Positions 1 through 34,553 of a DNA stretch of 34,553 nt are shown here, one piece after another; position 1 is the first letter of the stretch, and every line of letters starts with the position of its first letter. Source of the DNA: a virus; the IMG/VR virus record IMGVR_UViG_3300035703_000265, positions 1 through 34,553 of that record. The stretch is one strand, 5' to 3'. The translations under genes were made by a program, and so were the position numbers. The notes beneath the pieces are model-generated. The model worked only from the letters and a program-made list of their open reading frames with translations, had not been told where the DNA came from and did no database searches.

Positions 1-164
1 GACAAACAACTTTTGCTACATCTTCTTCAACCACTATTAGCGGAATAAGTTTATTTGGTTCAAATTTATTGTCATTTACTCTTGCAGGATTTTCAGGATT
101 AAATGATTTATATGTTTGCCAACTATATACTGGTGGTTTGTTATCTGTAAGTTCGGAGTTATAA
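1..164 (+). CDS. Tail fibre protein, C-terminal fragment (continuation across contig end)
   Basis: This is the last 54 codons of the tail fibre gene, starting mid-codon and ending with TAA at 162-164. It matches the 3' end of the complete fibre gene at 33168-34472 apart from two bases: one synonymous Tyr codon and one Gly/Ser change near the C-terminus. In a circular genome it is the same gene seen twice. It leads straight into the small gene at 166. Confidence 0.85.
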   Translation, partial: QTTFATSSSTTISGISLFGSNLLSFTLAGFSGLNDLYVCQLYTGGLLSVSSEL

Positions 165-245
165 AATGTATAAATTAATAAATACAATACAATCAACTTT
201 AGGCACAAAAGGGTTAGATTGTGTTCAGCGTTTATCAGACAATGC
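1..245. repeat. Left copy of imperfect terminal repeat
   Basis: Bases 1-245 align without gaps to 34309-34553. The first 127 bases are identical; mismatches fall at 128, 135, 202, 203, 213, 237, 240 and 243. The repeat holds the 3' end of the tail fibre gene and the 5' end of the next small gene. It most simply means that the contig is circular and that its ends come from two closely related variants. Unit length would be 34,308 bp. Confidence 0.9.
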
Positions 246-384
246 TTGCATCCCATTCGACCCAGCCAACACCGACTATCAGCAGTTTAAGAAGGAAGTC
301 TTAGCTGGTGCAGAACTGCAATCCGCAGACGGCAATGTGATGACACAAGAACAAGCAAACGAATTTATTGCGAGCTTGCCATGA
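166..384 (+). CDS. Tail fibre assembly chaperone-like small protein
   Basis: A 72-residue protein whose ATG follows the fibre stop by one base. Residues about 26-40 (DNACIPFDPANTDYQ) fit the short pattern IPFD.xN.DYQ.. seen in phage tail-fibre assembly chaperones and small proteins encoded just after fibre genes. Such proteins help fold or attach the fibre; this role is inferred from the motif and position. The first 27 codons are seen again at 34474-34553 with one amino-acid change (Gly to Asn) and otherwise synonymous differences, which is good evidence that the gene is translated and under purifying selection. Its stop overlaps the next ATG. Confidence 0.65.
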   Translation: MYKLINTIQSTLGTKGLDCVQRLSDNACIPFDPANTDYQQFKKEVLAGAELQSADGNVMTQEQANEFIASLP

Positions 385-524
385 TGTTTATCATTGACTG
401 GATATTTGATAGGTTTGGATACATTCAAAAGGAAACTTTAAATGTTTCTAAACCTTGCAAAAAAGTCGCGACTAAAAAGAAAACTGTTGCAAAAAAGTCG
501 ATTGGTAAGCGGAGACTAGGATGA
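381..524 (+). CDS. Small basic protein of unknown function
   Basis: A 47-residue reading frame coupled at both ends by ATGA overlaps (with 166-384 and with 521-733). The N-terminus is hydrophobic (MMFIIDWIFDRFG) and the C-terminal half is very Lys/Arg-rich with a repeated KKxVATKKK/VAKKS pattern. I do not recognise a family. Its place directly before the holin-like genes makes a membrane-associated role in lysis possible, but that is only positional. An alternative start is the second ATG one codon in. Confidence 0.55.
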   Translation: MMFIIDWIFDRFGYIQKETLNVSKPCKKVATKKKTVAKKSIGKRRLG

Positions 525-733
525 GTGATGATTTTCTAGACCCATATAAATATGGCAAGCTAGTAGCCCAATTCGAGCAGATGGAAAAGAAAGTAGATGT
601 TATGGAAGCAGACATCAAAAAGCTAGTCGCTATGGCAGAGAGATCTAAAGGATCTCTTTGGGCTATTATGGGCGCAGCTTCAGTATTTGGCGGCTTTGTT
701 ACATGGCTTGTAGAACTACTGTTTAAAAAATGA
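521..733 (+). CDS. XhlA-like small membrane protein, probable holin component
   Basis: Seventy residues with an amphipathic, coiled-coil-like stretch (about 15-42), one hydrophobic segment (about 46-68, GSLWAIMGAASVFGGFVTWL) and a short Lys-Lys tail. This layout resembles the hemolysin XhlA/holin-accessory type of phage membrane protein. SD-like GGAG lies upstream and the end overlaps the next ATG. With the following membrane protein and the lysozyme it forms a lysis cassette. Which of the two membrane proteins is the pore-forming holin cannot be told from the sequence. Confidence 0.6.
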   Translation: MSDDFLDPYKYGKLVAQFEQMEKKVDVMEADIKKLVAMAERSKGSLWAIMGAASVFGGFVTWLVELLFKK

Positions 734-1218
734 TTACTCTTGTCTCTACACTTTTGTCTTTTCTTGCTGGTGGTTTGCCTAAGTTCTTAGACTTTTTCCA
801 AGATCGATCAGACAAAAAGCATGAGCTAGAAATGGCTCGTCTACAAACTGAAAGAGAGCTGACTTTAGCAAAAGAAGGCTTTTTAGCGCAAGCAAGAGTA
901 GAAGAGATCAGAACAGATCAAATCGAAATCAATGCGCTGAAAGACGAAAAGATCGCGATGTATCAGCATGACACAGATCTAGCTAAAGGCGCATCGCATT
1001 GGGTCATCAATGCGAGAGCTATGGTCAGACCTGCAGTTACTTATGGGATGTTCTTAATCTTCTTATTTGTAGAAATTGCAGGCTTTTGGTATGCATGGCA
1101 TCATGCTGTGCCATTCGATGCAGCTCTCAAGATTCTCTGGTCAGAAGAAACAATCACTATCTGGTCATCAATCATCGCTTTTTGGTTTGGCTCGCAAGCA
1201 TTTAATGCTCGCAGATGA
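730..1218 (+). CDS. Putative holin of the three-transmembrane type
   Basis: A 162-residue protein with a hydrophobic N-terminus (1-23), a long charged helical region (about 28-80) and two further hydrophobic segments (about 103-126 and 140-157). This layout, length and position match the phage holin 3TM family found directly upstream of T4-type lysozymes. It would time lysis by permeabilising the inner membrane. The helical centre may lie in the cytoplasm. No separate Rz/Rz1 spanin pair is recognisable nearby. Four-base overlap with the lysozyme start supports co-translation. Confidence 0.65.
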   Translation: MITLVSTLLSFLAGGLPKFLDFFQDRSDKKHELEMARLQTERELTLAKEGFLAQARVEEIRTDQIEINALKDEKIAMYQHDTDLAKGASHWVINARAMVRPAVTYGMFLIFLFVEIAGFWYAWHHAVPFDAALKILWSEETITIWSSIIAFWFGSQAFNARR

Positions 1219-1658
1219 GAACTAGCGAAAAAGGGCTGAATCTCATCAAGAAATTTGAGGGATGTCATTTAAAGCCCTACCAAGACCCTATAGGCTTATG
1301 GACTGTTGGATGGGGTCATCTTATAGGCGATGGCAAAACTCTGCCTATAGAGTGGTTTGGAGAGATTACACAGCAAGAAGCAGATGATTTACTTAAAAAA
1401 GATCTTATGCGCTTTGAAAGAGGGATATTACGACTATGTCCTAATCATCTTACTCAGTCTCGCTTTGATGCACTCATCAGCTTTTCATTTAATCTTGGAC
1501 TAGGTAATCTACAAGCATCTACACTTAGACGAAAACACAATAGAGCTGACATTATTGGCGCAGCTCAAGAGTTTTTGAAGTGGAATAAAGCTGGTGGCAA
1601 AGTTTTTCGAGGTCTAACAAAGCGCAGAGAAGCTGAAGCAGCTCTATATCTGCAATGA
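1215..1658 (+). CDS. Endolysin, T4-type lysozyme (GH24 muramidase)
   Basis: A 147-residue lysozyme that should cleave the MurNAc-GlcNAc bond of peptidoglycan. The catalytic triad of the family is present with exact spacing: Glu15, Asp24 and Thr30 in FEGCHLKPYQD...TVGWGH, matching Glu11/Asp20/Thr26 of T4 lysozyme. The C-terminal FRGLTKRREAEAALY motif is also typical. There is no signal peptide or anchor, so export depends on the upstream holin. The gene ends 15 bases inside the 3' end of the convergent gene on the other strand, with no terminator hairpin between them. Confidence 0.93.
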   Translation: MRTSEKGLNLIKKFEGCHLKPYQDPIGLWTVGWGHLIGDGKTLPIEWFGEITQQEADDLLKKDLMRFERGILRLCPNHLTQSRFDALISFSFNLGLGNLQASTLRRKHNRADIIGAAQEFLKWNKAGGKVFRGLTKRREAEAALYLQ

Positions 1659-2075
1659 TCTGTAGATCACACCATCTGGCCACACTTTATCTACTGACTG
1701 TTTATACAGCTCTATCACTTTCTCAGCATAAATCAATTTAGGCTTTGCGCCCGCAAAGCAAAATGCATAAACTAATGGTGCATCTTTGCAAGAATACCAC
1801 TCTAAAAACAGAGGTATCATCTCAACTTCTTTCTTCTTAATATTCGCTGTGCCTTTTACTTGCACAATAAAATTAGTTTTTGGTGTTTCTACAATGTAAT
1901 CAGGAATGTTTCTCAGCATTGCATTTATTTTGTAGAAGTTATCAATGGCTGTTTTTTTAGAATCAAAACCTAATCGAAACACTCTGTAATTTTTTTCTTT
2001 GCAGTATTGCTCAAATAACTGTTCGCCTATATCAGGCACAGTATTTCTTTCTGCATAAGTGTTATGGCCATTCAT
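1644..2075 (-). CDS. PD-(D/E)XK-like nuclease or resolvase-like protein
   Basis: A 143-residue protein if it starts at the ATG at 2075; an in-frame extension to 2186 exists but runs through a G+C-rich, structured stretch with no plausible start signal. Residues 57-75 read IPDYIV...FIVQVKG, which resembles the PD...(D/E)XK core of restriction-fold nucleases such as archaeal Hjc, with Gln72 in place of the usual acidic residue. Glu18 in the first helix may be a further ligand. Activity is uncertain because of the Gln. As the last gene of the leftward recombination operon, a role in processing recombination intermediates is a reasonable inference. Confidence 0.55.
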   Translation of the reverse strand: MNGHNTYAERNTVPDIGEQLFEQYCKEKNYRVFRLGFDSKKTAIDNFYKINAMLRNIPDYIVETPKTNFIVQVKGTANIKKKEVEMIPLFLEWYSCKDAPLVYAFCFAGAKPKLIYAEKVIELYKQSVDKVWPDGVIYRSLQI

Positions 2076-2078
2076 AGT

Positions 2079-2148
2079 GCCACCATGATCGGTAGGGTGG
2101 TGGCGCTCCTTGTGAAGGGTAGAGGCATTGCACCTCTGTATGCCGATC
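2079..2148 (-). other. G+C-rich folded element ahead of the PD-(D/E)XK-like gene
   Basis: Between two leftward genes lies a stretch clearly richer in G+C than its surroundings. GATCGG (2087-2092) pairs with CCGATC (2143-2148) and encloses two hairpins, CCTT-GTG-AAGG (2108-2118) and AGAGG-7 nt-CCTCT (2121-2137), a three-way-junction shape. A competing helix GCCACC/GGTGGC (2079-2084 with 2099-2104) would hide the GGTGG ribosome-binding site of the gene starting at 2075. It could be an mRNA switch, an sRNA or a tRNA-like remnant. Confidence 0.4.
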
Positions 2149-2158
2149 TCATTGGGGG

Positions 2159-2296
2159 TTACATACAGCTTACTACAGATCCACAAATAGTGCAGACTTG
2201 CAGCTTACCGCCTACTACTAAAGTCTGTGTTTGACAGGCATATGCGCTACTAAAAATTAACAAATTTGTTAATATTGCTATAGAAAATTTCTTCAT
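2159..2296 (-). CDS. Small secreted Cys-rich protein
   Basis: Forty-five residues starting MKKFSIAILTNLLIF with a clear Sec signal peptide that could be cut after SSAYA, leaving a 25-residue mature peptide with four cysteines (two of them in CTIC). The start at 2296 is chosen because AAGGA sits 8 bases upstream; a longer in-frame version reaches into the preceding gene and lacks such a site. The Cys after AYA could alternatively be a lipobox-like site, but the -3 to -1 residues fit signal peptidase I better. Function unknown; I recall similar tiny secreted Cys proteins in other aquatic phages. Confidence 0.6.
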   Translation of the reverse strand: MKKFSIAILTNLLIFSSAYACQTQTLVVGGKLQVCTICGSVVSCM

Positions 2297-2306
2297 GATT
2301 TTTTCC

Positions 2307-2564
2307 TTAGAAAGGTATTTCATCGTCTTGAATACCACTATCTTTAGGCATCTCATCATTGCCCTTAGGTGTAAAGCCTTGTTTCTTAGGATCGCCAATT
2401 CGGCCTGATAAAAACTTGCCTTTCTTGCCATCTTTTAGCCATGCATCAAACCAATGCTCTACACCATTTATCTTGATCGATCCCTTGTAGTCAGGATGCT
2501 TGTCTGTTGTCTTGCGATCATTCTTAAATAAACTAAAACTGCCATCTTTCATTTCATAGGTCAT
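2307..2564 (-). CDS. Phage protein with SSB-like acidic tail (DDEIPF)
   Basis: An 85-residue protein. The body (DGSFSLFKNDRK...HPDYKGSIKINGVEHWFDAW) matches a common small phage family that occurs beside recombination genes. It ends in DDEIPF, the same C-terminal signature by which bacterial SSB recruits RecQ, RecO, PriA and others. It may bind single-stranded DNA or mimic the SSB tail to attract host repair proteins; neither is proved. Its ATG overlaps the stop of the YqaJ-like exonuclease (ATGA), so the two are made together. Confidence 0.65.
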   Translation of the reverse strand: MTYEMKDGSFSLFKNDRKTTDKHPDYKGSIKINGVEHWFDAWLKDGKKGKFLSGRIGDPKKQGFTPKGNDEMPKDSGIQDDEIPF

Positions 2565-3169
2565 TTCTGCCTCGCTTTCAATTGATTAAATAGGTCATCG
2601 ACCTCGCTTAAAAACTGCTTTACTTCTGCTTCCATAGAGTCGATATACTCTTGATCCCTTTCGACTCTTACTACTACAAGCTGCAAGTCATCTGGCACTC
2701 TAGGATCAAATGATACAAAATCGCACCATTTCGCGCCTGTTACTGACATCTGACATTGCATCTGTGGGATATATTTGCTTGGTGCTTTGTTGTCTAATAC
2801 TGTCTCGATGTGTGTCGAGGTATTAGGGCACTTAATCTCGATTAGACCTTCGCCTACAATACCATCAGGCGAGCAGCCAAACATACTAATTGTTTGATGA
2901 TCTACAAAACCAACTTCTTTTACAAAATTGTTTGTATGAGCTTCATATGCCATTCTTGCGAAAGGCTCTTGCTCTGTTCCCCATTCCATCGCTGCATTGC
3001 TAAAAGACTCGCCAAACTGCTTAGTAAGTCGCTGAACTACTAATTCCATCTTGTAGTTTTTGCGAGCTGCAGCTTCACCTGTTTTGATCTTAGCTAAAAC
3101 ATCAGCAACTCTGCTTGCAGTTACTTTGCCAAGTCTGGCATTAAACCATTCTTCTGTTCTCTGTTCCAT
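2561..3169 (-). CDS. YqaJ/lambda-exonuclease family recombination nuclease
   Basis: A 202-residue nuclease of the YqaJ viral recombinase family, expected to resect double-stranded DNA ends 5' to 3' so that the partner annealing protein can load. Visible signatures are the N-terminal W-x3-R-L-G-K-V-T-A-S (residues 8-19), the mid motif ME-WG-T-E-x-EP-x-A (61-71), and the catalytic core SPDG...LIEIKCP with Asp102, Glu111 and Lys113. The C-terminus has QMQCQM and a coiled, acidic tail. GGGGA just upstream serves as ribosome-binding site. The annealing partner is the DUF1071 protein at 4411-4947 in the same operon. Confidence 0.9.
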   Translation of the reverse strand: MEQRTEEWFNARLGKVTASRVADVLAKIKTGEAAARKNYKMELVVQRLTKQFGESFSNAAMEWGTEQEPFARMAYEAHTNNFVKEVGFVDHQTISMFGCSPDGIVGEGLIEIKCPNTSTHIETVLDNKAPSKYIPQMQCQMSVTGAKWCDFVSFDPRVPDDLQLVVVRVERDQEYIDSMEAEVKQFLSEVDDLFNQLKARQK

Positions 3170-3189
3170 TTCCCCATACCCTTATTCAC

Positions 3190-3360
3190 TTAATGCAATT
3201 TTGTATCTTGATGAATCTGCTCTAAGCAGTCATTTAGAAATTTTACCATAATCTGCGAAACTTCTAAAGACAAATCAGAGCCTTCTATTTCAACCTTAAA
3301 TCGATAAGGTTCTGTCTCTGTTACGATCATTACTGCTTGCGACACTGGTTCATTCTGCAT
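3190..3360 (-). CDS. Small protein of unknown function
   Basis: A 56-residue frame (MQNEPVSQAVMIV to QDTKLH) that fills the gap before the exonuclease gene. Its ATG overlaps the end of the upstream gene by 11 bases and it lacks a strong ribosome-binding site, so translation would depend on coupling. Composition is alternating beta-like then helical, ending in a helix (SQIMVKFLNDCLEQI). No family recognised. I support it from gap filling, operon orientation and codon use similar to neighbours. Confidence 0.5.
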   Translation of the reverse strand: MQNEPVSQAVMIVTETEPYRFKVEIEGSDLSLEVSQIMVKFLNDCLEQIHQDTKLH

Positions 3361-3556
3361 ATCGTTTACTGTTACTAGATTTTCTCATGGCTTCTGCCAT
3401 AAAACATCTATTTTGCCTTTTCATCTGTTTTTGATATTGATCTGTGCAATCATCACAAACACTACAGACTTCATCTCCCCATTTTTGATAGTATTGCCAC
3501 TTTTTGTATTCATATCGATTATGGAAACAAAGTGGGTACCATTCATTCTTGGTCAT
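3350..3556 (-). CDS. Small Cys-containing protein, probable metal-binding
   Basis: Sixty-eight residues when started at the ATG at 3556. A longer frame upstream lies entirely inside the previous gene and is rejected. It carries YPLCFHNRYEYKKWQYYQKWG followed by a CSVCDDC knuckle and another Cys later, and is Arg/Lys-rich at the C-terminus. This looks like a small zinc-binding, possibly nucleic-acid-contacting phage protein. It overlaps 3543-3767 by 14 bases. Confidence 0.55.
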   Translation of the reverse strand: MTKNEWYPLCFHNRYEYKKWQYYQKWGDEVCSVCDDCTDQYQKQMKRQNRCFMAEAMRKSSNSKRYAE

Positions 3557-3767
3557 CGTCTGACGGTGGCTCTTGTGGCTCTCGCCTAATAAGCTGAGTA
3601 TCGACTCCATCTTCTTCAAACTGTCTCTGATATGCGAGAGATAAAGCATCGATAGCTGCATCCCAACCTGCTGCAAAGAAGTTCTCTGCAAACATTATTT
3701 GACCTTTAGGAATATCTACTTCCTTAATAGTCTCATAGAAGGCTTCCATGCAATGCTTGTTTCTCAT
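3543..3767 (-). CDS. Conserved-looking phage hypothetical protein
   Basis: A 74-residue, mostly helical protein with the FFAAGWDAAIDAL motif that recurs in many small phage early proteins of unknown function, and a very acidic end (PSDDDQE). Its start overlaps the upstream membrane-protein gene by ATGA. No enzymatic motif is visible. It is part of the tightly coupled leftward early operon. Confidence 0.6.
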   Translation of the reverse strand: MRNKHCMEAFYETIKEVDIPKGQIMFAENFFAAGWDAAIDALSLAYQRQFEEDGVDTQLIRREPQEPPSDDDQE

Positions 3768-3880
3768 TTAATAATTTCCTCTATCCAGGTCTTTGCTAAA
3801 TCCCAAGATACCTTAATTATCGCAAAAGGCAGAAAAAAGTAAATGCCAATCTCTACTAGAACTTTGACCACTTTTTCCAT
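3764..3880 (-). CDS. Single-pass small membrane protein
   Basis: A 38-residue frame: MEKVVKVLVEIGIYFFLPFA then IIKVSWDLAKTWIEEIIK. The central hydrophobic segment is long enough for one transmembrane helix. It is coupled by an ATGA overlap to the following gene and lies in the 3' end of the preceding one (25-base overlap). Function unknown. Confidence 0.55.
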   Translation of the reverse strand: MEKVVKVLVEIGIYFFLPFAIIKVSWDLAKTWIEEIIK

Positions 3881-4116
3881 TGCACAACTCCAGGACATAC
3901 AGGCACTTCTACATCGTCTAGTGTTCGATTTGTAATAGCGCGAAACTCAGCCCACTTCTTTTGAAATCTGATTTGCTCGCTTGCAGGCACATAACCATAC
4001 AACTTTCGCCATCTGACAGTAATGTCTGTAGAGCTAGGTGTATATACATAGCTTTGATTGTCTAGTGCTTGCGCTACTTTTCTTGCTTTATCAAAAAATT
4101 CATTTTCTTTTTGCAT
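3856..4116 (-). CDS. Phage hypothetical protein
   Basis: An 86-residue protein with no family I can name. It has a charged helical N-terminus (ENEFFDKARKVAQALD) and a middle rich in aromatic and basic residues (ITVRWRKLYGYVPASEQIRFQKKW). The pattern WRKLYGY.P.....FQKKWAEFR resembles small phage proteins that sit among recombination genes, but this is only an impression. Overlaps both neighbours. Confidence 0.55.
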   Translation of the reverse strand: MQKENEFFDKARKVAQALDNQSYVYTPSSTDITVRWRKLYGYVPASEQIRFQKKWAEFRAITNRTLDDVEVPVCPGVVQWKKWSKF

Positions 4117-4246
4117 ATTTAGCTTCTGCCTCTCTTTTTAAACAATATTCACACTTCCATCTTCTGACTTTTGAGCCTGTTGTTACCAGCTTAAAACCAG
4201 CTTTTGGCCTATCAATCTGACAAGAACTACACCATTTCTTCTCCAT
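4100..4246 (-). CDS. Tiny zinc-ribbon-like protein
   Basis: A 48-residue frame, too short for standard cut-offs. It has two CxxC knuckles, CSSC (residues 6-9) and CEYC (32-35), separated by 22 residues, a classic zinc-ribbon spacing, and is rich in Lys/Arg (KRKRE-type tail). The ATG at 4246 has GAAGGAAGG upstream at suitable distance. It overlaps the genes on both sides by 17-20 bases. Probably binds zinc and perhaps nucleic acid. Confidence 0.65.
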   Translation of the reverse strand: MEKKWCSSCQIDRPKAGFKLVTTGSKVRRWKCEYCLKREAEAKYAKRK

Positions 4247-4424
4247 CCCAACCTTCCTTCATATATCCATATTCCGATGCATCTGCTACTGCTGTGAGCT
4301 TTAAACAAACATCGCATTGGTCTATCCATATTCGATGACTCTCCCCATTTTTCATGGGGCTTACGCCCCATTTCTCTCCACAATTAAAACAAACATTATC
4401 AGGCTGCTCATCAGCTAGTTTCAC
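4227..4424 (-). CDS. Small zinc-ribbon-like protein (GTG start)
   Basis: Sixty-five residues beginning at a GTG that lies 14 bases inside the 3' end of the annealing-protein gene. Two knuckles, CFNC near residue 12 and CDVC near residue 37, suggest a zinc ribbon; Trp/Gly-rich sequence lies between. It is the second of two adjacent zinc-ribbon microgenes. The GTG start is inferred because no ATG is available upstream of the first knuckle. Confidence 0.55.
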   Translation of the reverse strand: MKLADEQPDNVCFNCGEKWGVSPMKNGESHRIWIDQCDVCLKLTAVADASEYGYMKEGWDGEEMV

Positions 4425-4947
4425 TTAACTGTGCCTTTCTAGCTTCTTTCGCATCATTTACAACTTTCATTGCATTTTTATCTTTAGCAACTTCTTTAAA
4501 AGCGGATGCAAAATTAACTTTTAGTTCTGCAATATCTTTTGATGCCATGATCTTTTTTACAAGATCTAGTGTATCTACAGGCTCTACATCATCCCATAGA
4601 TCTTCACCGACATATAGCGACAAGCCTAAGCCATGCAGCGCAATTGCTTTTGCTAGACATCTTTGCATTGCTGTATTAACTGCAAATGCATCAGGATTAG
4701 GTATTGCTTTGTTGCGATAGTCCATAACAGGTAACTGAGCTGTCATTGATTTGCCAAAAGCATTGACTGTGCAGAACACCATTACAGTCTCACCAAACAT
4801 TACAGGCTGACCATATGACCATGTCGCTGTAGGATCATGCTGCAACAATGTATCTACAGCCCATGCCCATGATAGATAAGATAAGCCATTCTTCTTCTCA
4901 ATCTTGTCTGAGACATCGATCTTTCTAAGTTCCATATAGTTACTCAT
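4411..4947 (-). CDS. DUF1071/Sak3-type single-strand annealing protein
   Basis: A 178-residue protein with the hallmarks of the DUF1071 (Sak3) single-strand annealing family, relatives of Rad52/Erf-type annealases: GLSYLSWAWAVDTLL near residue 20, a beta-rich centre, and PDAFAVNTAMQRCLAKAIALHGLGLSLY (residues about 87-115) followed by GEDLW. It would anneal single strands made by the YqaJ exonuclease encoded downstream in the same operon, giving the phage a Red-like system. Its start overlaps the upstream gene's end by 8 bases. Confidence 0.85.
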   Translation of the reverse strand: MSNYMELRKIDVSDKIEKKNGLSYLSWAWAVDTLLQHDPTATWSYGQPVMFGETVMVFCTVNAFGKSMTAQLPVMDYRNKAIPNPDAFAVNTAMQRCLAKAIALHGLGLSLYVGEDLWDDVEPVDTLDLVKKIMASKDIAELKVNFASAFKEVAKDKNAMKVVNDAKEARKAQLSETS

Positions 4948-5128
4948 AATTTATTTCTCCTTCAATCCATTTCCAACCAAGTAATTCTTCTGTGTTTTTA
5001 ATTTGCTCATCTGATACTTTTTTGTAAACAGCAAATCTAGTAGTCCAACCACCATCTACATCAGGCGTTAGTTGCCAATACCCAACTATTTTTGGTGGGT
5101 GTAAAAAAGTAATGTTTTGTAAATCCAT
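4940..5128 (-). CDS. Phage hypothetical protein
   Basis: About 62 residues from the ATG at 5128 (MDLQNITFLHPPKIVGYWQL...). A GTG three codons upstream (5137), directly after the preceding stop, is the alternative start, but AAGTGGG placed before the ATG favours 5128. Aromatic-rich, with GYWQL, GGWTTRF and LLGWKWIEGE. No family recognised. Confidence 0.55.
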   Translation of the reverse strand: MDLQNITFLHPPKIVGYWQLTPDVDGGWTTRFAVYKKVSDEQIKNTEELLGWKWIEGEINYE

Positions 5129-5137
5129 AAATCCCAC

Positions 5138-5419
5138 TTAATCAATCAATTGATCTTCAATATGGTCATGAACTAAATAGTAAATAGCTCGACCAAACTT
5201 TTCCCACTCACCGCGATCTGCATACTGTCGCAGATTCTCCCACTTCTCAGCACCTGCATAACTTGCTGTAGCTTCCATCAAATGCTCTTGGAATACTTCT
5301 AGATTCATTACATCATATTCTTCGCCTGGCTTCATATAGTTATGCCAAACATATTCGCGCTGATCTTCTGCGCACTCTTGATCTGCACCACTCTCTAGCC
5401 AATAATCATACTTATTCAT
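5138..5419 (-). CDS. Acidic phage hypothetical protein
   Basis: Ninety-three residues from the ATG at 5419, chosen because AGGGGG lies about 7 bases upstream; a longer in-frame version reads through the small membrane gene in another frame and is rejected. The protein is very acidic and rich in Trp and Tyr (DYWLESGADQECAEDQRE), as are many DNA-mimic-like or host-interacting early phage proteins, but no specific function can be claimed. ATGA overlap with the upstream gene. Confidence 0.6.
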   Translation of the reverse strand: MNKYDYWLESGADQECAEDQREYVWHNYMKPGEEYDVMNLEVFQEHLMEATASYAGAEKWENLRQYADRGEWEKFGRAIYYLVHDHIEDQLID

Positions 5420-5529
5420 GACAAACCCCCTGTTTTCCACACATACACAAACATTGCTGGCGCAAGCATAATAATTGCTGCTACAGCTCCCCATAAAAAA
5501 TCAATCAATTCACCTCTGTAGTCTTTCAT
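5416..5529 (-). CDS. Small single-pass membrane protein
   Basis: A 37-residue frame, MKDYRGELIDFLWGAVAA then IIMLAPAMFVYVWKTGG. One clear transmembrane helix (about 11-31). It is linked by exact ATGA overlaps on both sides, to 5526-5762 upstream and to 5138-5419 downstream, which argues that it is a real gene despite its size. Function unknown. Confidence 0.6.
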   Translation of the reverse strand: MKDYRGELIDFLWGAVAAIIMLAPAMFVYVWKTGGLS

Positions 5530-5762
5530 ACTGTTTTACCTTTATAAGTAACACAATCAGAACAAGGACAAATCTCTACATACTTTAAAGAATCTACCAA
5601 TTCTTCAATTGTGTCAAATGTTCTGACATGAGTAGCAACATTAGGATTTTCATCAGCATCAAAAGCAAAGCCATAATTGAGCCACAATGTTAATGAGCCA
5701 TCCATATCAACATCGATGCTATCTGCTGTTGCCATTTTTTGATATTTCTTTGGTATTTGCAT
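5526..5762 (-). CDS. Phage hypothetical protein
   Basis: A 78-residue acidic protein (MQIPKKYQKMATADSIDVDMDG...) ending with a CPCSDC cluster. AAGGG about 10 bases upstream is the likely ribosome-binding site. No family recognised. It is preceded by the UUCG hairpin at 5786-5801, which may cap or partly terminate the transcript from the promoter near 6080. Confidence 0.55.
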   Translation of the reverse strand: MQIPKKYQKMATADSIDVDMDGSLTLWLNYGFAFDADENPNVATHVRTFDTIEELVDSLKYVEICPCSDCVTYKGKTV

Positions 5763-5785
5763 TTTTAGTTTCCCTTCACAGAAAC

Positions 5786-5801
5786 GACCCCCGAAGGGGT
5801 C
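5786..5801 (-). terminator. Hairpin with UUCG tetraloop between leftward genes
   Basis: Read leftward the sequence is GACCCC-UUCG-GGGGUC: a perfect 6-bp stem closed by the extra-stable C(UUCG)G tetraloop, in the 46-base gap between two leftward genes. Only GTTTCTG follows, not a U-run, so it may be a weak terminator, an attenuator or an mRNA-stabilising element for the genes downstream. Rightward it is followed by A+T-rich sequence within a gene. Confidence 0.55.
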
Positions 5802-5808
5802 ATATTAT

Positions 5809-6039
5809 TTAATATACAGCTAAAGCTACTTTTTTTGCACAAGTTAAACCAAATGGAAAATAACCTTGGCTTTCTTCTTGAGGAACTACATTGTCAATGT
5901 AGTATTTATTTGTTTTAAAACTTAGTTCTAGCCAAGCTGCATTTCCTTTTAATTGTTTTCCGCAGCAGGCGCATACATCATCTTTATCAATCTGCATTTT
6001 TGATTGCTGTGCTAAAACTTGTTTTTTTGTTGCTTTCAT
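5809..6039 (-). CDS. First gene of leftward operon, Cys-containing protein
   Basis: Seventy-six residues from the ATG at 6039, which has a strong AAGGAGA site 8 bases upstream; an extended frame to 6096 lies in the promoter region and is rejected. It contains DVCACCGKQLKGNAAWLEL and a later FGLTCAKKV, so three or four Cys could form a small zinc site. Basic N-terminus (KATKKQVLAQQ). As first gene after the leftward promoter, it may be highly expressed early. No family recognised. Confidence 0.6.
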   Translation of the reverse strand: MKATKKQVLAQQSKMQIDKDDVCACCGKQLKGNAAWLELSFKTNKYYIDNVVPQEESQGYFPFGLTCAKKVALAVY

Positions 6040-6075
6040 TTTTATTTCTCCTTCACAAGAAATTAAGCAAAATCG

Positions 6076-6103
6076 CTTATATGTAGAATACCACATCTGC
6101 CAA
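6076..6103 (-). promoter_or_regulatory. Leftward sigma70-type early promoter
   Basis: On the minus strand TTGGCA (-35, 6103-6098) is followed by a 16-base spacer and TATAAG (-10, 6081-6076), each one base from consensus. Predicted start near 6069, about 30 bases before the ATG at 6039. It drives the whole leftward recombination operon. A TGTAGAAT copy (6082-6089) lies in the spacer. Confidence 0.65.
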
Positions 6104-6159
6104 AAAAATGTAGAATTTTTTATTAGTATTTATACTTAGTTAAAAAAATGAATAGCCTG

Positions 6160-6181
6160 TTGTAGAATCAAAGATCTACAA
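6160..6181 (+). promoter_or_regulatory. Inverted-repeat operator over rightward -10
   Basis: TTGTAGA (6160-6166), 8 bases, TCTACAA (6175-6181) is a perfect 7-bp inverted repeat. It covers TAGAAT (6163-6168), the likely -10 of the rightward promoter, with a weak -35 TTAAAA at 6140-6145. Two more TGTAGAAT copies stand at 6082 and 6109. AAGGAG follows at 6181 for the Cro-like gene at 6193. The likely ligand is the Cro-like protein it precedes. Confidence 0.55.
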
Positions 6182-6192
6182 AAGGAGAAGAT

Positions 6193-6390
6193 ATGGAAAC
6201 TGTTGCACAAAAACAACACTTTGATAAATTGCTTGAGATCTTTGGTGGATATAAAGAGATGGCGCAAAAGCTCAATATGAAGTATGTAACAGTCTATGCA
6301 TGGTCAATGCGCAACAGCATACCTAAAAAGCACCACCAAGCGATTATTGCTGCATCAGAGGGCAGACTAACTGCTGAAGATCTTGGCTAG
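6193..6390 (+). CDS. Cro/YdaS-like helix-turn-helix regulator
   Basis: Sixty-five residues. The core FGGYKEMAQKLNMKYVTVYAW (residues about 15-35) reads as a lambda-repressor-like helix-turn-helix: helix 2 KEMAQKL, turn NMK, recognition helix YVTVYAW, then NSIPKKH and a final helix with LTAEDL, as in YdaS/Cro-type phage proteins. Strong AAGGAGA ribosome-binding site. It probably represses the divergent promoters at 6076-6181. No CI-type partner is present on the other strand, where the first leftward gene is a Cys-containing protein. The next gene starts inside its last codons. Confidence 0.75.
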   Translation: METVAQKQHFDKLLEIFGGYKEMAQKLNMKYVTVYAWSMRNSIPKKHHQAIIAASEGRLTAEDLG

Positions 6391-6694
6391 TCTTAATCAG
6401 CGCACAATCGCTTTATTTGAAGAAAGAGGGTATCAATGCGATACAGTCGAATCCTACAATGCCTTTACAAGGCGCAAAAAAGACCTATTCGGTCTGTTCG
6501 ACATATTGGCTATTGGAAAAGAAGAAACTGTGGCAATTCAACTTACATCAAAAAGCAATATGTCAGCAAGGGTAAAAAAAATAAGCGAATCGCCTATCCT
6601 TCCAGAGCTTTTAAGATCCAAGTGGAGAATTTTAGTCATTGGGTGGTTCAAAAAGCCCAATGGAAGATACGATTACAAAGAATTTGAATTTTAG
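6383..6694 (+). CDS. PD-(D/E)XK-like putative nuclease (TTG start)
   Basis: 103 residues from a TTG that overlaps the end of the Cro-like gene. The pattern RRKKDLFGLFDILAIGKEET then VAIQLTSKSN (residues 30-60) matches a restriction-fold family in which D-x-x-G-x-x-D is followed by (A/I)-I-Q-x-T; the usual (D/E)XK is thus QLT, so catalysis may be altered. The second half ends in a basic strand-rich segment (KWRILVIGWFKK). Such proteins are frequent as single genes in phage early regions; function not established. Confidence 0.55.
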   Translation: MASLNQRTIALFEERGYQCDTVESYNAFTRRKKDLFGLFDILAIGKEETVAIQLTSKSNMSARVKKISESPILPELLRSKWRILVIGWFKKPNGRYDYKEFEF

Positions 6695-6710
6695 TTTATA
6701 GTATTGATTC

Positions 6711-6890
6711 GGTCTTATCTGGGCGATGAAAACCACTAGCAGATAAGATACAAGGGCTACTAGGGGTTCAAAGGATGTAACAGCCCAAACATCGGTGGCG
6801 AAGATAGTGCCGATTCCTTGAAAGACTGTCGGGTTCTGTGGCTCCAAGAGACAGATGAAGGCGAATCTAGGTTAGGCTAGGTTCGTTCAC
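6711..6890 (+). ncRNA. Candidate structured non-coding RNA
   Basis: No gene lies between 6695 and 7015. Stem A: 6713-6721 with 6740-6748 (9 bp). Stem B: GGGCT 6754-6758 with AGCCC 6782-6786. Stem C: ATCGG 6791-6795 with CCGAT 6810-6814. Stem D: CTGTC 6826-6830 with GACAG 6850-6854. Stem E: 6862-6870 with 6877-6885 (9 bp, one G-T pair). The loops of A (AACCACTAG, 6731-6739) and B (CTAGGGGTT, 6760-6768) are complementary at 8 of 9 bases. A further helix, 6767-6775 with 6815-6822, could replace B. A -10-like TATAGT at 6697-6702 would start the RNA near 6709. G+C is higher than around it. I do not recognise a known class. Confidence 0.6.
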
Positions 6891-6899
6891 CAAAAGACA

Positions 6900-6988
6900 G
6901 TTATATATTTATATAACTTATAACTACTAAAATGTTTCTTAAAATATACCTAAAGGTTAATATTTGTATCATAAAAGATACATTAACC
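6900..6988. other. A+T-rich palindrome cluster, possible origin or regulatory site
   Basis: GTTATATA-TT-TATATAAC (6900-6917) is a perfect 8-bp-arm palindrome. A second nested inverted repeat follows: GGTTAA (6955-6960) with TTAACC (6983-6988), enclosing GTATC (6966-6970) and GATAC (6977-6981) round an ATAAAA loop. The stretch between is nearly pure A/T. There is no U-run, so a terminator is unlikely. With no gene present, a DNA-unwinding or protein-binding site is possible. Confidence 0.4.
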
Positions 6989-7015
6989 TGTTTAATGGAA
7001 CATTTATGAGCCATT

Positions 7016-7696
7016 ATGGATGAACAAACATTTAAGCAGCAAGCTCTACAATTCTTAGAAAAAGAAACTCGATTTGAGTGCCATGCTTATCCTTGTTTAA
7101 ATGACGATAGGAGTCATGGATTCGATGAACACTATGTCTACCATGTCGCATGGGCTGCAAACAAAATAGCGCACATTAATCCGCTTTCTCATGTCGATAT
7201 AGGCTCATCTCTACATCTCTGCACTACAGTCGCAGCTCATACTCAAACTACTTACTTAGATTTTCGAGTTCCTAATCTTCATGTAGAAAATCTATCAGTA
7301 GGACAAATCGATATAGCCAATCAATCGATAGAGCCTGTAGAATCTTTATCATGCTGTCATGTTGTAGAGCATATAGGTTTAGGCAGATATGGCGATAATC
7401 TCGACAATACAGGCGATCTTAAAGCAATTGAAAATCTCAAAAAAAGCGCAGCAAAGCATTTGCTATTTGTTGTGCCTGTTGGTAAGCCTGCTGTTTATTT
7501 CAATGCACATCGAGTCTATAGCCCTGTCTATATCGCCTCACTATTTGCAGAATTTGTTTGCAAAGAGTTTTACTTGATACCTAATAATGGCGAAAAGCCT
7601 AGAGTAAGTCTTATAGAAGAGTTGGAGCTCCCATATGCTTGCGGCTGTTTTCATTTTATTAGTAGAAATACTTACATTAAAAATGTAGAATTTTGA
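7016..7696 (+). CDS. DUF268 family methyltransferase-like protein
   Basis: A 226-residue protein that fits DUF268, a family found in O-antigen and glycan clusters and resembling SAM-dependent methyltransferases: SHVDIGSS (residues 68-75) is the glycine-poor cofactor-like motif, then SLSCCHVVEHIGLGRYGD (120-137), VPVGKP (163-168) and FNAHRVYSP (172-180), all highly characteristic. Substrate unknown; sugar methylation or a related glycan step is a family-based guess. It is the first gene after the structured-RNA region and stands alone, with no good ribosome-binding site (a GGAA precedes a tiny out-of-frame ATG at 7006). It joins the glycosyltransferases of this phage as part of a possible glycan set. 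Confidence 0.8.
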   Translation: MDEQTFKQQALQFLEKETRFECHAYPCLNDDRSHGFDEHYVYHVAWAANKIAHINPLSHVDIGSSLHLCTTVAAHTQTTYLDFRVPNLHVENLSVGQIDIANQSIEPVESLSCCHVVEHIGLGRYGDNLDNTGDLKAIENLKKSAAKHLLFVVPVGKPAVYFNAHRVYSPVYIASLFAEFVCKEFYLIPNNGEKPRVSLIEELELPYACGCFHFISRNTYIKNVEF

Positions 7697-7720
7697 TAAG
7701 ATATTGCAAAAGGGGGAAAT

Positions 7721-8023
7721 ATGAAAACTTTTATCGCAGCAGTTTTAGCTACATTTACAATCAATTTTGCTAATGCAGAAGCTATCGCGCAATCGCCAAA
7801 TGAGGGAAATGGTTTTATTGTTTTGACGAATGAAGTATGTAAAGTAGGCAACAAAACTTTTAAAGAGCTGAACAGAGTTTATAGCTACACAGCTAGAGGT
7901 GATACTCAAGAAGGCTGCTTTATGCTTGAAGATGATACTGTAGTAGTAGTATGGGAAAGTGGTAACAAAAAGCGATATGCAGCAAGCGGCTTTACACTCA
8001 TCAATAGAGGTAATCGCATATGA
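7721..8023 (+). CDS. Secreted or periplasmic small protein
   Basis: One hundred residues with a clear Sec signal peptide, MKTFIAAVLATFTINFANA, cut site after ANA by the AxA rule. The mature part is beta-rich with two cysteines (EVCKVG...EGCFMLEDD) that could form a disulfide in the periplasm. Excellent ribosome-binding site AGGGGGAA. The TGTAGAATTTTGATA just upstream (7684) lies at the end of the previous gene and may hold a -10. Periplasmic phage proteins often block superinfection, but no family is recognised. ATGA overlap with the next gene. Confidence 0.65.
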   Translation: MKTFIAAVLATFTINFANAEAIAQSPNEGNGFIVLTNEVCKVGNKTFKELNRVYSYTARGDTQEGCFMLEDDTVVVVWESGNKKRYAASGFTLINRGNRI

Positions 8024-8262
8024 CTGCATACGAACTAGCAAAAGAATTAGAGTTGATGTTGTTGCAAATTGGCATACAAGATAATCGCATTCCTAAAATG
8101 CTGCGCCAACAAGCAGACCGCATAGAAAGAAAGCGAGAATTGATAAGAGAACAGACCGCTTTACTTGTCAAACAAAACAACCGCATAGCGGAGTTAGAGA
8201 AATTATTAGAAGAAGCAAACAGCGTTTTAGATACTATAGATTGTGGGGATTCAATTAAATGA
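8020..8262 (+). CDS. Coiled-coil phage protein
   Basis: Eighty residues: a short N-terminal part, then a long heptad-like helix (about 28-68) RKRELIREQTALLVKQNNRIAELEKLLEEAN. Such MTAYELAKELE...RI.ELE proteins are common tiny phage early genes with unknown role. Coupled by ATGA overlaps to both neighbours. Confidence 0.65.
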   Translation: MTAYELAKELELMLLQIGIQDNRIPKMLRQQADRIERKRELIREQTALLVKQNNRIAELEKLLEEANSVLDTIDCGDSIK

Positions 8263-8537
8263 CAACACCTGAAAAAGAGTTTTTTAACAAAATAACAGAT
8301 GTATCAAATGTGCCGTTTGCTATGGCAGTATTAAATGACAATGGCGAAATAACAGAATTTGGCCATTATCAAGTAGATTTTGCCCATGAAATACCGCACA
8401 TTCCACTTTACACCACACCACAACTAAAAGAGTTAAGTGATGAGGAAATATTGAATTTGTATAAAGAAACTGAAGCGGATAATGGCGGAATTAGGGAATT
8501 TGCTAAAGCAATACTAAAGAAAGCGAATGAGAAATGA
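8259..8537 (+). CDS. Phage hypothetical protein with PLYTTPQ motif
   Basis: Ninety-two residues. The stretch HIPLYTTPQLKELSDEEILNLYKE is a signature I recall from many small phage proteins, in which P-L-Y-T-x-P precedes LSDEEI. The N-terminal half looks like a beta-rich module, the C-terminal half is a helix. Function unknown. ATGA overlap with 8020-8262 and with the micro-ORF at 8534. Confidence 0.6.
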   Translation: MTTPEKEFFNKITDVSNVPFAMAVLNDNGEITEFGHYQVDFAHEIPHIPLYTTPQLKELSDEEILNLYKETEADNGGIREFAKAILKKANEK

Positions 8538-8599
8538 TTATTAAATCTGAGTTTTGGCATATCTTGCAAAAGCATATTGAGCTAAGAAAAAATAAATGA
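8534..8599 (+). CDS. Micro-ORF of 21 codons
   Basis: MIIKSEFWHILQKHIELRKNK, bridged to both neighbours by exact ATGA overlaps. It fills the only gap between two tightly coupled genes, so it may be a true microprotein or just a coupling device that carries ribosomes to the next start. Evidence is positional only. Confidence 0.35.
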   Translation: MIIKSEFWHILQKHIELRKNK

Positions 8600-8829
8600 A
8601 TTTGTTAAAATGGATAGGCACAATACTTTGTCTCATCGGGATTGGGCTTACCTCTGTCAATATTTATCCAGCAAACATATTCCTAAGTTTGATTGGTAGT
8701 GCAATATGGACATTGTGTGGCATATATCAGCGCGATATGCCATTGATATTAGTAGAAGCTGCAGCAGTAGTAATGTATTTTGGTGGATGTGTAATTTACA
8801 TCTCTTATGAATTATCTAAGTGGTTTTAA
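8596..8829 (+). CDS. Three-helix membrane protein
   Basis: Seventy-seven residues, almost entirely hydrophobic, with three predicted transmembrane segments (about 5-25, 27-45, 50-72). The motif LCLIGIGLTSVNIYPAN followed by GSAIWTLCGIYQRDMPLILVE is reminiscent of small phage and bacterial membrane proteins with a PnuC- or SWEET-like flavour; I would not assign transport. It has no separate strong ribosome-binding site and relies on coupling with the micro-ORF before it. Confidence 0.6.
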   Translation: MNLLKWIGTILCLIGIGLTSVNIYPANIFLSLIGSAIWTLCGIYQRDMPLILVEAAAVVMYFGGCVIYISYELSKWF

Positions 8830-8830
8830 T

Positions 8831-9100
8831 ATGCATTGGAATCATAGAGTGGTAGACTTTACAGACGAAAACAATGGTGAATCTTGGTTAGAGATCTGTG
8901 AGGTATTTTATACAGATGAAGGTCAGCCTTACTTATACACAGCAAGAGGTGTAGGCGTAGTAGGTGAAGATAAAGAAATAATTAAAGATACTCTTTACAA
9001 AATGTTAGATTGTTTAAATAAGCCTGTGCTTATGAAAGCAGACTTTAATACAAGTGTAAAAATATGGATGAAAGATGAAGATAACAGTTCAAATAGTTAG
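8831..9100 (+). CDS. Phage hypothetical protein (MHWNHRVV family)
   Basis: Eighty-nine residues from ATG 8831. An in-frame ATG at 8807 exists but overlaps the membrane protein and lacks a site. Proteins beginning M-x-W-N-x-R-V-V and followed by EICEVFYTDEGQPYLYT form a widespread small phage family of unknown function; this resemblance decides the start. Ends 26 bases inside the next frame. Confidence 0.6.
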   Translation: MHWNHRVVDFTDENNGESWLEICEVFYTDEGQPYLYTARGVGVVGEDKEIIKDTLYKMLDCLNKPVLMKADFNTSVKIWMKDEDNSSNS

Positions 9101-9365
9101 AGAGTTGCCAGATGGCTCTGCTGAATGTAAAGTAGAAATGGATAGAGCAGGCCTAAAGTTTTTATTGCAAGCTGGTTTTGATTGTGTGATGGAAGAAGCA
9201 GTAGGGTTAAGGGAGAAAAAAAATGACATTCGAGCAGTTTTGGCAGCTATACCCAAGAAAAGTAGGAAAGCTAACAGCAAAAAGGTCTTGGGAGAAACTA
9301 AGTCAAGAAAACAAACAAAAAGCACTAGAAGCAATAGTAGAGCATCGAAAATTTTGGGTCGCTAA
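9075..9365 (+). CDS. Small phage protein with frame problem at A8 run
   Basis: Residues 1-50 (MKITVQIVRELPDGSAECKV ... LREKK) look like a common small phage protein with a helical end. After the run of eight A at 9216-9223 the frame continues as a Lys/Ser/Arg-rich tail for 46 codons that is simply the shadow of the next gene. A shift of -1 at the run would give an immediate TGA at 9224-9226, making the usual ATGA overlap with the ATG at 9223; a +1 shift would fuse it to the next protein. So the true product is probably about 50 residues, and either the run is mis-sequenced by one base or frameshifting occurs. Confidence 0.45.
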   Translation: MKITVQIVRELPDGSAECKVEMDRAGLKFLLQAGFDCVMEEAVGLREKKNDIRAVLAAIPKKSRKANSKKVLGETKSRKQTKSTRSNSRASKILGR

Positions 9366-9597
9366 AGGCACAGACTGGGAGTTTATACCTCATGCAAGCA
9401 CTTGGCTGAATCAGGAACGGTTCGAAGATGAGCTTGATATGACACCTAAGCAGCATAAGATCGATAAAGATTGGATGTTTAGTAATGAAGGAATCGAGCA
9501 AAAAGCTAAAGAGCTTGGTATACTAGGCAATGGCTACGACACTTATCAATCACTCAAACTTAAATGTATGAAGGCTTTAGGTATGAGTATGCAGTAA
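9223..9597 (+). CDS. Replication-initiator C-terminal-like protein
   Basis: 124 residues. The N-terminal 75 residues, FEQFWQLYPRKVGKLTAKRSW ... HASTWLNQERFEDEL, match the small module usually found at the C-terminus of phage replication initiators or replisome organisers (FxxFWxxYPRKVxKxxAxKxW, then P.ATWLN..RW.DE). Here it stands alone, without the DNA-binding part. It may act as a helicase-loading or DnaA/DnaB-contacting factor. It is the only replication-related gene seen in the window, so the phage presumably uses the host polymerase, primase and helicase. GGGAG before the A run is a fair ribosome-binding site. Confidence 0.65.
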   Translation: MTFEQFWQLYPRKVGKLTAKRSWEKLSQENKQKALEAIVEHRKFWVAKGTDWEFIPHASTWLNQERFEDELDMTPKQHKIDKDWMFSNEGIEQKAKELGILGNGYDTYQSLKLKCMKALGMSMQ

Positions 9598-9617
9598 ACT
9601 TTAGTAATGGGGGAACT

Positions 9618-10025
9618 ATGTTAAAGCAACAATCGCTAGATATTTTTGATAGCAATGAAGAAAACCTAATCAGCTCTGTCTACACAAAAAAAGTAGAAGT
9701 GCCTGTTTATGTGCCTAACTATCAAAAGCCAAGTATTCATGAGCTTTACGATCATACAAAGACTGTTAAGCTCATTCAGAAGATTAAAGAGTCTAATGTT
9801 TCTGAAGATGAAAAGAAGTTTCTCATTTATGCAGCATATCGCCACACAATCTTAAACTTTGCAAAGATAGCAGACTACTACTCGCACTCAAGCGAAGAGC
9901 TGCAAGACTTAATGGAACAATCTGCGCTAGTCATTATTGACTTTGATAAAGCCATAGAGAATGGCTTTGCTATTTTGAACTCAGAGCTGTCAAATCAGTA
10001 TTTAGAGGATCAAAATGCAAAATAA
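9618..10025 (+). CDS. Partner gene of TAGT-like glycosyltransferase
   Basis: 135 residues from ATG 9618, chosen for its GGGGGA site; an upstream in-frame ATG at 9564 lies in the previous gene. Core: KTVKLIQKIKESNVSEDEKKFLIYAAYRHTILNFAKIADYYSHSSEELQDLMEQSALVIIDFDKAI (given here only as a description of the motif region, residues about 50-115, key parts SEDEKKFL, AAYRH, KIADYY, LMEQSALVIIDFD). From memory, very similar proteins sit directly before TAGT-type glycosyltransferases in other phages and resemble the C-terminal part of ParB-like proteins. The 11-base overlap with the next gene fits a two-gene module. Confidence 0.6.
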   Translation: MLKQQSLDIFDSNEENLISSVYTKKVEVPVYVPNYQKPSIHELYDHTKTVKLIQKIKESNVSEDEKKFLIYAAYRHTILNFAKIADYYSHSSEELQDLMEQSALVIIDFDKAIENGFAILNSELSNQYLEDQNAK

Positions 10026-10896
10026 TTTTGCTGTGTTTATTCTGTCGCATGGCAGACCTGATCGAGTTTTTACTTACAAAACTCTTAGAGATAAAGGCTA
10101 TACAGGCAAAATCTACATCATTATTGATGATGAAGATAAAAGTTATGATGAGTATGCAAAGACATATGGAGATCAAGTAATTACTTTCTCTAAGAAAGAA
10201 GCAATAAAGACTTTTGACATAGGCGATAACTTCTCAGACAACAGAGCTGTTGTGTTTGCTAGAAATGCTTGTTTTGACATCGCGAAGAAGATTGGCTGCA
10301 CATACTTTATGCAGCTCGATGATGACTACACAGACTTTAGATGGTCATTCACAAATGAAAAAAAATATGTAACGAACAAGTATATGAAGAATCTTGATGC
10401 AGTTTTTGACATATTGCTCAAATTCTACAAAGCTACACCATTTACATCAATCAGCATGGCGCAAGGTGGCGACTTTATTGGTGGCGAAGGTAGCGGTCTA
10501 AGCAAAACTTTTCTAGATGGTCAAATAGCTAGAAAATGCATGAACTCTTTTATCTGTTCTATAGAAAGACCATTTCAATTCTTAGGTAGAATCAATGAAG
10601 ATGTCAATGCATACTGTAATTTTGGCTACAGAGGTCATCTTTTTATGACTGTCGCGCAGCTCAGACTTGAGCAGAAGCAAACTCAGAGTAATGCTGGTGG
10701 TCTTACAGACATCTATTTAAACTTTGGCACTTATGTCAAAAGTTTTTACTCTGTAATCTACAATCCATCTAGTGTTAAAGTAAGACAGATGGGTCAGAAT
10801 AACAAGCGACTACATCACAGCATCAATTGGGACACTACAGTTCCTAAAATAATGTCAGAAAAATTTAGAAAAAAATCGCAGCAATTAAATGCATGA
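10015..10896 (+). CDS. TET-associated-type glycosyltransferase (TAGT-like, GT-A fold)
   Basis: A 293-residue enzyme. FAVFILSHGRPD (residues 5-16), IYIIIDDED (33-41), RNACFDIA (83-90) and the metal-binding MQLDDDYTDF (99-108) follow the order seen in TAGT proteins, GT-A-fold transferases first described beside TET/JBP oxygenases in phages and thought to glycosylate oxidised pyrimidines. RINEDVNAYCNFG near 192-204 and QKQTQSNAGGLTDIYL near 221-236 are other conserved blocks. No TET/JBP, dCMP hydroxymethylase or thymidylate-synthase homologue is in this window, so the acceptor is unknown: DNA base, protein or glycan. Translationally coupled to its partner gene upstream. Confidence 0.75.
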   Translation: MQNNFAVFILSHGRPDRVFTYKTLRDKGYTGKIYIIIDDEDKSYDEYAKTYGDQVITFSKKEAIKTFDIGDNFSDNRAVVFARNACFDIAKKIGCTYFMQLDDDYTDFRWSFTNEKKYVTNKYMKNLDAVFDILLKFYKATPFTSISMAQGGDFIGGEGSGLSKTFLDGQIARKCMNSFICSIERPFQFLGRINEDVNAYCNFGYRGHLFMTVAQLRLEQKQTQSNAGGLTDIYLNFGTYVKSFYSVIYNPSSVKVRQMGQNNKRLHHSINWDTTVPKIMSEKFRKKSQQLNA

Positions 10897-11092
10897 AAAA
10901 TCAATTGATACATACAGTCAAGAATGGAAGTTTCAATGCGGTGTCAGGCAGCTTTGCAAATGGCGCGCAGAATGGGGTCTGCAAAAGTTTCGAGATTATT
11001 TGTCTGAGCATAAAATAGACAAAAAATTGTTAGATGCATTTGCAGATCAATGGCAGAAAGGTAACAGGGGAGAATGGGTGAAATGGTTATAA
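10889..11092 (+). CDS. Phage hypothetical protein (DUF7696-like)
   Basis: Sixty-seven residues with EWKFQCGVRQLCKWRAEWG then a helix and ADQWQKGNRGEW. The pattern W-x3-C-x-V-R-x-L-x-x-W and Q-W-x-x-G-N-R-G matches a common small phage family of unknown role. Overlaps the glycosyltransferase stop by 8 bases. Confidence 0.6.
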   Translation: MHEKSIDTYSQEWKFQCGVRQLCKWRAEWGLQKFRDYLSEHKIDKKLLDAFADQWQKGNRGEWVKWL

Positions 11093-11226
11093 AAAAATTT
11101 ATTAGCTTCTTATTAGCTATTACAGCACCAATTTGGATATTGCCAGTTGGTGTTGTTTTAATAATATTTTTTGCAATATTAGAAATGTATAAACAAATTG
11201 ATAAAGTTTTATGGAATAAAAAATGA
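11074..11226 (+). CDS. Small membrane protein
   Basis: Fifty residues, MGEMVIKKFISFLLAITAP then IWILPVGVVLIIFFAILEMY and a charged tail. One long or two short transmembrane helices between residues 8 and 38. The second ATG at 11083 is an alternative start with better spacing from GGGGAG. Linked by ATGA overlap to the next gene. Function unknown. Confidence 0.6.
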   Translation: MGEMVIKKFISFLLAITAPIWILPVGVVLIIFFAILEMYKQIDKVLWNKK

Positions 11227-11552
11227 TAGATATAGAGCCAACAAAAGCAGTTGAATACATTATGAAGAATAGTGCTGACTTTGCTAAAGCAAAAGCAGAA
11301 AGAGTTTATCTAGAGAGCTTTCTCAGATCTAAGAAAAGTATCTTGATGGCAAAATCATCTGCAAAGTCTGTTGCTGCAGCAGAAGTAGATGCTTATGCAG
11401 ATCCAGAATATATTGGTCTGCTAGAGGGTTTAAAAGAAGCTGTAGAAGCTGAAGAAAAGTTAAAATGGATGCTTACAGCAGCTCAGTTAAAAGTAGAGAT
11501 TTGGCGAAGTCAAGAAGCAACAAATAGGGTAATTGACAACAATGCTAGATAG
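11223..11552 (+). CDS. Helical phage early protein
   Basis: A 109-residue, mostly helical protein. The pattern FAKAKAERVYLESFLRSKKSILM ... AYADPEYIGLLEGLKEAVEAEEKLKW ... LKVEIWRSQEATNR belongs to a widespread phage family of unknown function that I recognise from many Gram-negative siphophages and podophages, often near replication and recombination genes. It probably forms a coiled-coil dimer. Confidence 0.65.
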   Translation: MIDIEPTKAVEYIMKNSADFAKAKAERVYLESFLRSKKSILMAKSSAKSVAAAEVDAYADPEYIGLLEGLKEAVEAEEKLKWMLTAAQLKVEIWRSQEATNRVIDNNAR

Positions 11553-11625
11553 CGACTTTGTTTATCTTGTTGGCTTAGTTATATTTTTAATAACTGCTGT
11601 ATCTATATGGATCGCTTTTGACTAA
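11542..11625 (+). CDS. Tiny membrane protein
   Basis: Twenty-seven residues, MLDSDFVYLVGLVIFLITA then VSIWIAFD; a single transmembrane helix. It overlaps its neighbours by 11 bases and by TAATG. Supported by position and by its clean hydrophobic profile only. Confidence 0.45.
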   Translation: MLDSDFVYLVGLVIFLITAVSIWIAFD

Positions 11626-11780
11626 TGGATTCTACAAATTACGATTTATACCAAAAGAAGTATACAGAGTTGCTAAAAACAGCTCATTTCTTGTCGCACT
11701 TGCTAAAGAAAACAAGAGAAGAAAATGTTTTGCTTAGAGCAGAACTAGAAAAGAAAACTAACTTAGAAGGAAATCATTGA
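11625..11780 (+). CDS. Small helical protein
   Basis: Fifty-one residues with a coiled-coil-like centre, YTELLKTAHFLSHLLKKTRE then ENVLLRAELEKK. TAATG overlap with the gene before and TGATG overlap with the one after, the same coupling style as the rest of the operon. No known family. Confidence 0.5.
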   Translation: MDSTNYDLYQKKYTELLKTAHFLSHLLKKTREENVLLRAELEKKTNLEGNH

Positions 11781-11953
11781 TGATCGATTATGCTGAATTT
11801 GTCTTAAAATTAAAAAGTCTACAAAATCAATACCATGACTGTATGCTGCACAAAGATTTAGAGCAGGCCATGATTGTTTCAGACAGCATCTTAAAAACAG
11901 CTAAATCAATCAATGACTTTACTAAGTTATGTATAGAAACAAAAAGCTGCTAG
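11780..11953 (+). CDS. Small helical protein
   Basis: Fifty-seven residues, MIDYAEFVLKLKSLQNQYHD ... SILKTAKSINDFTKLC. Two amphipathic helices in prospect; no motif or family. It overlaps the YbcO-like gene by 25 bases. The pattern resembles small phage proteins that describe pairs of helices flanking a His/Asp turn, without known role. Confidence 0.5.
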   Translation: MIDYAEFVLKLKSLQNQYHDCMLHKDLEQAMIVSDSILKTAKSINDFTKLCIETKSC

Positions 11954-12212
11954 AAGTTGCTAGACTATTACCATGTCAATTATGTGGTATAGAAGATGGA
12001 ACTGTCGTGGCTGCACATTCCAATCAGCTCAGAGATGGAAAAGGTAGAGGGCTTAAAGCAGATGATTATCGCATTGCATCCCTCTGCTATCGCTGCCATG
12101 CGGAAATCGATCAAGGTAGCAAACTCTCGAAAATCTCAAGGATTGAGATGTGGGAACAGGCTCATAGAGCCACAATTGGTGAACTCTTTGCAAAAGGTTT
12201 TATTGAAGTAAA

Positions 12213-12219
<7 letters not shown>
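11929..12219 (+). CDS. YbcO-like (DUF1364) HNH-type nuclease
   Basis: Ninety-six residues. LPCQLCG (14-20), VVAAHSNQLRDGKGRGLKADD (26-46) and LCYRCHAEIDQG (52-63) give the two zinc knuckles and the A-H-S and C-H-x-E-I-D active-site blocks of the DUF1364/YbcO family, lambdoid HNH-like DNases that often accompany or replace the RusA resolvase. It probably nicks branched or single-stranded DNA during replication or recombination. Its stop codon TAG (12217-12219) lies inside the acceptor stem of the tRNA that follows. Confidence 0.8.
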
Positions 12220-12288
<69 letters not shown>

Positions 12289-12642
12289 CTACAGCTCAAG
12301 AGGATCAAAGCCTAGCTCTTTGCCTACCATGTGGCAGCGAGTTCTAAACTCTTTGCCATGCTGCGCCCACTTATTGCCTATTCGTCTGTAGAAGCTCATA
12401 TGAATCATCTCATGAGCCATTGTTCTTATGACGGTATCAAGAAAGCCACATCGCGCAGATGAAATAGTAACTATATGCTCCCACTTTTCTCCATCATCAT
12501 AAAGATATGTGCCCATTGTTTCATGGTCTTGATTGACAATAAAGCGCACTTGCTCTGGTAGCGGCAGCTTCCATTTAGAAAAAGGCTCGCAGCAATACAG
12601 CATACTGTAGATGTTTTTCAGTATGGCAGGTGTCAGCTTCAT
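12289..12642 (-). CDS. SprT-like zinc metalloprotease
   Basis: A 117-residue protein with the zinc protease motif HEMIH (residues 77-81) and the third ligand in HGKEF (His95), exactly as in the SprT/SPRTN family. The bacterial and eukaryotic relatives act at DNA-protein crosslinks; phage versions are common but undefined. The usual C-terminal zinc ribbon is absent. It overlaps the upstream phosphoesterase gene by ATGA, and these two are the only leftward genes in the right two thirds of the genome. Confidence 0.85.
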   Translation of the reverse strand: MKLTPAILKNIYSMLYCCEPFSKWKLPLPEQVRFIVNQDHETMGTYLYDDGEKWEHIVTISSARCGFLDTVIRTMAHEMIHMSFYRRIGNKWAQHGKEFRTRCHMVGKELGFDPLEL

Positions 12643-13670
12643 ACTTTCAAAATCTCTCCTCGAAACTCTACTTCATCTTCACCGCAGACTTGTATCATCT
12701 CAGGCATTAGCATTTTACCTCGATCCCATGACAGCATGACAAAGCCTGAGCGCCAATCTTTAGGTGAGTCCTCTGTGTAATCTGCAAACTGCATATTGTT
12801 TGGCTCTGCTAGTGTGCCTGTTTGAACACCCCAAATCGTCTTAGAATAGCCTGTAATGGGCTGACAAGCTAGGACATGAGTGTGTCCTGTAATGATGTTA
12901 GTCTGAGCTGCTACAGCATTGTTATAGCCAGCATATCGGCCACCTTTAAATCGATGCTTGATAACAGTATCATCATTAACCCAGAATGACCAACAGCTTT
13001 CCCAATTAGGAAAATGGTCTTTCAAATGAAACCCATATACACCTTCATAGGCACTAGCTTGAGCTGCTAACATCGTCTCGAATCTCGCATCATGATTCCC
13101 GAGACACCATATCAGTCTGCAGCCTGCAGGCCTAATCTTTTCAATCTCGCCTAAATAAAACTTATTTGCTTCTAACTCTTCTTGAACTGTTGGTTTTTTA
13201 TCCCAACCAATTCTAGGAAATCGACTGATAGAGCCACCATCAAATGAGTCTCCATTATTTACAATGACATTAGGCTTAAAATTTTCAATGAACTTTAAGA
13301 GTGCTTTGTAAGCTGTTGTAGTATCTTCAGGCCAAAAATGCGCATCGCTAAAAACAATGATTCTGCCTTTTTCTAATTCTATTCCCCTTCTTACCGATAC
13401 AGGCGCTTCTTCTATCTTTGCTTTATTTGCTTCTTGCCTTGCTAATCTTTCTTGTTTTTGTTTTTCATTATGAGCAGCTCTAAGATTAACTGTGGTGTCT
13501 AGAGTTACATTCTTTTTGATCTCTACACTTCTGCGCCTATTTTGAACTGCTCTAAGGCTCATGCCTGTAGCTTTAGCCATTAAAGTAGGACTAGGATTAT
13601 CTTTCCATTTGGCTATAAATTCTTCATCTGTTAGATAATACCCATAACCATTTCGATTTACTATGCCCAT
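12639..13670 (-). CDS. Calcineurin-like metallophosphoesterase with N-terminal HTH
   Basis: A 343-residue two-domain protein. Residues 13-50 (LTDEEFIAKWKDNPSPTLMAKATGMSLRAVQNRRRSVE) form a helix-turn-helix of the type used to bind DNA (described by key parts LMAKATGMS and RAVQNRRR), followed by a charged linker. The catalytic part has all metal-site motifs: SDAHFWP (Asp109, His111), NNGDSFD (Asp141), LGNHD (191-194) and TGHTHV (261-266). It may cleave DNA, nucleotides or a regulatory phosphodiester. Divergent from the late regulator, with promoters in 13671-13753. Confidence 0.85.
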   Translation of the reverse strand: MGIVNRNGYGYYLTDEEFIAKWKDNPSPTLMAKATGMSLRAVQNRRRSVEIKKNVTLDTTVNLRAAHNEKQKQERLARQEANKAKIEEAPVSVRRGIELEKGRIIVFSDAHFWPEDTTTAYKALLKFIENFKPNVIVNNGDSFDGGSISRFPRIGWDKKPTVQEELEANKFYLGEIEKIRPAGCRLIWCLGNHDARFETMLAAQASAYEGVYGFHLKDHFPNWESCWSFWVNDDTVIKHRFKGGRYAGYNNAVAAQTNIITGHTHVLACQPITGYSKTIWGVQTGTLAEPNNMQFADYTEDSPKDWRSGFVMLSWDRGKMLMPEMIQVCGEDEVEFRGEILKV

Positions 13671-13753
13671 GATCTCTACAAGTAGTTAAGATATTGAAAT
13701 AATACAGAAAATTTGATTACAATTATACAGTCAATATATTAGGGAATCCCTTA
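13671..13753. promoter_or_regulatory. Divergent promoter region before the Q-like gene
   Basis: A+T-rich 83-base gap between divergent genes. Rightward: TTGATT (13714-13719), 16 bases, TATATT (13736-13741), then AGGGA, which is both the likely ribosome-binding site and half of the palindrome AGGGA-A-TCCCT (13741-13751) just before the GTG start. Leftward: TTGACT (13735-13730) is present but no well-spaced -10. CTAC-AA-GTAG lies near the leftward start. Confidence 0.5.
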
Positions 13754-14212
13754 GTGGCAAAAGATAGCTTAGACTCAAGACTTCAAAATTGGGCATGGTG
13801 GCTTTCATATGGCATTGTCATACCGCAGCCAGACAGCACTTGTAGATCTTTCGAGAAAAACTACATACCTGAGCTAGGCAATCTTTATGCGCCTGAAGAG
13901 CCACATTATGAGCCTGACCACAAAGACGGTGAACTTGTAGAAGATTGTGTAAAGACTTTGCCTTTAGAGCTGCGCAAAATACTAAAAGCTCGCTATGTGA
14001 GCCACCCATACGCCAGCCAAAACCAGCTAGCCCATCATTTACGAATATCTGCCAAAAGACTAGAAACAGATCTACAAAATGCTAAAAAACGACTACAAGA
14101 TCAGCTCGATAAGAGAGTCAAAAGTAATCACTATGAGAATCTGCTCAAGGTGCAACCAACAGAAAACGACTCAGAATGGTATCTTTCAGATATACAACAA
14201 TGGCCTAAATGA
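13754..14212 (+). CDS. Q/antitermination-like late regulator
   Basis: 152 residues, GTG start with AGGGA 8 bases upstream. Begins DSRLQNWAWWLSYG and contains the sigma-region-4-like module LPLELRKILKARYVSHPYASQNQLAHHLRISAKRLETDLQNAKKRL (key parts LRKILKARY, LAHHLRIS, ETDLQNAKKRL, residues about 83-125), as in the Q-type late antiterminators of lambdoid and related phages. It stands exactly where Q would be, before a promoter and the late genes. It probably binds near the promoter at 14231-14258 and lets polymerase pass terminators through the late operon. Confidence 0.7.
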   Translation: MAKDSLDSRLQNWAWWLSYGIVIPQPDSTCRSFEKNYIPELGNLYAPEEPHYEPDHKDGELVEDCVKTLPLELRKILKARYVSHPYASQNQLAHHLRISAKRLETDLQNAKKRLQDQLDKRVKSNHYENLLKVQPTENDSEWYLSDIQQWPK

Positions 14213-14230
14213 AAAATTTGTCTGTTTTTG

Positions 14231-14258
14231 TTGTAGAAGCAAAAAATAGATGTATAAT
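14231..14258 (+). promoter_or_regulatory. Candidate late promoter
   Basis: TTGTAG (14231-14236), 16 bases, perfect TATAAT (14253-14258), directly after the Q-like gene and about 50 bases before the first late gene. The place is that of the lambda late promoter. No clear terminator hairpin follows in the leader. The -35 is weak, as expected for an activated promoter. Confidence 0.55.
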
Positions 14259-14308
14259 TTTCTTGGGAAAATGCACTCAAAATTTGTGGTTTCTACACTA
14301 AGGCTCTT

Positions 14309-14683
14309 ATGAAAGATAAAGGAATGTCAATAATGATTGGTCTTTTAGGTAAAGAGCCTAAGATGGCCGACAAAAAAGAGGGTGGCTTGCTTGAGTCTGA
14401 TATGCAATCATGCCCACTTTCTACAATTGATGCTGACATCAACAAAGGCAATATGAAGAAAGCTGTTTTGACAGCAGAGTATGGTGATCGCAAAGATGGT
14501 GAAGGTAAGTGCAAAGCCTGTGAATACTACGAAACAGGCGAAGAAATGACTAAATGTGGTGTGCCAAATGGCATGGGCCACTGCGCTATTTTTGATTTTG
14601 TCTGCAAAGGTGAACGAGGCTGCATGGCTTGGGAATCTAAAGGCGCAGAAGAGATGGAAGATGAAGAGGAGTATGAAGATTGA
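14309..14683 (+). CDS. Cys-rich protein, HiPIP-like cysteine pattern
   Basis: 124 residues. Six cysteines lie in one 40-residue block, CKACEYYETGEEMTKCG..GMGHCAIFD then CKGERGCMAW (about residues 68-108), ending in a very acidic tail (EEMEDEEEYED). The C-x2-C, then C, then C-x(5-13)-C-x-x-W spacing is reminiscent of high-potential iron-sulfur proteins or rubredoxin-like folds. It might hold an Fe-S cluster or zinc. I recall such proteins near terminase genes of aquatic phages. First gene of the late operon, with AAGG before the ATG; other in-frame ATGs (14324, 14333) are possible. Confidence 0.6.
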   Translation: MKDKGMSIMIGLLGKEPKMADKKEGGLLESDMQSCPLSTIDADINKGNMKKAVLTAEYGDRKDGEGKCKACEYYETGEEMTKCGVPNGMGHCAIFDFVCKGERGCMAWESKGAEEMEDEEEYED

Positions 14684-14832
14684 AACAAGGTCTATACGCC
14701 AATATCCATGCTAAACGAAAGCGCATCGCTGAAGGTTCAGGCGAAAAGATGAGAAAAGCGGGCGCCAAGGGCGCGCCTACAGCAAAAGACTTCAAAGCAG
14801 CAGCAAAAACAGCAAAGCCAAAGAAAAAGTGA
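14680..14832 (+). CDS. Small Lys-rich phage protein (TTG start)
   Basis: Fifty residues from a TTG that overlaps the previous stop, with GAGGAG 8-9 bases upstream. KQGLYANIHAKRKRIAEGSGEKMRK and PTAKDFKAAAKTAK form a pattern that is widespread in phages just before terminase or head genes. Highly basic, so it may bind DNA or RNA or be packaged. Function unknown. Overlaps the GT7 start by 4 bases (GTGA). Confidence 0.65.
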   Translation: MKQGLYANIHAKRKRIAEGSGEKMRKAGAKGAPTAKDFKAAAKTAKPKKK

Positions 14833-15566
14833 GATTAGGGATCATCATCCCATACAGAAATAGAGAAGAGCATCTGACAAAGATGTTACCTCATACTGTT
14901 AGCTTTTTTCGCAGAAACACCAATATAGAGCCATTATTCTGCATTGCAGAGCAAGCAGATAATTTGCCATTCAATAAGGGCGCGATACTTAATCATGCTT
15001 ATACAGCAATTGCTGGCATGGTCGATTATGTCTGTTTCAATGATGTAGATTACCTGCCAATGTGGGCAGATTACTCAGAGCCAAGTTTGCCTAGTCGCAT
15101 AGTCTGGCATGGTCTAGATAAGCGGCCTGTAGGTCATGGCACAGATCGAGTAGTTTTAGCTCAAAAATATGGCTTAGCAGCAGTTGCGCTAATGAAAAAG
15201 TGGCACTTTGAAGCCTGTAATGGCTACTCTAATAAATATTGGGGCTGGGGCTACGAAGATACAGACTTAGCCAAACGATTAGAGTCTGTAGGCCTAGCGA
15301 TTGGATATAGAGATGGCACATTCATTGCTCTAGATCATGACAGCAATGGATACACACCTAGCGGTGAATCAGAGTCTTGTAAGCGAAATGAACTCTTATA
15401 TAAGACTAGAATTTACCCTGATATGCTAGATGGGCTAAATAATCTAAATGCGACTGTTGTTTCCATACAACAGCATATCGCGAAAGGCATGGCAGATGTA
15501 GAAGAAGCACCACTTATTTGGTGCAAATATGACTTAAAGGATCTTTATGAAGATGTCAAAAGCTGA
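14829..15566 (+). CDS. Glycosyltransferase family 7-like (galactosyltransferase type)
   Basis: A 245-residue enzyme from GTG 14829. IIPYRNREEHL (6-16), FNDVDYLPM with the metal-binding D-V-D (70-78) and YWGWGYEDTDLAKRL (137-151) are the diagnostic motifs of beta-1,4-galactosyltransferases (GT7), where W-G-W-G-x-E-D-x-D forms the acceptor and donor site. It should transfer galactose or GalNAc from a UDP-sugar in the cytoplasm. No signal peptide. Its place between small late genes and the terminase suggests action on virion components or on a glycan needed late, but this is inference. Confidence 0.82.
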   Translation: MRLGIIIPYRNREEHLTKMLPHTVSFFRRNTNIEPLFCIAEQADNLPFNKGAILNHAYTAIAGMVDYVCFNDVDYLPMWADYSEPSLPSRIVWHGLDKRPVGHGTDRVVLAQKYGLAAVALMKKWHFEACNGYSNKYWGWGYEDTDLAKRLESVGLAIGYRDGTFIALDHDSNGYTPSGESESCKRNELLYKTRIYPDMLDGLNNLNATVVSIQQHIAKGMADVEEAPLIWCKYDLKDLYEDVKS

Positions 15567-15708
15567 AAAAAAGATTGGCAAAGTAATGGGCGAATACAAA
15601 GAGGGCAAACTGCACTCTGGTAAGTCTAAGAAAGTAGTAAAGAATCCTAAACAAGCTATTGCTATCGCCTTGTCAGAAGCTGGTAAATCAGCTCGATTCA
15701 AGAAATGA
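15547..15708 (+). CDS. DUF6496-like small basic protein
   Basis: Fifty-three residues (or 51 from the ATG at 15553), AAGGA 6 bases before ATG 15547. KKIGKVMGEYKEGKLHSGKS and PKQAIAIALSEAGKSARFKK are typical of the DUF6496 family of tiny basic phage proteins encoded near head genes. Probably nucleic-acid binding; role unknown. Overlaps the GT7 gene by 20 bases and the next gene by ATGA. Confidence 0.7.
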   Translation: MKMSKAEKKIGKVMGEYKEGKLHSGKSKKVVKNPKQAIAIALSEAGKSARFKK

Positions 15709-15995
15709 AAGTAAGAGAAGCTGCAGGCATTATTGAGAGAATGGGTGTAGCAGGCTTCAATAAGCCTAAGCGCACACCTAATCATCCTACTAAAAGCCAT
15801 GTAGTTGTCGCGAAAGAGGGCGACAAAGTAAAAACTATTCGATTTGGTCAGCAAGGTGTAAGCGGTAGTCCTGCAAAAGAAGGCGAAAGCAAAGCAGACA
15901 AAGCTCGCAGAAAGTCATTTAAAGCTCGCCATGCAAGCAACATCGCTAAAGGTAAGATGAGTGCTGCATATTGGGCAGATAAAGTTAAGTGGTAA
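15705..15995 (+). CDS. DUF6321-like basic phage protein
   Basis: Ninety-six residues. HVVVAKEGDKVKTIRFGQQG, then KADKARRKSFKARHASNIAKG and SAAYWADKVKW match a conserved phage family (recalled as DUF6321) found in aquatic phages beside terminase genes. Very basic C-terminal half with a possible metal or RNA contact (RHASN). Exact role unknown. Third of three consecutive Lys-rich small proteins. Confidence 0.65.
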   Translation: MKVREAAGIIERMGVAGFNKPKRTPNHPTKSHVVVAKEGDKVKTIRFGQQGVSGSPAKEGESKADKARRKSFKARHASNIAKGKMSAAYWADKVKW

Positions 15996-16169
15996 GTGGC
16001 AGACACTACAGTAGCAATTGTAGAAATAAGTAACTGCCCAACAAGATTCAATTCATTTAATCACAAAGCAGCAGAACTAAAAATTATCTACAAATTCATG
16101 CTAGAAATAGCAGAGAAGATAGAAGCAGACGAGATTTACTTCAAAGCAAAACAACCGACAATGCATTAA
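15996..16169 (+). CDS. Small protein of unknown function (GTG start)
   Basis: Fifty-seven residues from a GTG immediately after the previous TAA. MADTTVAIVEISNCPTRFNS then a helix (AELKIIYKFMLEIAEKIEAD). No family recognised. Weak ribosome-binding site; TAAGTG junction suggests re-initiation. It closes the first late gene cluster before the promoter-like sequence at 16171. Confidence 0.5.
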   Translation: MADTTVAIVEISNCPTRFNSFNHKAAELKIIYKFMLEIAEKIEADEIYFKAKQPTMH

Positions 16170-16170
16170 C

Positions 16171-16188
16171 TGTTGTAGAATAACAACA
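16171..16188 (+). promoter_or_regulatory. Inverted repeat with -10-like TAGAAT before terminase
   Basis: TGTTGT (16171-16176) and ACAACA (16183-16188) form an inverted repeat round AGAATA; TAGAAT (16176-16181) is a possible -10 with a poor -35 (CCGACA, 16155-16160, 15 bases away). The same TTGTAGAAT core stands in the divergent region at 6160. It may be a promoter with operator for the terminase cluster. Confidence 0.35.
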
Positions 16189-16211
16189 ACCATCAACCCT
16201 AGAGGAATGGA

Positions 16212-16517
16212 ATGGAAAACTCTACAGAAAACAATAATCTACAAGTTGAGCCAACTAATAAAGGTGGCGCACCTATTGGCAATCAAAATGGTAGAAAAGG
16301 CAAACTCTTCTACGATGCTTTAAAGATAGCTCTAGTGCAAGAAGATCGCAAGAAGCTGCGCACTATTACAGATAAGTTAGTTAAGTCAGCAGAAGCTGGC
16401 GAGCCATGGGCAATCAAAGAAGTAATGGATAGAATCGATGGTAAGCCTGTAAACACTACAGAGCTGAGTGGTGCAGACAATACACCATTAAAGTTGGTGG
16501 TCGCTTGGGAGAAGTAG
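16212..16517 (+). CDS. Terminase small subunit-like protein
   Basis: 101 residues with AGAGGAA upstream. GGAPIGNQNGRKGKLFYDAL near residues 18-37 and a helix-rich part ending AIKEVMDRIDGKPVNTTEL are typical of small terminase-like proteins that precede the large subunit in many phages; the GNxNG-K basic turn may contact DNA. It should recognise the packaging site and stimulate the large subunit. Its 3' end overlaps the large subunit start by 13 bases. Confidence 0.75.
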   Translation: MENSTENNNLQVEPTNKGGAPIGNQNGRKGKLFYDALKIALVQEDRKKLRTITDKLVKSAEAGEPWAIKEVMDRIDGKPVNTTELSGADNTPLKLVVAWEK

Positions 16518-17788
16518 AGTTACTAGAGGATGAACAAAAGATTGTCATCCCTTACAAGCCTAGAAGTCCTCAGAAACAAATTCATGAGGCTATAGAGAAT
16601 CATCGCTTTGTAGTCGCAGTTGCTCATCGAAGAATGGGTAAGACTGTAGCTGCGCTGAATGAGCTGATAAAAGAGTCGATGCTGAACGAGAGACCAAATC
16701 CTCGTTATGCGTATATAGCACCGACATATAGCCAAGCCAAGCGAGTGGCATGGGATTACTTGACACACTTTGTAAGACCATTGGGCGCGACAGCAAATAT
16801 TGCAGAGCTGCGAGTAGACTTCTACGGCAGACGAATACAGCTTTATGGTTCTGACAATCCAGACTCTCTGCGCGGCCAATACTTTGATATGGTGGTATTA
16901 GACGAGATAGGCGATCAGAATCCAAAGATCTGGAATGAAATCATAAGGCCTGCTTTAGCAGACAGAAAAGGCAAGTGCTTATTTATTGGCACACCTAAAG
17001 GCAATAACCATTTTAAAGAGCTGTTCGACAGAGCTAGTCAAGAAGAAGGATGGGCAGCTTTACAGTTCAAAGCGAGTGAAACACATCTTTTAGACGAAGC
17101 AGAGTTATGGGCTGCTCGAAAAGAGATGGGCGATGATAAATACAACCAAGAGTTTGAGTGTTCATTCAATGCCGCAGTTGAAGGCAGCTACTATGGCAAG
17201 ATACTGAATGACATCGAAGAAAAAAGCAGAATGTGCCCAATAGATCGCGATGATCTATGTAGAACTTATGTCGCATGGGACTTAGGCATGGGAGACTCTA
17301 CTGCCTTGTGGGTAGCGCAAGTAACAGGCCAAGAAGTAAGACTTCTCGACTATGTAGAGAATCATGGTCAAGGCTTAGATTGGTATGCCAATTGGCTGAA
17401 AGAAAACAAATGGCATCAAGCAGAGCAGCTATTACCACATGATGTCGAAGTAAGAGAACTGGGCACAGGTAAAAGCAGACTAGAAGTGTTGAGAGAATCA
17501 GGGCTAGATGTCAGGGTTCTGCCAAGACTTTCTGTAGACGATGGCATACAAGCAGTTCGCAGATTATTGCCAAGATGCTGGTTCAATATGCCACAAGTAA
17601 AGCAAGGTCTTGACTGTCTAAGAAACTATAGACGAGAATATGACGAAAAGAGATCTGTCTTTTTCGACAAGCCTTTGCATGATTGGGCATCTCATGGCAG
17701 CGACAGCTTTAGGTATTTGGCAATAGGTATGGAACAGAATACTACTTGGGATAAGCCAATAACAGTAAAAACTTCATGGATCGTATAA
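16505..17788 (+). CDS. Terminase large subunit
   Basis: A 427-residue packaging motor. The ATPase part has Walker A HRRMGKT (41-47) and Walker B MVVLDE (129-134) with the catalytic Glu134, then IGTPKGNNHF as coupling motif. The RNase H-like nuclease part begins AWDLGMGDSTALW (first acidic residue) and ends with HDWASHGSDSFRY (last Asp pair). The start is a TTG inside the small subunit gene because the next in-frame ATG lies far inside. It translocates DNA into proheads and cuts concatemers. The mechanism (headful or cohesive end) is not evident, but circular permutation would fit headful. Confidence 0.95.
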   Translation: MGEVELLEDEQKIVIPYKPRSPQKQIHEAIENHRFVVAVAHRRMGKTVAALNELIKESMLNERPNPRYAYIAPTYSQAKRVAWDYLTHFVRPLGATANIAELRVDFYGRRIQLYGSDNPDSLRGQYFDMVVLDEIGDQNPKIWNEIIRPALADRKGKCLFIGTPKGNNHFKELFDRASQEEGWAALQFKASETHLLDEAELWAARKEMGDDKYNQEFECSFNAAVEGSYYGKILNDIEEKSRMCPIDRDDLCRTYVAWDLGMGDSTALWVAQVTGQEVRLLDYVENHGQGLDWYANWLKENKWHQAEQLLPHDVEVRELGTGKSRLEVLRESGLDVRVLPRLSVDDGIQAVRRLLPRCWFNMPQVKQGLDCLRNYRREYDEKRSVFFDKPLHDWASHGSDSFRYLAIGMEQNTTWDKPITVKTSWIV

Positions 17789-19801
17789 ATGGATGAACAG
17801 AAACTAAAAGTCATTGTCGAAGCAGAGATAGAAGATTCTATTGGCTATGTAGAGACAGAGACAGTCGAGCAGCGCACAAAAGCAATTAACTACTACAATC
17901 GCTATGAGTATGGCAATGAAGTAGAAGGTCGCAGCAAGATTGTTACAGGCGAAGTAGCAGAAGTAGTTGATGGTGCTTTGCCACAGCTCATGCGCATCTT
18001 TGCTGGCTCAGACGAGCTAGGTCGCTTTGAGCCTAGAATGCCTGGCGATGAAGAACTCGCGAAGCAAGCTACAGAGCTAACAAACTATGTATTTTTTAAT
18101 GACAATGATGGTGTCATTATTCTGCATGATTGGTTCAAGGATGCACTTCTACAAAAGAATGGCATCGTCAAGTATTGGTGGGAAGAAGCAGAAGAGCCAA
18201 CAAAAGAAGAATATAAAGCCTTAAATGCAGAAGAGCTGACACTTTTGTTTGCTGATGGCGAGATGGAACTTGTCAGTCAAGAAACAGAAGAAGTAGGTGT
18301 AGATCCTATGGATATGCCTATTCTTTCTTACAATGTAGTCATTCGCAAGAAAAAAGAAGTAGGCAAAGTTGTAGTGCAGAATGTGCCGCCTGAAGAGTTC
18401 TTAATCGCAAAGCGCGATAAGAAGATCAAAGATGCTCGATTTGTAGCACATCGCACTACAAAGACTCGATCAGATCTAATCGCTATGGGCTACTCACAAT
18501 CTGTTGTAGACAAGTTGCCCGCTTACAATGATCTGACATATACACCTGAGAGAGTTGCTCGCTTTAGTCAAGGCGAGATGCCAGACGAGACACAGACTCT
18601 CGACTTCTCAATGCAAGATGTAGAAGTGTTCGAGTGCTACATTCGCACAGACTTTGATGGCGATGGTATTGCAGAGCTGCGCAAAGTAACTTATGCAGGC
18701 GATCAGATTCTTGATAACGAAGAAGCAGATCACATACCTTTTGCTAGTGTTTGCCCGATTCCAATGCCACACAAATTCTTTGGCCAGAGTCTCGCAGATC
18801 GAGCAATGGATATTCAGCTCATAAAATCGACAATCACTAGGCAGATTCTTGACAATCTGTATCTGACCAATATGCCTAGAGTTACAGCTCTAGATGGGCA
18901 AGTGAACTTGGATGACTTGCTAACATCTGCGCCAGGTGGTGTAGTTCGAGTCAAGTCGCAAGGCGCAGTTCAGCCAATGGTAGTGCCAGCAACAGCAGCT
19001 CAGTCTTTCCCAATGCTTGATTATATGGATCAAGTGCTGCAGAAGAGATCAGGTGTAACACAGGCAAGTCAGGGCATTGATCCTAACATTCTACAAAACA
19101 CGACAGCTACAGCTATCGCTGCAATGCAACAGGCTGGCTCTGGTAGAATTGAGATGATTGCCCGCATCTTTGCAGACACAGGTGTAAAAGACTTGTTCTC
19201 AGGCATCTTTCATCTCTTGCTCAAGTATCAAGATAAGCCTAGGGTTATTCGACTCAGAGGTAAATATGTCTCGATTGATCCAAGAGAATGGAAGAATAAC
19301 TACGATGTAACAGTCAATGTAGGTCTTGGCACAGGCAGCCAAGATCAGAAGATGGCAATGGCAGCTATGGTTATGCAGAAACAAGAGCAGATTCTTGGAT
19401 CGCAAGGCTTTGCAAACCCATTAGTATCAATTGGTCAATATCGCAACACACTAGGCAAGTTCATTGAAGCTGCAGGCTATAAAGACTCGATGGAGTTCTT
19501 TAAAGAGATCCCGCCTGAGCTAGATCAAGCTCTATCGCAGCCACAACCACCGCAAGCAATGCTTAATCCAGCAATGGATGCGCTAATGGCACAAACACAG
19601 GCGCAGATTGAAGTAGATCGCGCTAAAGCTCTAAATGACATTGAGATTGCTAAAGCTAAAGCTCAAGCTCAAATTCAGCTCGAAAGAGAGAAAGCTGCAG
19701 CAAATTTAGAACTCAAGACAGCAGAGTTTCAAGCAGAAGCTCAGTTGAAAGCTGCTCAAGTAGGCGCTAAACTTACAGGAGATGTGAGAATCCCTGGATG
19801 A
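17789..19801 (+). CDS. Portal protein (P22/podovirus type)
   Basis: A 670-residue portal. Typical early blocks are GRSKIVTGEVAEVVDGALPQLMRIF (described by TGEVAEVVDG and LPQLMRIF), NYVFFNDNDG and LHDWFKDALLQKNGIVKYWW; the middle has CPIPMPHKFFGQSLADRAMDIQ. The C-terminal 110 residues form a long Ala/Gln/Lys coiled region (IEVDRAKALNDIEIAKAKAQ...) that may be the barrel reaching into the capsid, as in P22 gp1. As the dodecameric DNA gate it contacts the terminase and the adaptor. Its start follows the terminase stop directly. Confidence 0.9.
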   Translation: MDEQKLKVIVEAEIEDSIGYVETETVEQRTKAINYYNRYEYGNEVEGRSKIVTGEVAEVVDGALPQLMRIFAGSDELGRFEPRMPGDEELAKQATELTNYVFFNDNDGVIILHDWFKDALLQKNGIVKYWWEEAEEPTKEEYKALNAEELTLLFADGEMELVSQETEEVGVDPMDMPILSYNVVIRKKKEVGKVVVQNVPPEEFLIAKRDKKIKDARFVAHRTTKTRSDLIAMGYSQSVVDKLPAYNDLTYTPERVARFSQGEMPDETQTLDFSMQDVEVFECYIRTDFDGDGIAELRKVTYAGDQILDNEEADHIPFASVCPIPMPHKFFGQSLADRAMDIQLIKSTITRQILDNLYLTNMPRVTALDGQVNLDDLLTSAPGGVVRVKSQGAVQPMVVPATAAQSFPMLDYMDQVLQKRSGVTQASQGIDPNILQNTTATAIAAMQQAGSGRIEMIARIFADTGVKDLFSGIFHLLLKYQDKPRVIRLRGKYVSIDPREWKNNYDVTVNVGLGTGSQDQKMAMAAMVMQKQEQILGSQGFANPLVSIGQYRNTLGKFIEAAGYKDSMEFFKEIPPELDQALSQPQPPQAMLNPAMDALMAQTQAQIEVDRAKALNDIEIAKAKAQAQIQLEREKAAANLELKTAEFQAEAQLKAAQVGAKLTGDVRIPG

Positions 19802-20028
19802 ACAAAGAAGAAAGAGCTAAAAATTTACTAATAGATGAGTTTTTCCAAGAGCTGCTAAAAGCTCAGAAAGATTCATTTAAGTCATATATCTTCAGCTCTG
19901 CAGAGCATGATGTAGAAGGCAGAGAACGAGCTTTAGTTAAGCTAAAAGCTCTAGAAGAGTTCGAAGCATCGATTCAATCAATCGCTAATAATGGCGAAAT
20001 TGAAAAGAAGCGAATAAAGGTTTTTTAA
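19798..20028 (+). CDS. Small helical protein between portal and scaffold
   Basis: Seventy-six residues, ATGA overlap with the portal. Almost all helical and charged, EERAKNLLIDEFFQELLKAQ then EGRERALVKLKALEEFEASI. Similar short proteins occur between portal and scaffold genes of podovirus-like phages; probably a head-assembly helper. No enzymatic motif. Confidence 0.65.
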   Translation: MNKEERAKNLLIDEFFQELLKAQKDSFKSYIFSSAEHDVEGRERALVKLKALEEFEASIQSIANNGEIEKKRIKVF

Positions 20029-20046
20029 CAACCATAGAGGTCTAAA

Positions 20047-21024
20047 ATGAGTGAAAACACCAACCCACAAGGGAGTGTAGATACATCTGTAAGAGGTGCA
20101 GCTAATGCATTTATGTCTTTTCTTGAGCCACAGACTGAAGAGGCGAAAGCCCAACCTGAAGCTGTGCAGGCAGAAGAAGCTGAGGAATACCAGTTCGATG
20201 AAGCCGAGCCCGAGGAACAAGATGTAAGTGCAGAAGAAGCTGATAGCCAAGAAGAAGAAGTAGAGGAACTCCCTAAATACAGAGTTAAAGTCTCTGGCGA
20301 AGAGGTCGAAGTTACCCTTGATGAACTTCTGAATGGTTACAGTAGGACTGCCGATTATCAGAAAAAGACTCAATCATTAGCGGAACAGCGCAAAGTTGTA
20401 GAAGCCGAGCGCATGAAGATTGAAGAAGCAGCAAAGACTAGAGAAACATATGCTCAACGACTCCAAGTCATCGAGCAATTGCTACAACAGCAAAATCAAG
20501 GAGAAGATCTGTCATCTCTAAAGACAGAAGATCCTATTGCTTATGCAATTGCAATGGCAGAGAAAGTTGAGAGAGAGAAGCAATTGGCTGCGGTGCAAGC
20601 AGAAAGACAGCGAGTTCAACAAGAACAGCAGTCTTATCAGCAAGCGCAGTTGCAAAAGCACATCCAATCAGAACAGCAGAAACTTGTAGAAGCTATTCCT
20701 GACTTTAAGGATGATGTAAAAGCAGAGGTAATTCGCAGAGATATTCGCAATTATGCGAAGTCTATCGGTTTTACTGACCAAGAACTTTCTCAAGTTTATG
20801 ACAGTCGAGCTGTATTAGCCCTCTACAAAGCAGCACAGTTTGATAAGTTGATGGCAAACAAGGGGGTCACCACTAAAAAGGTGGCTACTGCTCCAAAGAC
20901 TATCAGACCAGGAACTTCTAATCCGCAGAGTTCCGAGAATGAAACAGTAAAAAAGGAAAGAGCTAAACTTCGCCAAACTGGCAATAAAAAGGATGCAGCT
21001 CGATTATTTGAACGATTCTTATAA
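20047..21024 (+). CDS. Scaffolding protein
   Basis: A 325-residue, very acidic protein with a disordered N-terminal third (EEAKAQPEAVQAEEAEEYQF), then YRVKVSGEEVEVTLDELLNGYSRTADYQKKTQ, a motif shared by many phage scaffold proteins, then a long Gln/Glu/Arg coiled coil and a basic C-terminus (KKERAKLRQTGNKKDAARLF). Position directly before the capsid gene and composition both indicate the internal scaffold for prohead assembly. The basic end probably binds the capsid protein. AGAGG ribosome-binding site. Confidence 0.85.
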   Translation: MSENTNPQGSVDTSVRGAANAFMSFLEPQTEEAKAQPEAVQAEEAEEYQFDEAEPEEQDVSAEEADSQEEEVEELPKYRVKVSGEEVEVTLDELLNGYSRTADYQKKTQSLAEQRKVVEAERMKIEEAAKTRETYAQRLQVIEQLLQQQNQGEDLSSLKTEDPIAYAIAMAEKVEREKQLAAVQAERQRVQQEQQSYQQAQLQKHIQSEQQKLVEAIPDFKDDVKAEVIRRDIRNYAKSIGFTDQELSQVYDSRAVLALYKAAQFDKLMANKGVTTKKVATAPKTIRPGTSNPQSSENETVKKERAKLRQTGNKKDAARLFERFL

Positions 21025-21036
21025 AGGAAATAAAAA

Positions 21037-21987
21037 ATGGCAGCATATGATCGCTATACAGCAGTAGGTGCCCGCGAGGACTTAACCGATGTTATTTATG
21101 ACATCAGCCCAACCGACACCCCAATTATGTCGTCTATCGGTAAGACAAAAGCTACTTCTGTCTATCATGAGTGGCAAACAGACAGCCTTGCAGCAGCTAC
21201 TACAAGCAATGCTTTAGTAGAAGGCGCAAGCGCAACAGAAGCAACAATCAGCCCAACAACTCGCCTTGGTAACTATACACAGATCGTTGGTAAGACTGTT
21301 ATGGTTTCTGGCACTCTCTTGGCTTCTGACCTTGCTGGTCGCAAGTCTGAGATGGCTTACCAGTTGGCTAAGGCTTCGGCTGAAATCAAGCGCGACATCG
21401 AGACAATCATCACCGCTAACCAAGGTCAGACAGCAGGCACATCTGGCTCTGCAGCTCGCAAGATGGGTTCTTTGTTGTCTTACATCAAGACAAACACCAA
21501 CAAGTCTGCTGGCACAACAGCCGGTGGTGATCCAACAACAATCGGTGTTTCGACTCGCACAGACGGCACAACCCGCACATTTACTGAGACCATCCTTAAA
21601 GATGTTATCAAGCAAGTGTTTGAAGAAGGCGGCACACCTTCTGTATTGATGGTATCGCCTGCTCTCAAGCAGACAGTATCAGCATTTACAGGTTTGGCTG
21701 CGCAGCGTTATCAAGTGCCTACAAGCGGCCAAGCAACAATTCTTGCTGGTGCTGACTTGTATCAGTCTGATTTCGGTGTATTGCAGATTGTTCCTAACCG
21801 CTTTATGCGCACTCGCGATGCATTGGTTCTCGATCCTGAGTATGCAGCTCTTGCATATCTCCGCCCATTCCAGACCAACGACATCGCTAAAGTTGGCGAT
21901 GCTGAGAAAAAACAAATCTTGGCTGAATTGACTTTAGAAGTTCGCAACGAAGCTGCTCATGGTGGAGCTTTCGACTTATCTGCTTGA
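21037..21987 (+). CDS. Major capsid protein (SU10-type, HK97 fold)
   Basis: A 316-residue capsid protein. YDISPTDTPIMSSIGKTKAT near residues 22-41, EWQTDSLAAA, the Thr/Ala-rich loop (YTQIVGKTVMVSGT) and DADLYQSDFGVLQIVPNRFMR-like C-terminal block (GADLYQSDFG, IVPNRFMRTR) are diagnostic for the SU10/DUF5309 major capsid family. Strong AAGGAAA site 9 bases upstream and more use of GGC/ACC/AAG codons than neighbours fit high expression. Followed by a terminator that overlaps the promoter of the next gene. Confidence 0.92.
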   Translation: MAAYDRYTAVGAREDLTDVIYDISPTDTPIMSSIGKTKATSVYHEWQTDSLAAATTSNALVEGASATEATISPTTRLGNYTQIVGKTVMVSGTLLASDLAGRKSEMAYQLAKASAEIKRDIETIITANQGQTAGTSGSAARKMGSLLSYIKTNTNKSAGTTAGGDPTTIGVSTRTDGTTRTFTETILKDVIKQVFEEGGTPSVLMVSPALKQTVSAFTGLAAQRYQVPTSGQATILAGADLYQSDFGVLQIVPNRFMRTRDALVLDPEYAALAYLRPFQTNDIAKVGDAEKKQILAELTLEVRNEAAHGGAFDLSA

Positions 21988-22011
21988 TATTCAGTAGATA
22001 ATAAGTAGAAT
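21984..22011 (+). promoter_or_regulatory. Promoter for the GT11 gene, ending inside the terminator boundary
   Basis: TTGATA (21984-21989, over the capsid stop codon), 16 bases, TAGAAT (22006-22011); each hexamer is one base from consensus. The predicted start, 22017-22019, lies inside the 5' arm of the terminator stem (22012-22020), so transcripts from this promoter could not form that hairpin and would pass. Confidence 0.55.
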
Positions 22012-22040
22012 AGAGGGTAGACACAATCTACCCTCTTTTC
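22012..22040 (+). terminator. Rho-independent terminator after the capsid gene
   Basis: AGAGGGTAG (22012-22020), loop ACACAAT, CTACCCTCT (22028-22036), then TTTC. A perfect 9-bp stem with short U-tract, 25 bases after the capsid stop. It would limit read-through of the highly expressed head operon; a Q-type antiterminator may overcome it. The GT11 ATG follows at 22042. Confidence 0.8.
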
Positions 22041-22041
22041 T

Positions 22042-22740
22042 ATGATCGTTTACATTATGGGTGGTCTGGGCAACCAGATGTTCCAATATGCAGCAGGCTA
22101 TGCAGTAGCTAAAACACTAGGCGAAACCCTAGAGTTAAATACGACTTTCTACAAAGCAAACAAGAATCGCAAGTTTGAGCTAGATGTTTTCCCTCTGTCG
22201 TTTCATGTAACAAATAATGTTGCAGAGCCGATAAATGAAAAACAGCATAGTTACCAAGAAATCAACAAATCAGGGATGATGGTTGGTTATTGGCAAAGTG
22301 AAAAATACTTTGATTTTGTAGAAGATGAGATTCGCAAAGAGTTTTATCTGCCTAAGTCAGAAATACCTAGCGACTGGGTCGCAGTAACAGTTCGCAGAGG
22401 CGATTATTTATCGCTGCCTGATGTGTTTGCTCAGTTAGGCGATGAATACTACCTAACAGCTATAGACGAGTTTAAGAATCACAAATTTGTAGTTTTTTCA
22501 GATGATCCTAGTTGGTGTGCAGAGAATTTAATATGGGCAGATCATGTCATGCCTTGCTCTGCGCCAGCGCAAGATTTAGCATTGCTTTCTAGCTTCAAAA
22601 ATCATATCATAGCCAATAGTTCATTTGGCTGGTGGGGTGCTTGGCTTGCGAATGGCAATAAAGTCATTGCGCCCAAAAGATGGTTTACGAATGGGCTAGA
22701 CGATAGCGACTTAATACCTGATAGGTGGATCAGACTTTGA
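22042..22740 (+). CDS. GT11 family alpha-1,2-fucosyltransferase-like
   Basis: A 232-residue enzyme with all GT11 signatures: MGGLGNQMFQYA (6-17), VRRGDY (117-122, GDP-fucose site), FSDDPSWC (152-159) and NSSFGWWGAWL (192-202). It should add fucose to a galactose-type acceptor from GDP-fucose. It is somewhat shorter than bacterial relatives (about 280-300), mainly before VRRGDY, yet keeps every motif. It directly abuts the terminator stem and has no Shine-Dalgarno site. Insertion right behind the capsid gene in the structural cluster is unusual and suggests virion or receptor glycan modification. Confidence 0.88.
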   Translation: MIVYIMGGLGNQMFQYAAGYAVAKTLGETLELNTTFYKANKNRKFELDVFPLSFHVTNNVAEPINEKQHSYQEINKSGMMVGYWQSEKYFDFVEDEIRKEFYLPKSEIPSDWVAVTVRRGDYLSLPDVFAQLGDEYYLTAIDEFKNHKFVVFSDDPSWCAENLIWADHVMPCSAPAQDLALLSSFKNHIIANSSFGWWGAWLANGNKVIAPKRWFTNGLDDSDLIPDRWIRL

Positions 22741-23066
22741 AAAAATACTTAGAAACTGTAGATGGTGAAGTAAGAACAGCAATATCAGATGGCGAGGGTG
22801 GGATTATAATTCACTCTCAGACTGACTTAACTGATTTCGCAGAGCATACAAAAGCGCAATATAATTCGAATCCTGGTAAAACAGGCTGGTCAGATGAGCT
22901 GTTTGATCCTAAGAACAAAATTGCAGAGCTGCCTTTAGCGATTATTAACGACTTAAATCAAAAGGGCATTATGAGAGGCTTCTACATAGTCGATCAGAAA
23001 GCTCTAAAAGCATGGCTAAATAACCCCGATAATGTAGTATTTCGCACTAGAGGGGGCGCAGTATGA
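22737..23066 (+). CDS. Structural-region phage protein (TTG start)
   Basis: 109 residues from TTG 22737, which overlaps the GT11 stop (TTGA) and has AGGTGG 8 bases upstream; the alternative GTG at 22725 would lie within that site. The block LPLAIINDLNQKGIMRGF, then KALKAWLNNPDNVVFRTRGG, resembles a small protein family in the head-tail region of podovirus-like phages with unknown function. It probably belongs to the virion or assembly path rather than to the flanking glycosyltransferases. Confidence 0.6.
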   Translation: MKKYLETVDGEVRTAISDGEGGIIIHSQTDLTDFAEHTKAQYNSNPGKTGWSDELFDPKNKIAELPLAIINDLNQKGIMRGFYIVDQKALKAWLNNPDNVVFRTRGGAV

Positions 23067-23704
23067 GCAGAATCGCTATTTGCATACCCGCTAGGGGTCA
23101 AATGGAAGTGGCCACAGCATTTGATTTAGTCGCGATGTGTGCATATACCATTAAGACTACAAAGCATGAAATAGACTTGTTTACTAGTGCTGGAACACTA
23201 ATATTTGACCAGAGAAACAATCTAGTCAAAACAGCATTAGAAGTAAAAGCAGATTATGTCTTATTTGTAGATGCTGATATGCGCTTTCCTAAAGACACTT
23301 TAAAGATCTTAATGGCGCATGACAAAGACATTATAGGTGTCAATGCGACAACAAGGTCTGAGCCTGTTAAGCCTACAGCTAAGAACTTCAAGATTAGCGA
23401 TGTAGATGGCTCTGTAGATTGGCTGCCTGTTTACTCTAATGCGATGTCAGGTATAAGCAAAGTAGACGGCATAGGCTGCGGTGTAATGCTAGTAAAGACA
23501 AAAGTATTTAAGGCAATTGAGATGCCTTATTTTTACTTTGAGCAGCTAGGCAACAATAAAATACTAGGCGAAGATATTTACTTCTGCATTAAATCAAAAG
23601 ATGCAGGTTTTGATACTTGGGTCGATCACGACTTGTCTAAAGGCATTAGACATATCGGGCAATATGTTTATGGTTGGCAGAATGTAGAGCTGCCTAAAGA
23701 ATAA
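23063..23704 (+). CDS. GT2-like glycosyltransferase (GT-A fold)
   Basis: A 213-residue protein. AICIPARGQMEV near residues 5-16, RNNLVKTALEVKADYVLFVDADMRFP (51-76) with the D-x-D at 70-72, VDGIGCGVMLVK and GEDIYFCIKSKDAGF form the standard GT-A order used by phage-encoded GT2-like transferases. The sugar and acceptor are unknown. ATGA coupling with the previous gene and position between GT11 and the head-tail adaptor put two transferases in the middle of head genes. Cytoplasmic, no signal peptide. Confidence 0.8.
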   Translation: MSRIAICIPARGQMEVATAFDLVAMCAYTIKTTKHEIDLFTSAGTLIFDQRNNLVKTALEVKADYVLFVDADMRFPKDTLKILMAHDKDIIGVNATTRSEPVKPTAKNFKISDVDGSVDWLPVYSNAMSGISKVDGIGCGVMLVKTKVFKAIEMPYFYFEQLGNNKILGEDIYFCIKSKDAGFDTWVDHDLSKGIRHIGQYVYGWQNVELPKE

Positions 23705-23712
23705 GGGCTAAT

Positions 23713-24333
23713 ATGGCATTCACAAACTACAACGATCTAAAGACTACAGTAGCAAACTACTTAGGTCGATCTGATCTAACTACTGCAATACCAGACTTTA
23801 TTTCGTTGGCAGAGCTGCGCTTACAGCGCGAGCTGCGCACTCGGCAAATGCTAAAGTCTGCTACTGCAACAATGACAAGCGGTGATGCAAAAGTCGCATT
23901 GCCTACAGACTTCTTAGAGATTCGCGATCTTCATGTTCAAGGCAATCCTAGAATGCCTGTAACCTATATGTCGCCTAGCACTTTTACTAGGGATGCAAGA
24001 GCAGATGAAAGTGGTAAGCCAATCTATTACACAGTCTTGGCTAATGAGTTTCAATTTGCACCAATACCAGATACAGCATATGTATTAGAGATTCTTTACT
24101 ATGCTAAACCTACAGTATTGTCAGGCTCTAATGCTAGTAATGCATTTCTAGCAAACTACTTTGATGCGCTGTTGTATGCATCTTTGCTAGAAGCAGAGCC
24201 ATACTTAATTAACGATGCCAGAACACAGACTTGGGCATCTTTGTATGATCGAGCAATCAAAAACATCTCAGATGCAGACCAAAATGGTGAGTATTCTGGT
24301 GTTCCATTGCAAATGAAAGTAACCTCACGATAA
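23713..24333 (+). CDS. Head-tail adaptor protein (P22 gp4-like)
   Basis: 206 residues. NYNDLKTTVANYLGRSDLTTAIPDFISLAELRLQRELRTR is the N-terminal helix region typical of podovirus tail-accessory/adaptor proteins (key parts YNDLKTTVANYL, FISLAELRLQRELR), then LPTDFLEIRDL, and LLYASLLEAEPYLIND with WASLYDRAI in the C-terminal helices. It should bind the portal and hold the tail protein. Encoded in the expected place between head and tail genes. Confidence 0.8.
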   Translation: MAFTNYNDLKTTVANYLGRSDLTTAIPDFISLAELRLQRELRTRQMLKSATATMTSGDAKVALPTDFLEIRDLHVQGNPRMPVTYMSPSTFTRDARADESGKPIYYTVLANEFQFAPIPDTAYVLEILYYAKPTVLSGSNASNAFLANYFDALLYASLLEAEPYLINDARTQTWASLYDRAIKNISDADQNGEYSGVPLQMKVTSR

Positions 24334-24342
24334 GGAAATAAA

Positions 24343-24729
24343 ATGGCTGAAATGTCGAATTACCTAGAGAACGCACTTATCAATGCTACTCTACGAGCAA
24401 CTACCTTTACTTCACCAGCTACAGTCTATGTAAGTCTGCATACTGCAGATCCTACAGATGCAGGCACAGGCACAGAAGTAAGCGGTGGTTCATATGCTCG
24501 CCAATCTGCTACATTTGGCTCACCATCTAATGGTGCAAGCTCTACAAGTGCAGACATTACATTCCCACAAGCCACAGGCTCATGGGGAACTGTAACTCAT
24601 ATCGGCATTTGGGATGCTTCTACAAGTGGCAATATGTATTACCACACAGCTTTAGATGCATCTAAGACGATTGATACAGGCGACATTTTTAAGATCGCTT
24701 CAGGAAGCCTAACAGTAACATTGGCCTAG
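24343..24729 (+). CDS. Virion-associated protein (LHTADPT family)
   Basis: 128 residues, AAGGAA before the ATG. VYVSLHTADPTDAGTGTEVSGGSYARQSA near residues 27-55 (key parts SLHTADPT, EVSGGSYARQ) and WGTVTHIGIWDASTSGN define a widespread phage family found among tail and decoration genes, rich in Thr/Ser/Gly and beta-structured. Whether it decorates the capsid or belongs to the tail is not known. No signal or membrane segment. Confidence 0.7.
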   Translation: MAEMSNYLENALINATLRATTFTSPATVYVSLHTADPTDAGTGTEVSGGSYARQSATFGSPSNGASSTSADITFPQATGSWGTVTHIGIWDASTSGNMYYHTALDASKTIDTGDIFKIASGSLTVTLA

Positions 24730-24735
24730 TAGTCT

Positions 24736-25560
24736 ATGCCAGCAGATTACTGTGGTGCTTTTACAATTGACAACATCGATCAGTTCGGCACACTAGAACA
24801 GATCAATGTTTCATTTGACGATCCTGCATGGGCATCTACAAGCACCTGTATTTACTATGGCGATGCTAGTGTTACAGCAAATGCTACTGCTAATGCAAAT
24901 GCTTATGCAATAAAGGCTGGTGTTGCATCAGTAACAGGCACAGGCACAGCAACAGCAAGTGCATTTAGAATTAGATCTGCATCAGGCTCTGTAACTGCAA
25001 ATGGCAGCGTTTCATGTAACGCCTATCTAATTCGTTTTGGCACAGGTTCAGTAACAGCGCAAGGCACAGTCAATGCAGAAGCAATCAGAGTTAGAACAAG
25101 CAGTGGATCTGTCTCAGCAATTGCCACAGTATCAGCAAACGGATATGGAATTTTTGATGGATTGGCTTCTGTCTCAGCAACAGGTTCTGTTTCGGCAGAT
25201 GCAGTCCGCATTAGAACAGCAGCAGGCTCTATTTCAGCAAATGGAAGTGTTTCTGCAAGCGGTATCAGACAAAGAACATCGACAGCAAGCATCTCAGGAA
25301 CAGCAACAGTAACAGCTCTTGGTGGAGTTGAGTATAGCGGCAATGGATCAATTACAGTTTTTGCAACAGTTATAGCAAATCCTGTAGCAATTTATAGCGC
25401 AGCAGCAAGAGCAAATGGTTTAGCATTAGTAAACTGCTTTGGCAGAGTTCTTGGCGATGAATGGCAAGATGAATCAGTAGGCGCAGAGCTGTGGACTAAC
25501 ATACCTAGTGCTACAGATACTTGGACACAAATACCTAGTGGAAACACACAATGGCAATAA
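24736..25560 (+). CDS. Repeat-containing fibrous virion protein
   Basis: 274 residues. N-terminal part DNIDQFGTLEQINVSFDDPAW (key region 15-32) is shared with the next protein. From residue 44 to about 223 come nine tandem units of 20 residues, pattern (G/A)-S-(V/I)-(S/T)-x-x-(A/G)-(S/T)-V-x-A-x-x-x-x-I-R-x-x-(S/T), with a degenerate tenth. Such Ser/Ala/Val repeats suggest a beta-solenoid or fibre. The C-terminus has spaced tryptophans (ELWTNIPSATDTWTQIPSGN) as in several phage tail proteins. Possibly a fibre or head/tail spike. No ribosome-binding site of note. Confidence 0.65.
   Translation: MPADYCGAFTIDNIDQFGTLEQINVSFDDPAWASTSTCIYYGDASVTANATANANAYAIKAGVASVTGTGTATASAFRIRSASGSVTANGSVSCNAYLIRFGTGSVTAQGTVNAEAIRVRTSSGSVSAIATVSANGYGIFDGLASVSATGSVSADAVRIRTAAGSISANGSVSASGIRQRTSTASISGTATVTALGGVEYSGNGSITVFATVIANPVAIYSAAARANGLALVNCFGRVLGDEWQDESVGAELWTNIPSATDTWTQIPSGNTQWQ
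24865..25404 (+). repeat. Nine tandem 60-bp coding repeats
   Basis: Units of 20 codons starting at residues 44, 64, 84, 104, 124, 144, 164, 184 and 204 of the fibrous protein. The protein period is exact, the DNA is diverged, so the array is old and selected at protein level rather than a recent expansion. Confidence 0.8.
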
Positions 25561-27221
25561 GTAGAATAACATTCGGTGAATGGACACCAGATCAGCCAGG
25601 TTTAGCAAATGGCCTACAAAGAGCAGAAAATGTTTTTTCTAAAGCTGTAGGATATGGCGCAATCAATGCAGCAGAAGATTACTCTGCAGCAGCATCAGAA
25701 AATCTTAATAATGTAGTTGCTGGCAAAACAGCAGCAGGCGCAACAGTTGTATTTGCTGGTGGCGCAACAAAATTATTTAAATTAGATACAAACGATTTAT
25801 CTTTAGACTCAGTTGTAAAAGCAAGCAAGACAATTACAAATGTTGTAAGAGCAAGCAACACAGTTACGATTACTACATCAGCAGCTCATGGTTTTTCTAT
25901 AGGCGATTCAGTAACAGTTGCAGCTACTTCTACAACAGGTGTAAATGGAACATTTGTTGTAGATACAATTCCTACAACTACAACATTTACTTATAATCAA
26001 TCAGGCGCAAACATTGCAAGCACAGCAGATACAGGAACAGTTAGCTTTCAATATACAACACCTATAAATCAACGATGGAGATTTACACAATTTGGTAATG
26101 TGTTGATCGCAGCAAATGGCGGCAATCGCCTACAAGGATTTAACTTAAATAATTCTTCTACATTTCAAGACTTAGCGGCAGATGCGCCTCAATCTCGATA
26201 TGTAACAGTAGTTCGAGATTTTGTAGTTTCTGCTTATGTAAACAGCTCTACTGTATATCCATACAGAGTTCAATGGTCAGCATTGGGAGATGAGTCAAAT
26301 TGGACTAATTCAGCAACTACACAGGCTGACTTTCAAGACATTCCTGATGGTGGCTCAATTGTAGGAATTACAGGTGGTGAATTTGGCTTGATCTTTATGG
26401 ATCGATCAATTCACAGAATGACATATGTTGGCAGTCCATTAGTGTTTCAATTTGACAATATCAGTAGAAATTTAGGCTGCTACGAGGCTAATTCCATTGT
26501 TCAGTATGGTGGCACATCATTCTTTTTATCTGATGATGGATTTTATGCTTGCGATGGTCAGCAGTTAGCGCCTATTGGTAACGAAAAAGTAAATCGTTAT
26601 TTTTGGTCAGATATAGACGAAGGCTCTATTGGTTTAATGTCTGCTGCTGTGGATCCATTTAGAAAGCTAGTAATTTGGGCATATACATCAAAATCATCTG
26701 CAACAGTAGATAAATTGCTTATCTACAATTATCAGAACAATAAGTGGACTAGCGGCACTACAGATGCAAGTAGAATCGCATCATCTTCTACACCATCTTT
26801 TGATTTAGAGGGAATGGATGTATTTGGCAATTTAGAGCAAATTATGTCTAGCTTTGATGACCGAGTATGGCTTGGTGGAAAGATGCAGTTTGCTGGTGTT
26901 AAAAATACAAAAATTATTACTTTTACAGGCAATAACAATACTGCATATATAGAAACAGGCGATATTGAGATGCCAAGCACAACATCAGCGATCACAATGG
27001 CAAAACCAATTGTTGATGGTGGCTCAGGCTCTGTTGCTTTGTTTTCTCGAAGGTTGTTAAGCGAGCAAGTGGTATTTGGATCTCAGACATCAGCAGATGC
27101 AGAAAATAGAGTATCAATTCGAGGAATTGGTCGCTATCATCGTCTACAATTAACGCCAACAGGCAATTGGACAAATGCTATTGGTTTAGATGTAGAAATG
27201 AATCCTTTGGGAACTAGATAA
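25551..27221 (+). CDS. Tail hub/stabilisation protein (P22 gp10-like)
   Basis: A 556-residue beta-rich protein. ISRITFGEWTPDQPGLANGL at the start, then a probable inserted beta domain (about 92-165, AAHGFSIGDSVTV...GVNGTF), then RWRFTQFGNVLIAANGGN, YPYRVQWSALGDESNW, ITGGEFGLIFMDRSIHRMTY and FQFDNISRNLGC, the pattern of gp10-type DNA stabilisation or tail-hub beta-propellers. It should plug the portal channel and carry the fibres. Residues 423-440 (DVFGNLEQIMSSFDDRVW) repeat a motif of the previous protein. Overlaps both neighbours. Confidence 0.78.
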   Translation: MAISRITFGEWTPDQPGLANGLQRAENVFSKAVGYGAINAAEDYSAAASENLNNVVAGKTAAGATVVFAGGATKLFKLDTNDLSLDSVVKASKTITNVVRASNTVTITTSAAHGFSIGDSVTVAATSTTGVNGTFVVDTIPTTTTFTYNQSGANIASTADTGTVSFQYTTPINQRWRFTQFGNVLIAANGGNRLQGFNLNNSSTFQDLAADAPQSRYVTVVRDFVVSAYVNSSTVYPYRVQWSALGDESNWTNSATTQADFQDIPDGGSIVGITGGEFGLIFMDRSIHRMTYVGSPLVFQFDNISRNLGCYEANSIVQYGGTSFFLSDDGFYACDGQQLAPIGNEKVNRYFWSDIDEGSIGLMSAAVDPFRKLVIWAYTSKSSATVDKLLIYNYQNNKWTSGTTDASRIASSSTPSFDLEGMDVFGNLEQIMSSFDDRVWLGGKMQFAGVKNTKIITFTGNNNTAYIETGDIEMPSTTSAITMAKPIVDGGSGSVALFSRRLLSEQVVFGSQTSADAENRVSIRGIGRYHRLQLTPTGNWTNAIGLDVEMNPLGTR

Positions 27222-28018
27222 TGTATCGAGTGTTGCCAACTTTTGGTGCAGATCAGCGAGGTGTTGCCGAAGTAGTCAATGGAATTATGAATGGCAAAAC
27301 CAACAATACAGGGTCTGTAACTCTAGCAACAGGTGGCGCATCTACCACAACAATTACAGATGCGCGAATTGGTGTAGATTCTGTCATTTTGTTGATGCCT
27401 ACAGATGATGTATCCGCTACTGCTTATTATCCTTATCTAGCAGTTCAAGATGATACAGATCAAGCTGCGACAACGACAACAGCCGAAAACATCATGGCTT
27501 TCTCTACAACAGACTATAACCTTGGTGCTAGTCTTGTAGATAACACAAAGTTAAAAGTAGATTACTCAGGACTATACAACATTCAGTTTTCAGCACAGTT
27601 AATCAATACTACTAACGATGTGCAAGAAGTAAGCATTTGGTTCAAAAAGAATGGCACAAATGTAGCAGGCAGTAATAGCGAATTTGGTGTGCCACAAAGA
27701 AAATCTACAGGCACATCAAGTCGATTGATCGCAGCATTAAACTTCTTTATTGCATTGCAAAAAGATGATTATGTGCAGTTAGCATGGCGCCCTAGCGATA
27801 TTGGTGTCAGTATCGAGCATTTTGCAACACAGACAACACCAACAAGACCATCTACACCTAGTGTTATAGCTACAGTTAGTTATCTGTCATCGAATGGTTA
27901 TACAAGCAATATCTTTACAAGACCTTATATATCAGCAGTAACCAATGGAAGTGCAACGATTAGCCATCCAGCTAATACAGTATCTGGCATGACTTACAAA
28001 TACATCATCGTAGGATAA
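27221..28018 (+). CDS. Virion protein with C1q/TNF-like jelly-roll domain
   Basis: 265 residues, TAATG overlap with the gene before. A Thr-rich N-terminal half is followed by a likely C1q-type jelly-roll (about 110-225): LKVDYSGLYNIQFSAQL, VSIWFKKNGTNV, ALNFFIALQKDDYVQLAW and TRPSTPSVIATVSYL keep the usual strand order G-x-Y-x-I-x-F-S ... W-x-x-x-N-G ... G-D-Y-V. Such domains trimerise and often bind receptors, so this may be a tail spike or a tip protein. It resembles other phage C1q-like fibres; exact place is not certain. Confidence 0.65.
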   Translation: MYRVLPTFGADQRGVAEVVNGIMNGKTNNTGSVTLATGGASTTTITDARIGVDSVILLMPTDDVSATAYYPYLAVQDDTDQAATTTTAENIMAFSTTDYNLGASLVDNTKLKVDYSGLYNIQFSAQLINTTNDVQEVSIWFKKNGTNVAGSNSEFGVPQRKSTGTSSRLIAALNFFIALQKDDYVQLAWRPSDIGVSIEHFATQTTPTRPSTPSVIATVSYLSSNGYTSNIFTRPYISAVTNGSATISHPANTVSGMTYKYIIVG

Positions 28019-28021
28019 AAA

Positions 28022-28942
28022 ATGGCAACAACGACAACGACATCACAGATTGATCCAGCATTATTACCATATCTAACAACAGGTTTACAAAGAGCTGAGA
28101 GTGTATTTTTAACAGGCCCACAGCCAGAGTTCTTTCCTGGTCAGACTTATGTAAGTCCATCTGCTGCGACTCAAGAAGCTCTTGCTCAACAAGAAGCTAT
28201 AGCTCGCACACAATCGCCTGTTCTACAACAATCTCAACAAGCATACCAGCAATCATTAGGTCAAATTGGTCAAACTGCTGCAGGTGGATTTTTAAATGCA
28301 AATCCATATCAACAAGCAATGATGGAAGCAGCCACCAGACCTCTTACACAGCAATTTAGTCAAAATGTATTACCTGGAATTTCGAGCCTTTACAGCCGAT
28401 CTGGTCGATTAGGTAGTGGTGCTATGGAAAGAGCTTTAGGAACTGCCACAGAATCATTTGGCAGATCTTTAGGCGATATTACAGCCAATATTGCAGGCAC
28501 ACAGTATCAACAAGAAAGAGGGCTACAACAACAAGCTCAAATGCAACAAGCTCAGTTAGCAGGTCTCGCGCCTCAATTCTACAGTCAGCAATTCTTGCCA
28601 TCTCAGACATTAGCTCAAGTTGGCGCACAGCAAGAAGCTATTGCAGCTCAACCTCTACAAGAACAGTTAGCTCGCTATCAGTTTCAGCAAAGACTGCCAT
28701 ATGAGCAATTGTCAGGTTATTTATCGTCTGTCTATGGCACACCATTAGGCAACTATGGCACAACTACACAAAACTATCCTACATATCAAAATAGAGCAGC
28801 AGGTGCTTTAGGTGGCGCATTAGCAGGCGGTTTAGGTGGCTATGCATTGGGCCAAGCTTTCCCATCTTTAAGTTTTGGTGGTGGATTTGGTTTGCCTGCG
28901 CTAGGCGCATTAGGTGGCGGCTTATTAGGAGGCTTTTTCTGA
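28022..28942 (+). CDS. Internal virion (ejection-type) protein, Gln-rich
   Basis: 306 residues. Gln/Ala-rich helices (ATQEALAQQEAIARTQSPVL...) with GFLNANPYQQAMMEAATRPL and YSRSGRLGSGAMERALGTA, then a Gly-rich hydrophobic end (about 255-306) with GxxxG zippers, AGALGGALAGGLGGYALGQA. This layout matches small podovirus ejection proteins that enter the host envelope and may form a membrane-spanning path. Its last codons contain a perfect AGGAGG that serves the next gene. RNA polymerase is not part of it. Confidence 0.65.
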   Translation: MATTTTTSQIDPALLPYLTTGLQRAESVFLTGPQPEFFPGQTYVSPSAATQEALAQQEAIARTQSPVLQQSQQAYQQSLGQIGQTAAGGFLNANPYQQAMMEAATRPLTQQFSQNVLPGISSLYSRSGRLGSGAMERALGTATESFGRSLGDITANIAGTQYQQERGLQQQAQMQQAQLAGLAPQFYSQQFLPSQTLAQVGAQQEAIAAQPLQEQLARYQFQQRLPYEQLSGYLSSVYGTPLGNYGTTTQNYPTYQNRAAGALGGALAGGLGGYALGQAFPSLSFGGGFGLPALGALGGGLLGGFF

Positions 28943-29382
28943 TAATTGAAAAGTTATCTTTACATCGTTTAGAAGAATTTTTTGATTTGGCTACCAAAAT
29001 GGTAGCAGAAGCAGAGTTTGCTTATGCAAAACTTGAAAAACATAAGGTTTTGCAATTATATAAAAATCCAAATGCAGTTGGATTTCTTGCAATAGAAAAT
29101 AACAAGATTATTGGATTTATATGCGGTATAGCGCATGAGTATTTTTTTAGTAATCGCACAAAAGTTAGCGATCTTGGATTATTTGTATTACCTGAATTTA
29201 GGGGTTCAAGAGCAGCATTAAAACTTGTAAAATCATTAGAGACATGGGCTAAAGAAAAAGGCGCAGATGATTTGCATTTAGGACAGACAACGGCAGTAGA
29301 TATGGATAAAACCAGACAGTTTTATGAAAGATTGGGTTATAAAACTGTTGGCTTTAATACAGTAAAACATTTAAAGGAATAA
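28939..29382 (+). CDS. GNAT-family N-acetyltransferase (probable CTG start)
   Basis: About 147 residues if it starts at CTG 28939. The frame is open from the previous stop, and IIEKLSLHRLEEFFDLATKM is a normal first strand and helix for a GNAT protein; a TTG start at 28987 would remove it. AGGAGG (28927-28932) is 6 bases from the CTG and 9 from an ATA. The acetyl-CoA region is VSDLGLFVLPEFRGSRAALKLV, then AVDMDKTRQFYERLGYKTVGF. It could acetylate a virion protein, a toxin-like target or a sugar. Position among ejection-protein genes is unusual. Confidence 0.75.
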   Translation: MIIEKLSLHRLEEFFDLATKMVAEAEFAYAKLEKHKVLQLYKNPNAVGFLAIENNKIIGFICGIAHEYFFSNRTKVSDLGLFVLPEFRGSRAALKLVKSLETWAKEKGADDLHLGQTTAVDMDKTRQFYERLGYKTVGFNTVKHLKE

Positions 29383-29384
29383 AT

Positions 29385-30254
29385 ATGTGTAGTGGTGGAG
29401 ATATTGTTTCAGCAGTTACAGATCCTATATCTGAAGTATTAGGCACAGATGGTGGTGGCGGTGGCATTCTTGGCGCTGCTGAAGATGTTGGTCAAGCAAT
29501 TGGCGGAGCTGTAGAAGATGTTGGCCAAGCTATAGGAAGCGGTCTTGCAGAAGTAGATGAATTTGTTAATCGAGAGTTGCCAGGTGGTTGGATAACACCT
29601 GCAGCAGTTGCAGCAGCAATTGCTGCACCTTATGCAGCACCAGCTTTATTAGGAGAAGGCGCAGGTGCAGCAGCATTTACAGGCGCAACAGAAACAGGCT
29701 TAGCTACTCTTGCAGGCGAAAGCGCAGCAGCAACAGCAGCTCAAGCTGCAGCAGCAGAAGCAGCAGGCGCTACATTATTAAATGAAGCAATAGCATCAGA
29801 AGTTATTGGTCAGGCTTTGCCATACACAGTAGCAGCAGATGCAGCAAATTTAGCAGCAAATGGTTTTGATGCAGCAACAATTGCACAAAATCTTACAGCA
29901 ACAGGAGTAGATTCTTTCGTAGCAGCAGATGCAGCTAATTTAGCAGCTCAAGGTCTAAGCGAAGCTGCAATTGCCCAAAATCTTGCTCAAGGATATACAG
30001 CAGCAGAGCTAGGTGGCACAGGATTAACATCTACATTACCATCATTATCAAAACCATTTATCAGTCCTGGTCAAGCATTGCAATTAGGTAGATTAGGAAT
30101 GGGATTATTAGGTGGCGGCCAAAGACAGCAACCACAAATGCCACAAATGAGTCAGCCTAGAACAAGATTGCCACAAGGCATGGTTGATTATGGTGGCATA
30201 TACAATTTACTAGCTCTACAAAGAGCAAAAAATCCAAATTCTTTATTAGGATAA
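29385..30254 (+). CDS. Ala-rich internal virion protein
   Basis: 289 residues, AAGGA site. Contains a doubled AEDVGQAIGG/VEDVGQAIGSG motif (about 32-52), long Ala-rich helices, and a second doubling, AADAANLAANGFDAATIAQNL then AADAANLAAQGLSEAAIAQNL (about 150-200). The C-terminus reads LPQGMVDYGGIYNLLALQ. Probably an ejection protein that forms helical bundles with the neighbours. No enzymatic motif. Confidence 0.65.
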   Translation: MCSGGDIVSAVTDPISEVLGTDGGGGGILGAAEDVGQAIGGAVEDVGQAIGSGLAEVDEFVNRELPGGWITPAAVAAAIAAPYAAPALLGEGAGAAAFTGATETGLATLAGESAAATAAQAAAAEAAGATLLNEAIASEVIGQALPYTVAADAANLAANGFDAATIAQNLTATGVDSFVAADAANLAAQGLSEAAIAQNLAQGYTAAELGGTGLTSTLPSLSKPFISPGQALQLGRLGMGLLGGGQRQQPQMPQMSQPRTRLPQGMVDYGGIYNLLALQRAKNPNSLLG

Positions 30255-30257
30255 ATT

Positions 30258-31427
30258 ATGGCAATTGATCTATCAGCTTTATTCGGTCAGCAACCAGATT
30301 ACTCTGCTTTTTTACCGCAACCAGAGATTGATCGCATGAGGGCCAATGCTGCTCAACAGGCATTGCTAAATTCTGCAATTGCCGCTTTGTCAATGACAGG
30401 TAGAACAAGAGAGCCTATCAGCACAGGTCAAGTAATTGCAGGCGCATTAGGCGCAGGATCTGAAGGCTATAATCAAGCATTTGATCGCACTCTGAAGCAA
30501 ATGGTAACAGGGATGCAGCTTGAAGAATACAAGCGCAAACAGCGAGCAAGAGAGTTAGCCGGTCAAGCATTTAAGAAAGAGCCTGTGCCTATTCCTATGG
30601 CAACAGGAGAAGGTTCTCAATTAGAAATGTTGTCTCGCCCTGAGTTTGGTGGCGATATGGCTGTGCCTGAGACTGTAGCAGCATTGCGCGAAAATTTGCC
30701 TGTAAGAACTACAGTAGATCGAGAAATGCTTGCTCAAGCTGCAGCAATAGGTGGAGATTACTTAGAAGCTGCAAAAATACTAGAGCCTAAAGAGTTAAAA
30801 GCAAAACAGTTTAAGCAAGTCGATTTAGGTAATGCAATTGCATTTATGGATGACAATTTAAATATTGTTAAGCAAATACCTAAGCAAAAAGAAGGCAAAG
30901 AAGTCGATACATTCGGCAGAGAAAACACACTCAGAAGCCAATATTTAGACAAGACTAAAGAATACACAGGCATTGCTCAAGCATATAGCAAAGTAGATGC
31001 TGCAGCTAAAGATCCTTCTGCTGCTGGCGACTTATCTTTGATCTTTGGTTATATGAAGATTCTTGATCCAGCTTCTGTAGTTCGCGAGACTGAATTTGCT
31101 AATGCTCAAAATGCTGCAGGTGTGCCAGATCAAATTCGAAATCTATGGAATAGAGCATTGCGAGGCGAAAGACTAAATGAAAATCAGCGAGATGATTTTG
31201 TAAATTCTGCTAAGAAAATTGTAGCAAGTCAAAAAGGTCAGCTCGATAATCTTAATAAGCAATACATTGATATTGCAGCAGCATATCAGTTAGATCCTAC
31301 AAAGATTGTTATTGATCCATTTAAGACATTAGATTTGACAGTAAAGCCATCAAAACCAAAGCCATCTCCAAGAGATCAATTAGGTTTGCCAGCATTACCA
31401 TCAGGTGTTATTGTTAGACAACGATAA
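30258..31427 (+). CDS. Internal virion protein, helical
   Basis: 389 residues. DYSAFLPQPEIDRMRANAAQ and ALSMTGRTREPISTGQVIAGALGAGSEGYNQAFD (key parts LSMTGRTREP, GQVIAGALGAG) are typical of a podovirus internal protein next to gp16-like genes. The later part holds charged coiled segments (KLDNLNKQYIDIAAAYQLD). It should be packed in the head and ejected with DNA. No lytic transglycosylase motif is visible. Confidence 0.65.
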   Translation: MAIDLSALFGQQPDYSAFLPQPEIDRMRANAAQQALLNSAIAALSMTGRTREPISTGQVIAGALGAGSEGYNQAFDRTLKQMVTGMQLEEYKRKQRARELAGQAFKKEPVPIPMATGEGSQLEMLSRPEFGGDMAVPETVAALRENLPVRTTVDREMLAQAAAIGGDYLEAAKILEPKELKAKQFKQVDLGNAIAFMDDNLNIVKQIPKQKEGKEVDTFGRENTLRSQYLDKTKEYTGIAQAYSKVDAAAKDPSAAGDLSLIFGYMKILDPASVVRETEFANAQNAAGVPDQIRNLWNRALRGERLNENQRDDFVNSAKKIVASQKGQLDNLNKQYIDIAAAYQLDPTKIVIDPFKTLDLTVKPSKPKPSPRDQLGLPALPSGVIVRQR

Positions 31428-31435
31428 GGACAGCT

Positions 31436-33157
31436 ATGCCTATTTATGATGTAGAAATACCAGGCAGAGGTAAGTTTGAAGTAGAGTCAGAACAAGAATT
31501 GACTCCTGTTCAAGCATATCAATTTGCTTTAGCTCAGTCAGAAAGAAAAATGGCATCTGAAGTTACTGCGCCATCTACAGGCGGGCTAAGAGGCGCAAGA
31601 GATACACTAGACTCTCTAGCTCAAATGCTGCCTAGAACTTTAGCTATGGCAACATCATTAGGTGGAACTGTAGAAAATGATGTAAGCAAATTCTTTGATA
31701 AAGAAGCAAAGAAAGTCGATGCTCTTAATAAAGCTGTCGAGCAAAAGTATCAAGCTGAAAGAAAAGCTCGAGGCGAAGAAGGCACAGACTTCATGCGCAT
31801 TTTAGGCAATATTGCTTCTACAATTGTGCCTGCAGCAGCAGCACCATCTTTAGTCGCTAGAACATCTCAAGCTCTTACAAAAGTGCCACAACTAGTTTCT
31901 GCAGGTCAAGCACTAGGTCGAGTAGCAGCAACACCTGTAGGCCAAGCAGCAATTGGTGGCGCAGCAGCAGGCGCACTAGAGCCTGTATTAGACACAGAGA
32001 ACTTTGCTGCAGAAAAAGCAAAGCAAGTAGGTTTAGGCGCAGTAACAGGCGCAGGCACTCAGAAACTATTATCAGGTCTAGGTCGAGTGTTGTCGCCACA
32101 AACATCAGCAGAAGCTCGCAAACTAGCAGAGCAAGGTGTAGAGCTAACACCTGGTCAGATACTAGGTGGCACAGGCAAGAAACTAGAAGAAGCTGCTAAG
32201 AGCATACCTTTTGCTGGTGATATTGTTTCAGCAGCAGAAAGACGATCTATTGAGTCTTTCAACAAAGCTGTAATCAACGAGACTTTAGAGCCATTAGGTA
32301 AGAAAGTGCCTAAGTCTTTAGTTGGTAGAGAAGCAATTACTTTTGCAGACGATGCTATCTCAAATGCTTATAATAAAGTATTGAGCAAAGTTAAAGTTTC
32401 TGCTGATAATACATTGTTAGATGACTTAGCATCAATTACTTCTGATGCAGCAAACATATTGCCAGAAAACAGAGCTAATCAGTTAGCAAAGATTGTGGAT
32501 GACAAGATCTTAAACAGAATGAAATCAGGCGAAATTACAGGCACAGCTTGGAAATCTATTGATTCTGATTTAGGCAGATTAGCTAAGAACTTCTTAACAT
32601 CATCTGATGGAGATCAACGACTATTAGGTTCTGCAATTAAAGATGCGCAGCTCAGTATTCGAAATTTGTTGGCTAGGGTAAATCCTAAGTATGCAGAAGA
32701 TATTAACAAAGCCAATCAGTCATTCGCTAAGTTCTTGAGAGTAGAAAGAGCTGCAAGTGGTGTAGGCGCGCAAGAAGGTGTATTTAGCCCTGCACAATTG
32801 TTATCAGCTACAAAAGCTCTAGATGAGTCAATCCGTAAAGGAGCATTTGCTAGAGGTGAAGCTGGTATGCAACAAACAGCAGAAGCGGCTAAAAAAGTAA
32901 TGGGCGCTAATTTACCTGATAGCGGCACAGCATACAGAGGTATGACAGGCTTAGGTGTTCTAGGTGCTGGCGCAATAGAGCCTACAACATTGTTAGCACC
33001 TATTGGTATCGGTGCAGCATATACACAACCATCGCAAGCTATTTTAAGGGCTTTGCTCATGCAGAGACCTGAATTGGCTAGAACTTTAGGTAATCAATTG
33101 CAACAAGTATCGCCTGTATTAGCACCTGCTGGTGCAGCAGGATTATTAGGACAGTAA
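31436..33157 (+). CDS. Large internal ejection protein
   Basis: 573 residues, the largest after the portal. PIYDVEIPGRGKFEVESEQE and LTPVQAYQFALAQSERK at the start are a short beta-helix module common to phage DNA-transfer proteins. The middle is Ala/Gly-rich with possible membrane-active stretches (VAATPVGQAAIGGAAAGALE), then a long helical region with ELTPGQILGGTGKKLEEAAK. The C-terminus has GLGVLGAGAIEPTTLLAPIG. Probably P22 gp16-like in role, forming with its neighbours the ejection machinery. Confidence 0.7.
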   Translation: MPIYDVEIPGRGKFEVESEQELTPVQAYQFALAQSERKMASEVTAPSTGGLRGARDTLDSLAQMLPRTLAMATSLGGTVENDVSKFFDKEAKKVDALNKAVEQKYQAERKARGEEGTDFMRILGNIASTIVPAAAAPSLVARTSQALTKVPQLVSAGQALGRVAATPVGQAAIGGAAAGALEPVLDTENFAAEKAKQVGLGAVTGAGTQKLLSGLGRVLSPQTSAEARKLAEQGVELTPGQILGGTGKKLEEAAKSIPFAGDIVSAAERRSIESFNKAVINETLEPLGKKVPKSLVGREAITFADDAISNAYNKVLSKVKVSADNTLLDDLASITSDAANILPENRANQLAKIVDDKILNRMKSGEITGTAWKSIDSDLGRLAKNFLTSSDGDQRLLGSAIKDAQLSIRNLLARVNPKYAEDINKANQSFAKFLRVERAASGVGAQEGVFSPAQLLSATKALDESIRKGAFARGEAGMQQTAEAAKKVMGANLPDSGTAYRGMTGLGVLGAGAIEPTTLLAPIGIGAAYTQPSQAILRALLMQRPELARTLGNQLQQVSPVLAPAGAAGLLGQ

Positions 33158-33167
33158 AAGGAAAATC

Positions 33168-34472
33168 ATGGCATATACAAAGTATTCTTTAACCCCTGCG
33201 AATAATACCGCAACGCCACCAGATGGCGCACCAGAGGGGATGCTCCCATCCGCAGTAAACGATACTATGCGCGATATGATGGCGCAGATTCGAGACTGTG
33301 GAGATGGAATCAGAGACGGCACATACACAATGACAGCGCCTAAGATTACAGGAGGATCAATCTCCGGCATTACAGATTTAGCTGTAGCTGATGGTGGAAC
33401 AGGAGCATCTACAGCAGCAGGAGCCAGAACAAATCTAGGTTTAGATGGATTTGTTAATATGAAAAACCGCATCATCAATGGTGCGATGGTGATTGACCAG
33501 CGTAATGCTAGTGCTGAAGTTAATCCAGCTGTAAGTGGTGATTATTATACAGATAGATGGCGAGTGGTTTCCTCAGTAGCATCTAAGTTTAAAATTGGTC
33601 AAAACGCTGGTTCTGTAACTCCCCCAGCTGGATTTACTAATTATTTAGGAGCTACATCTTTATCTGCTTATACAGTAGGTGCTGGCGAAACCTATAATAT
33701 TCAACAAAGAATTGAAGGTTACAACATTGCAGATTTAGGTTGGGGAACTGCTAACGCTAAAACAGTAACATTATCGTTTTGGGTTTATTCAAGCCTAACT
33801 GGAACTTTTGGTGGCTCATTAAAAAATAGTGCGGCAGACAGAAGTTATCCGTTTTCTTACACAATTTCTTCAGCAAACACTTGGGAATATAAAACTATTA
33901 CGATTGCTGGAGATACAAGCGGAACATGGCTGACGACTAATGGAGTTGGCATTGCTGTATTTTTTAGTCTAGGTTCTGGTTCTACTGTTAGCGGAACTGC
34001 TGGAGCATGGGCTGGCGCAAACTACAATTCAGCCACAGGAGCAACATCCGTAGTCGGCACAAACGGAGCAACTTTCTACATCACAGGAGTTCAGCTTGAG
34101 GTAGGCTCTACAGCTACTAGCTTTGATTACAGACCTTATGGAACTGAATTGGCTTTGTGTCAGAGGTATTTTATTTCTTATCCAGCTGCTTCTCTTTTTC
34201 CAGCATTTCAAAATGGCACAACTACTGTGTCTGCTTTTGTTTCAACACCTACAACTTTAAGAGCTTCTCCGTCAATAACATTAGCGGCTGGCACAAGTTA
34301 TTGCGTAAGACAAACAACTTTTGCTACATCTTCTTCAACCACTATTAGCGGAATAAGTTTATTTGGTTCAAATTTATTGTCATTTACTCTTGCAGGATTT
34401 TCAGGATTAAATGATTTATATGTTTGCCAACTATACACTGGTAGTTTGTTATCTGTAAGTTCGGAGTTATAA
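33168..34472 (+). CDS. Tail fibre/receptor-binding protein
   Basis: 434 residues, AAAGGA site. The N-terminal YSLTPANNTATPPDGAPEGM and PSAVNDTMRDMMAQIRD block is the virion-attachment module of many podovirus fibres; VADGGTGASTAAGARTNLGL follows as the usual linker. RIINGAMVIDQRN with YYTDRWRV then leads a beta-rich carbohydrate-binding-like domain (about 98-310), ending in ITGVQLEVGSTATSFDYRPYG. The last 110 residues are Ser/Thr-rich. It should recognise the host surface. The final 54 codons reappear at 1-164. Confidence 0.85.
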   Translation: MAYTKYSLTPANNTATPPDGAPEGMLPSAVNDTMRDMMAQIRDCGDGIRDGTYTMTAPKITGGSISGITDLAVADGGTGASTAAGARTNLGLDGFVNMKNRIINGAMVIDQRNASAEVNPAVSGDYYTDRWRVVSSVASKFKIGQNAGSVTPPAGFTNYLGATSLSAYTVGAGETYNIQQRIEGYNIADLGWGTANAKTVTLSFWVYSSLTGTFGGSLKNSAADRSYPFSYTISSANTWEYKTITIAGDTSGTWLTTNGVGIAVFFSLGSGSTVSGTAGAWAGANYNSATGATSVVGTNGATFYITGVQLEVGSTATSFDYRPYGTELALCQRYFISYPAASLFPAFQNGTTTVSAFVSTPTTLRASPSITLAAGTSYCVRQTTFATSSSTTISGISLFGSNLLSFTLAGFSGLNDLYVCQLYTGSLLSVSSEL

Positions 34473-34553
34473 AATGTATAAATTAATAAATACAATACAA
34501 TCAACTTTAAACACAAAAGGATTAGATTGTGTTCAGCGTTTATCTGATAACGC
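34309..34553. repeat. Right copy of imperfect terminal repeat
   Basis: Matches bases 1-245 without gaps at 237 of 245 positions. Mismatches: 34436, 34443, 34510, 34511, 34521, 34545, 34548 and 34551. In coding terms most are synonymous (TAT/TAC, GGG/GGA, TCA/TCT, GAC/GAT, AAT/AAC); the rest change one Gly/Ser in the fibre and one Gly/Asn in the chaperone. Confidence 0.9.
34474..34553 (+). CDS. Tail fibre chaperone-like protein, N-terminal fragment
   Basis: The ATG at 34474 begins the same protein as at 166-384 and runs off the end after about 26 codons. The only residue change is Asn for Gly at position 13. In a closed genome it is the same gene. Confidence 0.75.
   Translation, partial: MYKLINTIQSTLNTKGLDCVQRLSDN

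What the first reader, a model, noticed from the sequence alone, without database searches (positions are those of the whole stretch)
6711..6890. Unassigned structured RNA with kissing loops and an alternative helix
The only long gene-free stretch contains five stems in 180 bases, two of them 9 bp, a loop-loop complement of 8/9 bases between stems A and B, and a mutually exclusive helix (6767-6775 with 6815-6822). G+C is locally raised and a -10-like box places the start at 6709, just before stem A. It sits between the Cro-like/nuclease genes and DUF268. It could be a regulatory sRNA, a riboswitch-like leader or an anti-host RNA.
Basis: seen in the sequence. Interest (0 to 1): 0.75.

Follow-up and report, generated by a model that had tools for sequence, protein, structure and literature searches.

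The report
Phage multi-pseudoknot RNA with matched repeats
The gene-free stretch encodes a roughly 200-nucleotide knotted RNA, carried once per genome by many phages of Betaproteobacteria and already listed without a function in Rfam; its newly seen 3' half carries two copies of a short sequence that stay nearly identical within each phage but differ between phages, which suggests a sequence-specific job nobody has described.

Summary
The structure is real, but the RNA is not unassigned. Window 6712-6834 (+) matches all 120 positions of Rfam RF02932, Betaproteobacteria-1 RNA (95 bits, cut-off 49.4). Folding energy is unremarkable (z -0.76); comparison of homologues is decisive. In 62 homologues 85.8% of structure cells pair, against 33-44% when partners are slid. 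The A/B loop-loop contact is true (four covarying pairs, a purine-purine mismatch, one more pair). The "mutually exclusive" helix is a covarying pseudoknot compatible with the other stems; a further pseudoknot involves 6803-6808.

New here: the RNA extends about 70 nt past the Rfam model, to about 6900. The 3' domain holds two short segments nearly identical within a phage and different between phages (mean longest shared run 6.7 nt; best of 300 permutations 4.2; replicated on an independently selected set). Nothing complementary was found in the RNA or phage genomes.

The RNA occurs once per phage. In the main freshwater group it follows a Cro-like gene; over all phages downstream genes are on the same strand in 96 of 101 cases. 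About half are preceded by another, unlisted terminator-like RNA. Function is unknown. I favour a trans-acting RNA with a host-binding core and two matched recognition segments (0.4).

The parts
6697..6702 (+). -10-like TATAGT, possible start of the RNA near 6709
   Evidence: Sequence. Several relatives without a preceding terminator RNA have similar boxes (TATAGT, TAGAAT, TAAACT) just after the upstream stop codon, but the signal is weak overall: 26 loci with a 5/6 match against 16 in the control stretch
6709..6902 (+). Whole RNA, approximate ends
   Evidence: Homology between otherwise unlike phages usually breaks at about -85 to -110 and +105 to +125 from GGTGG at 6794
6712..6834 (+). Part covered by Rfam RF02932 Betaproteobacteria-1 RNA
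   Evidence: cmscan 95 bits, gathering score 49.4, model 1-120
6712..6749 (+).
   Evidence: z = 21.9 own versus permuted partner; all 10 pairs show double changes
6731..6768 (+). Kissing contact K: 6731-6739 with 6760-6768, mismatch A6735-G6764; conserved part 6736-6739 with 6760-6763
   Evidence: Own 4.02 of 5 pairs versus at most 3.66 in 2000 permutations; 94.8% of cells paired
6754..6786 (+).
   Evidence: z = 11.5; double changes
6771..6819 (+).
   Evidence: z = 12.1; 96.6% of cells paired, double changes at all 5 pairs
6791..6814 (+). P3: 6791-6796 with 6809-6814
   Evidence: z = 7.5; three outer pairs with double changes, three inner pairs invariant in a pattern-selected set
6803..6830 (+). 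P5 pseudoknot: 6803-6808 with 6825-6830
   Evidence: z = 11.2; strongest covarying pair of the RNA; 99.2% of cells paired
6835..6855 (+). P6: 6835-6839 with 6851-6855
   Evidence: z = 7.4
6846..6854 (+). Copy 1 of the matched segment (AAGAGACAG, shared core AGACAG 6849-6854)
   Evidence: Identity coupling with copy 2 across phages
6862..6885 (+).
   Evidence: z = 12.0
6892..6900 (+). Copy 2 of the matched segment (AAAAGACAG, shared core AGACAG 6895-6900), at the 3' edge of the RNA
   Evidence: homology break just after it

Best explanation
The stretch encodes a phage noncoding RNA of the RF02932 family. Shown: a compact 5' core built from P1-P5 with a kissing loop and two pseudoknots, and a 3' domain with P6, P8 and two matched 8-10-nt segments. 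Inferred: the conserved core binds one conserved component of the betaproteobacterial host, because the RNA is found in unrelated phages and in chromosomes of Betaproteobacteria with no constant gene beside it. Also inferred: the two matched segments present the same phage-specific recognition sequence twice, so that the RNA acts in trans on a nucleic acid or protein that differs from phage to phage (a dual-recognition guide or decoy). The target is not identified.
For: Full-length RF02932 match. Covariation of all main helices, the kissing loop and both pseudoknots. Matched segments: mean longest shared run 6.75 nt versus at most 4.21 in 300 permutations; replicated on a set not selected on the core (6.90 versus at most 4.20 in 1000 permutations); register-specific rather than tract-like. 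Burkholderiaceae chromosomal copies share an upstream promoter-like block and have no constant neighbour or orientation. No single protein family sits beside the RNA in all phages.
Against: No complementary target was found in the RNA, within 2.5 kb, or in 21 phage genomes or large parts of them. In phages the downstream gene is on the same strand in 96 of 101 cases and no simple terminator follows, which also suits a cis role. Matching of the segments is not absolute. No expression evidence.
Confidence: 0.4

Rival explanations
1. Cis-acting antiterminator like HK022 put: the nascent RNA binds host RNA polymerase early in the rightward operon and makes transcription resistant to pauses and terminators without a phage protein.
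For: Place just after a Cro-like gene, as putR lies about 270 nt after PR (PMC9378689); downstream gene on the same strand in 96 of 101 loci; conserved core across different phages.
Against: One copy per phage, whereas HK022 has putL and putR; about 200 nt with pseudoknots instead of about 70 nt with two stem-loops; about half of the loci have a terminator-like RNA directly before it; chromosomal copies show no preferred orientation to the next gene; matched segments unexplained.
Confidence: 0.22
2. Platform for a phage-specific RNA-binding protein (as N binds boxB): the two matched segments are two sites for one protein that differs between phages.
For: Two matched sites that change together; early-operon location.
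Against: No constant or co-varying neighbouring gene was seen; at least 36 different segment cores in the set is a lot of specificities for one protein family.
Confidence: 0.13
3. The matched segments are only a mutational by-product (gene conversion or template switching between related 3' repeats), and the RNA has some other role.
For: The stretches around the two segments look alike over about 25 nt.
Against: Coupling is patchy by position: position 4 changed in both copies 6 of 6 times, positions 2-3 0 of 18; the CTCC/CACC contexts stay different while the segments stay alike.
Confidence: 0.13
4. Riboswitch-like leader or attenuator of the next gene (DUF268 in the window).
For: Same strand, about 110 nt before the gene.
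Against: The next gene differs among phages; the supposed alternative helix is not alternative.
Confidence: 0.04

Closest known systems
Rfam RF02932, Betaproteobacteria-1 RNA (typed in Rfam as an sRNA gene)
   Same: Full-length sequence and structure match
   Different: The Rfam model ends at 6834 and its structure line has no kissing loop, no P3 and no P4; the 3' domain with P6, P8 and the matched segments is missing from it
HK022 put RNA (putL, putR), PMC9378689
   Same: Structured phage RNA early in a transcript, next to cro
   Different: Longer, pseudoknotted, one per genome, with variable matched segments; polymerase binding untested
N/boxB-type RNA sites of lambdoid phages (from general knowledge)
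   Same: Phage-specific sequence in a constant place after cro
   Different: No N-like protein identified; many more variants
RNA guides of TnpB/IscB and IS110 bridge RNAs (from general knowledge)
   Same: Structured scaffold with a variable segment
   Different: No constant nuclease, transposase or recombinase gene beside it; the variable segment occurs twice inside the RNA

Membership tests
RF02932 Betaproteobacteria-1 RNA | Covariance-model score above the curated cut-off over the whole model | tested here: met
   95 bits versus 49.4, model positions 1-120, not truncated
RF02932 Betaproteobacteria-1 RNA | Helices of the family model (P1, P2 and the stem here called P5) | tested here: met
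   No broken pair in the cmscan alignment; covariation in homologues
HK022 put RNA | Location downstream of an early phage promoter, next to cro | tested here: met
   After the YdaS/Cro-like gene (Pfam hit just below cut-off) and one further gene; same arrangement in many relatives. The promoter itself is inferred
HK022 put RNA | About 70 nt, two stem-loops | tested here: not met
   About 200 nt, kissing loop and two pseudoknots (PMC9378689)
HK022 put RNA | Two copies, one per early operon | tested here: not met
   One strong match per phage record, apart from repeats at contig ends
HK022 put RNA | Binds the beta-prime zinc-binding domain of RNA polymerase and suppresses termination | not testable with these tools
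   Needs a biochemical or reporter assay
TnpB/IscB-type or IS110-type guide RNA | Encoded beside its nuclease or recombinase | tested here: not met
   No constant gene family beside the RNA; no such domain among the window proteins scanned
Type III antitoxin RNA | Tandem repeats of a whole pseudoknot beside a toxin gene | tested here: inconclusive
   Only a short segment is repeated and no constant neighbour exists; toxin families were not searched for specifically
Phage anti-CRISPR RNA (repeat mimic) | Match to the host's CRISPR repeat | not tested
   Hosts of these metagenomic phages are not known here

The most novel reading that the evidence does not exclude
A so far undescribed class of phage RNA that carries two copies of a freely varying recognition sequence on a conserved pseudoknotted scaffold (a programmable guide or decoy), sitting in an early-region slot in which several unlisted structured RNAs replace one another.
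Probability: 0.22. Interest if true: 0.9.

Novelty: new variant of a known kind. Interest (0 to 1): 0.65.

Why it matters
An orphan Rfam family turns out to be a common phage RNA with a strongly supported tertiary design, a longer sequence than modelled and a concerted variable element, so its function can be tested directly. If the matched segments are recognition sequences, this would be a new RNA-based phage strategy, and the slot next to cro would be a place to look for more such RNAs.

Tried and rejected
(1) Mimicry of 16S rRNA (shared GGUGGCGAAG and GACUGACG as recalled for E. coli 16S): only 8.5% of RNAs align to a Caballeronia 16S better than shuffles at p<0.05, and that 16S lacks GGTGGCGAAG. 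(2) A complement to the matched segments inside the RNA, within 2.5 kb or in 21 phage genomes or large parts of them: no convincing enrichment; a mild excess of direct copies (z about 3) has no consistent place and was put down to composition. (3) A multi-copy mobile RNA: only 1-4 copies per genome; chromosomal partial copies break at recurrent points (-24/-20 and about +10), but no integrase link was sought. (4) Chance: excluded by slide and shuffle controls. (5) P7, a helix between UGUGG and CCAC: only z = 2.6, left as inconclusive. (6) The Weinberg 2017 paper (10.1093/nar/gkx699) is not held; that it describes this family is my recollection, not checked. (7) Isolate phages: DNA searches found only Acidovorax phage AP1; no plasmid match.

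Full report
Identity. The plain Rfam scan of the window gives two matches, a tRNA and RF02932 Betaproteobacteria-1 RNA at 6712-6834 on the + strand, all 120 model positions, 95 bits against a cut-off of 49.4 (alignment). The window is a 34.5-kb virus record. The RNA is therefore not unassigned, but no function or phage context for the family was found in the papers searched, and the paper I believe describes it is not held.

Is the structure more than chance? Folding energy does not say so (z = -0.76). Homologues do. On 62 non-redundant homologues (alignment A1) the structure given in 'parts' has 85.8% of cells paired against 33-44% when partners are slid by 1-3 columns, a covariation score of 0.479 against 0.09-0.12 slid, and 622 cells changed on both sides against 214 in shuffles. 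A test that needs little alignment, asking whether each sequence pairs better with its own partner strand than with another sequence's, supports P1, P2, P3, P4, P5, P6 and P8 (z 7.4-21.9), with P7 weak (z = 2.6).

The 'mutually exclusive' helix (P4) has double changes at every pair and 96.6% of cells paired. It starts in the loop of P2 and ends beyond P3, so it is a pseudoknot, not an alternative. A second pseudoknot, P5, joins the loop of P3 to 6825-6830 and holds the top covarying pair of the whole RNA.

Caution on invariance. The first homologue set was selected with GGTGGCGAAGNTAGNGCC, so columns under that pattern are invariant by construction. A second set, selected only on the 3' domain, shows the freedom: P5 also appears as GCCAGA/UCUGGC and GGAAGC/GCUUCC, and the closing U-G of P3 as C-A or A-U.

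New: the 3' domain and the matched segments. Similarity between otherwise unlike phages usually ends about 105-125 nt after the start of GGTGG, so the RNA goes on about 70 nt past the Rfam model, with P6, P8 and a 3' edge near 6900. After GGCUCC (6840-6845) and after UUCACC (6886-6891) lie two short segments, AAGAGACAG and AAAAGACAG in the window. In each phage the two are alike; between phages they differ. Over 103 distinct pairs the mean longest shared run is 6.75 nt, against 3.9 for cross-pairs and at most 4.21 in 300 permutations. Column by column the coupling is identity in register, ranked directly after the leading P3 and P5 pairs. It holds in the second set (6.90 against at most 4.20 in 1000 permutations). 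It is patchy: between close relatives, position 4 changed in both copies in 6 of 6 cases and positions 2-3 in 0 of 18. This disfavours plain conversion, though these pairs are not independent. No complementary partner was found inside the RNA, within 2.5 kb, or in 21 phage genomes or large parts of them.

Context. In the main freshwater phage group the RNA follows a Cro/YdaS-like gene, sometimes with one cargo gene between; in another group it follows helicase and primase genes, as in the isolate Acidovorax phage AP1. The nearest downstream ORF of at least 95 aa is on the same strand in 96 of 101 phage loci, but 5 to 5 in Burkholderiaceae chromosomes. There is one copy per phage. A simple terminator scan finds almost no terminator after the RNA (3 of 112). 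The same scan missed long-stemmed terminators just upstream: 46 of 97 distinct loci have a stem of at least 9 bp ending in a T-run immediately before P1. Chromosomal copies share an upstream block with TATACAT, occur 1-4 times per genome and in 13 of 99 sampled genomes of one genus.

A slot for structured RNAs. Relatives of the gene just upstream (window 6383-6694) carry RF02932 in only 10 of the 65 loci that could be scored. Many of the others carry, at the same spot, a TATAAT element, an apparently pseudoknotted terminator RNA and then one of at least three other structured-looking blocks. Rfam has no match for those tested. Their structure was judged by eye and, for the terminator RNA, by single-sequence folding, not tested for covariation.

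How it works. Shown: the fold, the matched segments, the one-per-phage early location. Inferred: the core engages a conserved host component, and the segments recognise something that differs from phage to phage. I put 0.4 on a trans-acting dual-recognition RNA, because the matched segments are its most distinctive feature and chromosomal copies stand alone; 0.22 on a put-like cis antiterminator, which explains location and orientation but not the matched segments, the single copy or the preceding terminator; 0.13 each on a platform for a phage-specific protein and on repeats without a shared function. The put comparison rests on PMC9378689.

Limits. Permutations do not model phylogeny; the slide control and redundancy thinning are partial remedies. 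Metagenomic records may be fragments. No expression data were available.

Noticed in passing
L437, L444, L469, L478 (after the relative of window gene 6383-6694); upstream of RF02932 in L005, L014, L020, L072, L103, L120: A 130-160-nt RNA-like element, with a TATAAT-like box in many copies, long-range pairing that looks like a pseudoknot and a strong intrinsic terminator, often directly before RF02932; no Rfam match in the loci tested.
   Followed up: partly
L437, L448, L461 (one type); L442, L444, L445, L463 (second type); L485 (third type), right after the terminator RNA: At least three other structured-looking noncoding blocks of roughly 200 bases or more take the place of RF02932 in related phages; no Rfam match for those tested.
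   Followed up: no
L178 and genomes G001, G004, G005, G034, G044, G094: Partial chromosomal copies of the RNA gene break at recurrent points, about -24/-20 and +7 to +12 from GGTGG, as if recombination or integration happened inside the core.
   Followed up: partly
window 6082-6089, 6109-6116, 6161-6168, 7336-7343, 7684-7691: TGTAGAAT occurs 10 times in the window (1.6 expected, no shuffle reaches 10), three of them in the divergent promoter region before the Cro-like gene: operator-like sites.
   Followed up: no
A1 alignment; window 6832, 6858 and 6881 region: A three-way identity coupling besides the copies: G/G/G or A/A/A at CGgGT, gAAGG and CTAgGT. The two 3' units may be diverged repeats of one motif.
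   Followed up: partly
window 10015-10896: Pfam PF20691, TET-associated glycosyltransferase (E 6e-38): possible phage DNA base hypermodification.
   Followed up: no
window 12213-13670: tRNA-Thr(TGT) followed on the other strand by SprT-like and calcineurin-like phosphoesterase genes.
   Followed up: no
window 6899-6918 and 6956-6990: Two A+T-rich hairpins just downstream of the RNA (AGTTATATA/TATATAACT and GGTTAAT/ATTAACC with an inner GTATC/GATAC), seen by eye.
   Followed up: no
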